DNA of 64,000 nt from Crossiella sp. CA-258035 (GTDB lineage: Bacteria; Actinomycetota; Actinomycetes; Mycobacteriales; Pseudonocardiaceae), in contig NZ_CP116413.1 in NCBI RefSeq assembly GCF_030064675.1, positions 9,081,501-9,145,500 of the forward strand, given 5' to 3'. Positions 1 through 64,000 of this stretch are shown one piece after another. A program made the position numbers and the translations under genes. How positions within the stretch are numbered: the stretch's first letter is position 1; the number at the start of each line of letters is the position of its first letter. The notes beneath the pieces were generated by a model. It saw nothing but the letters and a program-made list of their open reading frames with translations. It did not search any database and was not told the DNA's origin.

Positions 1-1401
1 GAACTGGACCGCAACAAGATCAGCGCGGCGGCGATCCGCAAGAACGGCTACACGATCACCACCACGATCGACAAGAAGGCCCAGGAGTCCGCCGAGGCCG
101 CCGTGCAGAAGGTGGTCTTCGCCAAGGGCCAGCCGGAGAACCTGCGCTCGGCCCTGGTCGCCACCGACCCGAAGACCGGCGGCATCCTGGCCTACTACGG
201 CAGCAGGGACGGCAAGGGCTTCGACTACGCCAAGGCCTCCCAGCCGCCGGGCTCCTCGTTCAAGGCCTTCGTGGTCGCGGCGGCGCTGGAGAAGGAGATC
301 GGCCTCGGCTCGACCTTCGACAGCAGCTCGCCGCGGACCTTCTCCGCCAGCAGGGGCTCGCCCGGCTACACCGTGACCAACGCCAGCCGCGGCGGATACC
401 CGTGCACCATGTGCTCGATCCGGGAGATGACGCAGTACTCGGTCAACACCGCCTTCGTCGACCTCGCCCTGAAGGTGGGCACGAAGTCGGTGGCCAACGC
501 CGCGATCGAGGCCGGGATCCCGTCTGAGATCAACGACAAGCCGAGCCTCGGCCTCGGCAGCGGCGCCTCCCCGATGGCGGGTATCGCGCTGGGTAGCTAT
601 GAAGTGCGGACCATGGACATGTCCGCGGCGTACGCGACCTTCGCCAACGACGGCATGAAGTTCGAGCAGCACTTCGTGGCCAAGGTGACCGACTCCGCGG
701 GCAACGTGAAGTACCAGTTCGACAAGGCCGCCAAGCCCGCCTTCGACCAGTCGAACAGCCAGCGCAACACCGACATCGCGCGCAACGTGACCGAGGCGCT
801 CAAGCCGGTGGCCAAGTACTCCACCGTGCCGCTCGACAACGACCGGCCCTCGGCCGCCAAGACCGGCACCCACCAGTACGAGAAGGAGAAGGGCAGCCCG
901 CACAACTCCCGTGCATGGATGGTGGGCTACACCCCGTCGATCTCCACCGCGGTCTGGGTGGGCACCGACAAGAACGAGATCCTCAAGGGCAAGTGGAACG
1001 CCGGCAGGCTGCAGTCCGCGCCGAAGGACATGTACGGCAAGGACGAGCCGGGCTGGGTGTGGAAGGAGTTCATGGACGCCTACCTCAACGGCACCAAGGT
1101 CGAAACCTTCCCGGCCGCCAAGCCGATCGGCCAGTTCGAGGCGCCGGCGACCACCACCAGCGCCGCCTCGACCAGCTCGACCCCCACGAGCTCCTCGGCC
1201 CCGCCGACCAGCAGCAGCGAGCAGCCGACCAGCTCCAAGCAGACCACCAGCAACCCGAACCCCACCTGCGGGGTCTGGCCGTGGCCGAGCTGCAAGCCGA
1301 CCACCACGCCGACCAAGCCGTCCAGGACCACCGGGGAGGACCCGCCCGGTGGTGGTGACCCGCCCGGCCGCGGCCGGGGCGGCGGCAACGGCGAAGGATG
1401 A
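1..1401 (+). CDS. ponA: Class A penicillin-binding protein, 3' part (PonA-like)
   Basis: The reading frame is open from base 1, so the gene starts outside the window and its glycosyltransferase half is missing here. The visible part is a transpeptidase domain that cross-links peptidoglycan outside the membrane. It carries the SxxK motif (SSFK, near 256-267), the SxN motif (SVN, near 439) and KTG (near 862). The last ~90 residues are a Thr/Ser/Pro-rich tail with a short Cys-Trp-Pro segment, ending in a Gly/Arg/Pro-rich stretch, as in many actinobacterial PBP1 proteins. A strong intrinsic terminator follows directly. A GT87 gene and rpsF lie downstream, as with mycobacterial ponA1, but about 10 kb of other genes separate them here. 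Function is clear; the symbol rests on synteny. Confidence 0.93.
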   Translation, partial: ELDRNKISAAAIRKNGYTITTTIDKKAQESAEAAVQKVVFAKGQPENLRSALVATDPKTGGILAYYGSRDGKGFDYAKASQPPGSSFKAFVVAAALEKEIGLGSTFDSSSPRTFSASRGSPGYTVTNASRGGYPCTMCSIREMTQYSVNTAFVDLALKVGTKSVANAAIEAGIPSEINDKPSLGLGSGASPMAGIALGSYEVRTMDMSAAYATFANDGMKFEQHFVAKVTDSAGNVKYQFDKAAKPAFDQSNSQRNTDIARNVTEALKPVAKYSTVPLDNDRPSAAKTGTHQYEKEKGSPHNSRAWMVGYTPSISTAVWVGTDKNEILKGKWNAGRLQSAPKDMYGKDEPGWVWKEFMDAYLNGTKVETFPAAKPIGQFEAPATTTSAASTSSTPTSSSAPPTSSSEQPTSSKQTTSNPNPTCGVWPWPSCKPTTTPTKPSRTTGEDPPGGGDPPGRGRGGGNGEG

Positions 1402-1403
1402 CA

Positions 1404-1444
1404 ATGCGGGGCAGGTGGCTGAACACCTGCCCCGCATCATTTTT
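1404..1444 (+). terminator. Intrinsic terminator after the PBP gene
   Basis: A perfect 14-bp stem (1404-1417 with 1424-1437) with a 6-nt loop is followed by five T (1440-1444). It begins 2 nt after the PBP stop codon. It lies between convergent genes, so it may also stop transcription of the leftward lipoprotein gene, although only the + strand has a T run. Confidence 0.9.
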
Positions 1445-1461
1445 GGTCCGGCTCGGCCGCT

Positions 1462-2355
1462 CTACTTGGCCCCGGTGATGACCTCGGCCGCCTTGCTCAA
1501 CTGCTTCTGAACGCTGTGCTGGTGCTGGCGCAACGCGTCGGCGGACCGTTCGATGGCCTGCTTCTCGTACGCCAGCCGGACCGCAGCCCAAATGCCGGTG
1601 ACGTTGAACCGGTCGCGGCAGGCCACGTCGGCAACCGCAGCCGCACGCTCGGCCGCGGAAGCTGTCTCGCCCGCGAATGCCGGATCATCGTTGGGTCCCC
1701 ACGGATCGCGGTAGTCGTACCCGGATTCAGACATGCATTGACGCCAGCTCCCGAACGCGGCCTTCAGCCTGCTGTCCGCTTCCACCTGCTTTCCCACGTC
1801 CTGAGTCAGGCGGGTCACGAAGTTCTCGCTGCCCGGCGCCGCACCAGGCCGGTCCGGCCGCCCAAGGCTCCGCCTGGCCTCACCGTGGCACCCTCCCGGC
1901 GGAACCGCGATGCCCGCATGGCTTTGCTGCCCCCGACCGGTCAGCACGGCCACCAACTCAGGCAGCATTTCACCCGCTTTCGCCTTGGCCTCATCTGCCA
2001 GCTTCACTTGTGCTCGCGCCACCGGGTTCTTGTATCCGGTGCTGGCCGCATCCTCAGCGTTCACCAACCCGAAGGGCCGATCGTGCTGCGCGCCCACCGG
2101 TGGGGTGGTGATGGGGTAGTCGAAGCCGAACCGTTTGGCACAGTCGCGGATCAGGATGTCCTGAGCCCGGCCGAGCTTGTCCTTCTGATCCGGGGAGAAC
2201 TGGTGGGCCTCCAGAGGCAGCGTGATGTCGCTGTCCTTGCGGACAGCCGGCGTCGGACCCAGGTCCGGTTCGCGATGTGACTGCGGGGCGGTTGCAGCGC
2301 ACCCGGCGATGGCAATGAGAACAAGCAGCACTGGCCACCAGGTTGTCCTGCTCAT
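1462..2355 (-). CDS. Secreted lipoprotein of unknown function
   Basis: 297 residues. The N-terminus is a lipoprotein signal (Trp/Leu/Ile-rich core ending AIAGC), so the mature protein should be anchored to the membrane outer face through Cys19. The body is mainly helical and charged, with isolated Cys residues and a segment of the type 'W-x-x-CMxxxGYxY' (around residue 205) that recurs in many uncharacterised actinobacterial lipoproteins. The ATG has GAGGA upstream at good spacing. It is the last gene of a leftward run of four genes for exported proteins (6225 to 1462). I do not recognise a family with an assigned function. Confidence 0.7.
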   Translation of the reverse strand: MSRTTWWPVLLVLIAIAGCAATAPQSHREPDLGPTPAVRKDSDITLPLEAHQFSPDQKDKLGRAQDILIRDCAKRFGFDYPITTPPVGAQHDRPFGLVNAEDAASTGYKNPVARAQVKLADEAKAKAGEMLPELVAVLTGRGQQSHAGIAVPPGGCHGEARRSLGRPDRPGAAPGSENFVTRLTQDVGKQVEADSRLKAAFGSWRQCMSESGYDYRDPWGPNDDPAFAGETASAAERAAAVADVACRDRFNVTGIWAAVRLAYEKQAIERSADALRQHQHSVQKQLSKAAEVITGAK

Positions 2356-2425
2356 GGCTTCCTCACCTCGACGGGGGCGGAGCCGCTGAGAGGCGGCTCC
2401 GCCGTCGGATCTGACCGGGATCAGC

Positions 2426-2806
2426 TCAGCAACGCACCCACTGGTGGGAACTCGCCTTGTCGTTGTGTTCGTCGCCTACCCAGTCCGACTTCATGTGATC
2501 GCCGTATGCCTCCCACATGCGGACGCTGTAGTTGGCGTGCATGAAGGAGACCAGGCAACGGATAGGACCAGTCCCGTTGTTCGTCCACGAACTGGCCATG
2601 TCGTTGCAGGAGAATCCGTTGAGGCTCGTCTGGCCGAGGTAGTTCGGCACGGAGCCCTTCCAGACGCAGGCTTCGCCGTTGTAGTCCCTGTGTTCATGGA
2701 TGCAGTAGGTTCCCGTGATGATGCAGCGAGCCTCAGCCGGGGCGGGCGGCAACGCGAAGAACCCGAAACTCACCAGCATCAATGCGATTGCCAGAAATCT
2801 TTTCAC
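2426..2806 (-). CDS. Secreted peptidase-inhibitor I36-like (beta/gamma-crystallin-type) protein
   Basis: 126 residues from the GTG at 2806, chosen because GAAGGAG sits 5 nt upstream and a signal peptide follows immediately (KRFLAIALMLVSFGFF then a Pro/Ala cleavage region). The mature domain has the pattern of the I36 family of small secreted Streptomyces-type metalloprotease inhibitors: a Cys-rich start, 'DYNGEACVW', an Asn-Asp-'ASSW' motif, 'NNGTGPIRC' and 'HANY'. Six Cys suggest disulfides. The neighbours are two exported proteins on the same strand. Inhibitor activity is inferred from family resemblance only. A structural crystallin-like role is equally possible. Confidence 0.65.
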   Translation of the reverse strand: MKRFLAIALMLVSFGFFALPPAPAEARCIITGTYCIHEHRDYNGEACVWKGSVPNYLGQTSLNGFSCNDMASSWTNNGTGPIRCLVSFMHANYSVRMWEAYGDHMKSDWVGDEHNDKASSHQWVRC

Positions 2807-2891
2807 CGTCACTCCTTCGTTCCACTTCCCGGCGGCCGGAAACCACCGAAGATGAGGGGCAGCGGACAGTCGGCTGCTCAAGCCGATTCAC

Positions 2892-5687
2892 CTACACAGG
2901 TTCGAAGGCCAGCGCATCGAAGGCGACGTCCGCCGTGCCATTCGCACCGGCGACAAGATTGCTCAGCACCACGTTGGCACCGGTGTAGAGGGTGAACTCC
3001 CCCAGATCAAGCCAAGAATTGGTGCCGTTGGCCCGTTGCTCGAAGGTTACCGACCGCTGCCCCTGATGAGTCGCCTTGTCGTCGACACCGAGATTGATCA
3101 CGTATGTCACACGCTCATCGGCACCGTGCGTCGGCACATGTGCCCGAATCTTGTACTTCTTCCCCTTGGGCGCATAGGGCAGATCGGGAGTCCAGGCGCC
3201 CACGACCTCGAACGGACGATTGATTGGAATGTTGCCCGGGTCCTTGGCGCTGTCCCGGCTGTGCGTGAACCACATGTGTCCCATGTAGCCCGCCCCGAAG
3301 GAGTGCAAGTCAATCTGGGAGAAGTAGGCGGTGGGGCTCAACCCACCGCCAGTGCGAAGCACGAACTTCCCCCCTCTTGGCGCGCCGGCACAACCTCGGA
3401 CGTTGACACTGGAGTCCGGGATGTCATCTACCACGATCGTTCCGGGAGGCCCGAGCGGTGCACAGTTCGGCTGGTACTGCGGTGTCATGGCCGGCTCAGC
3501 CGATCCGGCCCCGTACGTGAGCACCTCGGTCGCGCAGTGCCTTTCGCAATCCGTCCAGTTGGGTTTTCCGTACCACCAGCAGGCCGAACTCTCCGCAGGA
3601 CACGGGTTGACCAGGTTGTTCGGATCGCAGTTGTTCACGTTCGGCGCGCAGAACTGGGTGTGCACCGGATCCGCAATCGCCGGATTGGGACCGCTCATCC
3701 CGAGCCGGGGCTTGGGATATGAAGGTTTGCCGAAGTAGGTCAGCTGCGGCCGTTCCGCCCAGCCCATGATCTTCTCCGGGTAGGGCCACTTCGAGGGCTT
3801 CTCCGCATCCGCGTAACTGGCCCGGAGGAACAGGACCCGATCAGCTGGGTACCGCGGGTTGGCCGGGTTGTTGAACCAGCCCACGCCCCAGTGTCCGGAG
3901 CCCTGCGGGTAGAAGCCGCTGTTGTAAGTCCATACGGCGAGGAACCAATTCTCCACGTAGGCGGCGCCGCCGTTGTTGGGCACCATGCCCGCGTTGGCCA
4001 GTTCGTTCCACTTGTGCACCAGTGTCTGGAGGCCGGCAGCGATGTTCGCCGCGTAGTCGATGCCGATCGCCGCCTGCTGCACCGCGGTGAACTTCGTCTG
4101 TCCGACACGCATTCCATCAGTCATCTGACTGATCCCGTACCCGCAGTCGGCGTCCTGGTAGTGGATGAAAGTCGGCACGTCCTTGTTGCCGTAGTAGTCA
4201 CCAACCAGCGGATTACCGCCATCGCCTGGCCGTGCGTGCCAGGTCGCCTGCCGGAAGTTGGACTCCTGGGCGAGCACGGCGAGGAACACCTGAGCGGGCA
4301 CCTGGCCGCCGCCGACCAGAGGTGGCAGCGGGAACAGTCCCTGTGGGGTGTAGGCGGGAAGGCCGCTCTTGAGGTAGTTGGCGGGGCGCTGCACGGTCAA
4401 CTGCCCCTTCACCGCCTGGTTGACCGCCCACTCCACCATCGGCGCGGTGGGCTGGAGCACCTGCCTCTTGAGATCGTTGCGGAGCACCGCACAGGTAGGA
4501 GTGCTGATGCTGGTGGGTGGGTCGACCCGTTCGCCGGCCGCCCCAGGGACTGGGCGTGCCGGTTGGAGGGTCACGTCGAGGCGCGGCGCTGATGTGACCC
4601 TGAACGTACCGCTGCTGTGCTGCCGACTGCTGGTCGCTTGAACGGACACCCGGATGTCACTGCTGTCCGGCGGCGCGGTCGCGCTCGTGTGCAGAGCCAC
4701 CGTCCGGTCGGCGACCAGCTCGGTCGCGACGAGGTGCCCGTCACCCGAGACGGCGGCCACGGGCCGATCGCCGTCCATACCGATCAGGTCCGGTGTTCTG
4801 GCGATGCCCTGCACCGCTCCGACAAGCGCGTTTCTCCCGCCGCGCAACGGAAAGAGCTGCAGCCTGCCGACCGGCGCGTCGCCGAGCCTGGTCAGCTGAC
4901 CATTACCGAGCCGATGAGCCACCGTCCGGTCTCCGTGTACGGTGAGCAGGTCAATCGCACCGGAGGCGGTAGCCGAGGTGGACAGCGGTCGGCCCCCGGT
5001 TCTGGCCACTTCGCTCAGTGCGCCTGAGTCAGCGACCCGAACCAGCGCTGGACCCCGCATCGCGTGCAGTTCGCCACTGGCGACTACCGGCGCGGTCACC
5101 TGGGCTTTCACCCGGATCGACTTGGTGATCCTTCCCGTTATCGCATCCACCCTCAACAAATCGGTCTGCTGCTCGTCGGCACCGATCGACCGGGTCAGAA
5201 CCACCTCATCACCGGGCCCACAGGCAGGCGAGAAGTAGTTCAGCGCGACGTCCGTGGCCAATTGCCGAGCCTGACCCGTTGAGGTGTCCACAACCGCCGC
5301 ATACGCGCCAGACTGCAGCACTTCCTGACGGTTGGCCGAGGACGACGAGGCGTACACGGCCACCGCATATCGTCCTGAGCCAGTGACGCAGCTGTATCCG
5401 GTCCATGGGCTGCCGCTCGAAGCAGACCCAGCCAAAGTAGCCAGAGTCGCCCATTTGAAGGCGTCTTTTTCCTTCGCGATGAACAGGTGAAAGCCTGAGG
5501 TCGTCCCGGCACCGGTCACCAACGAGTCGGCTGAAGTCCGCCAGTTCGGACCGAGCTGCTGATCGGGCCGATCGAGTTGAGCCTGCGTTGGCGCGGCCGC
5601 AGGACCACCCGCAGCTGGTGATGCCGCGACGGCGGTACCACCGATCAACGACAGGATCGTGACGCTTGCTACAGAAAGTCTTCGCAC
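2892..5687 (-). CDS. Secreted multidomain protein: propeller-like, lytic transglycosylase-like, golvesin-like domains
   Basis: 931 residues from the GTG at 5687, which follows AGGAGAGG and begins an Arg-Arg signal peptide (VRRLSVASV...). An upstream in-frame TTG at 5714 is less likely. Residues ~45-370 look like a repeated beta-propeller ('GPNWRTSADSL', repeated Val/Asp/Gly strands). Residues ~465-600 carry a goose-lysozyme/SLT-like signature: a candidate catalytic Glu in 'LAQESN' (~473) and 'CGYGISQMTDGM' (~516). Residues ~750-931 match the golvesin/xanthan-lyase C-terminal carbohydrate-binding type ('VVDDIPD', 'YVINLG', final 'VAFDALAF'). It is paralogous to the divergent 1328-residue protein at 6847 but lacks the SGNH domain. 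Cleavage of peptidoglycan or a related polymer is inferred. Confidence 0.7.
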   Translation of the reverse strand: MRRLSVASVTILSLIGGTAVAASPAAGGPAAAPTQAQLDRPDQQLGPNWRTSADSLVTGAGTTSGFHLFIAKEKDAFKWATLATLAGSASSGSPWTGYSCVTGSGRYAVAVYASSSSANRQEVLQSGAYAAVVDTSTGQARQLATDVALNYFSPACGPGDEVVLTRSIGADEQQTDLLRVDAITGRITKSIRVKAQVTAPVVASGELHAMRGPALVRVADSGALSEVARTGGRPLSTSATASGAIDLLTVHGDRTVAHRLGNGQLTRLGDAPVGRLQLFPLRGGRNALVGAVQGIARTPDLIGMDGDRPVAAVSGDGHLVATELVADRTVALHTSATAPPDSSDIRVSVQATSSRQHSSGTFRVTSAPRLDVTLQPARPVPGAAGERVDPPTSISTPTCAVLRNDLKRQVLQPTAPMVEWAVNQAVKGQLTVQRPANYLKSGLPAYTPQGLFPLPPLVGGGQVPAQVFLAVLAQESNFRQATWHARPGDGGNPLVGDYYGNKDVPTFIHYQDADCGYGISQMTDGMRVGQTKFTAVQQAAIGIDYAANIAAGLQTLVHKWNELANAGMVPNNGGAAYVENWFLAVWTYNSGFYPQGSGHWGVGWFNNPANPRYPADRVLFLRASYADAEKPSKWPYPEKIMGWAERPQLTYFGKPSYPKPRLGMSGPNPAIADPVHTQFCAPNVNNCDPNNLVNPCPAESSACWWYGKPNWTDCERHCATEVLTYGAGSAEPAMTPQYQPNCAPLGPPGTIVVDDIPDSSVNVRGCAGAPRGGKFVLRTGGGLSPTAYFSQIDLHSFGAGYMGHMWFTHSRDSAKDPGNIPINRPFEVVGAWTPDLPYAPKGKKYKIRAHVPTHGADERVTYVINLGVDDKATHQGQRSVTFEQRANGTNSWLDLGEFTLYTGANVVLSNLVAGANGTADVAFDALAFEPV

Positions 5688-5721
5688 GCTCAGCAATTCC
5701 TCTCCTGACCTCAAGCGGAAA

Positions 5722-6225
5722 CTAATGCCAGCCAGTGCACGAGAACAAACCTTCCGAGCCGCTTGGCAAACCGGTTTGATCGTGGTCCTGAGGCTCCTGC
5801 CTACCGTCCTCTGGAATCGACCAACAGGACCGAATCGAGTCGTTCCAGGTCACCATAGGAGTCCAGTTAGGACCCGCCTGAATGGTTGTCCAGTATCTTT
5901 TTGTCACACCGCCGAATTGCGGCTGATGATAGACCGTCAGGAACATCCTGTAGGTAACCGGGTCAAGCCTGTCGTACTCCGCCCAAGCCGCCTGACAGGA
6001 CGGGGAGTAGTAGACGTCACCTACAAACAAGAATCTTTTATCAGCAACGCATCCCATTTGCCTGGGATCTTTTCCGGTACACGAGTCCCCTCGACAGCCC
6101 GGCGCAGCGACAGCCTGATCGCGCCCAGATTCCGACAACTGAGATGCCGACGCAGGAAATCCGAGTGAAAGCACGAAAATCCCGGACAGCACGAACAGAA
6201 AAATTCTTCGCAGTTTCCTGCTCAT
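5722..6225 (-). CDS. Secreted DUF2690-family protein
   Basis: 167 residues from the ATG at 6225, placed 4 nt after ACGGAGG and followed by a clear signal peptide (MSRKLRRIFLFVLSGIF, cleavage near ASA). The mature part starts with the DUF2690 pattern C-x3-C-x-G-x-D-P-x4-C, then 'YYSPSCQAAWAEYDR', typical of this actinobacterial secreted family of unknown function. A Trp-rich tail follows. It is first in the leftward operon, 34 bp before the multidomain gene. Base composition is visibly poorer in GC than the core genes (many AAT, AAA, TTT), consistent with acquisition by transfer. Confidence 0.7.
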   Translation of the reverse strand: MSRKLRRIFLFVLSGIFVLSLGFPASASQLSESGRDQAVAAPGCRGDSCTGKDPRQMGCVADKRFLFVGDVYYSPSCQAAWAEYDRLDPVTYRMFLTVYHQPQFGGVTKRYWTTIQAGPNWTPMVTWNDSIRSCWSIPEDGRQEPQDHDQTGLPSGSEGLFSCTGWH

Positions 6226-6846
6226 CCAACCTCCGTAGAAAACAACCAACCAGCAGCAATGGCGCTTACCCGGCTCGAACTTCAGGGCCGGTCAGATCTG
6301 CAAACCCCGCTCAAGCGAAGGCACGCCCACTGAGTAGCTCATGCCGAACTCTATTGAGCGCCCAGCGTGAGAATTCTGGCTCAGCCGTCAAAATCACAGC
6401 ATGACGGCATGCCGGAACACATTGACGGCGCAACGCGCTGATCGCGAGCTCAACGCTCGAAGACCGCTACACCTGCTTCGACCACCGGAATAGAGCCCGC
6501 AACAAGGCTCGACAAAGAACGTTCGAAGACAGGAATGATGATATCGCCCCTCCCCCGCACCCCCGTGCTTCATGATCGCCTTTTCAGGCGTCATGACCCC
6601 TGATCGGACCCTAGGACCTAGGTCACGAAACTGTCAACTACTCCATTCGAGCGTCAGGATTGTCGATCATGATGGAGTGATCTGCATCACGTAGCAAATC
6701 GGGTGGATGCCATCTCTGCCAAGCTGCGTCAGCTCGGGTTTCACCCGAGGCAAACAGGGGGCTCCACTTACACAATCACACTCCGTAATGGCTCCTCCAT
6801 ACGGAGGAATAGTGCTGCTCGAAAACAGCCGAATTGGGGAGGATTT
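6226..6846. other. Divergent intergenic region with dyad symmetries
   Basis: About 620 bp without a convincing gene separates two divergent operons for exported proteins. The GTG at 6703 opens the frame of the rightward gene but has no ribosome site, so I leave 6703-6846 non-coding. A near-perfect inverted repeat lies at 6570-6580/6587-6596 (TCATGATCGCC / GGCGTCATGA), and a quasi-palindrome made of two CCTAGG units at about 6606-6623. The segment is richer in A/T than its surroundings. These are plausible operators or promoters for both operons; no -35/-10 pair is clear enough to call. Confidence 0.5.
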
Positions 6847-9800
6847 GTGCTGTCAAACTGGCTAAGAAGGTCGCTCTACGCGACTATGCCAATCCTGCTG
6901 CTGGCATCGTCAGCGCAGGTAGCTGACGCCCGGCCGCTAGCGGTTCCGACCACGTCCTCCGCTTCGCCTCACGTTGCCAAGCAAGCCCGCGAGGTCGCGC
7001 CCGGTCGCCGAAACGAACTGCTCGGAGGTGGCTGGCAGCAGTCCGCCGATCGCGCATGGACGCTGGCAGGCGATGCGGACGGCTTGCACATCATGGTGGC
7101 CGAGGCCCGTGCCGGTTACGCATGGCGGACGGCGGCATCCCTGTCCGAGCCTGGCTTCGACACCGATCGGTGGCTGGGGAACGGCTGTGTCACCAGCTCA
7201 GGCAGGCGCCTGGTCGTGGTCTACGCTCCGCGGGCTTTCACCAACAAGGCGGAGCTGTTTGATCGCGGTGGATTCACCGCGATCGTGGACCTGGAGTCCG
7301 GCCAGGTGCGGAAGCTGCCACTACTGGCATCCCTCGCCTACTACAACCCGGGTTGCGGCGCAGGCGAGACCGCGGTGCTCACCCAGGACGGCACGGAGCA
7401 CAGCGGAAAGATCCGGTTGCTCCAGGTCGATGCTGCCCAGGGCGTGCTGAGCAAACCTGTGGACGTGCCGGGTCAGCTGACCTCGCCAGTGCCGACCAAG
7501 GACGGCATCGTGGCCGCGGACCGCGATGGCCTCGTCCGCGTGCTGCCGGACGGAAAACGGATGTTGTTGGCTCGCTCCGCTTCGACGCCTTTCCGCGTTC
7601 GTTCGGACGCTGAGGGTGGCGTGGTCTTCATGGACCGCGAGGGAGACAGGGCATTCGTTCGCCGGGCAGTTCCTGTTCCTGTTCCTGGACGTTCAGTGGG
7701 CCGCACCCGAACGGAAACCCTCGCGAGCGGACCGTTGACCGAACTTGGCCTGACTGGTTCCGCGGATGGCTCGGTGTTCATCACCGGCCGGACGGACACC
7801 GTCGCTCCGCTGCCCCGTGCGGTCCGTGTGTTGGCGGAGGCCAAGGACACAACGGTCTCCACGCTGGGCAAGCTCGCTCTGACCGGGATTGGCCGGACCG
7901 GCGGCGTCGACCCACGTTCGACGGAAGCGGTGGCCGTGACCGGTGAAATCCGGATCGAGGCCAAGGTTCAGGCGACGGGGAAGAGTCTGGAGTTCGCCGT
8001 GGACCCGGCCGATTCGGCTGGGCCGGACGCCGCCGGCAGGTCTCCTCATCCCAAACTCGCCAGCAGCACGCCGTTGCAGTCCCGCGCGACTGGTGATCCG
8101 GCCAACCCGGTCGAGGAGGAACGGTTCTGTTCGGTGCCGCGCAACGACGTCGCCAACCAGGCCATGCAGCCCAAACCACGGCAGGTGGAGTGGGCGGCGA
8201 ACCAGGCCGTGCGTAATAGCCTGCACGTGCTGCGCCCTGCCAACTGGAAGAACCTCGGCATGCCCGCCTACACCCCGCAGGGCCTGTTCCCGCCGATCTC
8301 ACTGGACGGTGGCGGCAACGTGCCAGCCCAGGTCTTCCTCGGCATCCTCGCCCAGGAGTCCAATCTCTGGCAGGCCGGGCGTTCCGCACTGCCCGGCGTG
8401 ACGGCCAACCCGTTGATCGGCAACTTCCACGGCCGCGACATCTACAACAAGAAGCCCAACGGCGAGCCGCTCACCGAGGATGACTGGGACATCGTCTGGG
8501 AAAGAGCGGACTGTGGCTATGGGGTCGCACAGGTCACTGACGGCATGCGGTTGAAGGGCAAGGAGAAGCGGGGCGAGACCGCGTTGCCGTACGCGCAACA
8601 GCGCGCCGTCGCGCTCGACTTCGCGGCCAATATCGCGGCCGGTCTGCGGATCCTGCAGGACAAGTGGAACCAGACCCGACGAGCCGGAATGATCATTCAC
8701 GAGGGCGAGCCCCAGTACCTTGAGAACTGGTTCTTCGCGATCTGGGCCTACAACTCGGGCCTCCACCCTGACCGTGGCGACGGAAGCCCCTGGGGCGTCG
8801 GCTGGGGCAACAACCCGGTCAACCCGAAGTACCCCGCCAACCGCTCGCCCTTCCTGGAGAACGGTTACGACGATGCCCGGGTGCCGAACCTGTGGCCGTA
8901 CCAGGAGAAGGTGCTTGGCTGGGCTGGACATCCCATCGAATCGGTCGAGTCTCCCGGCAAACTGATCGCCGGTTACCGCCAGGCATGGTGGGCGGGCGGT
9001 CCCACGGCGGGTGTGGCCAACCGGAAGGCGGTCAAGCCTCCGGTCAACCTCTTCTGTGACGACTCGAACTGGTGCAAGCCGGGCCAGAAGTTCACTCCGG
9101 ATGACCCAGGGGAGCCCGGCGATCCGGACAGCAATGTTCGAGGCGAGCTTGCCGGCCCCTGCGCGCACAAGAGCATCCGGGACAAGTACGACCTGAAGTG
9201 CTGGTACCACAAGCCAGCCAGCTGGAAGACCGACTGCGCCTCGGAGTGCGGCAACGAACTGCTGCGGTTCGATCCTGGCTACGCCTATCAGGAGGACGGC
9301 AACAGCTACCCACCTGTCTGCGACCGACGAGGTCTCCCTGAGAACGCCGCCATTGTCGATGACGTCCCGCACACCACGCCCAGCGTACGAAGTGACTGCG
9401 ACTCAACTGCGTGGAAGAGCGAGGGCAGCTTCGCACTCGAGTTCGCCGGGGACGGCAAGGGGATGTATCCGTCCAAAGTGGACCTCCACCAGATCGGCGC
9501 CGGCTTCGGCGGCCACTTCTGGTTCGGCCACACCAGGAAGCCCACCGATGAGGGCGGCAAGCTGCGGGTGTCCGGAACCTGGACACTGAACCGGCCGCTG
9601 CACAAGTGGGCTCGCGTGCTGATCCACCTTCCCGACCACGGGGCGCACACCCAGCAGGCGAAATATCTGATCGACCAAGGCAACGGCCGGTTCGACCATG
9701 CCCGATACCTCTCCCAGGGAGTGCTCGCCAACCGGTGGGTCTCGGCAGGCGTCTACAAGTTCGACGGCGTGCCCAGGGTGCGACTGAGCACCGAGACCAA

Positions 9801-10833
9801 GGACGGCTACGGCGAGGAGGACATCGCCTTCGACGCCATCGCCTTCCAGGAGATGGACGAGAAACCGCAGCACATCGTGGCGAGCATCGGCGACTCCTAC
9901 ACCTCCGGTGAAGGCGCGGGTGACTACTCGGCGGAGTCCGACGCGAACCACGGCAAGCCGCGTTGGGCTGCGTGTCGGCGCAGCGCCAACGCCTGGCCAC
10001 GCAAGTTGATGTTGCCGCGTGTGTCCACCAGTCTCGGCGCTCTCTCTGATGGCTTCAGCACGCAGGCGGAACTCGGCTTCGTCGCCTGCTCCGGAGCCCG
10101 GACTGAGAACGTGTACAGCTTCGAGCCGGGTTCCTGGACCAATCCGGCTCAGTACGAACGCGGTGAAGGGCAGTTCCGCGAGTTCCCGCAGACCGAATCC
10201 GGAGTGCTCACCAAGCATACGACCCTGGTGACACTGAGCATTGGCGGCAACGATCGAGACGCGTTCACGAATGCGCTCGTCGAGTGTTCCTACCCGGTTC
10301 CCGACTGCAGCAAGGACGAGACGTTCTTACCCAGGTACAAAGCACTCATCGACAGCGTCGGCCCACAGATCGAGAAGATCGTCCGAGATGTGCGTCAAAA
10401 GGCAGAGAACGCGAAGATCCTCCTGGTTGGCTATCCAGAGATATTCAGTCGTACCGTCAAGTGCTCCGGCACGCTGTGGTTCGACGGGGGCGAGACCGCG
10501 GCACTTGCCAGCCTGGCCGCCCACCTGGCCAGCGTGCAGTCCGACCTGGTCAACAGGTTGTCCAGCCAGGACGGTATCCCGATCGGGTTCACCAGTCCGG
10601 TCAACGAGTTCGTCGGCCACGGAGCCTGTGATGATCCTGAATGGATCAACAAGTTCGTCCTCGGACCGAACGGCAACGGGGACTTCCATTCCGGAGACAA
10701 GCCGACGAAACTGTGCATCCCGTTCAGCGGCGGGGCGTGCCTGAGCCGGGAAAGCTTCCACCCGAAGCGGGATGGAACCTCGGCATACGCTCGGGTGGTA
10801 CAAGCGGCGTTGCCGCGGATCGGATACCTCTGA
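6847..10833 (+). CDS. Secreted multidomain protein: propeller-like, transglycosylase-like, golvesin-like and SGNH hydrolase domains
   Basis: 1328 residues from the GTG at 6847, chosen because GGGGAGGA precedes it by 3 nt and a signal peptide begins there (SNWLRRSLYATMPILLLASS, cleavage near ADA). Architecture: propeller-like region ~50-420; SLT/lysozyme-like region with 'LAQESN' (~501) and 'CGYGVAQVTDGM' (~556); golvesin-like domain from 'IVDDVPH' (~835); then an SGNH/GDSL hydrolase with block I 'GDSYTSGEG' (~1014), block III 'GGND' (~1132) and the C-terminal catalytic-dyad region 'SFHPK' (~1304). The first three parts are paralogous to the divergent 931-residue protein. The added esterase suggests combined glycan cleavage and deacylation outside the cell, which is inference. 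Confidence 0.72.
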   Translation: MLSNWLRRSLYATMPILLLASSAQVADARPLAVPTTSSASPHVAKQAREVAPGRRNELLGGGWQQSADRAWTLAGDADGLHIMVAEARAGYAWRTAASLSEPGFDTDRWLGNGCVTSSGRRLVVVYAPRAFTNKAELFDRGGFTAIVDLESGQVRKLPLLASLAYYNPGCGAGETAVLTQDGTEHSGKIRLLQVDAAQGVLSKPVDVPGQLTSPVPTKDGIVAADRDGLVRVLPDGKRMLLARSASTPFRVRSDAEGGVVFMDREGDRAFVRRAVPVPVPGRSVGRTRTETLASGPLTELGLTGSADGSVFITGRTDTVAPLPRAVRVLAEAKDTTVSTLGKLALTGIGRTGGVDPRSTEAVAVTGEIRIEAKVQATGKSLEFAVDPADSAGPDAAGRSPHPKLASSTPLQSRATGDPANPVEEERFCSVPRNDVANQAMQPKPRQVEWAANQAVRNSLHVLRPANWKNLGMPAYTPQGLFPPISLDGGGNVPAQVFLGILAQESNLWQAGRSALPGVTANPLIGNFHGRDIYNKKPNGEPLTEDDWDIVWERADCGYGVAQVTDGMRLKGKEKRGETALPYAQQRAVALDFAANIAAGLRILQDKWNQTRRAGMIIHEGEPQYLENWFFAIWAYNSGLHPDRGDGSPWGVGWGNNPVNPKYPANRSPFLENGYDDARVPNLWPYQEKVLGWAGHPIESVESPGKLIAGYRQAWWAGGPTAGVANRKAVKPPVNLFCDDSNWCKPGQKFTPDDPGEPGDPDSNVRGELAGPCAHKSIRDKYDLKCWYHKPASWKTDCASECGNELLRFDPGYAYQEDGNSYPPVCDRRGLPENAAIVDDVPHTTPSVRSDCDSTAWKSEGSFALEFAGDGKGMYPSKVDLHQIGAGFGGHFWFGHTRKPTDEGGKLRVSGTWTLNRPLHKWARVLIHLPDHGAHTQQAKYLIDQGNGRFDHARYLSQGVLANRWVSAGVYKFDGVPRVRLSTETKDGYGEEDIAFDAIAFQEMDEKPQHIVASIGDSYTSGEGAGDYSAESDANHGKPRWAACRRSANAWPRKLMLPRVSTSLGALSDGFSTQAELGFVACSGARTENVYSFEPGSWTNPAQYERGEGQFREFPQTESGVLTKHTTLVTLSIGGNDRDAFTNALVECSYPVPDCSKDETFLPRYKALIDSVGPQIEKIVRDVRQKAENAKILLVGYPEIFSRTVKCSGTLWFDGGETAALASLAAHLASVQSDLVNRLSSQDGIPIGFTSPVNEFVGHGACDDPEWINKFVLGPNGNGDFHSGDKPTKLCIPFSGGACLSRESFHPKRDGTSAYARVVQAALPRIGYL

Positions 10834-10835
10834 CC

Positions 10836-11282
10836 TTGAACAGTTCCGGTCGGAACAACTCCACCCGGGGAGCCAAGCGGCTCCTCGGGTGGACCTTCGC
10901 GGTAGCAGCCGTCGTGCTGCTACCCGTGCTGTGGTTCGTGCTCTCCGTCCGCTCCGCATCTCAGGAGGGATCGGATGAAGGGCTTGCCGATGCCAGGGAC
11001 ACCGCCAAGCGAACCGCGCAACGCCTCGCGTCCGCGGCTTCCGACGGCGAGCTGACCGATGCGGAAATTGAAGGACCAAGACCACGGCCTGGCGGCGTGT
11101 TGCTCTCGACCGTGCGCAACGGAGCCGAAGCCAACGTCATCTTCCGTATTCACGGGGTTGGCCACGGACCGCTCGGCGGCCGGGGCGCCGAACTGTGCTT
11201 CGACTTCCACGTCCGCCCGGTGCCGGGTGGCACGGCGAAGGTGGAGATCAAAGAGCTACCCACGTGCCAGCTGGCTCGCTAG
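10836..11282 (+). CDS. Small membrane-anchored hypothetical protein
   Basis: About 148 residues if it starts at the TTG at 10836, 2 nt after the stop codon of the upstream gene, suggesting translational coupling. No good Shine-Dalgarno is visible and the start is uncertain. One N-terminal transmembrane segment (LLGWTFAVAAVVLLPVLWFV, ~16-35) is followed by an Ala/Asp/Glu-rich stretch and a small extracytoplasmic domain ('NVIFRIHGVGHG', two Cys) that may be a compact beta fold. It is a likely partner of the secreted multidomain protein. I do not recognise the family. Confidence 0.55.
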   Translation: MNSSGRNNSTRGAKRLLGWTFAVAAVVLLPVLWFVLSVRSASQEGSDEGLADARDTAKRTAQRLASAASDGELTDAEIEGPRPRPGGVLLSTVRNGAEANVIFRIHGVGHGPLGGRGAELCFDFHVRPVPGGTAKVEIKELPTCQLAR

Positions 11283-11329
11283 CTGCGGGTCTGTCACGGC
11301 CCGACCGTCGAACCCGTAGCATCCGCCAG

Positions 11330-12949
11330 GTGTCCCATGCATCGGAGCAGCCCGAGCCGCAGGCCACCGTCGGCGACCGGAGCGAAGCGCCGCCCGCGCC
11401 GCCCAAGCGGATCGCGGACACCGAGTCGCTGACCCCGCGCGAGCGCGAGGTGGCCACCTGGTCGGAGCCGTTGGCGCGGCAGGCCAGCAGGCCGGTTGGC
11501 GGGATGCTGGGACGGCACGCGGTGATCGGGCGGCACTGGTTCTGGACGCCGTTGCGGGTCGTGCTGCTGCTGGCCACGCTGACCCTGGCGCTGGCGTACA
11601 CGGCCAAGGCGCCGTGTGTGCAGGAGTACGTGGACGACCAGGGTGTCACCCAGCTGGACTGGCGGGACTCCCGGCAGTACGTGGCGATGTGCTACTCCGA
11701 CACCGTTCCGCTCTACACCGCCGAGCGGCTGGACAAGGGGCTGTTCCCGTACAAGACCTCCTGGGTGGAGGACAACGGGCAGGTGCGCTACATGGAGTAC
11801 CCGGTGATCTCCGGGTTGTTCCAGTGGTTCAACGCCCAGCTCGCGCACGGCTGGGTGGCCATCGCCAACAGCGGCTGGCTGCCCAGCGCCATGGCGGTGA
11901 TCGTCTACTTCAACTTCAGCTCGCTGTGGCTGGCGCTGGCCTGGCTGGTCACCATCTGGGCCACCTTCAAGCTCACCGGGCGGCGGCCGTGGGACACCGC
12001 CATCGCCGCGGTCTCGCTGCTGGTGGTGGTGCACGCCTTCACCAACTTCGACACCCTGGCCACCGGCTTCGCCGCGGTGGCGCTGCTGGCCTGGGCGCGC
12101 AACCGGCCGGGGCTGGCCGGGGTGCTGCTGGGGCTGGGCGCGGCGGCGAAGCTGTACCCGCTGTTCTTCCTCGGGCCGCTGCTCGTGCTGTGCCTGAGAT
12201 CGGGGCGGATGGGGCACTGGTGGCGGACCACCTGGACCGCGGCGCTGGCCTGGGGCGCGGTGAACGCGCCGATCTTCTACCTCTACCCGGACGGCTGGCG
12301 GGAGTTCTTCCGGCTCAACTCCGAGCGCGGGGTGGACCCGGACAGCCTCTACAACGTGGTGCAGTACTTCACCGGCTGGAGCGGCTTCGACGGCCCGCTG
12401 CCGGCCGGCGCCACCCCGACCGTGCTGAACACGGTCACCGCGGTGCTGTTCCTGCTGTGCTGCGCGGGCATCGGCTGGGTGGCGCTGTCCGCGCCGCGGC
12501 GGCCGAGGGTGGCGCAGCTGGCCTTCCTGGTGGTGGCGGCGTTCCTGCTGACCAACAAGGTGTGGAGCCCGCAGTACTCGCTGTGGCTGGTGCCGCTGGC
12601 CGTGCTCGCGCTGCCGCGCTGGCGGCTGCTGCTGGCCTGGATGGCGGTGGACGCGCTGGTGTGGGCGCCCCGGATGTACTTCTACCTCGGCCCGGACAAC
12701 AAGGGCCTGCCGCAGGACTGGTTCCTGGGCGCGGTGGTCATCCGGGACATCTTCGTGGTCCTGCTGTGCGTGCTGGTGCTGCGCGAGATCTACCGGCCCG
12801 CGCTGGACCGGGTGCGCGCCTTCGGCGTGGACGATCCGGCAGGCGGTCCGCTGGACGGCGCGCCGGATGCGTTCGTGCTCGGGCCTGCCCGCACCGCGCG
12901 GAAGCGGCGCGAGCAGGCCGAGGCCGCGGCTACAGCGATGACAGGTTGA
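11330..12949 (+). CDS. GT87 (DUF2029) polyprenol-phosphate-mannose-type mannosyltransferase
   Basis: 539 residues. The multi-pass membrane protein has about ten hydrophobic helices and the large extracytoplasmic loop typical of GT-C fold family GT87, which uses polyprenyl-phosphate mannose to extend envelope glycans. A hydrophilic N-terminus (~60 residues) precedes the first helix (WTPLRVVLLLATLTLALAY). 'MEYPVISGLFQW', 'GAAAKLYPLFFLGPLL' and 'NKVWSPQYSLWLVPL' are hallmark segments. The GTG at 11330 lies 7 nt after TAGCAT (11317-11322) with no Shine-Dalgarno, fitting leaderless expression. It corresponds by position to the gene after ponA1 in mycobacteria. The end overlaps the convergent GDSL gene by 20 bp. 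Confidence 0.8.
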   Translation: MSHASEQPEPQATVGDRSEAPPAPPKRIADTESLTPREREVATWSEPLARQASRPVGGMLGRHAVIGRHWFWTPLRVVLLLATLTLALAYTAKAPCVQEYVDDQGVTQLDWRDSRQYVAMCYSDTVPLYTAERLDKGLFPYKTSWVEDNGQVRYMEYPVISGLFQWFNAQLAHGWVAIANSGWLPSAMAVIVYFNFSSLWLALAWLVTIWATFKLTGRRPWDTAIAAVSLLVVVHAFTNFDTLATGFAAVALLAWARNRPGLAGVLLGLGAAAKLYPLFFLGPLLVLCLRSGRMGHWWRTTWTAALAWGAVNAPIFYLYPDGWREFFRLNSERGVDPDSLYNVVQYFTGWSGFDGPLPAGATPTVLNTVTAVLFLLCCAGIGWVALSAPRRPRVAQLAFLVVAAFLLTNKVWSPQYSLWLVPLAVLALPRWRLLLAWMAVDALVWAPRMYFYLGPDNKGLPQDWFLGAVVIRDIFVVLLCVLVLREIYRPALDRVRAFGVDDPAGGPLDGAPDAFVLGPARTARKRREQAEAAATAMTG

Positions 12950-14156
12950 CCGCGTTCGCCATCGCCTTGAACCCGGCGTCGCCGGGGTGCAGGTGGTCGC
13001 CCTGGTCGTACTCGGGCTTGATCCGCTGCGGGTCCTGCGGGTCCCGGATGGTGGCGTCGAAGTCGATCAGGCCGTCGTAGTCGGTGTTGTTGCGGATGTA
13101 GCGGTTGACCGCCTGCCGGGTGGCCTCCAGCTGTTCGCTGTAGGAGTACCAGCCCTTGAACGGGGTGATGGTCGCGCCGAGCACCCGCAGCCCACGGTCC
13201 TTGGCCCGCTGCGCGATCTGCTTGAGCGCGGCGATGATCCGGTTCGGGTCGGTCTGGTGCGGCGTCTGCTGGATGTCGTTGATGCCCTCGAACACGATCA
13301 CCGTGCGGGCGCCGGTGGCGGCCAGCACGTCCCGGTCCAGCCTGGCCAGCGCGTTCACCCCGGAGCTGCCGCCGTCCAGCAGCAGCCGGTTGCCGCTGAT
13401 CCCGGCATTGAGCACGCCCAGCCGCAGGTGCGCGGGACCGGCCTTCATCCGGTCCGCGAGCTGGTCCGGCCAGCGCAGGTTGGCGCCCCAGGTGGAGTTC
13501 GCGCCGTCGGTGATCGAGTCGCCCAGGGCCACCACGCTGCCGCGCACGCCCGGCGCGCGCACGTCCACGCCGGAGACGTAGTGCCACTGCCGGGTCTGCT
13601 CGGTGAACGCCGACCCCGACTCCGCGGCGGCGTGGTTGCCGTTGCGGGTGAAGTAGGAGTTCTGCATGGTCAGCGAGTGGTAGGTGACCGGGCCGGAGGG
13701 GTTCGGGGTGAAGGTGGTGACCAGCAGGTTGGCATCCGGCGGCACGGTCAGCGCGACCGGGTCGCTGAGCACGTCAGCGAACGGCGGCGCGGTGATCTCC
13801 CGCTCGCCGCCGAAGGTCAGCGTGCGCATGGTGCCGGGCACCGCGTTCGGGGTGTCCGCGCCCGCCGCCAGCGCGACCGTGACCTGCCCGAACAGCACCG
13901 GCGCGCGGCCGAAGGCGTTGGACAGCCGGATCCGGACCTGGGCGCCGCCGATGCTGGTGTGCACGATGTTGCGGATCGAGTAGTTGGGGTAGCCGGACTC
14001 GGTGTTGGGCACCGCGGCCGAGGGTGCGGCCGCCCAGGTGCCGACCCAGTTGCCCGGTGGCGCGGGCGCCTGCTGCTCACCGACGGCCTGGCCGCCCGAG
14101 GACAGCAACGCGACCACTCCCAGCGCGACCAGCCAGCGCTTACCGTTCGACACCAT
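12930..14156 (-). CDS. Secreted SGNH/GDSL hydrolase
   Basis: 408 residues from the ATG at 14156, with AGGAGG 8 nt upstream. A signal peptide (MVSNGKRWLVALGVVALLSSGGQAVG) directs export. After a ~180-residue N-terminal beta domain ('NWVGTWAAAPSA', 'IVHTSIGGAQVRIRLSNAFG') comes the SGNH catalytic domain: block I 'VALGDSITDGA', Gly block 'NAGISGNR', block III 'FEGINDIQ' and the final 'GDHLHPGDAGFKAMA' with the Asp-His pair. It is probably an extracellular esterase or lipase acting on an acylated glycan or lipid; substrate unknown. It sits between two GT87 genes. Confidence 0.82.
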   Translation of the reverse strand: MVSNGKRWLVALGVVALLSSGGQAVGEQQAPAPPGNWVGTWAAAPSAAVPNTESGYPNYSIRNIVHTSIGGAQVRIRLSNAFGRAPVLFGQVTVALAAGADTPNAVPGTMRTLTFGGEREITAPPFADVLSDPVALTVPPDANLLVTTFTPNPSGPVTYHSLTMQNSYFTRNGNHAAAESGSAFTEQTRQWHYVSGVDVRAPGVRGSVVALGDSITDGANSTWGANLRWPDQLADRMKAGPAHLRLGVLNAGISGNRLLLDGGSSGVNALARLDRDVLAATGARTVIVFEGINDIQQTPHQTDPNRIIAALKQIAQRAKDRGLRVLGATITPFKGWYSYSEQLEATRQAVNRYIRNNTDYDGLIDFDATIRDPQDPQRIKPEYDQGDHLHPGDAGFKAMANAVNLSSL

Positions 14157-14201
14157 CCGCGAGCCTCCTAGAGCCACCTAGACGGGACTCATCCGACCTA
14201 A

Positions 14202-15557
14202 TCAGCGGCTTGAGAGCGGGGCCATCCGCCGATCCGCCGATTCCGGCTCGAAGGTCATCCGACTGCCCGGCAGCACCAGGAACAGGCCGAGCAGCAGCGC
14301 GACCTTGCCCCAGACCCCGATCATCACCGCCTGCGCGGGCAGGCTGTCGTAGATCGACATGGGCAGCTGGAACTCGATCGCGTGGTACCAGAGGAACACG
14401 CCGGTGCCCAGGGCCAGGTCGGCCACGGTGTAGGCCAGCACCCAGCCCCAGGGCACCGCCAGCAGCACGAAGAAGGGCAGCAGCCACAGCGTGTACTGCG
14501 GCGAGTGCACCTTGTGCAGCAACAGGAACCCGCACAGCATCGCGCCGGAGACGCCGATCCACGGGTACTCGCCGGTGCCGGTCCAGCGCAGCCAGCCGAC
14601 CAGGCAGGCCAGCAGGAAGGCCAGGCAGATCAGGGTCGGCGAGAGCCAGCTGACCAGCTGCTGGAAGTCGGTGTTGGCCGGGTCGGAGGCCGGGCGGAAG
14701 GCCCAGAACCAGATCGAGTTGGCGGTGATGTCGACCTTGCGCTCCTGCTGGAAGACGAAGGAGGCCCGCCAGCCCTCAAAACCCAGCACCGCGAACGGCA
14801 GGTTCACCAGCGCCACGGTGACCACGGTGGCGGCCAGCACCCGCAGCGCGCCGGCGATGTCCCAGCGCCGCCCCTCCGGCAGCCAGCGGCCGTCCGGCCC
14901 GCCGGTGAGCACGTACAGCGCCAGCGGCAGCGCGAAGAATCCCGGGTACAGCTTCAGCGCCGCGCCGAGGCCGAGCAGCACCCCGGCCACCACGGCCCGC
15001 TCCACCAGCGGCCTGCTCGCGCCCTCCCTGCCCCAGCCCCGGTGCACCGCGTACACCGCGCCGACCGCGCAGGCCACCGCGGGCAGGTCCCAGTTGTGGA
15101 AGGCGTGCAGCACCAGGCCGGGGGCCAGCGCCCAGATCAGCGCGCGCCAGCCGGACAGCCTGCCCAGCAGCCAGGCGATGAGCAGGCCGAAGGGGGCCAG
15201 CAGCAGGCTGGAGTAGAAGAGGAAGTCGGCGTCGTTGTTCGCGAGGACCGCTCCTGCCCAGATCAGCAGGCCGGTGAGCACCGGGTACTCCACCGAGCCG
15301 CCGGTCAGCTGGCCCTGCTCGTCGAGGCCGCCGCCCAGGTAGGGGAAGACGTGCTGGTCCACGTCCCGGCCCAGCCACAGGTGCTGCACGTCGGAGTAGC
15401 AGAGGTCGCCGTGCCGGTTGGCGTACTCCGGCGCGCTGCGGCCCCACTGGTCGAACTCAGGGCCGGCGCAGCGCGCCTTGTTCGCGTAGCCGCCGAGCAG
15501 CAGCAGTCCGCACAGCAGGACCAGCGCGGCGAGCGCGGTCCTGCCGAAGCGGGTCAC
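14202..15557 (-). CDS. GT87 (DUF2029) mannosyltransferase, second copy
   Basis: 451 residues. The GTG at 15557 overlaps the TGA of the upstream endonuclease IV gene (GTGA), so it is translationally coupled. It begins directly in a membrane helix (RTALAALVLLCGLLLLGGY). It has the family segments 'GGSVEYPVLTGLLIW', 'GLGAALKLYPGFFALPLALY' and 'HKVHSPQYTLWLLPFFVLL', parallel to those in the 11330 gene, so the two are paralogues in opposite orientation. The substrate is probably polyprenyl-phosphate mannose and the product an envelope glycan; acceptor unknown. Confidence 0.8.
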   Translation of the reverse strand: MTRFGRTALAALVLLCGLLLLGGYANKARCAGPEFDQWGRSAPEYANRHGDLCYSDVQHLWLGRDVDQHVFPYLGGGLDEQGQLTGGSVEYPVLTGLLIWAGAVLANNDADFLFYSSLLLAPFGLLIAWLLGRLSGWRALIWALAPGLVLHAFHNWDLPAVACAVGAVYAVHRGWGREGASRPLVERAVVAGVLLGLGAALKLYPGFFALPLALYVLTGGPDGRWLPEGRRWDIAGALRVLAATVVTVALVNLPFAVLGFEGWRASFVFQQERKVDITANSIWFWAFRPASDPANTDFQQLVSWLSPTLICLAFLLACLVGWLRWTGTGEYPWIGVSGAMLCGFLLLHKVHSPQYTLWLLPFFVLLAVPWGWVLAYTVADLALGTGVFLWYHAIEFQLPMSIYDSLPAQAVMIGVWGKVALLLGLFLVLPGSRMTFEPESADRRMAPLSSR

Positions 15558-16324
15558 GCGGGTAGCTGGGCACGCAGGTAGGCGATGTCGCCGGCCTGCC
15601 CGTCGCCTGGTGTCTCCACTACCACCGGCGCCTGCGCGGTGTTGACCACCGCGGCCAGCACGGCCGGGTCGATGGTGCCGGTGCCGATGTTGGCGTGCCG
15701 GTCCCGCGCGGAGCCGAACTCGTCCCTGGAGTTGTTCAGGTGCACCAGGTCGATCCGGCCGGTGATCCCCTTGACCCGCTCCACGATGCCGACCAGGTCC
15801 TCGCCCGCGGCGTGCGCGTGGCAGGTGTCCAGGCAGAAGCCCGCGCCGAACTCGCCGACGGCGTCCCACAGCCTGGCCAGCATGTCGAACTTGCGGGCCA
15901 TCGCGTTGTCGCCGCCCGCGGTGTTCTCGATCAGCACCGGCACCGCGAACCCGCCTGCTTCGGCCTGCCGCTCGAACAGCTTGCGCCAGTTCGCGATGCC
16001 GTCAGCCGGGTCATCGCCCTTGGTCACGTGCCCGCCGTGCACCACCAGGCCGAGCGCGCCGGAAGCCTTGGCCGCCTCGGCCTGCTGCACCACCGACTTG
16101 CGCGAGGGGATGCGGATCCGGTTGTTCAGCGACGCCACGTTGATCACGTACGGCGAGTGCACGAAGACCGAGATCCCGGCCTCCCGCAGGGCCTCGGCCT
16201 GCGGGTGCGGCTTGGGTGACTCCCAGCTCTGCGGGTTGGACAGGAAGAACTGGACGACCTCGGCGCCGCGGTCCTGCGCCGAGCCGAGCGGGTTGTCGTC
16301 GGCGACGTGTGCCCCGATGCGCAT
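15554..16324 (-). CDS. nfo: Deoxyribonuclease IV (endonuclease IV, AP endonuclease)
   Basis: 256 residues; a TIM-barrel, three-zinc AP endonuclease of base excision repair. Visible metal-ligand regions include 'VFVHSPYVINVAS', 'LVVHGGHV', 'VLIENTAGG', 'GFCLDTCHAHAAG', 'DLVHLNNSRDEFGSARDRHANIG' and a final 'VVVETPG'. Length suits the family. The ATG at 16324 lies 6 nt after TACGCT (16336-16331) without a Shine-Dalgarno, so it looks leaderless. It is followed by a coupled GT87 gene, a common pairing with no obvious functional link. Confidence 0.92.
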   Translation of the reverse strand: MRIGAHVADDNPLGSAQDRGAEVVQFFLSNPQSWESPKPHPQAEALREAGISVFVHSPYVINVASLNNRIRIPSRKSVVQQAEAAKASGALGLVVHGGHVTKGDDPADGIANWRKLFERQAEAGGFAVPVLIENTAGGDNAMARKFDMLARLWDAVGEFGAGFCLDTCHAHAAGEDLVGIVERVKGITGRIDLVHLNNSRDEFGSARDRHANIGTGTIDPAVLAAVVNTAQAPVVVETPGDGQAGDIAYLRAQLPA

Positions 16325-16477
16325 GCCGAGAGCGTAGTGGGCGCCCCTGACGGCCACGCCCCGAGTGGAGTCTTGTGTGTCATTCCGTCATGGATTGGAG
16401 TGGCAACCGTCACTTAGTCGTCCTACCGTCGTTGGACCCAGAGACGTTACCGGTCGGTACGCACCGGAGGGATCGGC

Positions 16478-17440
16478 ATGCTCGCTCGACTCGCACGGCT
16501 TTCCGTGGCTTCCACCCTGCTCGCGCTGGTGAGCCTGGTGGGATTCGCCGGTTCGGCGGCGGCCGCGGAACCGATCGTGATCGGCGACTGCTCGGCCACC
16601 GTCCAGGGCAAACCGGGCCAGCCGATCCAGCTCAGCGCGGGTGCGGTGGCCGCGCCGGTGGTCGAGGTGGTCAAGCGGGTGCCGCTGCTCGGGCCGCCGC
16701 TGGCCGGCGCGGTGGACAAGGCGGTGCGCGCGCTGCCGCCGATCCCGATCGGCGCGGTGCCCGACGGCAAGGGCGGGTTCATCACCGGCGGCCAGATCGC
16801 CAACGGGGTGGTGGACGCGCTGCGCAGGATCCCGCTGCTCGGGCCGATCCTCGGTGAGGTGGTCAAGGGCGTGCAGCAGGTGCTCAGCGGCGGCTGCGGG
16901 GTGACCGTCAAGACGCTGAACACCGCGGTCGCGCCGATCCAGGACGGGGCCAAGAACCTGCCTGGCGGCGGCTCGACCACGCCGAAGCCCCCGCCCGGCA
17001 CCACCAACCCCGGTCAGCCGGGACCCGGCAAGCCCGGCACCGGCACCCCGCCGCCCGGCAGCACCAATCCGGGCACCCCCGCTCCCGGCACGCTCGGCTC
17101 GGGCACACCGATCCCGGACTTCCAGCTGCCGCGCCTCGAAGGCGGCGGCCTCTACGACTACGGCCGGGTGCCGCTCTACGACTACTCGGGGCTGCCGGTG
17201 GCCACGCCGGGCGGACTCGGCGCGCTGGCGCCGGGCGAGCGTTACGGGCAGGCATCGCCCGGCTCTCCTGGGGCCTACGGGCTGCCGGAGGGCGACGGGG
17301 TGGCCTCGGCCGGTCAGGCCCGCGCGCTGCCGGTCGACGGCGCCGGCCGGGTGGCCGCTCCGGTGCTGGTCGCGGTGCTGATGCTGGCCATGGTGACCGC
17401 CGCGCTGGTGCGTACCTGGGTACTTCGGCGGACGGTCTGA
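16478..17440 (+). CDS. Secreted/cell-surface Pro-Gly-rich protein
   Basis: 320 residues. A signal peptide (LARLSVASTLLALVSLVGFAGSAAAA) is followed by a ~130-residue domain with a repeated element 'RVPLLGPPL...ALPPIP' / 'RIPLLGPILGEVV' and two Cys. Next comes a Pro/Gly/Thr-rich linker (~165-215), a Tyr/Asp-rich segment ('YDYGRVPLYDYSG') and a C-terminal transmembrane helix (VAAPVLVAVLMLAMVTAALV) ending in Arg-Arg-Thr-Val. The layout suggests a surface protein anchored at its C-terminus with a wall-spanning linker. No recognised function. It lies just upstream of rpsF but is probably a separate transcript. Confidence 0.7.
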   Translation: MLARLARLSVASTLLALVSLVGFAGSAAAAEPIVIGDCSATVQGKPGQPIQLSAGAVAAPVVEVVKRVPLLGPPLAGAVDKAVRALPPIPIGAVPDGKGGFITGGQIANGVVDALRRIPLLGPILGEVVKGVQQVLSGGCGVTVKTLNTAVAPIQDGAKNLPGGGSTTPKPPPGTTNPGQPGPGKPGTGTPPPGSTNPGTPAPGTLGSGTPIPDFQLPRLEGGGLYDYGRVPLYDYSGLPVATPGGLGALAPGERYGQASPGSPGAYGLPEGDGVASAGQARALPVDGAGRVAAPVLVAVLMLAMVTAALVRTWVLRRTV

Positions 17441-17504
17441 TCACCGATTGGGAGCAACGGGCAGTGGGCGGAGACCTGCTCGTCAGGGTCGACCATGACT
17501 CTGT

Positions 17505-17586
17505 TAGCCTGCACGGGTTGCTGACGCGACGACCCTCCTGCCACGGAACGTCCGTGGCCGATTAGTCCACAGGAGGTGAGGTCTAC
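17505..17586 (+). promoter_or_regulatory. rpsF promoter element and candidate S6:S18-binding leader
   Basis: TAGCCT at 17505-17510 fits a TANNNT -10; I see no clear -35. The leader can fold into a lower stem of 7 perfect pairs (17534-17540 with 17570-17576) and an upper hairpin (17541-17546 with 17552-17557). CCG (17558-17560) stands immediately 3' of the upper stem. An apical hairpin with an unpaired CCG on its 3' side above a lower stem is the form described for rpsF leaders bound by the S6:S18 complex. The lower stem contains the AGGAGG Shine-Dalgarno, so folding would block translation. Autoregulation is inferred. Confidence 0.6.
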
Positions 17587-17934
17587 GTGCGTCACTATGA
17601 ACTGATGGTCATCCTGGACCCCAACGTGGATGAGCGCACCGTCGCTCCCACGCTGGACACTTTCCTCAACGTCATCCGCACTTCGGGCGGGAACGTGGAG
17701 AAGGTCGATGTCTGGGGCAAGCGCCGGTTGTCGTTCGAGATCAACAAGTCCCCTGAGGGGATTTACGCGGTCATCGACATCAACAGCACGCCGGACGCGG
17801 TCAAGGAGCTCGACCGCCAGCTGGGCCTGCAGGACACCGTCCTGCGCACCAAGGTCCTGCGCCGCGACCCCGCCAAGTTCGCCAAGGCCGCCGCGAAGGC
17901 TGCTGCCAAGGCGTCCAAGGGCCCCAAGGCCTGA
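17587..17934 (+). CDS. rpsF: 30S ribosomal protein S6
   Basis: 115 residues. The typical S6 start '[15 protein letters not shown]' and core '[24 protein letters not shown]' are present, with a Lys/Ala-rich C-terminal tail as in actinobacteria. It binds the platform of the 30S subunit as a pair with S18 (rpsR, same operon). The GTG start has AGGAGGTGAG at 17571 with ideal spacing. First gene of rpsF-ssb-rpsR-rplI. Confidence 0.98.
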
Positions 17935-17954
17935 CGGCGGGAGAGCGCTGAATC

Positions 17955-18458
17955 ATGGCTGGTGAGACGGTAATCACGGTGGTCGGGAACCTGACCGCCG
18001 ATCCGGAACTGCGCTTCACCCAGTCCGGCGCGGCCGTGGCGAGCTTCACCATCGCCTCCACGCCCCGCACGCTCGACCGCGCCAGCGGCGAGTGGAAGGA
18101 CGGCGAAGCGCTGTTCCTGCGGTGCAGCATCTGGCGCCAGGCGGCGGAGAACGTCGCCGAGTCCCTGACCCGCGGTATGCGCGTGGTCGCCCAGGGACGC
18201 CTGCGCCAGCGCTCCTTCGACACGAAGGAAGGCGAGAAGCGCACCGTCATCGAGCTGGAGGTCGACGAGATCGGCCCCTCGCTGCGCTACGCCACGGCCA
18301 AGGTCAACCGCGCCAGTCGCGGTGGCGGCGGTGGTGGCGGCGGCGGTGGGTACGGCTCCTCCGGCGGCAGCAGCGCGCCCGCGGACGACCCGTGGGGCTC
18401 CGCGCCGCCTGCCAGCTCCGGTGGCGGTGGCGGCTTCAACGACGAGCCGCCGTTCTGA
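17955..18458 (+). CDS. ssb: Single-stranded DNA-binding protein
   Basis: 167 residues. The N-terminal OB fold ('[29 protein letters not shown]', '[18 protein letters not shown]', '[12 protein letters not shown]') is followed by a Gly-rich linker with a run of ten Gly and an acidic tip ending DEPPF, the docking tail for replication and repair partners. It coats ssDNA as a tetramer. It lies 20 bp after rpsF in the conserved operon. Confidence 0.97.
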
Positions 18459-18539
18459 TCCGGCTGCCTCGCCAGCGCTCCTGCTCCGCACCCCTCGAGA
18501 CTCCGAACACGACCACGTCCAGCTCCAGGAGGACGACAC

Positions 18540-18779
18540 ATGGCTAAGCCGCCTGTGCGCAAGCCGAAGAAGAAGGTCTGCGCGTTCTGCAAGGACAAGA
18601 CCGCGCACCTGATCGACTACAAGGACACCGCGCTGCTCCGGAAGTTCATCTCCGACCGCGGCAAGATCCGTGCCCGCCGGGTCACCGGCAACTGCTCCCA
18701 GCACCAGCGGGACGTCGCCATCGCGGTGAAGAACTCGCGCGAGATGGCGCTGCTGCCCTACACCTCGACCGCTCGCTGA
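18540..18779 (+). CDS. rpsR: 30S ribosomal protein S18 (zinc-binding form)
   Basis: 79 residues. 'KVCAFC' (Cys14, Cys17) and 'NCSQHQ' (Cys52, His55) form a C-x2-C...C-x2-H zinc site, the C+ form that can be exchanged for a Cys-free paralogue under zinc starvation in actinobacteria; no such paralogue is in this window. '[16 protein letters not shown]' is the S18 signature. It partners S6 in the 30S platform. CAGGAGGACG precedes the ATG. Confidence 0.97.
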
Positions 18780-18806
18780 CCAAGAGACCATAGAGAGGAG
18801 TTGGCG

Positions 18807-19259
18807 ATGAAGCTCATTCTCACCGCTGACGTGACCGGCCTCGGTGGTCCTGGTGACATCGTCGAGGTGAAGGACGGCTACGGCCGCAACTTCCTGCTCC
18901 CCCGCGGCCTGGCCATCGTGGCCACCAAGGGCGCGGAGAAGCAGGTGCAGACCATCCGCAGGGCGCAGGAGGGTCGCAAGATCCGCGACCTGGACCACGC
19001 CAAGGAGGTCAAGGCCACGCTCGACGGCCTGGGCTCCGTGCAGCTGACCGGCCGCGCCGCGGCCGGTGGCGGCAAGCTGTTCGGCTCGGTCACCACCGCG
19101 GACATCGTGGCCGCGATCAAGGCCGCTGGTGGGCCGGCGCTGGACAAGCGCTCGGTCGAGACCTCCGGCCACATCAAGACCACCGGCAAGCACACCGTCG
19201 CGGTGCGCCTGCACCCGGAGGTCACCGCCAACGTCAACCTCGTGGTTGCCGCAGGCTGA
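18807..19259 (+). CDS. rplI: 50S ribosomal protein L9
   Basis: 150 residues from the ATG at 18807, 6 nt after GAGAGGAG; the TTG at 18801 is not needed. The N-terminal 23S-binding domain ('[36 protein letters not shown]', split by Gly-rich turns) is joined by a long helix to the C-terminal domain ('[16 protein letters not shown]', '[11 protein letters not shown]'). Last ribosomal gene of the operon; a terminator hairpin follows at 19279. Confidence 0.97.
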
Positions 19260-19278
19260 GCACGCTCTGCTCGACATC

Positions 19279-19337
19279 GAGCACAGGCGCCGCCCGAACG
19301 GGGCTACTCCATCCGGGAGGCGCCTGTGCTCGTTTGT
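19279..19337 (+). terminator. Terminator hairpin after rplI
   Basis: A perfect 13-bp stem (19279-19291 with 19319-19331) closes a 27-nt loop that contains a further short CCCG/CGGG pairing. It is followed by GTTTGTC, a weak T-rich tract. It begins 20 bp after the rplI stop and separates the ribosomal operon from dnaB. Confidence 0.75.
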
Positions 19338-19501
19338 CTCAGCGTCACAGCACGTTTTGTCGGTTGTGACACCCGGCCCGCGACACGCCGTAAACGCGGT
19401 TATACGCGACACGCCGGGCCGAGTTCCGGTTAGTTTTTCCACATCGCACACACAGGCCCTGACCAGCGGGCTTTGATTTTTCCTCGCAGGTTCTCCCCAA
19501 G

Positions 19502-19575
19502 TTGTCCACAGGGCACGGGACGCTTGTGGCCAGCTGTGCACAACCATCCACAGGCTGCCCACAGGTCGATCCACA
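19502..19575. promoter_or_regulatory. Cluster of DnaA-box-like 9-mers upstream of dnaB
   Basis: Within the 472-bp gap between rplI and dnaB there is one exact actinobacterial DnaA box TTGTCCACA (19502-19510). Near-matches follow: TTGTGCACA on the - strand (19535-19543), CCATCCACA (19544-19552), CTGCCCACA (19555-19563) and CGATCCACA (19567-19575). All share CCACA or GCACA cores. The rest of the gap (19338-19500 and 19576-19731) has no gene I can support. Binding of DnaA, and thereby control of dnaB, is inference. Confidence 0.55.
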
Positions 19576-19731
19576 GGCTGGTTTGCCTGCTCCAGACGGG
19601 GGACCTAGCGTCGCGACTGCGCGCCCGCGGTGACGACCGGGCCGGACCGAGCTCCTCGGGCCGGCGGCCGTCTTGTCAGGGGTCGCGAGCAGAATCCTGG
19701 TGGGCTCGAGCTTTGGTGGAGGTGCACGACC

Positions 19732-21105
19732 GTGGCCGTGGTGGACGACCGTGACTTCAGGGGCGGCGACTCCTCCGGCGGCTTCGAGCGGCAACCACCG
19801 CAGGACCTCGCGGCCGAGCAGTCGGTGCTGGGCGGCATGCTGCTGTCCAAGGACGCCATCGCCGACGTGGTCGAGGTGGTCCGCCCGAACGACTTCTACC
19901 GGCCCGCGCACCAGTCGGTCTACGAGTGCATCCTCGACCTCTACACCAGGGGCGAGCCCGCCGACGCGATCACCGTCTCGGCCGAGCTGGAGCGCAGGGG
20001 CGAGCTGCTGCGGGTCGGCGGCGCGCCGTACATGCACACCCTGATCGCCACCGTGCCCACCGCGGCCAACGCGGGCTACTACGCCGAGATCGTGGCGGAG
20101 AAGGCGGTGCTGCGGCGGCTGATCGAGGCCGGCACCAAGATCGTCCAGCTGGGCCACCACGGAGCGGAGGGCTCCGACGTGACCGAGGTGGTGGACCGGG
20201 CCCAGGCGGCCATCTACGAGGTCACCGAGCGGCGCACCACCGAGGACTACGTGGCGCTGGAGGACCTGCTCCAGCCGACCATGGACGAGATCGACGCGAT
20301 CGCCAGCCGCGGCGGCAACGCGCTGGGCGTGCCCACCGGCTTCATGGACCTGGACGCGCTGACCAACGGCCTGCACCCGGGCCAGATGATCATCGTCGCG
20401 GCCCGTCCCGGCGTCGGCAAGTCCACCCTCGGCCTGGACTTCGCCCGCTCCTGCTCGATCAAGCACGGCATGTCCAGCGTCATCTTCTCGCTGGAAATGA
20501 GCAAGACCGAGATCGTCATGCGCATGCTCTCCGCCGAGGCCAGGATCCGGCTGGCGGACATGCGCGGTGGCCGGATGACCGACGACGACTGGACCCGGCT
20601 GGCCAGGCGGATGAGCGAGATCAGCGAGGCGCCGCTGTTCATCGACGACTCGCCGAACATGACCATGATGGAGATCAGGGCCAAGGCCAGGCGGCTCAAG
20701 CAGCGGCACGACCTCAAGCTGATCGTGCTGGACTACATGCAGCTGATGACCTCCGGCAAGAAGGTCGAGTCCCGGCAGCAGGAAGTCTCCGAGTTCTCCC
20801 GAAACCTCAAGCTGCTGGCCAAGGAGCTGGAGGTGCCGCTGGTCGCGATGAGCCAGCTGAACCGAGGCCCGGAACAGCGCACCGACAAGCGCCCGATGCT
20901 CTCCGACCTCCGCGAGTCCGGCTCCCTGGAGCAGGACGCCGACATGGTGATGCTGATCCACCGCCCGGACGCCTGGGAACGCGACGACCCGCGTGCGGGC
21001 GAGGCCGACCTGATCATCGCCAAGCACCGAGCGGGCCCCACCGCGACCATCGTGGTCGCCCACCAGCTGCACTACAGCCGCTTCACCGACCTGGCCCAGG
21101 GCTGA
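19732..21105 (+). CDS. dnaB: Replicative DNA helicase DnaB
   Basis: 457 residues from the GTG at 19732, 9 nt after GGAGG. The N-terminal domain ('PPQDLAAEQSVLGGMLLSKDAIADV') contacts primase; the RecA-like C-terminal motor carries Walker A 'ARPGVGKST' (~224-232), 'FSLEMSK', the Walker B region 'LKLIVLDYMQLM' and the arginine-finger region 'LRESGSLEQDADMVMLIHRPD'. It unwinds DNA ahead of the replisome. Unlike several mycobacterial DnaB genes it has no intein: all motifs are contiguous. Confidence 0.97.
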   Translation: MAVVDDRDFRGGDSSGGFERQPPQDLAAEQSVLGGMLLSKDAIADVVEVVRPNDFYRPAHQSVYECILDLYTRGEPADAITVSAELERRGELLRVGGAPYMHTLIATVPTAANAGYYAEIVAEKAVLRRLIEAGTKIVQLGHHGAEGSDVTEVVDRAQAAIYEVTERRTTEDYVALEDLLQPTMDEIDAIASRGGNALGVPTGFMDLDALTNGLHPGQMIIVAARPGVGKSTLGLDFARSCSIKHGMSSVIFSLEMSKTEIVMRMLSAEARIRLADMRGGRMTDDDWTRLARRMSEISEAPLFIDDSPNMTMMEIRAKARRLKQRHDLKLIVLDYMQLMTSGKKVESRQQEVSEFSRNLKLLAKELEVPLVAMSQLNRGPEQRTDKRPMLSDLRESGSLEQDADMVMLIHRPDAWERDDPRAGEADLIIAKHRAGPTATIVVAHQLHYSRFTDLAQG

Positions 21106-21237
21106 CGGGCGTCTTTGCCGGACCGCGACACTGATGCCGAACGCGGTCAACGGCGCAGGGCGATCGTGGTTCAGGTCAGCGCAGACTCGGCATGACGACG
21201 CGTCAGGTGAGACGCGCGGCAACACGGTGGAGGCATC

Positions 21238-22278
21238 ATGCGCGCAGGCGTCGTGGTCACGGCACAGCCCGGGGTGGCGGACCTCGCCGTGCTGGCCGAG
21301 GAGCTGGGGCTGCACAGTTTTTGGGTCAACGACACCCCGATGGTCCACGGCGACCCCTTTGTCGCGCTCGCACTGTGCGCGAAGGCCACCAGCCGGATCA
21401 AGCTCGGCATCGGCGTGACCTCACCGGCGCTGCGGTCGGCTCCGGCCACCGCGAGCGGGTTCGCCAGCCTCAACGCGCTGGCGCCGGGCCGGATCGTCTG
21501 CGGGGTCGGCACCGGGAACACCGCCCGGCGCACCCTGGGTATGCCGCCGACTACGGTGGCCGCGCTCGAGGAGTTCACCGCCGCGGTGCAGGACCTGTGC
21601 GCCGGGGGCTCGACCGGGTACCGCGAAGGTGACCGGGTTCGCGACGTCCGGTTCCTGCACGCCGGGGCGCAGGTGAACACCGCCGATCCGATCGAGTTCG
21701 TGGTGGCCGCGCTCGGGCCGAAGGCCGCCGCCGTGGCCGGTCGCCGCGGCACCGGCCTGATCTCCTTCGGCCTGTTGGACCCCGCCGCCTGGCGCGCGCT
21801 GCACGACGCCCGCCGCCGCGCCGCCCAAGACCCCGGCTCTCCCAGGGATTCCTACCTGGTCACCGCGCTGCACGTGCTCGGCGAGGACGAGGACCCCCAC
21901 GGCGACGCGGCCCGCGACGCGACCGGCCACCTCGTGCTGTCGCTGCTGGCCTTCGCCGCCGACGCACCCTCCTTCGCCGAGCAGCTCGGCCCGGAGGAAC
22001 GGGCAGCGGTGCGGCGACTGCTCGACCGGCGGGGCACCACCGCCACCGCGCCGGACCGGCACACCAAGCTCTACCCCGGCTACCTCGGCCGCATCGCGCC
22101 GCAGGACCGCGACCTGGTCCTGCCCTCGCTGATGAACATGCTGGCCCTGGTCGGCACCCGGGACGACCTCCGCGCCCGCATCACCACCCTGGGCCAGGCC
22201 GGTATCGACGAGCTGCTCATCCAGCCGGTGGTCGACCCTCCCACCGAGATGGCCCGGCTCGCCGAGCTCCTCGCCTGA
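21238..22278 (+). CDS. LLM-class flavin/F420-dependent oxidoreductase
   Basis: 346 residues. Luciferase-like TIM-barrel fold: 'LAVLAEELGLHSFWVNDTP', 'IKLGIGVTSPALRSAPATASGFASLNALAPGRIVCGVGTGN' and a C-terminal 'LVGTRDDLRARITTLGQAGIDELLI'. Actinobacterial members mostly use F420 and reduce or oxidise small molecules; the substrate cannot be read from the sequence. The ATG has GGTGGAGG upstream. It stands alone, convergent with the DHFR-like gene. Confidence 0.8.
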   Translation: MRAGVVVTAQPGVADLAVLAEELGLHSFWVNDTPMVHGDPFVALALCAKATSRIKLGIGVTSPALRSAPATASGFASLNALAPGRIVCGVGTGNTARRTLGMPPTTVAALEEFTAAVQDLCAGGSTGYREGDRVRDVRFLHAGAQVNTADPIEFVVAALGPKAAAVAGRRGTGLISFGLLDPAAWRALHDARRRAAQDPGSPRDSYLVTALHVLGEDEDPHGDAARDATGHLVLSLLAFAADAPSFAEQLGPEERAAVRRLLDRRGTTATAPDRHTKLYPGYLGRIAPQDRDLVLPSLMNMLALVGTRDDLRARITTLGQAGIDELLIQPVVDPPTEMARLAELLA

Positions 22279-22288
22279 GCGGACGCGC

Positions 22289-22855
22289 TCAGCGCCTCGT
22301 CTCGTACCTGGTCAGGACCACGCCGCCGGGAAAGGTCCGCGTCTCCAGCAGGTTCAGGTTCAGCCGGCTGTCCAGCGGGGTCCAGAACGGCGTGCCGCCG
22401 CCCACCATGACCGGGTAGGTGGCCAGCACGTACTCGTCGATCAGCCCGGCCCGCATGGCGGCCCCGGCCAGTGTCGCGCCGGCGATGCCCATCGGGCCGC
22501 CGTCCCCTGCCTTGAGCCTGCTGATCTCGGCGACCGCGTCGCCGGTGACCAGGCGGGTGTTCCAGTCGACCTTGTCGATCGTGGCGGAGAACACCACCTT
22601 CGGCGTGTCCCGCCAGTTCCACGCGTACTCGATCTCCGCCGGGGTGGCGCCGGGTTGCTGGTCGCCGGTCGGCCAGTAGGAGCTCATCGTCTGCCACAGC
22701 TTGCGCCCGTACAGCGTCAGGGCGATCGCCCGCTCCCGGTCGAGCCACCACTGGAACAGCTCGTCGCTCGGCGGCCCGCCCCAGCTGATGTCGTCGCCGG
22801 GCGCGGCGATGTAGCCGTCCAGGGTCACGTTCATGCCATAGACCAGTTTCCGCAT
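22289..22855 (-). CDS. Dihydrofolate reductase-like (RibD C-terminal) reductase
   Basis: 188 residues of the RibD_C/DHFR-like fold common in actinobacteria: 'MRKLVYGMNVTLDGYIA', 'LTLYGRKLWQTMSSYWP', 'KVVFSATIDKVDWNTRLV', 'GGPMGIAGATLAGAAMRAGLIDEYVLATYPVMVGGGTPFW'. It probably uses NADPH on an unidentified substrate and is not a bona fide folate enzyme. The ATG is 6 nt after TAGGCT (22867-22862), which overlaps the stop of the upstream TetR gene. It could be leaderless or cotranscribed with tetR. Confidence 0.8.
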   Translation of the reverse strand: MRKLVYGMNVTLDGYIAAPGDDISWGGPPSDELFQWWLDRERAIALTLYGRKLWQTMSSYWPTGDQQPGATPAEIEYAWNWRDTPKVVFSATIDKVDWNTRLVTGDAVAEISRLKAGDGGPMGIAGATLAGAAMRAGLIDEYVLATYPVMVGGGTPFWTPLDSRLNLNLLETRTFPGGVVLTRYETRR

Positions 22856-22864
22856 CGTGCCAGC

Positions 22865-23599
22865 CTAGGCGTGGTCCGCGTGCTCGATCAGGGCGCGGAA
22901 CCCGGTCAGCAGCGCGGTGAGGCCGACCTCGAACTCCTCGTCGCTGCCGACCTCGGCGAGGACCTCGGCGTGCTGGACGAGCAGCGGGCAGGCCGCGGCG
23001 TCCCGGGAGCGGAACAGCTCTCGCCGGTGACGCCTCTCCTCCGGGTCCTGCCGGTCGAGTCCGAGGTTGAAGTGCACCGAGCCGATGACGAAGGTGGCCA
23101 GCGCCGAGGCGGCGGCGGAGGCGAGTCCGGGGCGCAGGCCCGCGCCGATGAACAGGGCCAGGCCGTACTGCATCCCGGCCAGTGAGTTGGGGCCGAGCCG
23201 CTCGGTCCCGCGCAGCAGGGAGGCCACGCCGGGATGCCTGCGCAGGTGCTCGCGGAACAGGCGGGCCGACCACGCCGCCTGCTCGGCCCAGTCCGCGTCC
23301 TCGGGCGGCGGCGTGCTGGCCACGCTGATCGCCCGGTCGATCAGCAGGGTCACCAGCTCTTCCCGGTTGCGCACGTGCCGGTAGAGCGAGGCCTGCGTGC
23401 AGCCGAGCGCCTCGGCCACGTTGCGCATGGTCAGCGCGGCGGCCCCGCGATCGTCGAGCAGGGCCATGGACGCGTCGAGGATGCCCTCGAGGGTCAGTGA
23501 CCGCCGCCGCCGCTGCCGCGCGGGTTCGCTCTCCCTGGCCAGCCACCAGGCGGCCGTTCCCGGTCGCGGCGCCTCGGCGGTCCTGCTCGGTTCGTCCAC
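22865..23599 (-). CDS. TetR/AcrR-family transcriptional regulator
   Basis: 244 residues. A ~30-residue extension precedes the HTH ('LTLEGILDASMALLDDRGAAALTMRNVAEALGCTQASLYRHVRNREELVTLLID', ~35-88). The C-terminal ligand domain is of the TetR_C_1 type ('RRHPGVASLLRG', 'GPNSLAGMQYGLALFIGAGL'). The GTG at 23599 is 6 nt after TATCCT (23611-23606) and appears leaderless. It is divergent from an alcohol dehydrogenase with an inverted repeat between them, so it probably represses both directions. Confidence 0.87.
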   Translation of the reverse strand: MDEPSRTAEAPRPGTAAWWLARESEPARQRRRRSLTLEGILDASMALLDDRGAAALTMRNVAEALGCTQASLYRHVRNREELVTLLIDRAISVASTPPPEDADWAEQAAWSARLFREHLRRHPGVASLLRGTERLGPNSLAGMQYGLALFIGAGLRPGLASAAASALATFVIGSVHFNLGLDRQDPEERRHRRELFRSRDAAACPLLVQHAEVLAEVGSDEEFEVGLTALLTGFRALIEHADHA

Positions 23600-23605
23600 C
23601 GGACA

Positions 23606-23660
23606 AGGATAGCGCTATGCGAACACACATCACTTAAGTTAAGTTAACCGCGTTCGCATA
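23606..23660. promoter_or_regulatory. Divergent promoter/operator region of tetR and alcohol dehydrogenase
   Basis: A perfect 9-bp inverted repeat TATGCGAAC (23616-23624) / GTTCGCATA (23652-23660) flanks an A/T-rich core with repeated TTAAG/GTTAA units (23632-23647). The left arm is just upstream of the tetR -10 (TATCCT, 23611-23606). The right arm lies 21 bp before the dehydrogenase ATG. It is the likely site of TetR binding, inferred from position and symmetry. Confidence 0.65.
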
Positions 23661-23681
23661 ACGGTACGAGGAAGGAACATC

Positions 23682-24614
23682 ATGCGCGCCGTACGAAACA
23701 CCGATCAGGGCATCGTCGTGGCCGAGACCGAGGAGCCGGCAGGTCCGGGGATCCGCCTCGCCGTCGCCTCGATCGGCATCTGCGGGACCGACGTCAACTT
23801 CGCCCTGGGCGGCGTGCAGGGCTACACCTACGGCCACGAGTTCGCCGGCACCACCGCCGACGGCCAGTCCTACGCCGTCGAGCCCACCGTCTACTGCGGC
23901 GAGTGCGACCAGTGCCGCGCCGGCCACGTCCAGCGGTGCGACGCCCCCGAGCACGGCACGCTCGGCATCTTCCGGGACGGCGGCATGTGCGAGGCCGTGA
24001 CCGTTCCCGAGCAGATGCTCATCCGGCTGCCACCGGGCTTGGACGTGCGGGACGCCTGCCTGGTGGAGCCCGCGTCGGTGGCCGGGCACGGTGTCCGCAG
24101 CGCGGCGCTGGAGCCGGGGGAGCGGGTGGCGGTCGTGGGCGGCGGCAGCATCGGGTTGCTGGCCGCGGCAACGGCCCGGCAGCACGGCTTCGAGGTCGAT
24201 CTCGAGGCGCGCCACGAGCACCAGCGGACGGCCGCGGAACGCCTGGGCGCGGGCTCGGTGACCGGCGGCTACGACGTGGTGATCGACGCCGCGGGCTCTG
24301 AGGCCGGTCTCGCCCGGTGCGCCGAGCTCGCCCGCCCCGGCGGCCGGGTCGTGCTGCTGGGCGTGTACCAGCACACCGTGCCCGTCCCGGGCATCGCCAG
24401 CCTGGTCAAGGAGCTGACCTACCTCAACTCCATCGCCTACAGCAGGCACGACGGCATCCGCGACACCGAACAGGCCGCGGCCCTGCTCGCCGCCAACCCC
24501 GAGATCGCGCAGACGGTGATCACCCACCGCTTCCCCCTCGACGAGGCAGCCGAGGCCTTCCGGGTGGCGGGCGACCGGGCCTCTGGAGCCATCAAGGTCG
24601 TCCTGCACCCCTGA
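23682..24614 (+). CDS. Zinc-dependent alcohol dehydrogenase (MDR family)
   Basis: 310 residues. The GroES-like domain has the catalytic zinc site ('IGICGTDVNF', 'YGHEFAG') and the four-Cys structural zinc loop ('VYCGECDQCRAGHVQRC'). The Rossmann domain follows with 'VAVVGGGSIGLLAAATARQHG'. It is shorter than the usual ~340-residue enzymes. NAD(P)-dependent oxidation of an unknown alcohol or polyol is likely. GAAGGAA precedes the ATG. It is regulated by the divergent TetR, judging by the shared operator region. Confidence 0.87.
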   Translation: MRAVRNTDQGIVVAETEEPAGPGIRLAVASIGICGTDVNFALGGVQGYTYGHEFAGTTADGQSYAVEPTVYCGECDQCRAGHVQRCDAPEHGTLGIFRDGGMCEAVTVPEQMLIRLPPGLDVRDACLVEPASVAGHGVRSAALEPGERVAVVGGGSIGLLAAATARQHGFEVDLEARHEHQRTAAERLGAGSVTGGYDVVIDAAGSEAGLARCAELARPGGRVVLLGVYQHTVPVPGIASLVKELTYLNSIAYSRHDGIRDTEQAAALLAANPEIAQTVITHRFPLDEAAEAFRVAGDRASGAIKVVLHP

Positions 24615-24626
24615 CTGGAATGGCGC

Positions 24627-24765
24627 GTTGGCACCACTGGTCGCATCAGTGGTGCTGCGCTTCACCAGGGATTTCCCCCTAAGTGGTGCCAACTTGTGCC
24701 ACTTTTTGCGCGGATAGAGCCCAGGTGGCTTGCAGTGGTGCCATGAATGTGCCATTGTGGCACTC
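24627..24765. repeat. Cluster of inverted and direct AGTGGTGCCA-type repeats
   Basis: Between the dehydrogenase stop and the DUF4097 start (204 bp), a 12-bp perfect inverted repeat GTTGGCACCACT (24627-24638) / AGTGGTGCCAAC (24682-24693) overlaps a second hairpin, 24631-24639 with 24647-24655 (9 bp, 7-nt loop). The right arm is followed by TTGTGCCACTTTTTG. Further copies of the core (AGTGGTGCCA near 24732; GTGCCA-TTG-TGGCAC near 24750) run up to the next gene. It could be a terminator for the dehydrogenase, an operator array for the next gene, or both. Confidence 0.6.
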
Positions 24766-24818
24766 ATGGAGCTGACCTCGTAGCTCCGGCCACCACACCG
24801 CCTTCCTGGGGGACAGCC

Positions 24819-25664
24819 ATGCCTACTTTCCAGACGCCCGAACCGGTCTCCGTCGAGCTCGAACTCGGCGTCGGCAGCGTGCGGATCACCGCGAGCGACC
24901 GGACCGACACCGCGGTCGAGGTGCGCCCGCGCAACGCGGCCGACGCATCCGATGTCCGGGCCGCGCAACGGGTCCGCGTGGAATGTGCGGACGGCGTGCT
25001 CCGGGTCATCGGGCCGAAGGCAGGCCCGTTCGACTTCTCCCGCAAGACCAGGTCGGTGGAGGTGTCCATCGACCTGCCCAGCGGTTCCCGGTTCGCCGGT
25101 GAGGTGCAGGCCGGAGACCTGCGTGGCACGGGCCTGCTCGGCGAGTGCCGGTTCAAGACCGGTATCGGCAGCGTGCGGGTGGAGCGGACCGGCGCGTTGC
25201 GGGTGGTCACCTCGGCCGGTCAGGTCTCGGCGGCCGCGGTGACCGGCGACGCCGACGTCCGCACCGGCACCGGGAAGATCCGCCTCGGCGAGGTCGAGGG
25301 CACCGTGGTGGTCCGGAACTCCAACGGCGACACCACGATCGCCGCCGCGGCCGGCCAGGTGCGGGTGCGCTCGGCGAACGGGGACATCACCGTGGACCGG
25401 GCAGGCGCGGGCGTCGAGGCGAAGACCTCCAACGGCAGCATCCAGCTCGGCGAGGTGATCCGCGGCGTGGTGGAGCTCGACACCGCGATCGGCGACCTGG
25501 AGATCGGCCTGGCCGAGGGCACCGCCGCGCGGCTCGCCGTGACCACCAAGTTCGGCCAGGTGCACAACCTGCTGACCAGCACCACCGAGCCCACGGCCGC
25601 CGACGAGACCGTCGAGCTGCGCGCGCACACCTCCATCGGCGGCATCACCATCCGCCGCTCCTGA
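24819..25664 (+). CDS. DUF4097-family beta-helix/adhesin-like protein
   Basis: 281 residues from the ATG at 24819, with GGGGGA upstream. The whole protein is a right-handed beta-helix-like DUF4097 repeat: 'VELELGVGSVRITASD', 'GTGKIRLGEVEGTVVVRNSNGDTTI', 'SANGDITVDRAG', 'TSNGSIQLGEV'. No signal peptide or membrane segment is present, so it may act in the cytoplasm. Its function is unknown; such genes often sit with small HTH regulators, but here the next gene is a serine hydrolase 31 bp away, with an almost identical sequence around the start (GGGGACAGCCATGCCT-type). Confidence 0.78.
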   Translation: MPTFQTPEPVSVELELGVGSVRITASDRTDTAVEVRPRNAADASDVRAAQRVRVECADGVLRVIGPKAGPFDFSRKTRSVEVSIDLPSGSRFAGEVQAGDLRGTGLLGECRFKTGIGSVRVERTGALRVVTSAGQVSAAAVTGDADVRTGTGKIRLGEVEGTVVVRNSNGDTTIAAAAGQVRVRSANGDITVDRAGAGVEAKTSNGSIQLGEVIRGVVELDTAIGDLEIGLAEGTAARLAVTTKFGQVHNLLTSTTEPTAADETVELRAHTSIGGITIRRS

Positions 25665-25695
25665 TTTCCCACTTACCCGAAACGAGGGGACAGCC

Positions 25696-26781
25696 ATGCC
25701 TGAATTCACCGGACCGGACCGCCCAGAGCTGCAGAAGGCCATCGAAGAAGCGGTCGGCCTGGGCTTCGCCGGAGTGCAGCTGCGGGTGCACGACGAGCGG
25801 GGCGAATGGGTCGGCAGCGCCGGGGTGCGCGAGCTGGGCGAGACCGCGAAGCCGCCGACGGACGGACTGTTCCGGATCGGCAGCAACACCAAGACCTTCA
25901 CCGCCACCGCGGTCCTGCAGCTGGTGGCCGAGGGCAAGCTCGGGCTGGACGCCCCGGTCGCCGGCTACCTCCCGCAGCTGCCGCTGGACCCGCGGATCAC
26001 GGTGCGGATGATGCTGGCGCACACCAGCGGACTGTTCAGCTACACCGGCGAGTTCTTCCCGGACGGGACGGTTGTGCCGGGAATTCCCTTCGAGGGCAAG
26101 GAATGGGTGGAGAAGCGGTTCCACACCTACCAGCTGGAGGAGCTGGTGCGGCTGGGCCTGGCCAAGCCCGCGCGGTTCGAGCCGGGCACCGACTGGAGCT
26201 ACTCCAACACCAACTACGCGCTGGCCAGGCTGCTGGTCGAGCAGGTCACCGGCTGTTCCTACGCCGAGGAGCTGGACCGGCGGATCCTGCGGCCGCTCGG
26301 ACTGCGCGGCACCGTGGTGCCCGGCGACTCGCCGGAGATCCCGGGGCCGCACGCGCACGGCTACATCCGTTACGAGGACGCGGGCGAGTGGAAGGTGCTC
26401 GACGTCGCCCGGCAGAACCCGTCCTGGTGCCCCGGCGCCGGTGACATGATCTCCACCACCCAGGACCTGCACACGTTCTTCTCCGCGCTGATGGGCGGCA
26501 GGCTGCTGCCCGCCCCGCTGCTGGCCGAGATGCGCGAGACGCACCCGGTCTCCGGCTTCGGCCTGGGCGTGCGCGCGCAGGAAGGTCCGGACGGCGGCAC
26601 CCTCTACTTCCACAACGGTGGCACCCAGGGCTACGGCGCGCTGATGTACGGCACCCCCGACGGCGGCAAGACCCTGACCGCCTCGGTGACCACCGGGGAC
26701 ACCGAGGTCGACATGGCCAAGGCCTTCCAGCAGGCGATGGACCGGCTGGTGAACGAGGTGTTCGGCGGGCAGGCCGGCTAG
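25696..26781 (+). CDS. Serine hydrolase, class C beta-lactamase/DD-peptidase family
   Basis: 361 residues, no signal peptide. Catalytic SxxK is 'SNTK' in 'FRIGSNTKTFTATAVLQL', YxN is 'YSN' in 'DWSYSNTNYALARLL', and the third motif is 'HNGG'. The fold is that of D-aminopeptidases, esterases and EstB-like enzymes; substrate unknown. Probably cotranscribed with the DUF4097 gene. The stop codon overlaps the end of a leftward gene remnant (CTAG). Confidence 0.85.
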   Translation: MPEFTGPDRPELQKAIEEAVGLGFAGVQLRVHDERGEWVGSAGVRELGETAKPPTDGLFRIGSNTKTFTATAVLQLVAEGKLGLDAPVAGYLPQLPLDPRITVRMMLAHTSGLFSYTGEFFPDGTVVPGIPFEGKEWVEKRFHTYQLEELVRLGLAKPARFEPGTDWSYSNTNYALARLLVEQVTGCSYAEELDRRILRPLGLRGTVVPGDSPEIPGPHAHGYIRYEDAGEWKVLDVARQNPSWCPGAGDMISTTQDLHTFFSALMGGRLLPAPLLAEMRETHPVSGFGLGVRAQEGPDGGTLYFHNGGTQGYGALMYGTPDGGKTLTASVTTGDTEVDMAKAFQQAMDRLVNEVFGGQAG

Positions 26782-26990
26782 CCCTCGAAGACCACCGCGG
26801 CCGCGACCCTGGTCTCCGGCACGGTGACGCACCAGCGGTCGCCGGTGCGGCGGGCCGGGAGCTCGACACCGCTGCGCACCTCCACCACCCTGGCGACCGC
26901 GAGGTCGGTGGCCAGCGCGATCCGATCTGGCCGCGTGGGGTGCGCAGCGGCGAGTGGTTGACCAGGTGCACGATCCAGCGTTCCGGGCCG
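26778..26990 (-). pseudogene. Remnant of the C-terminus of a glycoside hydrolase-like gene
   Basis: Reading leftward, 'ERWIVHLVNHSPLRTP' in one frame continues, after a one-base shift near a CCCC run (~26937), as 'DRIALATDLAVARVVEV' and 'GDRWCVTVPETRVAAAVVFEG' with a stop at 26778. This order (HLVNH, strand repeats, then VTVP...H/R-x-x-VVFE) is typical of the C-terminal beta domain of several glycoside hydrolase families. No 5' part exists: a rightward TetR fragment begins at once. The family is an inference from a short segment. Confidence 0.55.
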
Positions 26991-27174
26991 GTGGCGGCTG
27001 ATCGACGTCATGCTGGACACGGTGATCGGCGAGGTGCCGCTGCGCGACGGGAAGGGCGACTGGCGGTCCCGGCTGGCCAGGGACGACTGGGCGCTCCACA
27101 CCCGGCACCCGTGGATCCTGCACATCGCGGCCGGCTCCGCGCTGGGCATCCTGGCCGGACTGGACGGGGCTTGA
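26989..27174 (+). pseudogene. Remnant of a TetR-family regulator, C-terminal part
   Basis: An open frame without any plausible start encodes about 60 residues: 'RWRLIDVMLDTVIGEVPL', 'GDWRSRLARDDWALHTRHPWILHIA', 'LGILAGLDGA', stop at 27172. The 'GDWR..L....W..H..HPW' pattern is the ligand-binding domain of TetR_C_1 regulators. The HTH half is absent. The stop codon TGA is part of the -35 region (TTGACT) of the next gene. Confidence 0.6.
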
Positions 27175-27207
27175 CTTCAAGCTAACTTGAGGTTGGATGC
27201 TGGGCGC
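27171..27207 (+). promoter_or_regulatory. MerR-type promoter with 19-bp spacer
   Basis: TTGACT (27171-27176) and GATGCT (27196-27201) are separated by 19 bp. The spacer holds a dyad ACTTCAAG-CTAA-CTTGAGGT (27174-27193, one mismatch), close to SoxR/MerR-family operators. Over-long spacers of 19 bp are the mark of promoters activated by MerR-family DNA distortion. The ATG of the next gene is 6 nt after the -10, so the transcript would be leaderless. No MerR gene is adjacent. Confidence 0.7.
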
Positions 27208-27717
27208 ATGCCGACCATCGAGGACGAGCTGGCCGCCCTGCGCGCCCAGGTCCGCCTGCTCAGCGACCGTGCGGAGATCGGCGCGCTGATCGACGCCTAC
27301 GCGCTGAGCCTGGACGAACGGCGCTTCGACGCGGTCACCTCGGCCGCGTTGTTCACCCCCGAGGTGCGCTTCGACTTCCCGGTGGGGGAGCAGGAGACGC
27401 TGGAGAACTACGCCGAGGCGGGGCACGCGGTGATGGGCCAGTACGAGCTGACCCAGCACGTGACCGCCAACCACGTGATCGACCTGCGCGGCGACCACGC
27501 CTCGGTGCGCTGGAACGCGATCATGACGCACGTGCACCTGCGGGAGACCACCGAGGCCAGGGGCGAGCGGCCGGGGGCGCACTTCGACGTGGGCGCGTTC
27601 TTCACCGCGGCGGCGGTGCGCACGCCGGGCGGCTGGCGGTTCAGCCAGGTCTCGTTGCGCGCGGGCTGGACCGAGGGCAAGCCGCCGCTGCGGGTGCTCA
27701 GGCGGGACGCAGGATGA
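27208..27717 (+). CDS. SnoaL/NTF2-like (SnoaL_4) protein
   Basis: 169 residues from the ATG at 27208. Cone-shaped alpha+beta barrel family: 'LLSDRAEIGALIDAYALSLDERRFDAVTSAALFTPEVRFDFP', 'HVTANHVIDLRGDHASVRWNAIMTHVHL', 'GGWRFSQVSLRAGWTEG'. Members are ring-hydroxylating dioxygenase-like small subunits, polyketide cyclases or isomerases; no function can be assigned. It appears leaderless under the MerR-type promoter and overlaps the convergent SDR gene by 20 bp. Confidence 0.75.
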   Translation: MPTIEDELAALRAQVRLLSDRAEIGALIDAYALSLDERRFDAVTSAALFTPEVRFDFPVGEQETLENYAEAGHAVMGQYELTQHVTANHVIDLRGDHASVRWNAIMTHVHLRETTEARGERPGAHFDVGAFFTAAAVRTPGGWRFSQVSLRAGWTEGKPPLRVLRRDAG

Positions 27718-28372
27718 TCTCGTCCACGTTGACGTGCGGCGGCTGGCTCACCGCGTAGAGCACCGCGCGGGCCACGTCGGCCGGGGTCAGCTTGGGCTCG
27801 GCGGCGCGTTCCGGCGGGATGCCGCCGGTGTCCACCAGACCGGGCTGGAGCAGGCTGACCCGCAGGCCGGTGCCGGCGCACTCGGCGCGGATGTTCTGCG
27901 CCAGCCCGGTGACCGCCCACTTGGTGGCCGAGTACAGGTTGCCCGGCCGGATGCCGCGGCCCGCCGCGGAACCGGTGAGCACCAGGTGTCCGTTGGCGCG
28001 CAACAGTTCCGGCAGGGCCGCGCGGGCGGTGAAGGCGGCCCCGCAGACGTTGGTCAGCACCATGTCCGGCCACTGCTCCGGCGGCGCGCCGTCCTCGGTG
28101 CGGAAGCTGGTGGACACGCTGTGGCCGGCGTTGGCGAAGACCACGTCCAGCCGCCCGAACTCCGCCACGGTCCTGGCCACCATCGCCTGCACCTGTGGCC
28201 AGTCCGCGACATCGCAGGGCACCGCGAGCCCGTCCAGCTCGGCGGCCAGCGCGGCCAGCGGCGCGGCGGTGCGCCCGGCGAGCACCACCCGGAAACCCTG
28301 CTCGGCGGCCAGCCGGGCGGTGGCCGCGCCGATCCCGCCGGACGCGCCGGTGACGATCATGACCTTCGACAT
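27698..28372 (-). CDS. Short-chain dehydrogenase/reductase
   Basis: 224 residues from the ATG at 28372. Classical SDR: cofactor motif 'VTGASGGIGAATA' (TGxxxGxG), 'NAG' in 'VVFANAGH', catalytic Ser in 'LTGSAAGRG', YxxxK as 'YSATKWAV', and 'LLQPGLVDTGG'. Arg after the second strand ('LAGRTAAP') suggests NADPH preference. Substrate unknown. Confidence 0.87.
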   Translation of the reverse strand: MSKVMIVTGASGGIGAATARLAAEQGFRVVLAGRTAAPLAALAAELDGLAVPCDVADWPQVQAMVARTVAEFGRLDVVFANAGHSVSTSFRTEDGAPPEQWPDMVLTNVCGAAFTARAALPELLRANGHLVLTGSAAGRGIRPGNLYSATKWAVTGLAQNIRAECAGTGLRVSLLQPGLVDTGGIPPERAAEPKLTPADVARAVLYAVSQPPHVNVDEIILRPA

Positions 28373-28463
28373 GCGCTGATCGTGACAGCAGTGGGGGAAA
28401 GCCCACCACCGCACGGGTCCCAGCGCTCCTGATCGACACCCGGCCCGCTGGCACGGTGTGCGC

Positions 28464-29576
28464 ATGGGGAGATGGACGCTGGCACCGGTGGTCGTTGCGC
28501 TGCTGGCCGGGCTGGCCGCACCGGCGCAAGCACGGCCGCACACTTCGGTGCAGCAAGGGGTGGATGCGATCGTGGCCGGCGGGCTGCCCGGCGTGCTGAC
28601 CGCGGTGAGCGAGCCCGGCCGGGACCGGCTGTACCGGGCCGGGGCCGGGGACCGCCGGTGGGGCACGCCGATCCCGTGGCAGGCCGAGCTGCGGGCGGGC
28701 TCGGTCGGCAAGACCTTCACCGCGGTGACCGTGCTGCGGCTGGTCGCGGCCGGGTCGATCCGGCTGGACGAGCGGGTGGAGACCTACCTGCCGGGCGTGC
28801 TGCGCGGGGACGACGAGCACGGGCGGCGGGAGATCACCGTCCGCCAGCTGTTGCAGCACACCAGCGGCCTGCCCGACTACGGACCGGCCCTGCCACAGGG
28901 CGCGGACTTCGTGGCGAACCGGTTCCGCGCGCACGACCCGATGCGACTGGTCGGACACGCGCTGGACCGGCCGCAGCTGGACCTGCCCGGCAGGCGCTGG
29001 GTCTACGTCAACACCGGATACCTGTTGCTGGGCAAGGTGATCGAGCGGGTCACCGGGCGGCCGTGGGCGGAGGTGGTCACCGCGCAGGTGATCCGGCCGC
29101 TCGGGCTGAGCCGGTCCTACCTGCCCCGGCCGCACGAGGTCACCCTGCGCGGTCCGCACCCGCGCGGCTACCTGGCGGTGGACGGCAGGCTGGCCGACGT
29201 CACCGAGCTGGACAGCTCGTACCTGGACGCCTCCGGTTCGGTGGTGTCCACCCCGGCGGAGCTGAACCGCTTCTTCCGCGCGGTGCTCGGCGGCGAGCTG
29301 CTGCCGCCGCCGGTCCAGGCGGAGCTGACCACCTGGCGGGCGGGCGGCCCGACCGCGCCGTTCTACGGGCTCGGGCTGGAGCGCTTCCCGCTCTCCTGCG
29401 GGGACTACGTCGGCCACGGCGGTGAGGTGCACGGCTTCTCCGGACTGTCCGGGGTGCTGGTGCGGCGGGACGGCGGCCTCGGTCCCGCGGTGACCACGCT
29501 GGCCACCGGCCGACCTGCCGGTATGCCCGATTTCGCCAGGGTGCTGACGGTGGCCGAGACCGCGCTGTGTGGGTAG
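28464..29576 (+). CDS. Secreted serine hydrolase (beta-lactamase / D-Ala-D-Ala carboxypeptidase-like)
   Basis: 370 residues from the ATG at 28464 (a GTG lies 6 nt earlier). A signal peptide (GRWTLAPVVVALLAGLAAPAQA) indicates export. SxxK is 'SVGK', YxN is 'YVN' in 'RRWVYVNTGYLLLGKVIERV', and the third motif is 'HGG' in 'YVGHGGEVHGFSG'. The family includes R61-type DD-carboxypeptidases and esterases, so cell-wall trimming is possible. It is unrelated in detail to the cytoplasmic hydrolase at 25696. Confidence 0.85.
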   Translation: MGRWTLAPVVVALLAGLAAPAQARPHTSVQQGVDAIVAGGLPGVLTAVSEPGRDRLYRAGAGDRRWGTPIPWQAELRAGSVGKTFTAVTVLRLVAAGSIRLDERVETYLPGVLRGDDEHGRREITVRQLLQHTSGLPDYGPALPQGADFVANRFRAHDPMRLVGHALDRPQLDLPGRRWVYVNTGYLLLGKVIERVTGRPWAEVVTAQVIRPLGLSRSYLPRPHEVTLRGPHPRGYLAVDGRLADVTELDSSYLDASGSVVSTPAELNRFFRAVLGGELLPPPVQAELTTWRAGGPTAPFYGLGLERFPLSCGDYVGHGGEVHGFSGLSGVLVRRDGGLGPAVTTLATGRPAGMPDFARVLTVAETALCG

Positions 29577-29586
29577 GTTCGGCCGT

Positions 29587-29992
29587 GTGCTGTGGCTGGG
29601 ACTGGTGCTGCTGGTCGCGGGGGTGGGCGGTTACTGCTGATCGCGACCGAGACCCAGCCGGTGGCCGAACTGGAGGTCTACCGGGGCGCCGCGGCCGAGG
29701 TGGCCACCAGCGTGTGCCGGGTGGCCGAGGTGCTGGGTCACGCGGAACCCGGCCCGTCCCGGCAGGCGGGCACCATCGGCTACAAGTACAACGAGTGGGT
29801 GCTGCGGCCGGGCACCAGGCTGTTCGTGCACGGTCAGCTCGCCGACCGGCCAAGGGCCCGTACGTGATCTCCACCAGGAGCGAGGCCGAGGTCAGGGTGG
29901 CCAAGAGCCACGACCAGCTGATGTTCGCCTTCGGCAGCCTCGCGGTGTTCCTGATCGGCCTGGCGCTGGTGGTCGTCAAGCTGGTCAGCTGA
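29587..29992 (+). pseudogene. Frameshifted and shortened GIDE-family membrane protein gene
   Basis: The gene runs through three frames. GTG at 29587 gives a membrane helix 'LWLGLVLLVAGVGGY' (stop 29638). After a shift in the GGGGG-TGGG tract the next frame gives 'LLLIATETQPVAELEVYRG' and 'IGYKYNEWVLRPGTRLFVHGQLADR' (stop at 29867). A further shift gives 'AKGPYVISTRSEAEV' and a C-terminal helix '[18 protein letters not shown]' (stop 29990). 'YKYNEWVLxPGT' and 'ISTRSE' are hallmarks of GIDE/E3-ligase-like membrane proteins. It is also much shorter than relatives, so both deletion and frameshift occurred. Confidence 0.65.
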
Positions 29993-30884
29993 CCCGCCGG
30001 GCCTCCGCCGCGGTCACCGGCTCGCCGACCTGGATCCCGTGCAGCACCTGGGCGAGCACCTCCGCACCGCGCACCACCCTGGGTCCCGGCCGGTTGAAGT
30101 AGGCGGGCCCGTCCAGCACCCACACCGCCGACGGGGCCACCTCTGTCCACTGTGGATGGTCAGTGAGCAGGTGCAGCTCGGTCTCGGTCCGTGCAGGCGG
30201 GAAACCGCAGGGCAGCACCAGCACGATGTCCGGCCGGGCCGCGACCAAGAGGTCCCAGTGCGCGGACTTGGTGTGCTCGCCCGCGGTGGCCAGCAGCGGC
30301 AGCCCACCGGCGGCCGCGATCTGCTCCGGCACCCAATGTCCGGCCGGCCACAGCGGATCCAGCCACTCGATCGCGGCCACCCTCGGTTTCCGCCGCCCGG
30401 CCACTGCCGCGCGCACCGCGGCCAGCCGCGCGGTCAGCTCGGCCACCCGGTGCTCGGCCAGCTCGCCGAGGCCGAGCTCCGCGCCCACCAGCTGGATGCA
30501 GCCCAGCACCTGGCCCAGCGTGCGCGGCTCCAGGCTGAGCACCCTGGTACCGGTCTCCAGCACCCGGAGCTCCGCGGCGACCCGGCGGTAGGACAGCGCG
30601 CACACCTCGCACAGGTCCTGGGTGAGCACCAGGTCCGGCGCGAGCTCGGCGAAGCGCGCGGTGTCCAGTCCGTACAGCGAGGAGCCCCGGTGCGCGCCGC
30701 CGACCGCGGCCGAGATCTCCCTGCTGCTCATCCGGTCCTGGTCGATCGAGCTGGTGGTGACCACCGGCACCGAGGCGACCTCCGGTGGCCAGTCGCACTC
30801 GTGCGTGCGGCCGACCAGCTCCGGCACCTTGCCGAGCACGGCGAGGATGTCGGTGGCCGCCGGCAGCAGGGAGACGATCCGCAT
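29985..30884 (-). CDS. Cobalamin-type periplasmic-binding-fold protein (BtuF-like)
   Basis: 299 residues from the ATG at 30884, 7 nt after TACCTT (30897-30892), apparently leaderless. No signal peptide is present. The two-lobe helical-backbone fold of BtuF/TroA-like proteins is shown by '[32 protein letters not shown]', '[19 protein letters not shown]', '[27 protein letters not shown]' and '[13 protein letters not shown]'. No permease or ATPase gene is adjacent. Without an export signal it may sense or carry a corrinoid in the cytoplasm; this is uncertain. Confidence 0.75.
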
Positions 30885-30897
30885 ACGCCAAAAGGTA

Positions 30898-30926
30898 GGC
30901 CCGGGACGCTGGTTGCGTCCCGGGCC
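30898..30926 (-). terminator. Intrinsic terminator of the repeat-protein gene
   Basis: A perfect 11-bp GC-rich stem (30916-30926 with 30898-30908) with a 7-nt loop is followed, reading leftward, by TACCTTTTGG. It ends transcription of the 1200-residue repeat protein gene. The same TACCTT serves as the likely -10 of the BtuF-like gene. Confidence 0.8.
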
Positions 30927-30995
30927 CACCCGAGTTGGTGTTACCGGTCTACGGCCTCCCTGCACCCACTAATGGAAGAGGCCCTGGACCGTTGG

Positions 30996-33900
30996 TCAGA
31001 CGATCGGCAGCTTCGGCATGGTGGGCGCCCCGGGGACGGACACCTTCGGCAGCGCGGGCAGCAGGTTCAGGCCCGGCAGGCCCGCCTGACGCTCGGTACC
31101 CGGCACCGCGGGAACACTCGGCACCGCGGGCACACCCGGCAGCCCGGGGACACCCAGCTTCGGCAGCGCGGGCACGGCCGGCAGCAGGTTCAGACCGGGC
31201 AGGCCCGCCTGACGCTCAGTGCCCGGCACCGCGGGAACACCCGGAACCGTGGGCACACCCGGCAGCCCGGGAACGCCCACCTTCGGCAGCCCGGGAACGG
31301 TCGGCAGCAGGTTCAGACCGGGCAGGCCCGCCTGACGCTCAGTACCCGGCACCGCGGGAACACCCGGAACCGTGGGCACACCCGGCAGCCCGGGAACGCC
31401 CACCTTCGGCAGCCCGGGAACGGTCGGCAGCAGGTTCAGACCCGGCAGGCCCGCCTGACGCTCAGTACCCGGCAGCCCGGAAACATCCAGGTTCGGCAGC
31501 TCGGGCACGGCCGACAGCAGGTTCAGGCCCGGCAGGCCCGCCTGACGCTCGGTACCCGGCAGCGCGGGCACACCCGGGAGGGTGGGCACCGAGACCTTCG
31601 GCAGGGTCGGCACGCTCGGCACCAGCTCGCCGCCGGTCAGCCCGGACAGCACGTCGAACTTGCCACCGGAGACACCCAGCGGTCCGCTGACCGGAGCCGC
31701 GGCGCGGCCCTCGGCACCGGAGAAGTCGAACGGCACGTCGGTCACGCCGGGCAGGTTCTCGCCCAGCTCCTTGTCGGTCACCGGGATCTGCAGCTCGGCG
31801 GGGGCGCCGCCGACCTCCATGTCAGTGGCCTCGCTGGCGTCGGCCATGGCGTTGCCGACGACCTCGACCGGGATGTCGTAGACCTGCGTGACCGCGCCGA
31901 TCGGGGCGAACAGGTTGAAGCCGGACAGGCCGCCACCCTCGGACCCGGTGGTCTCGCCGGTGCCACCGACCACGCTGTCGACCGAGCTGGCGGCCATCGA
32001 GTCGGCCACAGCCAGCGCGGCGACGGAGTCACCGAACGGCTGGACCGCCGCGCCCACGGGCACGTTCACGATGTCGCCGGCCACCGAGCCGCCGTCACCC
32101 GCGGTGCCGAGGTCGCCACCGGCCTTGGTCCCCACCGCGGAGGCGGACACCGCGTCGGACACACCGTTCAGCGAGGCGGAGAGGCCGTTGGCCCCGACCA
32201 CCGGGCTGACCGGAACGGCGACGATGTCGCCACCCAGGAAGCTCATGACACCGTCGGTCACGGTGTAGCCGCCGGCCTCGGACCCGATGCTGTTGTCGGC
32301 CACACCGGAGGTGGTGCCGATCCAGTTCACCGAGTCGCCCGCGACCTCGAGCGCCGCGGCGACCGGCACGGACGCGACCGTCCCGGTCCCAGTGCCCTTG
32401 ACGCCGCTGGTCTCGTTGTCGCCACCGGCCTCGGAGGCGACCGCGGAGTTCTCGGCGCCGTCAGCCAGCACCATCCAGCCCGCACCGATGCCGCCCACGT
32501 TGGTGGGCACTGCCACCGGCACGTCGGCGATCAGGCCGGCCAGGCCGCCCTTGTCGCCAGCGGTGGCCTTGTCGCCACCGGCGACCGCGGCGGTGGCGTT
32601 CTCCGCCGCGCCGCTGGAGTTGACCAGCCAGCCGGCGCCGACGCCCTCGGCCTGGACCGGCCCGGCCACCGCGGGGGTGATCAGGTTTCCGGTCAGCAGA
32701 CCGTAGGAGCCCTCGGAGGTCGAGTTGCCACCGGCCACGGAGGACACGGTGTTCTCGGACTCCGACTCGGACACCACGATCCAGCCACCGGAGATGCCCT
32801 GGCCCTGGATGGGCAGGGCCACCGGGCCGTGCACGACGTTGCCGGAGAGGCCACCGTCGGTGCCGTTGCCGCTCACGTCGCCACCGGCGCCGATGTCGTG
32901 GACGTTCTCGCTCCACGCCTTGGCGACGGCGATCCAGCCGCCGGCGAGGGCGTTCAGCGTGACCGGGCCCGCGACCGGGACGGACACGGCGTTGCCGCTG
33001 CCCAGCGCGTCGTCGTCGATCGCGGTGTTGTCGCCACCGGCCTCGGAGTCCGTGGTGCTGGTGGACTGCGCGCCGGAGTTGATGATCCAGCCAAGGGCGT
33101 TGCCCTCGGCCTCGACCGGCACGGCCACCGGCACCTGGATGCCGTCACCCGCGACCAGCGAGTCGTTGCCGCGGGTGCCGATCAGGCCACCGGCGTCGGT
33201 GGTCGTCTCGGTGGCGGCCACGGCGTCGGAGTTGGCGATCCAGCCGCCGGACAGCGCCGACACCTGGGCGGGCAGGGTCAGCGGCGCGGAGGCGATGACG
33301 CCGGCGATCAGGCTGTTGTCGCCGTTGGTGAAGGCGTCCCCACCGGCGACGGACTCGGTCACCTGGCTGTGCTGCGCGTCGGTGTTGGAGACCCAGCCAC
33401 CGGAGTTGCCCAGCACCTGGACCGGCTCGGCGATCGCGGCGTCGACGATGTTGCCACCGCCGGTGCTCTCGTCACCGTTGGTCATCAGCAGGCCGCCGGT
33501 CTGCGCGGTGCTGGTGGAGTCGCTCACCGAGTCGGCCAGGCCGCCCCAGGCGAGGGCGTTGCCCGCGACGGTGACCGGACCGGCCACGTTCGGCGTGATC
33601 AGGTTGCCACCGATGCCGCTGTCGTAGCCGGAGGTGACGCTGTCCCCGCCCGCGACGGCGTCCGCGGTGGTCGACCCCACGGCGTTGGAGTTGTTGACCG
33701 GGAACACGCCGAGGGCGTTGTTGTTGCCCTCGACCGGCAGGGCCACCTGGCCGTGCGCGATGTTGCCGCCGAGGGACGAGCCCTCGCCGTCGGTGTCGAC
33801 GTTGCCGCCGGCGTCGGCCGCGATGGCCGACTCGTTGTTGGTGTCGGCGACACCCGCCGCGCCGGAGATGGCGTTGCCGGTCAGCTGGACCGGGACCGCC

Positions 33901-34598
33901 AGCGGGACCACGACGCTGTTGCCGGAGAGCGAGGAGTCCTTGCCCGAGGTCTCGATGTCGCCACCGGACTGGGCCTCCAGCATGGACACGCTCTGCGCCT
34001 CGGCGTGGCCCCCCGCGGCGACCGCGTTGCCCGAGATGAGCACGGGCGCGACGCCGTCGACGTCGACCACGTTGCCCTTGATGCTGCCCTTGTCGCCGTT
34101 GGTGACGATGAGCTCGGGCTTGCTGTAGCTGTACTCGCTGACGTTCTCGACGTCCGCGTCACCGGTGGCGGCGATCGCGTTGCCCTCGATGACCACCGGG
34201 ACCACGGCGTCAGCGTGGACCTCGTTCGCGCGGAACGGGTCGGCTTCGCCCAGCTTGGGGGCGTCGTCGGCCTTGGACGCGGTCTTGCTCTTGCCGCCCA
34301 GCTGGGGCACCTTCAGCGACTTGCCCGCCTTGGTGGCCGCGCCAGCGAGGGGCAGGCTCGGCACGACCTCGCGGGTGTCGACCTTGACGTCCTCGATGTG
34401 CTCGGCCGGGAGGTCGACCTCACCCAGCGCGGTGCCCACGGCGTTGTTGTCGAGGTGGATCGGCAGGGTCACCGACGCGGCCAGTGGAGTGGCCGGCACG
34501 TCGGGGTTCTCGCCGGCACTGGCGACGCCAGTGCCGAGGGCGAGCAGCCCACCGGTGACGAGTACGGTCTTCAGACCGCGCTTCGCCCAGATGTGCAT
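30996..34598 (-). CDS. Giant secreted repeat protein with chaplin-like modules
   Basis: 1200 residues. The signal peptide (AKRGLKTVLVTGGLLALGTGVASA) follows AAAGGAGAT at ideal spacing. Residues ~128-890 consist of about fifteen modules of ~51 residues: G-N/D, [VI]xxPVAxPVxxxGN, a small-residue/Trp segment (often GGWI or GWI), a Ser/Thr/Ala/Glu stretch, AGGD/GGN, then TxGxxGxLxGN. The 'GNxVxVPVxVPV..GN' core resembles chaplins, the amyloid surface proteins of streptomycetes, but has no Cys. The last ~200 residues are Pro/Leu/Val-rich, with five copies of 'PGTERQAGLPGLNLL'. No LPXTG or membrane anchor is seen. A secreted surface or aerial-structure protein is inferred. Confidence 0.75.
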   Translation of the reverse strand: MHIWAKRGLKTVLVTGGLLALGTGVASAGENPDVPATPLAASVTLPIHLDNNAVGTALGEVDLPAEHIEDVKVDTREVVPSLPLAGAATKAGKSLKVPQLGGKSKTASKADDAPKLGEADPFRANEVHADAVVPVVIEGNAIAATGDADVENVSEYSYSKPELIVTNGDKGSIKGNVVDVDGVAPVLISGNAVAAGGHAEAQSVSMLEAQSGGDIETSGKDSSLSGNSVVVPLAVPVQLTGNAISGAAGVADTNNESAIAADAGGNVDTDGEGSSLGGNIAHGQVALPVEGNNNALGVFPVNNSNAVGSTTADAVAGGDSVTSGYDSGIGGNLITPNVAGPVTVAGNALAWGGLADSVSDSTSTAQTGGLLMTNGDESTGGGNIVDAAIAEPVQVLGNSGGWVSNTDAQHSQVTESVAGGDAFTNGDNSLIAGVIASAPLTLPAQVSALSGGWIANSDAVAATETTTDAGGLIGTRGNDSLVAGDGIQVPVAVPVEAEGNALGWIINSGAQSTSTTDSEAGGDNTAIDDDALGSGNAVSVPVAGPVTLNALAGGWIAVAKAWSENVHDIGAGGDVSGNGTDGGLSGNVVHGPVALPIQGQGISGGWIVVSESESENTVSSVAGGNSTSEGSYGLLTGNLITPAVAGPVQAEGVGAGWLVNSSGAAENATAAVAGGDKATAGDKGGLAGLIADVPVAVPTNVGGIGAGWMVLADGAENSAVASEAGGDNETSGVKGTGTGTVASVPVAAALEVAGDSVNWIGTTSGVADNSIGSEAGGYTVTDGVMSFLGGDIVAVPVSPVVGANGLSASLNGVSDAVSASAVGTKAGGDLGTAGDGGSVAGDIVNVPVGAAVQPFGDSVAALAVADSMAASSVDSVVGGTGETTGSEGGGLSGFNLFAPIGAVTQVYDIPVEVVGNAMADASEATDMEVGGAPAELQIPVTDKELGENLPGVTDVPFDFSGAEGRAAAPVSGPLGVSGGKFDVLSGLTGGELVPSVPTLPKVSVPTLPGVPALPGTERQAGLPGLNLLSAVPELPNLDVSGLPGTERQAGLPGLNLLPTVPGLPKVGVPGLPGVPTVPGVPAVPGTERQAGLPGLNLLPTVPGLPKVGVPGLPGVPTVPGVPAVPGTERQAGLPGLNLLPAVPALPKLGVPGLPGVPAVPSVPAVPGTERQAGLPGLNLLPALPKVSVPGAPTMPKLPIV
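31084..31550 (-). repeat. Tandem 123-bp repeats encoding PGTERQAGLPGLNLL units
   Basis: The marker GCCTGACGCTC (- strand: Glu-Arg-Gln-Ala) starts at 31084, 31207, 31330, 31453 and 31540, giving three periods of exactly 123 bp (41 codons) and one of 87 bp. The two central units (31207-31452) are almost identical at the DNA level, indicating recent duplication or ongoing homogenisation. All lie in frame within the C-terminal Pro-rich part of the 1200-residue protein. Confidence 0.9.
31930..34217 (-). repeat. About fifteen degenerate ~153-bp modules
   Basis: The coding repeat of ~51 residues is ancient: modules align at protein level (GN...PVAxPV...GN...AGGD...G-N) but differ strongly at DNA level, unlike the C-terminal 123-bp units. 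Boundaries are taken at the conserved Gly-Asn/Gly-Asp pair that opens each module. Confidence 0.75.
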
Positions 34599-34787
34599 TG
34601 TGGATCTCCTTTTGTTGTTCCCCCTGGCGGGAGGGGGAATGGGGTCGGATGGCCGGACGTGAATTCACGTCGGGGCAATCGGCCACCCGGGTCTTTGGGA
34701 TATTTCCGGCACGCCGAATAAAACTGACGTGCACCGGAATGGCGCGATTTCTGCGACCTACGAGAACGGCGGGCGGAACGCCGAGAG

Positions 34788-34842
34788 AAAAACCCCGGCC
34801 AGCGCGCCGACCTCAGGACAGAGGTCGCTTGTCGCGCCGGGG
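34788..34842 (-). terminator. Terminator of the 34846-35652 gene
   Basis: Reading leftward, CCCCGGC (34842-34836) pairs with GCCGGGG (34799-34793), enclosing an inner hairpin GACCTC-N6-GAGGTC. It is followed by five T (34792-34788). It lies directly after the gene's stop codon at 34846. The remaining ~190 bp up to the repeat-protein start (34599-34787) should hold that gene's promoter; I cannot fix -35/-10 elements. Confidence 0.8.
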
Positions 34843-34845
34843 TGG

Positions 34846-35652
34846 TCAGTCAGGAGTGATGCCGGGCTGCTTGGCCTGCCCGGCGAGCACGCAGTCGGCC
34901 GCGGCGGAGTCCACCGGCAGGCCGTGCGCGTTGTCCAGCGAGGAGTGCATCGGCAGGCAGCCGCCGAGGGCGACCAGCGCCGCGTCGTTTCCGTCGTGTC
35001 CGCACGAACAGGAACCGGGGTTGCTGGTCGGCACCGGCATCGGCAACGGGACCAGCGGGAGAAGTGGAAGGCCAGGCTGGACAGGCTGCGGCAACTGCCG
35101 GGGCGCGTCCTCGACCTGGCCGGGCTTCTGCACCGGCGCCGTGCTCGGCGCGGGTGAGGGGTGGTGGCGATCGGGCTGACTCGCCGGAGCCGTCGCCGCC
35201 GGGTCCACTGGGGACTCGGCGTCGGCGACGGGAGCGCCGTCGAAGTAGGCGGCGTCCCTGGCATACATCCGGGCGGACTGCCCGGCGTTGCTGGTGACCG
35301 CCTCGGTCACCTCGCTGAGCACGGGGGCCTGCTCGAACAGCTTGGCCACGTTGTGCACGGCGTCTTCGATCGAGTTCTCGGCCTTGGCCCTGCGGATCGC
35401 GGGCTGGCTGATCACCGAGGTCGCCTCGCTGATCGCCCTGCGAACGCCCTCGTCCGCGGTGTGGCCGACCTCGCCGACCAGGCCGGTGGCCTGCCCGGCC
35501 GAGCCGCCCAGGACCTGCGCGACGGTCTGCACCGGCTCGGTCACCTGCGGGGCAGGCACCAGCTCAGCGGCGTTCGCCGAACCCGCCGCCACCAGCCAGC
35601 CGACCAGCGCGCCACCGGAGACCAGGAGCGCCCGGGACAGCAGCCGACGCAC
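34846..35652 (-). CDS. Secreted helical/Pro-rich protein with C-terminal Cys cluster
   Basis: 268 residues from the GTG at 35652, preceded by GGGGGGTGG. The signal peptide (VRRLLSRALLVSGGALVGWLVAAGSANA) is followed by an Ala/Val/Glu-rich helical region ('VTEPVQTVAQVLGGSAGQATGLVGEVGHTADEGVRRAI'), a Pro-rich linker and a tail with four Cys ('SCSCGH', 'GGC', 'ADC'). Its domain order recalls the surface protein at 16478 but without the C-terminal helix. It lies upstream of the giant repeat protein on the same strand, separated by a terminator, so the two may act at the same surface. Family not recognised. Confidence 0.65.
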   Translation of the reverse strand: MRRLLSRALLVSGGALVGWLVAAGSANAAELVPAPQVTEPVQTVAQVLGGSAGQATGLVGEVGHTADEGVRRAISEATSVISQPAIRRAKAENSIEDAVHNVAKLFEQAPVLSEVTEAVTSNAGQSARMYARDAAYFDGAPVADAESPVDPAATAPASQPDRHHPSPAPSTAPVQKPGQVEDAPRQLPQPVQPGLPLLPLVPLPMPVPTSNPGSCSCGHDGNDAALVALGGCLPMHSSLDNAHGLPVDSAAADCVLAGQAKQPGITPD

Positions 35653-35810
35653 TCGGCCACCCCCCGCGACATTCTGGTCCGTACCCGGCACGTGCACGCC
35701 TCCGTCTGGAGAATCTTGAGCTGGACAACGCAAAAGATGTCAGACCGAGAAGGCCGCCCGCAAACTCTGCGGCCGAATACCCACTATCGAGTTAATCGGC
35801 TCAAGGTGAC

Positions 35811-38063
35811 TCAGTTTCGTTTCAAAACGCGGGTGGCGCCGGCCGCCGCGGTCGAGGCCAGAATCCAGCCCACCGCGGTGAGCACCACGGATATCCACTG
35901 CGAGGCGCCGGTGATCCGCCACATGTTGTCCTGGCCGAGGGTGACGATCGGCAGCAGCATGTCCGCGGAGAGCAGCCACGGGTTCCACACCGGGTTCTGG
36001 TCGCTGTCCAGGCGTTCGATCGGATACTGCTGCGGCCCGGGATTTGCGCTGTACATCTCGTTGAACCAGATGCCGCCGGCCGCCCAGAAGACCAGCAACC
36101 AGACCAGCGCCAGCCAGGGCCGGTAGCCGTAGCCCACGGTGACCTCCTGCAGCAGGCCCCACAGCCGCCCGGCCACGCCCAGCTCGGTGTAGCGGCGGCG
36201 CTGCTTCTCCAGCAGCACCCGCTCGGCGCGTTCCTCGTGCCCGCCGTCCCGGTAGACGGTGGCCAGCTGCTCGTAGGGCCCCGGCGCGTAGTCCGGGACC
36301 ACGGTGCGCAGCCAGCGCAGCCGGGTGCGCACGTCCACGTCCGGATCGGCCGCGATGCCCTGGTAGGAGAAGTCCTCCAGCTCGACCCCGCCGCTGGCCT
36401 GCCAGAGCAGCTCGCCGTCGGCGACGGTGACCACCTTGGCCCGGTTCAGGATGACCCGGCCCAGCGGCTTCCGGCCGAACCGCACCACCAGCTGCTGCGC
36501 GGTCAGGCCGTAGGCGTTGAGCGCGATCCCGTCCGGCGCGCTGCCCAGCTCGGAGCCGGTGAAGGTGACCATCTTGCCGACCTCGACCAGCCGGACCCGC
36601 ACCCCGCCCTCGGCCACCATGCCCCAGCTGCACAACAGGTCCTTGCCCACGGAGGCCACCCGGGCGTCCAGCGAGGGCTTGATGGTGCCGTCGCCGCGGC
36701 GGCGCGGGTCGGTCAGCTTGGCCCCTGAGCAGTCCAGGGTGGAGCCGATGCTGGCGTTCTGCAGCCGGATCGAGCCGCGGGCGGCCAGGTCGCGCAGGAA
36801 CAGGGTGCCGCCGACCCGGAGCCGGTCGGCGAAGAGCACGTCGATGCCGGGCCCGTGCAGCTGCACCCCGGACAGGCTGGCGCTGCCGTGCACGTAGGCG
36901 TCGACCAGCCGGACCTGCCCGAAGGCCCGCATCCCGCCCTGCCGCTCGAACCGGCCGTCGGCCAGCCGGACCGCCTTGCCGCGGGCCTCCAGGTCGCCGC
37001 GCACCTCGATGCCGTCGGCGAGCAGCGCCACCGGGAACCGCTGCACCGGCTGCTTCTCGTGCTCGGCCTCCAGCACGGCCAGCGCGGTCTCCGAGCCCAG
37101 GGTGGCGCCGACCATGCGCAGGTAGCCGCCGATGCTGGCGTTGGGCAGCCGCACCGAGCCCGCGGCGGTGAAGCCGTCGTCGAGCTGCACGTTGCCGTCC
37201 ACGGTGATCCGGTCGGCCACCAGCGAGGCCGAGTCCAGCGCCTGGCCGTGCGGCACGATCGGCACCGGGGAGTCGGTGGTGGAGTCCTCGGCCTGCAGGC
37301 GGGCGCCGGAGAACACCGCGTCGCCGCCGATCCTGGCCCCGGCCAGCACCACCCGGCCGCTGGCGGTGAACCGGCCGCCGTCGCCGTCGCAGAACAGGTT
37401 GCCGGAGACCACGATCCCGGAGCCCTCCAGCGCGTCCGCGCCCGGATTGCTCAGGTGCGCGCCGCCCAGGTGCACGTTGCCGCTGACGGTGGCCCCGCGC
37501 AGCCGCACCTCGCCGGTCGCGCGCAGCGCGGTGGCCTGCAAGGAGCCGCTGATCCGCAGCCGGGCGCCGAGCAGCGCGTGGTCCTGCGGGCTGCGCAGCA
37601 CCGCACCGGCCAGCCGCAGGGTGCCGCGCACGGTGGCGTCGGTGAGGTCCACGCAGCCGGTGGCGGTGAACCCGGCCTCCAGCACCAGGTCGCTGTCCAC
37701 CTGGAGGTTGCGGCCCTTGAGACCGGGCAGCCGACAGCCGGGCAGGCGCAGGCCGATCAGCTGGGCCATCCGCAGGTCCGGCGCGGTGTCGAAGGTGCAC
37801 CGGGTCAGCTCGATCAGGGTGCGCACGTCCAGCGCCTCCAGGTCGAGGCGGCCGGTGATGGTCGCCCCGGTGAGCCGCAGCGCGGGCATCCCGGCCGGTT
37901 TGAGCCGGTAGAGGCCGGTGAGCAGGCCGGCGAGCAGCCCGGCCCGCACCCTGGTGTCAGGGCTGCCGGGCAGGGGGAGCACCAGCTGCCGGCCGACCGC
38001 GAAGGCGCGGCAGACCGCGCGCTCGACCTCGGTGAAGTCCGACGGCTTCGGATACGGGTCCAT
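35811..38063 (-). CDS. Membrane protein with long right-handed beta-helix domain
   Basis: 750 residues from the ATG at 38063. Residues ~60-560 are bactofilin/pentapeptide-like beta-helix repeats, about 20-30 residues each ('LRLTGATITGRLDLEAL', 'VSGNVHLGGAHL', 'VRLPNASIGGYLRMVGATL', 'IRLQNASIGSTLDCSGAKL'). Residues ~590-640 are a helical segment ('YEQLATVYRDGGHEERAERVLLEKQRRRY'). The C-terminus has two or three membrane helices ('LALVWLLVFWAAGGIWF', 'WISVVLTAVGWILASTAAAGA'). Streptomyces relatives are often labelled membrane-associated oxidoreductase, but I see no cofactor motif. A scaffold role is as likely. Confidence 0.7.
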   Translation of the reverse strand: MDPYPKPSDFTEVERAVCRAFAVGRQLVLPLPGSPDTRVRAGLLAGLLTGLYRLKPAGMPALRLTGATITGRLDLEALDVRTLIELTRCTFDTAPDLRMAQLIGLRLPGCRLPGLKGRNLQVDSDLVLEAGFTATGCVDLTDATVRGTLRLAGAVLRSPQDHALLGARLRISGSLQATALRATGEVRLRGATVSGNVHLGGAHLSNPGADALEGSGIVVSGNLFCDGDGGRFTASGRVVLAGARIGGDAVFSGARLQAEDSTTDSPVPIVPHGQALDSASLVADRITVDGNVQLDDGFTAAGSVRLPNASIGGYLRMVGATLGSETALAVLEAEHEKQPVQRFPVALLADGIEVRGDLEARGKAVRLADGRFERQGGMRAFGQVRLVDAYVHGSASLSGVQLHGPGIDVLFADRLRVGGTLFLRDLAARGSIRLQNASIGSTLDCSGAKLTDPRRRGDGTIKPSLDARVASVGKDLLCSWGMVAEGGVRVRLVEVGKMVTFTGSELGSAPDGIALNAYGLTAQQLVVRFGRKPLGRVILNRAKVVTVADGELLWQASGGVELEDFSYQGIAADPDVDVRTRLRWLRTVVPDYAPGPYEQLATVYRDGGHEERAERVLLEKQRRRYTELGVAGRLWGLLQEVTVGYGYRPWLALVWLLVFWAAGGIWFNEMYSANPGPQQYPIERLDSDQNPVWNPWLLSADMLLPIVTLGQDNMWRITGASQWISVVLTAVGWILASTAAAGATRVLKRN

Positions 38064-38163
38064 TGCCGTTGATCTCACCCGGCAGCGCTCGGATGGGCAA
38101 TAGACCGCCAGGACGCCCCGCGCGTTCCCCCCATGACGACTCGGTCACGGCTACCGTGATCGC

Positions 38164-39336
38164 GTGAGCAGCCGCAGGCAGGTGCCGCCGACTCCGATCC
38201 GGCGTGAGGTTGTGGAACAGGTCCCCTACGGACTCCGGGTGAGCGCGGCGCTGTCCTGGCGCTTCCTCACCCTGTGCGGCGCGCTGGCCGTGCTGGTCTT
38301 CCTGGTCGGCTACTTCGCCGGCCTGGTCATCCCGGTGGGCATCGCGCTGCTGCTGGCCGCGCTGATGGCGCCCGCGGTGCGGCAGCTGGTGTCCTGGCGG
38401 GTGCCGGGCTGGGCGGCCACCACGATCGTGCTGGTGGGCGGGCTGCTGCTGGTGGTCGGCGTGCTGGTCTCGGTGGTGGCCGCGTTCGTCAACGGCGTGC
38501 CCGAGCTCCAGTCCAAGGTGGTGGTCGGCCTCGACCAGATCAAGGACTGGCTGGTGCACGGGCCGCTGCAGCTGACCCAGCAGGACCTGGACCAGTACCT
38601 CAACCGGTTCGTGGAGATGCTCAAGAGCAACGTCTCCACCATCGCCACCAACGCGGTGAACACCACGGTGACCACCGCGGTCGGCGTCGGCGAGCTGCTC
38701 ACCGGCTTCCTGCTGCTGCTGTTCACGCTGATCTTCTTCCTGCACGACGGCAGCAACATCTGGCACTTCATGACCAAGGCGGTGCCGGGCAACGTGCGCG
38801 ACCGGGTGGACGTGGCCGGTCGCCGCGGCTTCGCCTCGCTGGTCAGCTACGTGCGGGCGACCGTGGTGGTGGCGGTGGTGGACGCGGTCGGCATCGGCAT
38901 CGGCCTGGCAATCGTCGGCGTGCCGCTGGCGGTGCCGCTGGCCGCGCTGGTCTTCCTGGCCGCGTTCGTGCCGATCATCGGTTCACTGGTGGCCGGTTCG
39001 GTCGCGGTGCTGGTGGCGCTGGTGGCCAACGGCCCGATCGAGGCGCTGATCGTGCTGATCATCGTGATCGCGGTGATGCAGCTGGAGAGTCACGTGCTCC
39101 AGCCCCTGCTGCTGGGCAAGGCGGTCTCCCTGCACCCGCTCGCGGTGATCCTGGTGATCATGGGCGGCCTGTCCCTGGCCGGCATCCCCGGCGCGCTGCT
39201 GGGCGTGCCGGTGCTGGCGGTGCTCAACGCGGCGATCCGCTCGCTGGTCAACGAGGACAACCCGGACCCGGACTCGGTGGACCCGACCAACCGGGCGGAC
39301 GCGATCCCCAGCGGCAAGGGCGACGAACCTGCCTAA
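38164..39336 (+). CDS. AI-2E family membrane transporter
   Basis: 390 residues from the GTG at 38164, 6 nt after TACCGT (38152-38157) without a Shine-Dalgarno. It has seven to eight transmembrane helices with the family's large loop after the third helix ('GVPELQSKVVVGLDQIKDWLVHGP') and the conserved segments 'AAFVPIIGSLVAGSVAVLVALV', 'ESHVLQPLLLGKAVSLHPLAVI' and 'GALLGVPVLAVLNA'. Members export small molecules or ions; substrate unknown. The stop codon overlaps that of the convergent cyclase gene. Confidence 0.85.
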   Translation: MSSRRQVPPTPIRREVVEQVPYGLRVSAALSWRFLTLCGALAVLVFLVGYFAGLVIPVGIALLLAALMAPAVRQLVSWRVPGWAATTIVLVGGLLLVVGVLVSVVAAFVNGVPELQSKVVVGLDQIKDWLVHGPLQLTQQDLDQYLNRFVEMLKSNVSTIATNAVNTTVTTAVGVGELLTGFLLLLFTLIFFLHDGSNIWHFMTKAVPGNVRDRVDVAGRRGFASLVSYVRATVVVAVVDAVGIGIGLAIVGVPLAVPLAALVFLAAFVPIIGSLVAGSVAVLVALVANGPIEALIVLIIVIAVMQLESHVLQPLLLGKAVSLHPLAVILVIMGGLSLAGIPGALLGVPVLAVLNAAIRSLVNEDNPDPDSVDPTNRADAIPSGKGDEPA

Positions 39337-40544
39337 GCGACCGTGACCAGGTTGCGGCCGGAGCTCTTGGCGGCCAGCAGGGCGGAGTCGGCGGCCACCA
39401 TCAGCTCCGGCAGGCCGTAGCCGTAGCGCGGTGAGGTGGCCACACCGATGCTCACGGTCAGCCCGGAGAGCTCGTGCTCGCGGCCGTCGGTGGCGGTGGT
39501 GGGCACGCGCAGCTGGGCCACCCCGGCGCGCACCCGCTGCGCGGTCCGCTCGGCCTCGCCGGGGGTGGTGTCCGGCAGCAGCACCACGAACTCCTCGCCG
39601 CCGAAGCGGCCGACCAGCTCGCCGTGCCGCACGCTGCCCAGCAGCAGCCTGCCGATCGCGGCCAGCGCGGCGTCCCCGGCCAGGTGGCCGAGCTGGTCGT
39701 TGACCCGCTTGAAGTGGTCCAGGTCGAGCAGCAGCAGCGCGGCGGCGGCCTTGCGGTTGCGGGCGCGGTCCAGCGCCTCGCGGGCCAGCCGGTCCCAGTG
39801 CACGGAGTTGGCCAGGCCGGTCTTGGCGTCCCGCTGGGCCGAGCGCTGCCACTGCGGCAGCTGGGCCGCGCTCTCCAGCATCAGCAGTGGCGGCGCGGCC
39901 AGCAGCAGCCGCAGCGGGTCCTCGGTCATGGCCATCGCCATCAGCCCGCCCAGGCAGACCGCGACCACGCCGACGGTGACGTCCAGCCGCTGGCCGAACA
40001 CGTGCTCCGCCTTGGCCGTCGGGGTGCGCAGCCGCAGGCCGACCGCCACGATCATCGCCCGCACCACCAGCAGGGTGACCCCGGCGGCGATCATGGCGGG
40101 CAGGTCGGTGCGCGGGTCGGCCCAGCCGATCACGGTGCGCGCGGCCAGGGTGGCCAGCGCGGTGGCCGAGGTGGTGAAGATCCAGTGGTGCGGCCGGTGC
40201 CGGGGGCTGAGCGCGCCGTGCAGGGCGGGCCCGAGCATCAGCACCACCAGCAGGTTGCCCGGCAGTGCGAACACCCCGGCGAGCAGGTAGGCCACGTGCA
40301 CCGCCCACGGGCTGCGCTGGGGTTCCACCCGCAGCGCGCCGACCACGCTGGTGCCGATGACCACCAGGGCGGCGGTGGCCACGAGCATGACGAACTTCGG
40401 TAGGTCCTCGGTGCGCGGGGCATGCCCGAGCACCATCAACAGAACCGCGGCGGACACTGCGAAACCGTCAACCACCAGCCAGTACACCAGCGCCGGTCCA
40501 CGCAGTGTCCACAGTGGCCAGTCGCGCAAGACGGCCTCCCCCAT
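39333..40544 (-). CDS. Membrane-bound diguanylate cyclase (GGDEF)
   Basis: 403 residues from the ATG at 40544. Six or more N-terminal transmembrane helices (~15-230) precede a GGDEF domain: 'RDAKTGLANSVHWDRLAREALDRARN', 'LLLLDLDHFKRVNDQLGHLAGDAALAAIG' and the active-site motif GGEEF (~314-318) in 'VGRFGGEEFVVLLP'. The intact motif predicts synthesis of c-di-GMP from GTP. No RxxD inhibitory site is obvious at the usual place and no EAL domain is attached. The ligand sensed by the membrane part is unknown. Confidence 0.88.
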   Translation of the reverse strand: MGEAVLRDWPLWTLRGPALVYWLVVDGFAVSAAVLLMVLGHAPRTEDLPKFVMLVATAALVVIGTSVVGALRVEPQRSPWAVHVAYLLAGVFALPGNLLVVLMLGPALHGALSPRHRPHHWIFTTSATALATLAARTVIGWADPRTDLPAMIAAGVTLLVVRAMIVAVGLRLRTPTAKAEHVFGQRLDVTVGVVAVCLGGLMAMAMTEDPLRLLLAAPPLLMLESAAQLPQWQRSAQRDAKTGLANSVHWDRLAREALDRARNRKAAAALLLLDLDHFKRVNDQLGHLAGDAALAAIGRLLLGSVRHGELVGRFGGEEFVVLLPDTTPGEAERTAQRVRAGVAQLRVPTTATDGREHELSGLTVSIGVATSPRYGYGLPELMVAADSALLAAKSSGRNLVTVA

Positions 40545-40702
40545 GGTGCGGACACCAAGAAACCCGTGGCGATGCGTAGCCGGCCCCCTGCCGACCGTCA
40601 CCCCGCTCAAGGGTGGCACAGATAGTGGCCGTGGACTGCGTCCAAGCGGGGGGATTGGTATGCCGTTGGTGAGGCAGGATGTCTCCCGTGGGAGAGACGG
40701 TG

Positions 40703-41818
40703 ATGCCACTGTGGCGCGCGCTGGTGTGGTTGCGCGTGGTCACCCTGCTGTTCGCCCTCGGCGGGGTGTTGGTCCACCGCGAGCAGTACGAGCGGGAGTG
40801 GCTCGGCTGGGTGGTCTTCGGCGTGATGGCGGCGTGGACCGCGGTCACCGTCTACTGCTACTCCAGGGACAGCGGCCGCCGGACCTCGGTGGTGGTGGCC
40901 GATGTGCTGATCACCGCGGGCCTGCTGCTGGCCTGCTGGTTCGTGCACGACCGGGCCTACATGCTCTCCTCCGCGCCGACCGTGGTCACGGTGTGGGCGC
41001 CGGGCTGCGTGGTGGCCGCCGCGGTGCTGCACGGGCGCGGGCCGGGCATGGCGGCCGGGGCACTCGTGGCCGGGGTGAGCTGGCTGATCAGGGGCCGGTT
41101 CGACACCGACATCGCGCGGGACACCGTGCTGCTGCTCGGGGTCGGCTTCGTCATCGGCCTGGCCTCCTCGGTGGCCAGGCGTTCGGCCGAACAGCTGCAC
41201 CGGGCGTTGCAGGCGGAGGCCGCGACCAGGGAGCGGGAGCGGCTGGCCCGCTCCATCCACGACGGCGTGCTCCAGGTGCTGGCCAGGGTGCGGCGGCGCG
41301 GCCGGGAGCTGGGCGGGGAGGCCACCGAGCTGGCCGAGCTGGCCGGCGAGCAGGAGATCGCGTTGCGGGCACTGGTCTCCAGCGCGCCACCTGAGTCCAC
41401 TGTGGACGGTGAGGTGGACCTGCGGCCACAGCTCCAGTTGCTGGCCACGCCCAGGTTCCAGGTCTCCGCGCCGGCCACCCAGGTGCTGCTGCCCGCGCAC
41501 ACCGCGGCCGAGCTGTGCGCGCTGACCAGAGAAGCACTGTCCAATGTGGACGAACATGCCGGTGCGCAGGCGCGGGCCTGGGTGCTGGTGGAGGACCTGG
41601 GCGAGGAGGTCGTGGTGAGCATCCGCGACGACGGCCCCGGCATCCCGGATGGCCGGATCACCGCGGCCGAGGCGGAGGGACGAATGGGCATCGCGCAGTC
41701 GATCAGGGGACGGGTGCAGGACCTGCATGGCACGCTCGCCCTGCACACCGGCGCCGGGGAGGGCACCGAGTGGGAGGTCCGCATCCCGAGGCAGACGAGC
41801 AAGGGGGGAAGGCGATGA
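40703..41818 (+). CDS. Sensor histidine kinase (NarL-type partner)
   Basis: 371 residues from the ATG at 40703, 6 nt after GGGAGAG; the ATG at 40679 is an alternative start. Five or six transmembrane helices (~5-155) precede a HisKA_3/MacS-like dimerisation region with phospho-acceptor His ~186 in 'LARSIHDGVLQVLARV' and a HATPase domain ('REALSNVDEHAGA', 'IRDDGPGIPDG', 'RMGIAQSIRGRVQDLHGTL'). The stop overlaps the start of the response regulator (ATGA). The stimulus is unknown. Confidence 0.88.
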   Translation: MPLWRALVWLRVVTLLFALGGVLVHREQYEREWLGWVVFGVMAAWTAVTVYCYSRDSGRRTSVVVADVLITAGLLLACWFVHDRAYMLSSAPTVVTVWAPGCVVAAAVLHGRGPGMAAGALVAGVSWLIRGRFDTDIARDTVLLLGVGFVIGLASSVARRSAEQLHRALQAEAATRERERLARSIHDGVLQVLARVRRRGRELGGEATELAELAGEQEIALRALVSSAPPESTVDGEVDLRPQLQLLATPRFQVSAPATQVLLPAHTAAELCALTREALSNVDEHAGAQARAWVLVEDLGEEVVVSIRDDGPGIPDGRITAAEAEGRMGIAQSIRGRVQDLHGTLALHTGAGEGTEWEVRIPRQTSKGGRR

Positions 41819-42474
41819 GCGAGCTGAAGGTGACCGTGATGGTCGTCGACGACCATCCGATCTGGCGCGACAGCGTGGCCCGCGACCTGGCCGAACGCGG
41901 ATTCGAGGTACTGGCCACGGCAGGCGACGGGGACGCCGCGGTGCGCATCGCGCGGGCGGTGCGCCCCGACGTGGTGCTGATGGACCTCAACATGGGCGAG
42001 ACCTCCGGCGTGCAGGCGGCCGGGCTGATCACCGCGGAGCTGCGCGAGACCAGGGTGCTGGTGCTCTCCGCCAGCGGCGAGCACGACGACGTGCTGGAGG
42101 CGGTCAAGGCCGGGGCCTCCGGCTACCTGGTGAAGTCGGCCTCGGTGGAGGAGCTGGTCGACGCGGTGCGCCGGACCGCGGCCGGGGACGCGGTGTTCAC
42201 CCCGGGCCTGGCCGGGCTGGTGCTCGGCGAGTACCGGCGGATGGCCACCACGCCGGACGGCGGACCGGCCGCGCCGCAGCTGACCGACCGGGAGACCGAG
42301 GTGCTGCGGCTGGTGGCCAAGGGCCTGACCGCGCGGCAGATCGCCACCCGGCTGGTCATCTCGCACCGCACGGTGGAGAACCACGTGCAGTCCACCCTGC
42401 GCAAGTTGCAGCTGCACAACCGGGTCGAGCTGGCCCGCTACGCCATCGAGCACGGCCTGGACGTCGAGGAGTGA
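41815..42474 (+). CDS. NarL/LuxR-type response regulator
   Basis: 219 residues. The receiver domain has the acidic pair at Asp12/Asp13 ('VVDDHP'), phospho-acceptor Asp57 ('VLMDLN'), and Lys107 ('YLVKS'). A LuxR-type HTH follows ('LTDRETEVLRLVAKGLTARQIATRLVISHRTVENHVQSTLRKL', ~150-195). It is translationally coupled to the upstream kinase and presumably phosphorylated by it. Targets are unknown. Confidence 0.92.
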   Translation: MSELKVTVMVVDDHPIWRDSVARDLAERGFEVLATAGDGDAAVRIARAVRPDVVLMDLNMGETSGVQAAGLITAELRETRVLVLSASGEHDDVLEAVKAGASGYLVKSASVEELVDAVRRTAAGDAVFTPGLAGLVLGEYRRMATTPDGGPAAPQLTDRETEVLRLVAKGLTARQIATRLVISHRTVENHVQSTLRKLQLHNRVELARYAIEHGLDVEE

Positions 42475-42476
42475 GC

Positions 42477-43058
42477 GTGGACGGAGCGCTGGAACAACGG
42501 CGACTGCTGGTCTCCGACGCCGAGCGGATGCACGTGGTGCAGCTGCTCGAACGCGCCACCGGCCTGGGCCGGATCAGCCTGGCCGAGTTCACCCAGCGCT
42601 CCGAGGCGGCGCTGGTCGCGCGCACCAGGGGCGAGCTGAACGCGGTGCTGGTGGACGTGCCCGGCATGGTGCTCAACGAGTCGGTGGCCCGCGGCGAGCT
42701 GGTGCTCGGCCACAACGCGATGTCCTCGCTGGAGCGCCGCGGCCGGTGGACCGTGCCGGGCCGGGTGGTGCTGCGCGGCACCGCGGGCAACACCCTGCTC
42801 GACTTCACCGAGGCGGTGATCGCCGAGCCGGTGGTCACCATCGAGCTGCACAACGCGCTCGGCGCGACCTCGCTCATCCTGCCGCTGGGCGCCACGGTGA
42901 ACGTGGACTCGCTGGCCATGACCGCGGGCACGGTCACCGACAAGGTCGGCGGCGGCGACCTGCCCGGCGACCCGCACTTCATCCTCACCGGCGCGGTCCG
43001 CTTCGGCTCGGTGGAGATCAAGCACCCGCCGCGGAAGTCCCGGTTCTTCCGCCGCTAG
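42477..43058 (+). CDS. DUF1707 (SHOCT-like) domain protein
   Basis: 193 residues from the GTG at 42477 (GAGGA 6 nt upstream, inside the end of the response regulator gene). The N-terminal DUF1707 motif is 'LLVSDAERMHVVQLLERATGLGRISLAEFTQRSEAALVARTRGELNAVL'. The C-terminal half is a beta-rich domain ('GNTLLDFTEAVIAEPVVTIELHNALGATSLILPLGATVNV') similar to cell-wall-active-antibiotic-response proteins (LiaF-like). No membrane helix is present. Being third in this operon, it may be a regulator or output of the two-component system. Confidence 0.78.
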   Translation: MDGALEQRRLLVSDAERMHVVQLLERATGLGRISLAEFTQRSEAALVARTRGELNAVLVDVPGMVLNESVARGELVLGHNAMSSLERRGRWTVPGRVVLRGTAGNTLLDFTEAVIAEPVVTIELHNALGATSLILPLGATVNVDSLAMTAGTVTDKVGGGDLPGDPHFILTGAVRFGSVEIKHPPRKSRFFRR

Positions 43059-43064
43059 GGCGGT

Positions 43065-44705
43065 TCAGTGCAGGGCGGCGTGCGCCGCGGTCCTGGCGTG
43101 CGCCGGGTCCTTGGCGGCCAGCGCGGCGCGGGCGGCCAGCTGGCAGGCGTCCAGCCGGACCCCGGCCAGCCGGGCGCCGACCTGGGTCAGCGCGGCGTTG
43201 TTCATGGACAGGCTGGTCAGGCCCAGCCCGGTCAGCACGCAGGCCAGGTCGGGGTCGGCCGCGGCCTCGCCGCACACCCCGGCAGGCTTGCCGGTGGCCG
43301 TGGCCGCCTCGCCGACCAGCGCGATCAGCCGGAGCAGCGCGGGCTGCCAGGGGTCGTTGAGGGTGGCCAGCGCGCCGAGCATGCGGTCGGCGGCGAAGAC
43401 GTACTGGGCCAGGTCGTTGGTGCCGAGGCTGACGAAGTCCACCGCGTCCAGCACCTCCCGCGCGGCCAGCGCGGCGGCCGGGATCTCGATCATCACCCCG
43501 GCCCTGGTCACCCCGGCGGCCCTGGCCCGCTCGGCGAACCAGGCGGCCTCCTCGGCGGTGGCCACCATCGGCGCCATCACCGAGACCTCAGCCCCGCTGT
43601 CCTCGGTGGCCGCGACGATGGCTTCGAGCTGCCGGTCCAGCACGCCCGCGGCGTCCCTGGCGATGCGCAGGCCGCGCACGCCCAACGCGGGGTTGGGCTC
43701 CTCGACGGTGTTCAGGAAGGGCAGCGGCTTGTCCGCGCCCGCGTCCAGGGTGCGCACCACGACCGGCTTGCCGACGAAGGGGGCCAGCACCGCGGCGTAG
43801 GCGGCCCGCTGGGCGGCCACGGCCGGTTCCTCGGTGGCGGAGAGGAAGCAGAACTCGGTGCGGAACAGGCCGACGCCCTCGGCGCCGGTGGCCACCGCGG
43901 CCTTGGCGTCCTCCGCCGAGCCGACGTTGGCCAGCACCTTCACCCGGTGCCCGTCGGCCAGCTTGCCCACGCCGTTCCACTCCGCCTTGGGCGCGCGCTC
44001 GACCGCGCGCACCTCGACCACGCCCGAGGGCGCGGTGACCAGTCCGGTGCCGCCGTCCACGACCAGGCCCTCGGCCGCCAGCGCGAGCACGCCGCGGCAG
44101 GCGACCACCGCGGGGATGCCCAGCGCGCGGGCCAGGATCGCGGTGTGGCTGGTGGGCCCGCCCTCCTCGGTGACCAGGGCCAGCACCAGCTCGGGGTCCA
44201 GGCCCGCGGTGTCGGCGGGGGCCAGGTCGCGGGCGACCAGGACGCTGGGTCCGGTCAGCGGCGGCACGCCGGGCATGGGCACGTCCAGCAGGGTGGCCAC
44301 GATCCGGTCCCGCACGTCGTGCACGTCGCGGACCCGCTCGGCCAGGTAGCCACCCGCGGCGGCGAGCATGGTGGCGAAGCCGTTGGCCGCCTCGAACACC
44401 GCGCGCGGCGCGGGCAGGCTCCGGCCGTTGACCAGCTTCTCCGCCTCGGCCAGCAGCGCGGGGTCGGCGGCCATCGCGGCGGTGGTCTCCAGCACCACCC
44501 GGCCCTCGCCCTCGACCGCGGCGGCCCGCCGGTTCAGCTCAGCGGCCACCGCCTCGGCGGCCGGGCGGATGCGCGCGGCCTCGGCCGCGGTGTCACCCGG
44601 CGCCGGGGTCGCGGGCGGTTCCGGCAGCGGCTCGGCCACCCTGACCACCGGCCCAGCGGCCTGACCTGGGCTGACTCCGACACCGACAAGCTGAGTCGCG
44701 GACAT
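43065..44705 (-). CDS. ptsI: Phosphoenolpyruvate-protein phosphotransferase (PTS enzyme I)
   Basis: 546 residues. The phosphohistidine site is His ~187 in 'EEGGPTSHTAILARALGIPAVV'; the PEP-binding barrel shows 'GVGLFRTEFCFL', 'VVVRTLDAGADKPLPFL', 'PNPALGVRGLRIA', 'VMIEIPAAAL', 'DFVSLGTNDLAQYVFAADR' and 'GVCGEAAADP'. It transfers phosphate from PEP to HPr. No HPr or EII gene is in this window. The ATG is 7 nt after TATGGT (44718-44713) and appears leaderless. Confidence 0.95.
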   Translation of the reverse strand: MSATQLVGVGVSPGQAAGPVVRVAEPLPEPPATPAPGDTAAEAARIRPAAEAVAAELNRRAAAVEGEGRVVLETTAAMAADPALLAEAEKLVNGRSLPAPRAVFEAANGFATMLAAAGGYLAERVRDVHDVRDRIVATLLDVPMPGVPPLTGPSVLVARDLAPADTAGLDPELVLALVTEEGGPTSHTAILARALGIPAVVACRGVLALAAEGLVVDGGTGLVTAPSGVVEVRAVERAPKAEWNGVGKLADGHRVKVLANVGSAEDAKAAVATGAEGVGLFRTEFCFLSATEEPAVAAQRAAYAAVLAPFVGKPVVVRTLDAGADKPLPFLNTVEEPNPALGVRGLRIARDAAGVLDRQLEAIVAATEDSGAEVSVMAPMVATAEEAAWFAERARAAGVTRAGVMIEIPAAALAAREVLDAVDFVSLGTNDLAQYVFAADRMLGALATLNDPWQPALLRLIALVGEAATATGKPAGVCGEAAADPDLACVLTGLGLTSLSMNNAALTQVGARLAGVRLDACQLAARAALAAKDPAHARTAAHAALH

Positions 44706-44944
44706 GGTCTAGACCATACCCAAGAACCGGCACACCGCGCCCCGCGCGACAGGCGCCAGTTGACCGTGACCCGGATCACGTAGCAGCACGGCCCGCCCTC
44801 CTCGACTCGAATGGCGCTCCTGGATTTCCTACCGACTGTAGCCGGGCCCCGCGGCGGAACAACCCCAATGCGGGACCCCCCATCACACTCGCCTGCCAAT
44901 AACCTGCCCCGGTCAATTCCGGCAACCGTTCCTGGGAGCAGCAC

Positions 44945-45598
44945 GTGAGACGACCGACCGGCCTGGCCACGGCCGCCACCCTGGCGGTGACCTGCACGGC
45001 TGCCCTCGGCGCCGGATCAGCCGCAGCGGCCGGAATTGACCCCGACGAGGCCGCGCCGGGCATTCCCGCGAACCAGTCCGACCCATTGCCGGAATTCCCC
45101 GACCCGGCCCGCCGGGCGCCGAACCACCTCGGCGACTACGTGTGGCTCGATCGCAATCGCCCGCCCCGGACGGGCCAGCCGTCAGCGGTGAACCGGCTGG
45201 GCGACTACGTGTGGATCGACTCCAACCACAACGGGCAGCAGGACGCGCCGGAGCCGGGTGCGCCGGAGGTCACGGTCACCGTGCTCACCGCGGCAGGCGC
45301 CGAGGTGACCAGCACCACCACCGACGCCTACGGCACCTACCAGGCCGGCGAGCTACCGGACGGGGACTACCAGGTGTGCGTGGCGCTGAAGAACCTGCCG
45401 CCGGTGGTGGCCGAGCACATGCCGGGACCGCCGCACGCGGGCCAGGACACCGCGGACTCCGACGCCGATCCGGCCACCGGCTGCACCGAGCCGGTGCGAC
45501 TCGGGCCCGAGCACCGGGAGGACCGCACGCTGGACATCGGCCTCGGCCGGGACTACGTGTGGGTGGACAAGCCGAAGGGCCGCCACCTCCCCAGATGA
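44945..45598 (+). CDS. Secreted protein with SdrD B-like repeat
   Basis: 217 residues from the GTG at 44945, with GGGAG upstream. A signal peptide (RRPTGLATAATLAVTCTAALGAGSAAAA) precedes a linker and a SdrD-B/Cna-B-like domain: 'LGDYVWIDSNHNGQQDAPEPGAPEVTVTVLTAAG', 'DAYGTYQAGELPDGDYQVCV'. The motif 'GDYVW(L/I)D' occurs twice and a shortened 'RDYVWVDKPKG' ends the protein, as if adjacent domains had been lost. Such domains bind calcium and stiffen surface stalks. No wall-anchor motif is present. Confidence 0.75.
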   Translation: MRRPTGLATAATLAVTCTAALGAGSAAAAGIDPDEAAPGIPANQSDPLPEFPDPARRAPNHLGDYVWLDRNRPPRTGQPSAVNRLGDYVWIDSNHNGQQDAPEPGAPEVTVTVLTAAGAEVTSTTTDAYGTYQAGELPDGDYQVCVALKNLPPVVAEHMPGPPHAGQDTADSDADPATGCTEPVRLGPEHREDRTLDIGLGRDYVWVDKPKGRHLPR

Positions 45599-45606
45599 CG
45601 GCCCTT
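45575..45606 (+). terminator. Hairpin at the end of the SdrD-like gene
   Basis: AAGGGCCG (45575-45582) pairs with CGGCCCTT (45599-45606) around the stop codon, 8 bp with a 16-nt loop. No T run follows (CCCCTGTGT), so this is a weak terminator candidate. Confidence 0.45.
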
Positions 45607-45971
45607 CCCCTGTGTCAGTCGTCCCCCGCCTGACACAACGTTCTCTTCCGTCCACCCCCTCGTCACTGCCCGCGACGGCGGAGCAGGCACCTTGTGCACG
45701 GAAAAGACCTTGGTGCCGCCTCCCGGGGAGGGGCACCTCCGGCTCCCACGACACACACTCTGCCCGCAAGGGACGGTCCGAGACATCCGTGCGAATACCT
45801 ACATCTCGCACGGGTTAACCCTTCGTGATCTGTTGGCTACTGTAACGATACAGAACTTTTGGCGGCTTGTGTAATCGAATAACCTTGGTCTGTAATCGAA
45901 TACACAACGGAACGTAGTAAGTCAGATACACGACGGGGGACTTCCCCACCCACGTCTGGAGGATCGGGTCG
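45607..45971 (+). promoter_or_regulatory. Upstream region of the ribose operon with LacI-type operators and hairpins
   Basis: This 365-bp gap has no gene I can support. TGTAATCGAATA occurs twice (45870-45881 and 45891-45902), 21 bp apart. The second copy extends to TGTAATCGAATACA, a near-palindrome with central CG, as in LacI-family operators. CTGTA-ACGA-TACAG (45840-45853) is a perfect 5-bp-arm dyad of similar sequence. Upstream lie hairpins 45712-45737 and 45787-45794/45806-45813 and the palindrome GGGTTAACCC (45812-45821). These are likely RbsR binding sites; promoter hexamers are not clear. Confidence 0.6.
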
Positions 45972-46976
45972 TTGGCGACCATGAAGGACGTTGCGCTGCG
46001 TGCGGGCGTCTCCACCGCCACGGTGTCCCGGGTACTCAACGGCCATGCCGCACCCACCGACGCCACTCGCGAACGCGTGCTCACCGCGGTCGCGGAACTG
46101 GGTTACCGGCCCAACGTGCTGGCCCGGTCCCTGCGCATGCACAGCACCCAGACCCTGGGCCTGGTGATCAGCGACCTGCTGAACCCGTTCTTCGGCGAGA
46201 TCGCCAGGGCGGTCGAGGACGAGGCGCGCAGGCACGGCTACTGCGTGGTCTTCGGCAACGCCGACGAGAGCGACGAGCAGCAGCGGCGCTACGTGCGCAC
46301 CCTGCTCGACCGCAGGGTCGACGGCCTGCTGGTGTGCCCGGCCAGTGACGACCCGGAATGGCTGGCCGAGGTGACCGACAGCGGCGTGCCGCTGGTGCTG
46401 CTGGACCGCGCGGTGCCGGCCAGCGACGCCCCGGTGATCATGGCCGACGGCACCGCCGCCCTGCGCGAGCTGGCCAAACACCTGCTGAGCCTGGGTCACC
46501 AGCGGATCGGCGTGATCGCCGGGCCGGAGAACACCAGCACCGGCCGGGAGCGGCTGGCCGCGTTCACCTCGGCGCTGGCCGAGCTGGGCCTGGCCGCGCA
46601 GGCCACCCAGATCGCGCACGGCGACTTCCGCCGGGCCAGCGGCGCCCGCGCCGCCGGTGAGCTGCTCGACCTCGCCGAGCCGCCCAGCGTGCTGGTGGCG
46701 ATGGACAACCTGATGGGCCTCGGCGCGCTGGAAGAGCTGCGCAGGCGGCGGCTGCGGCTGCCCGATGACGTCGGCCTGGCCGTCTACGACGACCTGGCCT
46801 GGTTCCCGCTGTTCGATCCACCGATCACCGTGGTCGCCCAGCCCACCGAGGAGATGGGCAGCGCCGCCGTGCGCGAGCTGCTCGGGCTCATCTCGGGCGA
46901 CCGCGCGCAGGACGTGAGTCTGTCGGCCAAGTTGATCGCCCGCGGCTCGTGTGGCGAACCCGGAGGAATTGCATGA
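45972..46976 (+). CDS. rbsR: LacI-family regulator of the ribose operon
   Basis: 334 residues from the TTG at 45972, preferred because GGAGG lies 9 nt upstream; the ATG at 45981 would be 18 nt away. The LacI HTH is 'ATMKDVALRAGVSTATVSRVLNGHAAPTDATRERVLTAVAELGYRPN'. The ligand domain is a type I periplasmic-binding fold ('TLGLVISDLLNPFFGEIARAVEDEA', 'VDGLLVCPASD'). First gene of rbsRACBBKD, overlapping rbsA by ATGA, so it regulates its own operon. The ligand is inferred from the operon to be ribose or ribose phosphate. Confidence 0.88.
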   Translation: MATMKDVALRAGVSTATVSRVLNGHAAPTDATRERVLTAVAELGYRPNVLARSLRMHSTQTLGLVISDLLNPFFGEIARAVEDEARRHGYCVVFGNADESDEQQRRYVRTLLDRRVDGLLVCPASDDPEWLAEVTDSGVPLVLLDRAVPASDAPVIMADGTAALRELAKHLLSLGHQRIGVIAGPENTSTGRERLAAFTSALAELGLAAQATQIAHGDFRRASGARAAGELLDLAEPPSVLVAMDNLMGLGALEELRRRRLRLPDDVGLAVYDDLAWFPLFDPPITVVAQPTEEMGSAAVRELLGLISGDRAQDVSLSAKLIARGSCGEPGGIA

Positions 46977-48592
46977 GCGTCCTGCTCCGCGTCGAAGGTG
47001 TCACCAAGCGGTTCACCGGCGCGCTCGCGCTGGCCGATGTGGATCTCGAGGTGCGCGCGGGCGAGGTGCACGTCCTGCTCGGGGAGAACGGGGCTGGCAA
47101 GAGCACGCTGGTCAAGGTGCTCGCCGGGGTGCACAAGCCGGATGCCGGGAAGGTGTTCCTGGCCGGTGAGCAGGTCAAGGTCGCCTCGCCGCAGCACGCC
47201 CGCTCGCTCGGCCTTGCCGTGATCTACCAGGAGCTGACCCTAGTCAGCCAGCTCTCCGTGGCGGAGAACCTGTTCCTGGGGCGCCAGCCGCGCCGCTTCG
47301 GCGTGATCGACCACCGCCGGATGCGCAGGGACGCGGCGCCGCTGCTGGAACGGGTCGGGCTCCGGGTCGACCCGGCCACCCCGGTGCACCGCCTGGGCAT
47401 CGCCCAGCAGCAGATGGTGGAGATCGCCCGCGCGCTGGACCAGAACGCCCGGATCCTGGTGCTGGACGAGCCGACCGCGGTGCTCACCGAGAGCGAGACC
47501 GACCGGCTGCTGGAGATCATGGACCAGCTGCGGCGGCAGGGCGTGGGCCTGGTGTTCATCACCCACCACCTGGAGGAGATCCGCCGGATCGCGGACCGGA
47601 TCACCGTGCTGCGCGACGGGCGCAGCGTGGGCGTGCTGCCCGCCGGGTCCACCGAGGACGAGATGGTCCAGCTGATGGTCGGGCGGACCATCGAGGAGCA
47701 GTACCCCCGCCGGGCCGAAGAGGGCGGCACGGTCGCGCTGAAGGTGGAGAAGCTGACCCGCAAGGGCGCGTTCACCGACGTCTCCTTCGAGGTCAAGGCC
47801 GGTGAGGTGCTCGGCATCGCCGGGCTGGTCGGCTCCGGCCGCACCGAGGTGGCCCGCGCGATCTTCGGCGTGGACGGCTACGACTCGGGCCGGGTCGAGG
47901 TCGCCGGACGGCAACTGCCCGGCGGCAACGTCAAGGCGACCATGCGGGCCGGGCTGGGCCTGGTGCCGGAGGACCGCAAGGGCCAGGGCCTGGTGCTGAC
48001 CTCCAGCGTCGGGGAGAACCTGGGCCTGGTCACCCTGCGCGGCGCCAGCCACCTGGGCCTGATCGACCGGCGCGGCCAGCAGCGCAAGGCGGATGAGATC
48101 GCCGGCAAGCTGCGGGTGCGCTGCTCGGGGCTGGGCCAGACGGTCAAGGAGCTCTCCGGCGGCAACCAGCAGAAGATCGCCATCGGCAAGTGGCTGCTGG
48201 CCGACCCGCAGGTGCTGGTGCTCGACGAGCCCACCAGAGGGGTCGACGTGGGCGCCAAGGTCGAGATCTACGAGCTGATCAACCAGATGACCGCCAACGG
48301 CCGCGCGGTGGTGCTGATCTCCAGCGACCTGCCCGAGGTGCTCGGCATGAGCGACCGGGTGCTGGTGATGGCGGGCGGCCGGGTGGCGGGCGAGCTCAGC
48401 GCGGCCGAGGCCACCCAGGACTCGGTGATGGCGCTGGCCGTCTCCGACCCGGCGGCGCGCCGGCGGGTGCCCGCCTTCAGCGCGGCCTGGAACGAGGCCG
48501 AGCAGGCCGAGCAGCTCGACGCGCAGCAGCGGCAGGATCAGGACGAACCCGGCGGGATCACCGTCGACAGCACTCGGGAGCAGCGGGCATGA
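46973..48592 (+). CDS. rbsA: Ribose ABC transporter ATP-binding protein
   Basis: 539 residues with two fused ABC domains, as in RbsA/XylG. The first has Walker A 'GENGAGKST', signature 'LGIAQQQMVEIARAL' and Walker B 'ILVLDEPT'. The second has the usual degenerate Walker A 'GLVGSGRTE' with intact 'LSGGNQQK' and 'VLVLDEPTRGVDVGAK'. Drives pentose import with RbsC. Coupled to rbsR and rbsC by ATGA overlaps. The tail is Gln/Ala/Glu-rich. Confidence 0.93.
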   Translation: MSVLLRVEGVTKRFTGALALADVDLEVRAGEVHVLLGENGAGKSTLVKVLAGVHKPDAGKVFLAGEQVKVASPQHARSLGLAVIYQELTLVSQLSVAENLFLGRQPRRFGVIDHRRMRRDAAPLLERVGLRVDPATPVHRLGIAQQQMVEIARALDQNARILVLDEPTAVLTESETDRLLEIMDQLRRQGVGLVFITHHLEEIRRIADRITVLRDGRSVGVLPAGSTEDEMVQLMVGRTIEEQYPRRAEEGGTVALKVEKLTRKGAFTDVSFEVKAGEVLGIAGLVGSGRTEVARAIFGVDGYDSGRVEVAGRQLPGGNVKATMRAGLGLVPEDRKGQGLVLTSSVGENLGLVTLRGASHLGLIDRRGQQRKADEIAGKLRVRCSGLGQTVKELSGGNQQKIAIGKWLLADPQVLVLDEPTRGVDVGAKVEIYELINQMTANGRAVVLISSDLPEVLGMSDRVLVMAGGRVAGELSAAEATQDSVMALAVSDPAARRRVPAFSAAWNEAEQAEQLDAQQRQDQDEPGGITVDSTREQRA

Positions 48593-49560
48593 CCACCACC
48601 GGAACCACCCAGCAGCGGCGAAAGGCGCCCGATGTCGGGCGGCTGCTGTCGGAGAACGGGGCCCTCGGTGGCCTGCTGCTGCTCGTGGTCGCGCTGAGCC
48701 TGCTCACCCCGACCTTCCTGACCACGCAGAACCTGCTCAACGTCGGCGTGCAGGCCGCAGTGGTCGCGGTGCTCGCCTTCGGCCAGACCTTCGTGATCGT
48801 CTCCTCCGGGGTCGACCTGTCGGTGGGCAGCGTGGCCGCCCTCTCCGGCATCGTGGCCGCCTACACCGCGGCCGAGACCGGCCTGCCCGGCTGGCTGGCG
48901 CTGATCGCCGGTCTCGGCGTCGGCGCGCTGGCCGGCCTGGTCAACGGCGTGCTGGTCAGCTACGGCAGGCTGCCCGCCTTCATCGCCACCCTGGCCATGC
49001 TCAGCGTGGCCCGCGGCCTGACCCTGGTGGTCTCCCAGGGCGCGCCGAAGGCCACCCCGGACGAGGTCACCTTCCTCGGCTCCACCATCGGCGACTTCCT
49101 CCCGGTGCCGCTGCTGGTGATGTTGGGTGTGCTGGCTCTCACAAGCTTCATCCTCAACCGGACCTACCCGGGCCGCACGATGTACGCCATCGGCGGCAAC
49201 GAGGAGGCGGCGATGCTCTCCGGCATCGACGTGCGCAAGAACAAGTTGATCATCTATGCGCTGTCCGGGCTGTTCGCGGGTATCGCGGGCATCCTGCTGG
49301 CCGGGCGGCTGGGCTCGGCCGGTCCGCAGGCGGCAGTGGGTTACGAGCTGGACGCGATCGCCGCCGTGGTGATCGGCGGGGCGTCCCTTTCCGGCGGTGT
49401 GGGCAAGGCCAGCGGTGCTTTCGTCGGGGCGTTGGTCCTCGCGGTATTGCGCAACGGACTCAATCTGGTCCAGGTTTCTCCTTTCTGGCAACAGGTCGTG
49501 ATCGGCGTGGTGATCGCCGTGGCCGTCCTGGTTGACACGCTTCGCCGCCGCAGTCGCTGA
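48589..49560 (+). CDS. rbsC: Ribose ABC transporter permease
   Basis: 323 residues, eight to ten transmembrane helices of the BPD_transp_2 family: 'SENGALGGLLLLVVALSLLTPTFLTTQNLLNV', 'VIVSSGVDLSVGSVAALSGI', 'LPAFIATLAMLSVARGLTLV', 'IGGNEEAAMLSGIDVRKNK', 'DAIAAVVIGGASLSGGVG'. It forms the membrane pore as a homodimer with RbsA. ATGA overlap with rbsA. Confidence 0.93.
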   Translation: MTTTGTTQQRRKAPDVGRLLSENGALGGLLLLVVALSLLTPTFLTTQNLLNVGVQAAVVAVLAFGQTFVIVSSGVDLSVGSVAALSGIVAAYTAAETGLPGWLALIAGLGVGALAGLVNGVLVSYGRLPAFIATLAMLSVARGLTLVVSQGAPKATPDEVTFLGSTIGDFLPVPLLVMLGVLALTSFILNRTYPGRTMYAIGGNEEAAMLSGIDVRKNKLIIYALSGLFAGIAGILLAGRLGSAGPQAAVGYELDAIAAVVIGGASLSGGVGKASGAFVGALVLAVLRNGLNLVQVSPFWQQVVIGVVIAVAVLVDTLRRRSR

Positions 49561-49593
49561 CCGTCAGGGACCAGCAGAAAGGGACTCTCCGCA

Positions 49594-50541
49594 ATGAGGC
49601 ACTCCAGGCGGGCCTTGCTCGCCGCCGCGACCGCCGCCGCACTCGTGTTCGTCGCCGCCTGTGACCCGAGCAGTGACGCCAACACCCCCGCGTCCGGCGG
49701 GGACATCACGATCGGCTTCGCGTCCTCGACCCTGACCAACCCCTTCTTCATCCAGCTCAGGGAGGGTGTCCAGCAGGCGGAGAAGGAGTTCGGCGTCAAG
49801 ATCGTCTACATGGACGCCAACAACGACGCGGCCACCCAGCTGGAGCAGGTGCAGAGCCTGGTCACGCAGAAGGTGAAGGCGATCCTGCTCAACCCGGTGG
49901 ACACCCAGCAGTCCGGCGAGTCGGCGAAGGCGGCGGAGAACGCGCGCATCCCGCTGGTCGCGGTGGACCGCGCGGTCACCGGCGGCCGGGTGATCTCCGA
50001 GGTGTCCTCCGACAACGTGCAGGGCGGGGTGGACGCGGCCGCGGCGCTGGCCAAGGCCACCGGCCCGGGCGAGGTGCTGCACCTGCAGGGCCTGCTCGGC
50101 ACCTCGGCCAGCCGGGACCGCGGCGAGGGCTTCCAGCAGGGCCTGGCGCTGCGTTCCAGCGTGCGCATCGCGCTGTCCAAGTCCGCCGAGTTCGACCGGG
50201 CCAAGGGCATGTCGGTCACCACGGACATGCTCACCGCCAAGCCCGGGGTGAAGGGCCTGTTCGCGGAGAACGACGACATGGCGCTGGGCGCCGTGCAGGC
50301 CCTCGGTGACAAGGCGGGCAAGACCTTCCAGATCGTCGGCTTCGACGGCACGCCCGAGGCGCTGGCCGCGGTGGAGAGCGGCAAGCTCGCCGCCACTGTG
50401 GCCCAGCAGCCCAAGGAACTGGGCCGTCAGGCGGTTGAGCAGGCCATCCGCTACCTCAAGGGTCAGACCGTCCGCAACCTCGTGGAGATCCCCACCCGCG
50501 TGGTCACCAAGGCCAACGTGCGCGAGTTCCTGACGAACTGA
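49594..50541 (+). CDS. rbsB: Ribose-type substrate-binding lipoprotein, first copy
   Basis: 315 residues. Lipoprotein signal ending 'VFVAAC'. Type I periplasmic-binding fold: 'IGFASSTLTNPFFIQLREGVQQAEKEFGVKIVYMDANNDAATQLEQVQ', 'LLNPVDTQQSGES', 'DNVQGG', 'QGLLGTSASRDRGEGF', 'AENDDMALGAVQALG', 'IVGFDGTPEALAAV'. Located 33 bp after rbsC. It is closely related to the next gene, the pair having arisen by duplication. Confidence 0.9.
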   Translation: MRHSRRALLAAATAAALVFVAACDPSSDANTPASGGDITIGFASSTLTNPFFIQLREGVQQAEKEFGVKIVYMDANNDAATQLEQVQSLVTQKVKAILLNPVDTQQSGESAKAAENARIPLVAVDRAVTGGRVISEVSSDNVQGGVDAAAALAKATGPGEVLHLQGLLGTSASRDRGEGFQQGLALRSSVRIALSKSAEFDRAKGMSVTTDMLTAKPGVKGLFAENDDMALGAVQALGDKAGKTFQIVGFDGTPEALAAVESGKLAATVAQQPKELGRQAVEQAIRYLKGQTVRNLVEIPTRVVTKANVREFLTN

Positions 50542-50596
50542 GCGGATGCAGAGTTCCACCGGCCCCCACCCGGTAGGCAAGGAAAGGTAACCCCGA

Positions 50597-51538
50597 ATGA
50601 AGATGCTCAACCGCGCCGTGTTCGCCACGCTGGCGGCCTCGACGCTGGCGTTCACCGCGGCATGCGGCGGCGGCGCCGGATCCGGCAACTCCGGCTCCGG
50701 TGAGGTCGTGATCGGCATGACCCTGTCGACGCTGTCCAACACCTTCTTCACCACCCTGCGGGACGCGGCCCAGAAGGCCGCCGACTCCGCCAAGGTGAAG
50801 CTGGTCGTCCAGGACGCGCAGAACGACGCTGCCACCCAGCTCACGCAGGTGCAGAACTTCGTCAGCCAGGGCGTCAAGGCGATCATCATCAACCCGGTCG
50901 ACTCCGACCAGGCGACCCCGGCCGCCAAGGCCGCGGAGAACGCCAAGATCCCGGTCATCGCGGTGGACCGGGTGATCAACAACGCCACGGTCGCGGCGTC
51001 GATCGCCTCGGACAACGTGCAGGGCGGTCAGCTCGCCGCGGACACCCTGGCCAAGCTGGTCGGCTCCGGTGACGTGCTGCACCTGCAGGGCGTGCTGGGC
51101 ACCTCGGCCAGCCGGGACCGCGGCCAGGGCTTCACCACCAACATCAAGAACGCCGCCGGGATCAAGGTCGCCGCGACCCAGACCGCAGAGTTCGAGAAGG
51201 CCAAGGGCATGTCGGTGACCACCGACCTGCTGCAGGCGCAGGCCGGCACCAAGGGCATCTTCGCGGAGAACGACGAGATGGCGCTCGGCGCGGTGCAGGC
51301 CCTCGGCGACAAGGCGGGCAAGGACGTCCAGGTGGTCGGCTTCGACGGCACCGCGGACGCGCTCACCGCGATCGAGGCGGGCAAGCTGGCGGCCAGCGTC
51401 GCGCAGCAGCCCGCGGAGCTGGGCAAGCTCGCCATCGAGCAGGCGGTGAAGGCGGCCAAGGGCGAGAAGACCGAGGCCAAGATCTCCGTCCCGGTCAAGG
51501 TCATCACCAAGGACAACCTGGCCGAGTTCAAGAAGTGA
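50597..51538 (+). CDS. rbsB: Ribose-type substrate-binding lipoprotein, second copy
   Basis: 313 residues. Lipoprotein signal ending 'AFTAAC' then a Gly/Ser-rich linker. It shares nearly every binding-fold segment with the preceding protein ('LSTLSNTFFTTLRDAAQKAADSAKVKLVVQDAQNDAATQL', 'IINPVDSDQATPAA', 'DNVQGGQLAA', 'QGVLGTSASRDRGQGF', 'AENDEMALGAVQALGDKAGK'). It differs in the aromatic residue after the first strand (NTFF against NPFF) and in hinge segments, so the two may prefer different sugars. AAGGAAAGG precedes the ATG. The stop overlaps rbsK (GTGA). Confidence 0.9.
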   Translation: MKMLNRAVFATLAASTLAFTAACGGGAGSGNSGSGEVVIGMTLSTLSNTFFTTLRDAAQKAADSAKVKLVVQDAQNDAATQLTQVQNFVSQGVKAIIINPVDSDQATPAAKAAENAKIPVIAVDRVINNATVAASIASDNVQGGQLAADTLAKLVGSGDVLHLQGVLGTSASRDRGQGFTTNIKNAAGIKVAATQTAEFEKAKGMSVTTDLLQAQAGTKGIFAENDEMALGAVQALGDKAGKDVQVVGFDGTADALTAIEAGKLAASVAQQPAELGKLAIEQAVKAAKGEKTEAKISVPVKVITKDNLAEFKK

Positions 51539-52452
51539 TCACATCGCTGACCGCGTTGACGGACATCGTGGTCGTCGGCTCCGCGAACGCGGACCTGGTG
51601 ACCACGGTGGCGCGCCGCCCAGCAGCCGGTGAGACGGTGCTGGGCTCGGACCTGCGGGTCTCGCCCGGCGGCAAGGGCGCCAACCAGGCGGTCGCGGCCG
51701 CCAGGCTGGGCGCCGGGGTGGCCTTCCTCGGCGCGGTCGGCGATGACGAACACGGCCAGCTGCTGCTGGAGTCGATGCGGTCGGCCGGGGTGCGCACCGA
51801 ACACGTGCGCACGCCCGACCGGCCCACCGGCATCGCGCACATCACGGTCACCCCGGACGGGGAGAACTCGATCGTGGTCTCACCCGGCGCCAACGGCACG
51901 CTGACCACTGCGGACATCGACCGGGCCGCCTCGGTGATCGCGATCTCCACGGTGGTGCTGGTCTCGCTGGAGGTGCCGATGCCCGCCGCCCTGCGCGCCA
52001 TCGAGCTGGCCCGCGCGGCCGGGGTGCGCACGGTGCTGAACCTGTCCCCGCCCGGCCCGCTGACCGCGGACGCGCTGGCCGCGCTGGACCCCCTGATCGT
52101 CAACGAGCACGAGGCCGGCTGGCTGCTCGGCGCGGAGACCACCAGCGCGGACGGCCCGGCCCTGGCCGAGGCGCTGCTCGCGCTCGGCCCGCGCTCGGTG
52201 GTGGTGACCCTCGGCGGCCGCGGCGCGGTGGTGGCCACCCCGGACTGCGTGAGCACGGTGGCCGCGCCCAGGGTCAGCGCGGTGGACACCACCGGCGCGG
52301 GCGACGCCTTCGCCGGCGCGCTGGCCGCCCGGCTCTCCGCCGGCGACGAGCTGCTGGCTGCGACCGGTTTCGCGGTCCGCGCGGCGGCCATCTCGGTGAC
52401 CCGTCCCGGCGCGCAGCCCTCCTACCCGACCAGGGGCGAGGTGCGCGCGTGA
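51535..52452 (+). CDS. rbsK: Ribokinase
   Basis: 305 residues, PfkB fold. Substrate loop 'SPGGKGANQAVAAARLGAGVAFLGAVGDD', ATP site and catalytic Asp in 'VDTTGAGDAFAGAL', 'IVNEHEAGWLLG', 'VVVTLGGRGAVV'. Phosphorylates ribose at O5 after import. The GTG start overlaps the stop of rbsB2, and its stop overlaps rbsD (GTGA both times), so the genes are translated in a coupled chain. Confidence 0.93.
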   Translation: MITSLTALTDIVVVGSANADLVTTVARRPAAGETVLGSDLRVSPGGKGANQAVAAARLGAGVAFLGAVGDDEHGQLLLESMRSAGVRTEHVRTPDRPTGIAHITVTPDGENSIVVSPGANGTLTTADIDRAASVIAISTVVLVSLEVPMPAALRAIELARAAGVRTVLNLSPPGPLTADALAALDPLIVNEHEAGWLLGAETTSADGPALAEALLALGPRSVVVTLGGRGAVVATPDCVSTVAAPRVSAVDTTGAGDAFAGALAARLSAGDELLAATGFAVRAAAISVTRPGAQPSYPTRGEVRA

Positions 52453-52838
52453 AGCGGGCCGGCATCCTGCACGCCGAGCTGAGCGCCGCGTTGGCCCGGC
52501 TCGGCCACACCGACGAGCTGGTGGTGGCCGACTGCGGCCTGCCCATCCCGGACGGCCCGCAGCTGATCGACCTGGCCTTCTCCTTCGGCGTGCCCGGTTT
52601 CCTGGACGTGCTGGACGGGCTGCTGACCGAGCTGGTGGTCGAGGGCGCGGTGGTGGCCACCGAGCTGGATGCCGCCAACCCGGACTGCGCGGTGGCGGTG
52701 ACCGAGCGGCTGACCAAGCTGGAGCGGGTGGACCACGAGGAGTTCAAGCGCCGGGTGGCCGGGGTGAAGCTGGTCGTGCGGACCGGCGAGGCCAGCCCGT
52801 ACGCCAACATCCTGCTCCGCTGCGGCGTGCCCTTCTAG
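52449..52838 (+). CDS. rbsD: D-ribose pyranase
   Basis: 129 residues. RbsD family: catalytic His in 'LARLGHTDELVVADCGLPIP', 'LIDLAFSFGVPGFLDVLDGLLTELVVEGAVVATEL', and the C-terminal 'VVRTGEASPYANILLRCGVPF'. Interconverts pyranose and furanose forms of ribose for RbsK. Last gene of the operon; its stop codon overlaps that of the convergent DUF2339 gene (CTAG). Confidence 0.93.
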   Translation: MKRAGILHAELSAALARLGHTDELVVADCGLPIPDGPQLIDLAFSFGVPGFLDVLDGLLTELVVEGAVVATELDAANPDCAVAVTERLTKLERVDHEEFKRRVAGVKLVVRTGEASPYANILLRCGVPF

Positions 52839-54631
52839 CCCGTCTCCTCCTTCACCGCCGCGACCAGCCGGGCGTACCGGGTGCCGACCACCAGCAGCAC
52901 CAGTCCGGCGCCGAGCACCGCGGCCACCCTGGCCAGTCCGTCCAGCGTGGCCAGGTCGAACAGGAACAGCTTGGCCAGCGCGATGCCCAGCAGCACCATC
53001 CCGGTGACCCGCAGGTGCGCCGAGCGGATGCCGCGCAGCAGCAGCACCAGCGCGGCCGCGGTCCAGCTGAGCGTGACCAGCACGTGCCCGGTGAGGAAGC
53101 CGTCCCGGTCCGGCAGCGCGAGCAGCGCCGAGCCGAGGATGGTCAGCGCGGTGCCGTAGAGCGCGACCGCCGCGGCGATCAGCCACAGCACCCGCTCCGC
53201 GCTGTCCGCCGGTCCGCGCAGCAGCCCGGTCCGGAAGGCGGCCACCGGCAGCGCGACCGCCACCGCGGCCAGCAGCAGCCCGGTCACCGGGACGCTCGCC
53301 TCGACCAGCGCGGTGGGCTCGCGGAAGAGCAGGCGCACCGGCACGGTGGTGATCAGCGCGGCGAACAGCCCGGCGATCCCGTAGCCCAGCGCGCCGAACA
53401 GCGGCAGCCTGCTGCGCAGCCACCAGGCCAGGCCGGCCAGCACCAGCGCCGCGCCGAGCAGGGTCAGCCCCCTGGAGCCGCCCTCGGCGTAGGTCATGAT
53501 CGCTTGGAATATGCCGACCAGCCCGACCGCGGCGGCCGTGATGGCGAACCTGCTGGTCAGCCACTTGCCGACGGCCGCGAAGGCGAAGGCCACCGCGGCC
53601 AGCCCGAGCGCGGCCTTGCTCGCTCCGACCTGGTCCAGGATGCCCGCGGAGAGCAGCGGCGGCACAGCGGCCGAGGCCAGCACGACCAGCGGCACCGGGT
53701 CCGAGGGCCGCAGCCGGGCGGCCGCCGCGGCCAGCAGCATGGCCAGCACCGCGGCGCCGAAGCTGACCGCGATGGTGGCGTGCTGCTCGGCCGAGGTGAG
53801 GATGGCGCGCAGTCCGGCCAGCACCGCGCCGAGCAGCGCGGGCAGCGTCGCCGCGGCCACCAGCCCGGACCAGTCCTTGATCAGCCGCACCGGCGCGGCG
53901 GCCAGCGCGAGCACCATCAGGAAGCCGACCAGCAGCGGGGTGAAGGCCATGGTCAGCATCGGCGCGCTGACCGCGGCGCCCAGCACCACCCCGACGGCCA
54001 GCGGCTGGGCGTCCCAGCGCACCGCCAGCCACAGCCCGGCCGCGGTCACCGCCACCCCGGCGAGCAGTCCGAGGTGCACGGGCAGGAACTCGTGCAGCGA
54101 GGTGGCCGCCACGATGTCCAGGTAGAGCGCGGCGAACCCGGTGGCCGCCAGCGCGTACCCGGTGGTGCGCCCACCGGGCCTGCCGTAGGCGCGCAACGCG
54201 AGCCCGACCAGCCCCAGCCCCAGCACCGCGCCACCGGCCACCCTGGGCAACGGCCCGAAGTAGCCCCGCTGCGCGGCCAGCACCAGGAACAACACCAGGC
54301 CGAGCAGGGTGACCCCACCGCCGACCCAGGTGACGATCCGGCTGTTGCGCCGCTGCCGCGCGCCCGGGTCCACCGGCGGCGGGGGAGGCGGCGGCTGCCA
54401 CTGCGGCGGGTAGCCGGGCGGCGGGGCGAATCCCGGCGGCCGGTGGGTGGGCACAAAACCGGGCGGCGGGAACTGGGCCGTCGGGACCGGTGTGGCCGGT
54501 GGTGTGGGCACGGGCGGCGCCTGTCCCGTGCTCGTCTCCACCGCGGAGCGCAGCTCCGTCTCCAGCGCCTGCAGTCGCAGACCCATCTCGCGAAGCTCCT
54601 GCGCCACGCGCAACACCGGTTGAGCCGTCAT
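52835..54631 (-). CDS. DUF2339 multi-spanning membrane protein
   Basis: 598 residues. N-terminal coiled-coil-like segment ('VLRVAQELREMGLRLQALETELRSAVE'), then a Pro/Gly/Phe-rich linker ('PPGFVPTHRPPGFAPPPGYPP'), then about 16-18 transmembrane helices characteristic of DUF2339. First helix after 'RIVTWVGGGVTLLGLVLFLVLAAQRGYFGPLPRV'. Function unknown. Its start faces a DnaA-box cluster. Confidence 0.75.
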   Translation of the reverse strand: MTAQPVLRVAQELREMGLRLQALETELRSAVETSTGQAPPVPTPPATPVPTAQFPPPGFVPTHRPPGFAPPPGYPPQWQPPPPPPPVDPGARQRRNSRIVTWVGGGVTLLGLVLFLVLAAQRGYFGPLPRVAGGAVLGLGLVGLALRAYGRPGGRTTGYALAATGFAALYLDIVAATSLHEFLPVHLGLLAGVAVTAAGLWLAVRWDAQPLAVGVVLGAAVSAPMLTMAFTPLLVGFLMVLALAAAPVRLIKDWSGLVAAATLPALLGAVLAGLRAILTSAEQHATIAVSFGAAVLAMLLAAAAARLRPSDPVPLVVLASAAVPPLLSAGILDQVGASKAALGLAAVAFAFAAVGKWLTSRFAITAAAVGLVGIFQAIMTYAEGGSRGLTLLGAALVLAGLAWWLRSRLPLFGALGYGIAGLFAALITTVPVRLLFREPTALVEASVPVTGLLLAAVAVALPVAAFRTGLLRGPADSAERVLWLIAAAVALYGTALTILGSALLALPDRDGFLTGHVLVTLSWTAAALVLLLRGIRSAHLRVTGMVLLGIALAKLFLFDLATLDGLARVAAVLGAGLVLLVVGTRYARLVAAVKEETG

Positions 54632-54713
54632 GTGCGACAGGGTGCTGCCTCACCCCGTCCTGGTGAATCCGCAGGACTACTCAGACCGCGTTACAAACTG
54701 GCCGCGATCAAGC

Positions 54714-54834
54714 TGTGGATAACTCATATTCGCAGCTCAGAGCCCCAATTTTCACCCGCGAGGAGCAACCTGTCGCCAGGTTTCTCCACAACAGATCCCC
54801 AGTTGTCCACAGCTCACCGCGGACCGGTGCACAA
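54714..54834. promoter_or_regulatory. DnaA-box cluster in the DUF2339-MerR gap
   Basis: Between 54632 and 54835 there is no gene. Exact boxes are TTATCCACA on the - strand (54714-54722) and TTGTCCACA (54803-54811). TTCTCCACA (54782-54790) and a partial TTGTGCACC on the - strand (54826-54834) also fit. The 54720-54760 segment is A/T-rich for this genome (AACTCATATTC, CCAATTTTC). It may be a DnaA titration or regulatory site; there is no dnaA or dnaN nearby, so it is not the standard oriC. Confidence 0.55.
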
Positions 54835-54835
54835 C

Positions 54836-55585
54836 TCAGCCCTTGGCGGCGCGCACCGCGGCCAGGAACGCGTTCACCTCGTCGGAGGGACCGCACTGCT
54901 GCTCGCGCATCTGCTCGCGCTGCTCCGCCCACATCTTCTCCACCGCGGCCTTGATGCCCTCGTCGCCGCCGTGGAAGGCGAAGATCAGCTCGTCCATCCG
55001 CTCGACCACGCGCACCGCGCGCTCGTCGGTCGGCGCCGCGCCCTCCGCCATCAGGGCGTCGACCTCGGCGAACAGCCGCGGCCACTCGTTCTCGACCTCC
55101 TTGATGGCCTCCTCGCCGAACTCCTCCCGGCGGCGGGCCAGCTGGTCGAGCTGCTCCTGGGTGTAATAGCTCTCGATCATCGTCATCGTCTCCAACGCTT
55201 GCAGGAACTCGGTGGCGTCCGGAGTGACCGAGCCGTCCAGCTTCGCCAGCAGCGAGCGCACCTGGGCCCGCAGCCGCTGGGCCTCGCGCACCTGGTTGTC
55301 GAGCTGGGTGAGCTGGGTGTGCAGCACCTCGCGCAGCACCCCCGGATCGGGGTCGGCCTCGCTCAGCGCGACGCCCACGTCCTCCAGCGACAGCCCGAAG
55401 GAGCGCAGCGCCCGCACCCGGTACAGCCGCTGCAGGTCAGCGGCGGTGTACCTGCGGTGGCCAGCCGAGGTCCGTTCGCTCGGCCGCACCAGCCCGATCT
55501 GGTCGTAGTGGTGCAGCGTGCGGACGGTCAGTCCGGTGGCCCGCGCCAGTTCCCCGACGCTCCACCGCTTGGTCTCTCCGTTCAC
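54836..55585 (-). CDS. MerR-family regulator with TipAS-like domain
   Basis: 249 residues from the GTG at 55585. The MerR HTH is 'WSVGELARATGLTVRTLHHYDQIGLVRPSERTSAGHRRYTAADLQRLYRVRALRSFGLSLEDV'. A long coiled-coil (~75-115) leads to a TipAS domain ('SYYTQEQLDQLARRREEFGEEAIKEVENEWPRLFAEVDAL', 'FHGGDEGIKAAVEKMW'), which in TipAL binds thiopeptides and related drugs. The promoter at 55623-55593 has the MerR-type 19-bp spacer, and the GTG is 7 nt after the -10, so autoregulated leaderless expression is likely. Confidence 0.88.
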   Translation of the reverse strand: MNGETKRWSVGELARATGLTVRTLHHYDQIGLVRPSERTSAGHRRYTAADLQRLYRVRALRSFGLSLEDVGVALSEADPDPGVLREVLHTQLTQLDNQVREAQRLRAQVRSLLAKLDGSVTPDATEFLQALETMTMIESYYTQEQLDQLARRREEFGEEAIKEVENEWPRLFAEVDALMAEGAAPTDERAVRVVERMDELIFAFHGGDEGIKAAVEKMWAEQREQMREQQCGPSDEVNAFLAAVRAAKG

Positions 55586-55623
55586 GTCGATGACGGTAGG
55601 AGCTGACGTCGCGTCAGGTTCAA
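55586..55623 (-). promoter_or_regulatory. Autoregulatory promoter of the TipA-like gene
   Basis: -35 TTGAAC (55623-55618), 19-bp spacer, -10 TACCGT (55598-55593), then 7 nt to the GTG at 55585. The spacer contains the perfect dyad CTGACG-CGA-CGTCAG (55617-55603). This is the arrangement at which MerR-family proteins activate by twisting over-long spacers. Confidence 0.8.
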
Positions 55624-56348
55624 GCCCGGATCGCGGCAATGGGTGTGATCGGCGCCGCACCCGGCTTCAGGTCGATCATCGCGGGCGTCTCGCCTGCCCC
55701 GGTCCTGGCCTCCAGCCGGTGCAGCCGCCCGTTCCCGCCGACCCAGTACCGCAGCCGCCCGTTGGCGTCCTTGCCCGGCTCCAGCGGCCCCTCGAACACG
55801 TCCACCGGGACCTCGCCCACCCGGTCCGCGCGCAGCCAGCGGGCGCTGCTCTGCCGGAGCAGCTCGGCGTTGTCCGGCCGGTCCGCGGCCAGGTCGACCA
55901 GCAGGGTCAGCGCGGTGTCCAGCTCGTTGCCGGCCCGCTGCATCGGCCGCACCTGCCAGCCGTTGCCGGGCACCGGGTCCACCGCGAGCTGACCGGCGCC
56001 CGCGCGGAAGGCCAGCACCTCGGGACTCCACTGGAGCAGCCCGGCGGAGGCGGCGTCGTTGCGGCCCTCGGTGCGCATCGCGGCGTAGCCCAGGTGCGAG
56101 ACGAAGTCGATCCGCCCGTCCAGCACCACGATCCCGGAGGCGCTGGGCACCGCGGCCCGCACCGCGGCGGTCCGCGACTCGTAGTTGATGAAGCGCACCA
56201 GGGCCAGCCTCTCGGCCTCGGCGCCGCTGAGCGAGCGCGGCCTGCCGTCCTCGGGACGGGCGCAGCTCATCAGCACGCCGATCACCGGCACCAGCAGCAG
56301 CGCGAACACGATGACGGCGGCGACCAGGCGGACCCGGCGGGGTTTCAC
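55620..56348 (-). CDS. Membrane-anchored secreted protein of unknown function
   Basis: 242 residues from the GTG at 56348, with GGAG 7 nt upstream. An N-terminal signal/anchor (RRVRLVAAVIVFALLLVPVIGVLMSC) ends in a possible lipobox Cys. The extracytoplasmic part ('SGIVVLDGRIDFVSHLGYAAMRTEGRNDAASAGLLQWSPEVLAFR', 'RLRYWVGGNGRLHRLEARTGAGETPAMIDL') has the strand pattern of LolA/LppX-like lipid-binding folds; this is only a guess. Its end overlaps the -35 of the MerR gene by 4 bp. No functional assignment. Confidence 0.65.
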   Translation of the reverse strand: MKPRRVRLVAAVIVFALLLVPVIGVLMSCARPEDGRPRSLSGAEAERLALVRFINYESRTAAVRAAVPSASGIVVLDGRIDFVSHLGYAAMRTEGRNDAASAGLLQWSPEVLAFRAGAGQLAVDPVPGNGWQVRPMQRAGNELDTALTLLVDLAADRPDNAELLRQSSARWLRADRVGEVPVDVFEGPLEPGKDANGRLRYWVGGNGRLHRLEARTGAGETPAMIDLKPGAAPITPIAAIRA

Positions 56349-56448
56349 AGTCGATCTCCAGAACAGTCGGCGCGGGCGGAGCGCCGGAATCCTAGGGGCC
56401 GCCGACCCCGGAAAAGCCGTTCCACCGCGAGCCTCACTCGAAGGGGGA

Positions 56449-56483
56449 CCCCGGCCACGGTTTCACGTGAATCGTGGCCGGGG
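56449..56483 (-). terminator. Hairpin after the MMPL gene
   Basis: An 11-bp perfect stem (56449-56459 with 56473-56483) with a 13-nt loop lies 8 bp beyond the MMPL stop codon. There is no T run, so it may be a non-canonical actinobacterial hairpin terminator. Confidence 0.65.
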
Positions 56484-56491
56484 CGCCGCCC

Positions 56492-58687
56492 TCAGCCGAC
56501 CGGCTGCGGCTCGCGGCTCTTGGGCTTGTCCTCGACGTCCTCGCCCTCGTGGATGCCGACCCGCTGCTGCAACCTGCGCAGCGGTCCGGGCGCCCACCAG
56601 GCCGCGTTGCCCATCAGCTTGAGCACCGCGGGCACCAGCAGCATGCGCACCACGGTGGCGTCCAGGGCCAGGGCCAGGATCATGCCGACGCCGACGAACC
56701 GCATCATGGTCACCTCGGCGAAGGCGAAGGCGCCGGTCACCACGATCAGCAGCAGCGCGGCCGAGCTGATCACCCGGCCGGTGCGGGCCAGGCCGGTGGC
56801 CACCGCCTCCTCGTTGCTGGCGCCCTTGCTCTTGGCCTCGACCATGCGGGACATCAGGAAGACCTCGTAGTCGGTGGACAGGCCGAAGACCACGGCCGCC
56901 ATCAGCACCACGATGCCCGCCTCCAGTGGGCCCGGCGAGACGTTGAGCAGGTCCGCGCCGTGGCCGTCCTGGAACACCCAGGTCAGCACGCCGAAGGTGG
57001 CGGAGAGGCTGAGCGCGCTCATCACCACGGCCTTGATCGGCAGCAGCACCGAGCCGAAGGCCAGGAACATCAGCACCAGGGTGGCGCCCACGATGACCAG
57101 GATCATCCAGGGCAGTCCGGCGGTGATCGCGTTCAGGCTGTCCAGCACCCTGGCGCTGATCCCGCCGACCAGGATCTTGGTGTCCCCGGGCGGGGTCAGG
57201 TTCCGGATCTCCTTGACCGCGTTCTTGGCCTGGTCGCTGAGCACGTCACCCGGCAGCTTGGCGGTGAAGGCGATGACGTCCTTGCCCGCGCCCGCGGGCT
57301 GCACGTTGGTGACGCCGGGGACCTTGCCGAGCTCACCGGCGAACTGCTGCGCCGCGGCCTGGCCGGGGGCCTTGCCGTCCTTGCCCTGCAACACGATCTG
57401 CGCGGCGTCCTTGCTCAGCGCGGGGAAGTCCCGGTTGAGCGTCTCGGCGGTAACCCGCGCCGGGTTGCCCGCGGGCAGCACCTTCTCGGTGACCTCGCCG
57501 AAGCTGGCGCCCAGGAACGGCGTGCCGAGCAGCACCAGCACCGCGATGATCGGCACCGCGAAGATCACCGGGCGCTTCATCACGGCCAGGCCCAGCTTGC
57601 GCCAGCCGCGGCCCTCCTCCTCCACCGGCTTGGCCGCGGCGCGCTTGCGCCAGGGCAGGGCCAGCGAGTCCACCCGGCGGCCGAGCACCGCGAGCAGCGC
57701 GGGCAGCAGGGTCAGCGAGACCAGCATGGCCACCGCGACCGCGGCCATGCCGCCGTAGCTGACCGAGCGCAGGAAGCCCTGCGGGAACAGCAGCAGCCCG
57801 GCCAGCGCGATGATCAGCAGCGTCGCGGAGAAGGCGACCGTGCGGCCGGCGGTGGCCACCGTGCGGCGCACCGCGGCGCCGGGCGCCAGACCGCCGGCCA
57901 GCTCCTCGCGGAACCGGCCGACCATGAACAGGCCGTAGTCGATGGCCATGCCGAGGCCGAGCAGGCTGGCCACGTTCACCGCGAAGGTGTTCACCTCGAC
58001 GAAGCTGGTCAGCACGTTGAGCACGCCCAGCGCGCCGAGGATGGACAGGCCGCCCACCAGCACCGGCAGCGCGGCCGCGACCAGGCCGCCGAAGATCAGC
58101 ACGAGCAGCAGCAGGGTGATCGGCACCGCCACCAGCTCGGCGGTGATCAGGTCGTTCTGCGAGCTGGTGTTGATCGCGGCCGCGGTCGGCGCGAACCCGC
58201 CGACCTGGCTGGCCACCCCGTCGACGGCCAGCTGGTCCTTGATCTTCTCGTAGGACCGCAGCATCTTGTTGGAGTCATCGCCCGCGGTCATGGTGATCAC
58301 CGCGAGGCCGCGCTTGTGCTCGGCGTCGGCGAAGGCGGCCCGCGCGGCCGGGTCCGGGATCATCCAGTAGGACATCACCCGGCTGACCTCGGAGCTGGGC
58401 AGCGCCTTGAGCTTGTCGGTGATCTTCTGCCCGAGCGCCGGGTCGTCGATCGAGCTGCCGCTGGGCGCCTCGTAGATCACCACCACGTCGCCGGTCTGCC
58501 TGCCAAGGGCCGCGTCCATGGTCTTGACCGCGGTGATCGCCTGGCTGCCCGGGTCCTCGTAACCACCCTGGGTGAGCTTGTCGAAGACACCGCTGCCCCA
58601 GGCGCCGCCGAGGACGGTCAGCAAGGCGGCGGCGACGAGCACCACCCAGCGGCGCCGATGCACCACCGATCCCCAGGATAGGAACAT
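56492..58687 (-). CDS. MMPL-family RND transporter
   Basis: 731 residues. Twelve predicted membrane helices in two halves, each with a large extracytoplasmic domain. The first helix follows 'VVHRRRWVVLVAAALLTVLGG'. Proton-relay region 'LLGLGMAIDYGLFMVGRFREEL' in the first half and 'VFGLSTDYEVFLMSRMVEA' in the second are the MMPL signatures. It exports lipids or lipophilic compounds, drugs included; substrate unknown. GGAGGG precedes the ATG. It is divergent from a TetR gene with two operators between them. Confidence 0.9.
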   Translation of the reverse strand: MFLSWGSVVHRRRWVVLVAAALLTVLGGAWGSGVFDKLTQGGYEDPGSQAITAVKTMDAALGRQTGDVVVIYEAPSGSSIDDPALGQKITDKLKALPSSEVSRVMSYWMIPDPAARAAFADAEHKRGLAVITMTAGDDSNKMLRSYEKIKDQLAVDGVASQVGGFAPTAAAINTSSQNDLITAELVAVPITLLLLVLIFGGLVAAALPVLVGGLSILGALGVLNVLTSFVEVNTFAVNVASLLGLGMAIDYGLFMVGRFREELAGGLAPGAAVRRTVATAGRTVAFSATLLIIALAGLLLFPQGFLRSVSYGGMAAVAVAMLVSLTLLPALLAVLGRRVDSLALPWRKRAAAKPVEEEGRGWRKLGLAVMKRPVIFAVPIIAVLVLLGTPFLGASFGEVTEKVLPAGNPARVTAETLNRDFPALSKDAAQIVLQGKDGKAPGQAAAQQFAGELGKVPGVTNVQPAGAGKDVIAFTAKLPGDVLSDQAKNAVKEIRNLTPPGDTKILVGGISARVLDSLNAITAGLPWMILVIVGATLVLMFLAFGSVLLPIKAVVMSALSLSATFGVLTWVFQDGHGADLLNVSPGPLEAGIVVLMAAVVFGLSTDYEVFLMSRMVEAKSKGASNEEAVATGLARTGRVISSAALLLIVVTGAFAFAEVTMMRFVGVGMILALALDATVVRMLLVPAVLKLMGNAAWWAPGPLRRLQQRVGIHEGEDVEDKPKSREPQPVG

Positions 58688-58756
58688 GATCCGGCCCTCC
58701 GGCGAAACTGGTCGGTGGCGTAGCCAGCGGCTACCGTGCTGGTGAACGCGAGGTCA

Positions 58757-58811
58757 GTAAACGGTGTTCACCTACCGTCGGTGACCATAGGCGAGAGTGA
58801 ACGGTGTTTAC
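58757..58811. promoter_or_regulatory. Paired TetR operators between MMPL and tetR
   Basis: GTAAACGGTGTTCAC (58757-58771) and GTGAACGGTGTTTAC (58797-58811) are two copies of the same imperfect 15-bp palindrome (GTRAAC-GGT-GTTYAC), 40 bp apart, in the 142-bp divergent gap. A half-site GTGAACG lies at 58742. The TetR at 58830 is the obvious ligand-responsive repressor for both directions. Confidence 0.8.
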
Positions 58812-58829
58812 AACCCGAAGGGGTGAAGT

Positions 58830-59579
58830 ATGACGGAGGCCACCCGTCGAGAACGGCTACGCGCTCACACAGAGCGTGATATCCGTGCGGCGGCCCGTCG
58901 CCTACTGGTGGAGAACGGCCGCGACGCGGTGACCCTGCGCGCCATCGCCCGCGACCTGGGCATCACCGCACCGGCGCTCTACCGCTACTACGACTCCCGC
59001 GAGGACCTGCTCCGCCAGCTCTGCGAGGACGTCTGCCTGTCCATGGCCGAGGAGCTCCAGCCCAAGCTCGACGCGGTCGGCGACGGCGACCTCCTCGGCC
59101 AGGTCTTCACCGTCTTCCGGTCCTTCCGCCGCTGGGCCCTGGACCACCCGCAGGAGTTCACCCTGGTCTTCGCCTCGCCAGAGGTCGAGGTCAACAACAG
59201 CTCCCGCGGCGGCCGCAAGACCCTGGGCGAGGACATGTTCGGCCGGGTCTTCCTGGGCGTGGCCGGAAAACTGCTCGCGGAGAACCAGGAGCTCGCCGCG
59301 GGCACCGGCGAGGTCCCGGCCGCGCTGGAGGAAGACCTCCGCGGCTACCGCGACGACCTGCTGAAGTCCCTGGCCGACACCGGCATCCAGCTCACCGCCG
59401 ACCGCCTCGGCCTGTCCACGGTCTACCTGATGCTCCAGTGCTGGGTCCGGCTCTACGGCCACGTCGCACTGGAGGTCTTCGGCCGCTTCCCGTTCGCGCT
59501 GAACAACGCCGAGACGCTGTTCGAGTCGATGATCGCCGAACTGGCCAGGGAGGTCGGCCTGCCGGAGCCGCCTCCCTGA
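58830..59579 (+). CDS. TetR-family regulator of the MMPL transporter
   Basis: 249 residues. HTH: 'RDIRAAARRLLVENGRDAVTLRAIARDLGITAPALYRYYDSREDLLRQLCED'. The C-terminal domain is of the TetR_C_13 type ('FRSFRRWALDHPQEFTLVFASPEVEV', 'YLMLQCWVRLYGHVALEVFGRFPF'). GAAGGGGTGA precedes the ATG. It probably represses itself and the divergent MMPL gene through the paired operators; inducer unknown. Confidence 0.9.
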   Translation: MTEATRRERLRAHTERDIRAAARRLLVENGRDAVTLRAIARDLGITAPALYRYYDSREDLLRQLCEDVCLSMAEELQPKLDAVGDGDLLGQVFTVFRSFRRWALDHPQEFTLVFASPEVEVNNSSRGGRKTLGEDMFGRVFLGVAGKLLAENQELAAGTGEVPAALEEDLRGYRDDLLKSLADTGIQLTADRLGLSTVYLMLQCWVRLYGHVALEVFGRFPFALNNAETLFESMIAELAREVGLPEPPP

Positions 59580-59589
59580 CCAGCGCGGA

Positions 59590-62424
59590 TCACAGGACCA
59601 GGTTGACCAGCCGGCCCGGCACCACGATCACCTTGCGCGGCGAGCCGCCGTCCAGCAGCGCGACCACCTTCTCATCGGCCAGCACCGCGGCCTTGATCTC
59701 GTCCTGGCCGGCCGAGGCGGGCACCACGACCTTGGACCGCAGCTTGCCGTTGACCTGCACCGGGTACTCGATGCTGTCCTCGACCAGGTAGCGCTCCTCG
59801 GCGACCGGGAACGGGCCGTGTGCCAGGGAGGTGTCCTGGCCCAGGCGGGACCACAGTTCCTCGGCCAGGTGCGGGCACAGCGGGGCCAGCATCAGGACCA
59901 GCGGCTCGGCCACCTCGCGGGGGGTGCCCGCTCCGGCGCTGTAGGCCTTGGTCAGGTGGTTGTTCAGCTCGATCAGCTTGGCCGCGGCGGTGTTGTAGCG
60001 CATGGCCGCGTAGTCCTCGCGGACCCCGGCGATGGTCTTGTGCAGCAGCCGCAGCGTGGTCTCGTCCGGGGTGTCCGCGGTGACCCGCAGTTCGCCGGTG
60101 ACCTCGTCGACCAGGTTGCGCCACAGGCGCTGCAGGAAGCGCTGGGCGCCGACCACGTCCTTGGTCGCCCAGGGGCGGGAGACCTCCAGCGGGCCCATGG
60201 ACATCTCGTACAGCCGGAAGGTGTCCGCCCCGTAGTTGTCGCACATCTCGTCCGGGGTGACCACGTTCTTCAGGCTCTTGCCCATCTTGCCGTACTCGCG
60301 GCTGACCTCCTGGCCCTGCCAGAAGAACTTGCCGTCCACCTCCTCCACCTCGTGCGCGGGCACGTACGCGCCGCGGGCGTCGGTGAAGGCGTAGGCCTGG
60401 ATGTAGCCCTGGTTGAACAGCTTGCGGTACGGCTCGTCCGAGCTGACCTCGCCCAGGTCGAAGAGCACCTTCTGCCAGAACCGGGAGTACAGCAGGTGCA
60501 GCACCGCGTGCTCCACGCCGCCGATGTACAGGTCGACGCCGCCGGGGTCGGTGGCGCCGTGCTGCTCGGGGCGCGGGCCCAGCCAGTAGCGCTCGTTGGC
60601 CGGGTCGACGAACCGCTCGCTGTTGTCCGGGTCCACGTACCGCAGCTGGTACCAGCAGGAACCCGCCCAGTTGGGCATGGTGTTGGTGTCCCTGCGGTAC
60701 TTCTTCGGCCCGTCGCCCAGGTCCAGCTCGACCGTGGTCCACTCGGTGGCGCGGGACAGCGGCGGGGAGGGCTCGGTGTTGGCGTCGTTGGGGTCGAAGG
60801 TGCGCGGCGAGTAGTCGTCGACCTCGGGCAGCTCCACCGGCAGCATCGACTCCGGCAGCGCGTGCACCCGGCCGTCCTCGTCGTAGACCACCGGGAACGG
60901 CTCGCCCCAGTAGCGCTGCCGGGAGAACAGCCAGTCGCGCAGCTTGTACTGCACGGTGCCCTCACCGGCGCCGCGCTCCTGCAGCCACTCGATGATCGTC
61001 TTCTTCGCCTCGTCGACGGCCATGCCGTCCAGGAACTCGGAGTTGATCGCCGGTCCGTCGCCCAGGAACGGCCCGTCCTGGTGGCCCTCGCCCGGCTGCA
61101 CGGTGCGGATGATCGGCAGGCCGAAGGCGGTGGCGAAGTCCCAGTCGCGGCTGTCCTGGCCGGGCACCGCCATGATCGCGCCGGTGCCGTAGCCCATCAG
61201 CACGTAGTCGGCGATGAACACCGGGATCTGCTTGCCGTTGACCGGGTTCACCGCGTACGCGCCGGTGAACACGCCGGTCTTGTCCTTGTTCTCCTGCCGG
61301 TCCAGCTCGGACTTGCGGGAGGCGGCCACCCGGTAGGCCTCGATCGCCTCGCCGGGGGTGGCCGCGCCCGCGGTCCAGCGCGGGTCCACATCGGCGGGCC
61401 ACTGCGCGGCCGAGATCTCGTCCACCAGCGGGTGTTCCGGGGCCAGCACCATGTAGGTGGCGCCGAACAGGGTGTCCGGGCGGGTGGTGAAGACCTCGAT
61501 CTGCTGCTCGCCGACGGCGAAGCGGACCCTGGCGCCGTGCGAGCGCCCGATCCAGTTGCGCTGCATCGACTTGATCTTCTCCGGCCAGTCCAGCCGGTCC
61601 AGGTCGTCGACCAGGCGGTCGGCGTAGGCGGTGATCCGCATCATCCACTGGCGCAGGCTGCGGCGGAACACCGGGAAGTTGCCGCGCTCGCTGCGGCCGT
61701 CCGCGGTGACCTCCTCGTTGGCCAGCACCGTGCCCAGGCCGGGACACCAGTTCACCGGCGCCTCGGACAGGTAGGCCAGCCGCTGCGAGTCGATGACCTT
61801 CGCCCGCTCGGCCACGGTCAGGTCGGCCCAGCCTCGGCCGTCCGGGGTGGGCCGGGCGCCCTCGGCGTACTCGGCTTCCAGCTCGGCGATCGGCCGCGCC
61901 TTGCCCAGCGCGGTGTCGTAGAAGGAGTTGTAGATTTTCAGGAAGATCCACTGGGTCCACCGGTAGTAGCCGGGGTCGATGGTGGAGATCCGCCGCCGCT
62001 CGTCGTGGCCCAGCCCCAGCCTGCGGATCTGCCGCAGGTAGGTGTTGATGTTCTCCTCGGTGGTCTTGCGCGGGTGCTGCCCGGTCTGCACCGCGTACTG
62101 CTCGGCGGGCAGGCCGAAGGCGTCGAAGCCCATCGTGTGCAGCACGTTGCGCCCGGTCATCCGGTAGTACCTGGCGAAGACGTCGGTGCCGATGAAGCCC
62201 AGCGGGTGCCCGACGTGCAGCCCGGCCCCTGACGGGTAGGGGAACATGTCCTGCACGAACAGCTTGTCCGCCGGCACCTCGCCGTCACCCGCGAGCGACC
62301 CGGCCGGGTTCGGGGCGTGGAAGGTGCCACTGGACTCCCAGCGGTCCTGCCAGCGGCGCTCGATCTCGCCGGCCATGGCTGCGGTGTAGCGGTGCGCCGG
62401 AACGGCGTCCTGGTCCGTGCTCAT
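59590..62424 (-). CDS. leuS: Leucyl-tRNA synthetase
   Basis: 944 residues, normal length. HIGH motif in '[18 protein letters not shown]' (~60-77); the CP1 editing domain includes '[24 protein letters not shown]' and '[14 protein letters not shown]'; the KMSKS loop is 'KMGKSLKN' (~710). Class Ia enzyme charging tRNA-Leu, with editing of norvaline/isoleucine. A Leu-rich leader peptide and terminator upstream suggest attenuation. Confidence 0.97.
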
Positions 62425-62463
62425 GTCATGTCCTGTCGTGTTTGCCTGCCCCTGACAACCAAA

Positions 62464-62495
62464 AACCCCTCAGCCCATGGAGGGCATGAGGGGTT
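62464..62495 (-). terminator. Attenuator-type terminator in the leuS leader
   Basis: Reading leftward, AACCCCTCA (62495-62487 region) pairs with TGAGGGGTT, with an inner GCCC/GGGC stem and one bulged base, followed by TTTTTGG (62465-62459). A second hairpin just upstream (62497-62502 with 62520-62525, inner 62505-62509 with 62513-62517) overlaps the end of the leader peptide reading frame. Such a terminator inside a 5' leader is expected for attenuation. Confidence 0.8.
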
Positions 62496-62516
62496 GCCGC
62501 GCGAACCGGGAACCGG

Positions 62517-62555
62517 TCAGCGCGGCTGGCTAAGAAGCAGGTGGGCCGTGCTCAC
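62517..62555 (-). CDS. leuS leader peptide (Leu-Leu-Leu)
   Basis: GTG at 62555 encodes VSTAHLLLSQPR and ends at TGA 62519-62517. It has three consecutive Leu codons (CTG CTT CTT), two of them rare CTT in this GC-rich genome. TAACCT (62568-62563) lies 7 nt before the GTG, so the peptide would be translated from a leaderless mRNA. A hairpin and a terminator follow before leuS. Ribosome stalling at Leu codons under leucyl-tRNA shortage would favour read-through. Mechanism inferred. Confidence 0.75.
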   Translation of the reverse strand: MSTAHLLLSQPR

Positions 62556-62565
62556 GCCTACCAGG

Positions 62566-63663
62566 TTAGCGCACCGCGAGCGTGATCAGCTGGCTGACCT
62601 GCGTCGCGGAGAAGTTGTCATCGCTGACCAGCACCAGGCTGCGCTCACCGGAGGGCAGCCGGGGACCCCAGGTCATCCCCTCCACATTGTCCACAGTGGA
62701 CAGCCCAAGGGCGCCGAGGTCGGCGAGCAGCTTCTTGCGCACCGGGCGGATCTGCGCCCCGGCCAACGAGTCCACGTCCTTGACGTTGGAGGCCCCGGCG
62801 GTGCTGATCTCGTAGATCCGCACCTTGTTGCCCACCCCGGTGACGAAGGAGCGCTCCATCACCAGGAACCGGTGCGGGTCGTGCTCGGTGACCGGCAGGA
62901 TCGCCACCACGCCGTTGTTGGCGAAGGCCCCGGCGGGCACCGGCTCGGCGAAGACCTTCTCCATCGGGTACGCGTACTGCGCGAGCAACTGCCCCGACCT
63001 GGTCTGCACCGAGATCCGGCCCAGCGCGCCGGCGGCCGGGGTGGGGGAGGGCCCGTCCTGGATCAGCGGCCCCTCCACGGTGGAGACCACCAGCCGCCCG
63101 CCCGCGGCGAAGGCCAGCCCTTCCAGCACCTCGTTGCGCCGCGGCCCGCGCTCGTCAGTGGACATCCGCAGGTTGGCCGGCAGCGGCAGCTCACCGGCGA
63201 AGGAGCCGTCCCGGTGCGCCCGGCGGATGGCCGGGTCGATCACCAGCGGCGGCAGCCGGTCGCCCTCGCTGGTCCACCACAGGTCCCCGGTCAGCGGGTC
63301 GACCCGGATCTCCTCGGGGTCGGGGGTGTCCAGGGACAGCTTCGGGTAGGTCGAGCCGTCCGGGCGCAGCAGCGGCTTGGTGCCGGTCAGCTCGAAGCCC
63401 TGCTCGCCCTTGCGCGCGGTGTAGTAGCGGACCGGCTGCCGGTCGGAGCGGTCGTCGCTGATCAGCACCCACTCCCCGGTGCGCCGGTCGTAGTCGAGGC
63501 CGGAGAGGCCGCCCACCGTGGTGCCCTGGAAGGTGATCTTCCCGATGATCTGCTCTGAGACCAGGCGGACGCGCTGACCTGCGGGTTCAGCCGTGGCGGG
63601 CGCGGCGAGGGCGAGCACCAGGACTCCGGTGAGCGCACCGACGGCGCGGAGAGGTACAGACAT
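62566..63663 (-). CDS. Secreted esterase-like activity of phytase family protein
   Basis: 365 residues from the ATG at 63663. The signal peptide (SVPLRAVGALTGVLVLALAAPATA) is followed by a six-bladed propeller-like phytase/esterase domain: 'GLSGLDYDRRTGEWVLISDDRSD', 'DPEEIRVDPLTGDLWWTSEGD', 'NEVLEGLAFAAGGRLVVSTVEGPL', 'VEGMTWGPRLPSGERSLVLVSDDNF'. The acidic residues at blade centres fit calcium binding. It probably hydrolyses phosphoesters outside the cell; substrate unknown. The gene end overlaps the leuS leader promoter. Confidence 0.8.
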   Translation of the reverse strand: MSVPLRAVGALTGVLVLALAAPATAEPAGQRVRLVSEQIIGKITFQGTTVGGLSGLDYDRRTGEWVLISDDRSDRQPVRYYTARKGEQGFELTGTKPLLRPDGSTYPKLSLDTPDPEEIRVDPLTGDLWWTSEGDRLPPLVIDPAIRRAHRDGSFAGELPLPANLRMSTDERGPRRNEVLEGLAFAAGGRLVVSTVEGPLIQDGPSPTPAAGALGRISVQTRSGQLLAQYAYPMEKVFAEPVPAGAFANNGVVAILPVTEHDPHRFLVMERSFVTGVGNKVRIYEISTAGASNVKDVDSLAGAQIRPVRKKLLADLGALGLSTVDNVEGMTWGPRLPSGERSLVLVSDDNFSATQVSQLITLAVR

Positions 63664-63738
63664 GGGTGCAGCACACCTCACAACGGTGACGAGAAGGTAG
63701 CGGGCGAGTCGCGGAATCACGGCGCTTACCCTCAAGGG

Positions 63739-64000
63739 GTGCAGCAGCTCGCAGTCATCGCCATCGTGCCACGGATCAGCGTGACCTTCCTGCTCGTCAT
63801 CGCCGGGGCGGCGCTGGCCGTGGTCGGGCTGCGCGGCCTGCGCGGCACCCTGCCCCGCAACGCCTACGCAGGCGTGCGCACCGCCCGCGCGATGCGCAGC
63901 GACGAGGCATTCGCACTGGCCAACAAGGTGGCCGGGCTGCCGGTCCTGGTGTCGGGGCTGCTGTTCGCGCTGACCGGCGTGGTCACCGCGCCGCTGACCG
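63739..64000 (+). CDS. SdpI-family membrane protein, 5' part
   Basis: The GTG at 63739 lies 6 nt after TACCCT (63727-63732) without a Shine-Dalgarno. The visible 87 codons give a helix ('VTFLLVIAGAALAVVGLRGL'), the SdpI signature 'LPRNAYAGVRTARAMRSDEAFALANKVAG' and a second helix. SdpI relatives give immunity to the SdpC toxin or have other envelope roles. The gene continues beyond the window. Confidence 0.75.
   Translation, partial: MQQLAVIAIVPRISVTFLLVIAGAALAVVGLRGLRGTLPRNAYAGVRTARAMRSDEAFALANKVAGLPVLVSGLLFALTGVVTAPLT

Follow-up and report, generated by a model that had tools for sequence, protein, structure and literature searches.

In this work, we have analysed a 64,000-nt stretch of a Crossiella genome, called here the window, and our results show that it encodes a giant protein whose tandem modules are, on profile evidence, homologous to the chaplin domain, a relation that these comparisons mark as real. 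The reading that we moderately favour is that of a secreted chaplin relative, a "poly-chaplin", acting as a solenoid scaffold on the surface of hyphae or spores. The features of the locus are collected in Table 1.

Table 1. Features of the poly-chaplin locus (positions in the window).
Feature	Position	Strand	Basis and remarks
Poly-chaplin-like secreted protein	30996..34598	-	1200 aa, ATG start, 0 Cys; ORF, module and homologue searches
Putative N-terminal signal peptide, residues ~1-28 (MHIWAKRGLKTVLVTGGLLALGTGVASA)	34515..34598	-	Inspection and family alignment consensus
Module array, residues 124-931, 1 partial and 15 full chaplin-like modules	31806..34229	-	Module HMM; beta-solenoid predicted
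Pro/Leu/Gly-rich tail, residues 932-1200, ~41-aa repeats with GTERQAGLPGLNLLP	30999..31805	-	TRF 123 bp x 3.5; tails compared
Ribosome-binding site AAGGAG	34606..34611	-	16 aligned leaders
Small second hairpin (TTCCCCCTCCCGCCAGGGGGAA), in the interval from leader hairpin to ribosome-binding site	34618..34639	-	Fold and by eye
Leader hairpin 46 nt upstream of ATG, bulged asymmetrically on its 5' side	34645..34692	-	Covariation and covariance-type matches in relatives
AI-2E family transporter (PF01594), syntenic neighbour	38164..39336	+	Pfam and locus comparison
GGDEF diguanylate cyclase, neighbouring gene in some genera	39333..40709	-	Pfam and locus comparison
Histidine kinase (PF19354/PF02518) and LuxR-type response regulator	40673..42474	+	Pfam and locus comparison

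A preliminary description of this DNA had proposed a Cys-free chain of about fifteen copies of a ~51-residue module. Both points hold, since the module HMM places 15 full modules at residues 166-931 and a partial N-terminal one at 124-155, with start-to-start spacings of 50-53 residues after an initial gap of 42, and the chain has no Cys. The partial module, the ~41-aa-repeat tail and the leader hairpin go beyond that description. Two GN positions are conserved in the module profile (GN1, G 0.90/N 0.78; GN2, G 0.80/N 0.48), from which the third GN motif is absent. Identity between modules within the Crossiella protein averages 35% (17-51%), so the array must be old and diverged, and its retention in relatives at 31-89% identity argues that it is not a product of chance. 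All 15 modules find their best matches in order in a Crossiella relative (L050), and in eight homologues from other genera the order increases in just 5-8 of 14 steps, so that module-by-module order beyond the genus is not clearly conserved. The dN/dS values of 0.41-0.77 indicate weak constraint. The N-terminus shows by eye the typical pattern of a signal peptide, common to several genera; no LPXTG motif, membrane anchor or sorting signal was seen by eye in the tail, and NCBIfam holds no model for the 1200-aa protein. A plus-strand ORF at 30039-34721 (1560 aa) was read as the antisense shadow of this GC-rich gene, and the PDB sequence matches 8zxl_X and 9c9u_A were dismissed as collagen-like low-complexity matches to the tail.

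AlphaFold2 modelled the Crossiella array with a pLDDT of 85.6, a pTM of 0.83 and 66% strand in a ~51-residue pattern. The prediction is a beta-solenoid-like structure in which each module would form one rung; the turns would fall at the GG connector and at the GN position known from chaplins. A Foldseek search of this model against the PDB returned 15 matches, none at E <= 0.001. The model obtained for a Cys-bearing poly-chaplin (L141, 9 rows) was unusable (pLDDT 33.9, pTM 0.39), and its strand pattern was similar.

As the preliminary description had supposed, this is a protein of the Pseudonocardiaceae: the array family has matches in 149 of 200 genomes (43 of the 149 weak), with strong matches in 27 of the 46 sampled genera, and we found no account of it in the titles and abstracts that our literature searches retrieved. 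The protein is dispensable, because 51 of the 200 genomes are without a match and 10 of the 42 fetched loci carry module-poor or module-less versions. The AI-2E transporter gene was found at 20 of 23 array loci and at 7 of 10 module-poor loci. At least one Pseudonocardiaceae genome has a classical short chaplin, and outside the family the 31 class-sample loci examined (L137-L167) yielded no Cys-poor array of 13-19 modules.

The chaplin relation itself, likewise claimed from the start, is carried by several comparisons. Aligned with chaplins by hhalign, the module profile reached a probability of 96% (E 4.7e-9, score 36.4), and a score of 34.6 after the Cys-bearing rows were dropped. The Pfam ChpA-C model (PF03777) gives the Crossiella protein 15.2 bits, below the cut-off of 21; relatives score above this cut-off, and 26 of 30 aligned family members are matched at E <= 0.01 (best 7.1e-26). 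In the opposite direction, the family module HMM finds classical chaplin ORFs (best-domain E ~1e-9 to 4e-6) in a set of 1265 ORFs from 30 loci chosen for holding ChpA-C matches. Of the 43 Cys present in family modules, 16 fall at columns 24-25, where chaplins have their Cys, and 15 of these 16 are partnered by a Cys at columns 36-40. An alternating beta strand is common to modules and chaplins, weaker in the modules. The Crossiella genome has no ChpA-C match above the cut-off; 9 of its 14 matches below it fall inside the poly-chaplin ORF, each of them individually at noise level, as 5 of 14 genomes gave hits with the control at E <= 10. At the best two other loci of this genome (L005, L006), no chaplin-like protein was seen among the listed ORFs. 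Could a G/A/V/S-rich repeat merely resemble chaplins by compositional convergence? The sub-threshold Pfam score of the Crossiella protein and the low-complexity composition would allow it, but composition-preserving column shuffles scored 7.2 +- 1.4 (n = 200, maximum 11.7) and none attained 36.4, so that chance and composition are rejected; the reversed profile scored 14.7, and the relatives' chaplin-site Cys and Pfam scores also speak against convergence, which we regard as very improbable.

The putative signal peptide and the acidic array (88 D/E versus 10 K/R) argue for a role at the surface. We propose that the signal peptide would carry the protein out of the cell, where the chain would fold into a stiff acidic beta-solenoid and the hydrophobic Pro/Leu-rich tail would retain it non-covalently in the envelope; the solenoid would form or nucleate a fibrous coat, similar to that of chaplins, around hyphae or spores, one covalent chain doing the job of many small assembled chaplin subunits. 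We counted in favour of this coat the lack of an above-cut-off ChpA-C match in the genome, and against it the Pfam score, the lack of Cys, of a third GN and of a visible sorting signal, the lower hydrophobicity of the modules, the dN/dS values, the dispensability of the protein and the classical short chaplin of the family. The solenoid could also stay soluble, without ever making fibres. A chaplin-derived solenoid adhesin or S-layer-like fibre of vegetative hyphae, serving attachment, biofilm or shielding with no aerial role, is in our judgement unlikely, if worth keeping in mind. Somewhat more probable, though short of an even chance, is a true functional amyloid with intermolecular cross-beta stacking as in short chaplins and the chain as a multivalent nucleator, which is compatible with the coat reading. 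The strand shared with chaplins and open rung ends that could stack are in its favour, as is the fact that, in excerpts of PMC3079736, chaplin fibrils form in vitro without need for Cys and ChpE has none. Against it, the confident single-chain model already pairs strands within the predicted chain, and the modules are acidic and fall below chaplins in hydrophobicity (GRAVY 0.37 for 40 chaplins, versus 0.09 for 412 modules of the family and 0.27 for those of the Crossiella protein). Since the modules are predicted as one continuous beta-solenoid, the earlier label "amyloid-type" becomes possible only; of the two outcomes that the preliminary description had named as speaking against its proposal, the profiles contradict an absence of chaplin relation, while a beta-helix-like model was indeed obtained.

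The 126-nt leader folds with z = -3.64, and its main hairpin, which covaries among relatives, may govern translation or stability of the mRNA. Within 150 family genomes there are 38 matches to this hairpin, 35 of them directly upstream of a poly-chaplin or related secreted gene. Besides the Crossiella genome itself, 6 of 197 class genomes have weak matches (E 1.5e-4 to 7.1e-4), five of which show no family gene among ORFs of >= 80 aa starting <= 150 nt away; ten weaker matches in the Crossiella genome (E 0.057-4.2) have no downstream family gene. The hairpin has no Rfam match at the gathering score, at which the window gave 0 matches; the best below-threshold match had 20.1 bits (E 0.61). GGAG is invariant and AAGGAG nearly so in the 16 aligned leaders, and at the second hairpin several genera carry by eye a similar CCC-GCAA-GGGAA.

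In the excerpted text of a 100-genome survey (PMC4255298), the chaplin holders named are relatives of Streptomyces and a small number of other taxa; the Pseudonocardiaceae are not among them, though Saccharopolyspora, Amycolatopsis, Saccharomonospora and Actinosynnema belong to its genome set. For a family where chaplins are hardly described, the syntenic chaplin-derived giant is a testable surface-coat candidate, and the leader hairpin offers a separate new handle on the regulation of the gene. If the solenoid model is true, the protein would be a single-chain stand-in for a chaplin fibre. A bolder and rather doubtful proposal is that the Pseudonocardiaceae fused chaplin domains into a covalent beta-solenoid (one domain per rung, turns at GN) that models one layer of a chaplin fibre and replaces the multi-gene chaplin coat, under a new family-specific leader RNA.

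How does this protein compare with known systems? The hallmarks of chaplins are amyloid fibrils, surface activity and an aerial-hyphae phenotype; the classical ones have one domain (short) or two with a C-terminal sorting signal (long), and three GN motifs. With Streptomyces ChpA-H the Crossiella protein shares a homologous ~36-column core, SGN-x-V-x-VPV-x-x-PV-x-V-x-GN-x-V-x-V-x-G, the alternating beta strand and, judging by its putative signal peptide, probably secretion. Unlike these proteins of one or two domains, it has 15-16 modules in 1200 aa, a predicted single solenoid and GG-(D/N)-xTxG connectors, and by its sequence it is not a classical chaplin, being without Cys, third GN or visible sorting signal. 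The two Cys of each chaplin domain are likewise absent from ChpE and from one ChpB domain, according to excerpts of PMC3079736 and PMC13251363. The beta-solenoid surface proteins RsaA (S-layer) and antigen 43 give no sequence match, and the Crossiella model differs from them in its 51-residue pattern with a single ~20-residue strand. CwpA and CwpB of Actinoplanes missouriensis are also non-Streptomyces proteins, hydrophobic ones of the surface that substitute for chaplins; in the excerpted text they are sortase-anchored and, per their authors, without chaplin domains (PMC13251363). The Cys-bearing poly-chaplins (Nonomuraea gerenzanensis L137 and the relatives L141 and L073; Pfam ChpA-C 149-225 bits) share tandem modules and GG-(N/D)-xTxG-type or similar connectors; as L137 has the connector, it is not an addition of the Crossiella protein, as had been assumed. 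These proteins begin with MRTWAK (L137, L141) or VNIWLRR (L073) and have 8-10 modules, most with Cys, versus 15 + 1 without, and by eye end in a hydrophobic segment and a basic, membrane- or sortase-type terminus; no such anchor was seen in the Crossiella tail. Some proteins are intermediate, with 4-8 CG/CGN modules joined by GG-N-xTSG linkers, and, as far as sequences tell, anchored Cys-bearing poly-chaplins such as those of Nonomuraea connect the Pseudonocardiaceae array family to the chaplins.

Our results show, at the level of sequence profiles, that the modules of the window protein are homologous to the chaplin domain. The Pfam model of this domain (ChpA-C, PF03777) gives the window protein 15.2 bits, under the cut-off of 21; in its own genome no match lies above cut-off, and 9 of 14 matches at E <= 10 fall inside the window ORF. 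Evidence from beyond this one sequence is stronger than its own Pfam score. ChpA-C matches 26 of 30 aligned family members at E <= 0.01 (best 7.1e-26) and rises above cut-off somewhere in 55 of 120 Pseudonocardiaceae genomes, mostly, among the matches listed, in open frames of ~1000–1400 aa. A module profile (458 modules, 32 proteins; L046, L072, L073, L074 and L082 excluded) was run against 1265 ORFs from 30 loci chosen for holding ChpA-C matches, 28 of these loci coming from one genus, presumed Streptomyces, and it matches classical chaplin ORFs with best-domain E of ~1e-9 to 4e-6 (at least 44 rows). The preliminary description had called the modules chaplin-like, and direct profile comparison agrees: hhalign of 412 modules with 40 distinct chaplin domains gave a probability of 96%, E 4.7e-9 and a score of 36.4 over 36 columns, a score reached by 0 of 200 column-shuffled profiles (7.2 ± 1.4, maximum 11.7); the reversed profile scored 14.7, and the 390 Cys-free module rows alone 34.6. 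The two profiles have in common an alternating hydrophobic strand, V-x-V-P-V-x-x-P-V-x-V, which is less pronounced on the module side. Because the 40 chaplin domains were picked by a Cys-containing pattern, their Cys at column 24 (40/40) is by construction. The Cys placement of the family modules at columns 24–25 is not: Cys occurs in 26 of 462 modules (43 in total), and 16 of the 43 lie at these columns, 15 with a partner at columns 36–40. One family genome, G077, has a confirmed classical chaplin of the short type (locus L087, 85 aa). Further short open frames with weak ChpA-C matches are present in family genomes.

The count of about fifteen Cys-free modules also held, with one partial and 15 full modules occupying residues 124–931 and no Cys in the whole chain. 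A linker of ~95 residues separates them from the signal peptide; their spacing is 42 residues at the first gap and 50–53 thereafter, and they share on average 35% identity (range 17–51%). The array is predicted by modelling to fold as a solenoid. The C-terminal tail is Pro/Leu/Gly-rich, with ~41-aa repeats (3.5 copies of the 123-bp unit). It measures 269 aa here, against 119–149 aa in four Crossiella relatives. Among five Crossiella, dN/dS of the gene is 0.41–0.77, which is fast evolution for a structural protein.

Features of the poly-chaplin gene and its surroundings
Feature	Position	Strand	Basis or remark
Poly-chaplin-like protein, 1200 aa, 0 Cys	30996-34598	-	ORF call
Signal peptide, secretion-type, MHIWAKRGLKTVLVTGGLLALGTGVASA	N-terminus of window protein	-	by eye
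123-bp tandem repeat, tail-coding part of gene	31057-31485	-	tandem-repeat search
Leader hairpin	34645-34692	-	46 nt before ATG of poly-chaplin gene
295-aa protein, signal-like N-terminal part	34846-35733	-	just upstream of poly-chaplin gene, same strand
755-aa protein, weak pentapeptide-repeat match	35811-38078	-	kept in 12 non-Crossiella loci
SdrD B-like domain protein	44945-45598	+	domain match

The protein is widespread in the family. At E <= 1e-6 the profile of alignment A1, built from its homologues, matches 149 of 200 Pseudonocardiaceae genomes, which represent 39 of the 46 genera; the best E is weaker than 1e-50 in 43 of the 149 genomes, and the remainder cover 27 genera. Of 296 genomes sampled across the class, 41 are positive, two of them Pseudonocardiaceae. 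Of the 23 array loci, 20 have a divergent AI-2E transporter gene close to the family gene, 15 a histidine kinase and 6 a GGDEF protein; among the 10 module-poor loci the corresponding counts are 7, 3 and 9. No AI-2E gene was found at the four remaining loci, which are of other kinds (L072, L073, L074, L082). Since this synteny is found in both array and module-poor loci, the locus is probably ancestral in Pseudonocardiaceae, and we infer that arrays shrank in some lineages. Loci L075, L077, L078, L079, L080, L083 and L085 keep the family N-terminus with 0–3 modules, an apparent array loss; an AI-2E gene is close by in five of the seven. In L072 (4583-6080) a family member is broken into two reading frames. 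The 295-aa protein is retained within Crossiella and at two further loci (L061, L063), and the SdrD B-like protein is possibly another surface protein near the poly-chaplin gene.

A conserved, covarying leader element precedes the gene. Among five Crossiella, a 261-nt stretch reaching the first codons has a mean column identity of 92%. The hairpin consists of an outer stem GGGUGGYCG:CGRCCACCC, an inner stem GACG:CGUC and a bulge of ~8 nt ending in GCCCC. In 27 distinct rows, aligned by fitting to the model, 92.5% of cells are paired against 30–43% in slid controls, and double-change cells number 19, compared with 4.0 in shuffles; the unfitted alignment A4 gives 86.8% and 11 against 4.6, but 58 of 500 shuffles matched its count of 6 doubly changed pairs. 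Rfam returned no family at threshold. Position, asymmetry and compensatory change make an RNA element more likely than a DNA dyad, and the poly-chaplin mRNA may be under RNA-level control.

In the 9.17-Mb genome that contains the window, the hairpin model R1, trained on 14 sequences, has a single strong match (55.4 bits), the runner-up having an E of 0.057. Across 150 family genomes it gives 38 matches at E <= 1e-3, spread over 36 genomes; 12 of these matches are training sequences, and three others (G001, G002 and G111) equal the window's hairpin at 55.4 bits. A family or related secreted gene lies directly downstream in 35 of the 38 (29 loci, the own match and five placed by coordinates against A1 matches), and no listed family gene adjoins the matches on G638:C22, G095:C10 and G001:C42. 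At all 29 loci (L209–L237) a gene starts 24–47 nt downstream; 26 begin MxxWAKR/MxxWARR and 3 are the related MKTWT(Q/K)RVAQ secreted gene. As 114 of the 150 genomes, many carrying the protein, gave no R1 match, the hairpin is not general in the family, or was missed owing to stricter filters. The same hairpin stands 5΄ of the different secreted gene MKTWT(Q/K)RVAQIALVSTGLLA.. in L083 (3393-3447), L077 (3459-3523, +) and L227; in L083 and L077 it adjoins a module-less family member.

What could such a protein do? It would be secreted and could serve as a surface coat or scaffold, its tail perhaps retaining it at the surface non-covalently. According to excerpts of PMC3079736, chaplin fibrils form in vitro without need for Cys, so Cys loss is compatible with fibres, and ChpH without Cys failed in aerial growth. 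The chaplin carriers named in excerpts of PMC4255298 include no Pseudonocardiaceae member, and the matches listed among published titles and abstracts, where subscription literature is thinly covered, hold no description of such a protein.

Poly-chaplins also occur outside the family. Nonomuraea gerenzanensis (L137, from a plasmid collection) and relatives in taxonomic family f83 have 4–8 modules, most with CG or CGN, and end in a hydrophobic segment plus basic residues; ChpA-C scores reach 179 bits for L137 and 149 bits for L141. Since the modules of these Cys-bearing proteins are likewise joined by GG-N-xTSG-type connectors, AGGD, earlier taken for an addition of the window protein, is a general connector. 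Other families of the order contribute L073 and L074 (one genome; 10 and 7 modules) and L082 (6). In the f100 loci, CG is absent from all of the 6–10 modules and the ends look LAxTG-like by eye; one of these loci, L147, falls narrowly under the ChpA-C cut-off at 20.7 bits. Compared with the L137, f83 and f100 types, Pseudonocardiaceae arrays are distinguished by 13–19 modules with few or no Cys, and, in contrast to the hydrophobic/basic or LAxTG-like ends elsewhere, the 15 tails inspected have no anchor. In chaplins, GN positions form the turns between strands (excerpts of PMC13251363), and GN is likewise placed at strand turns in the predicted model of the window protein.
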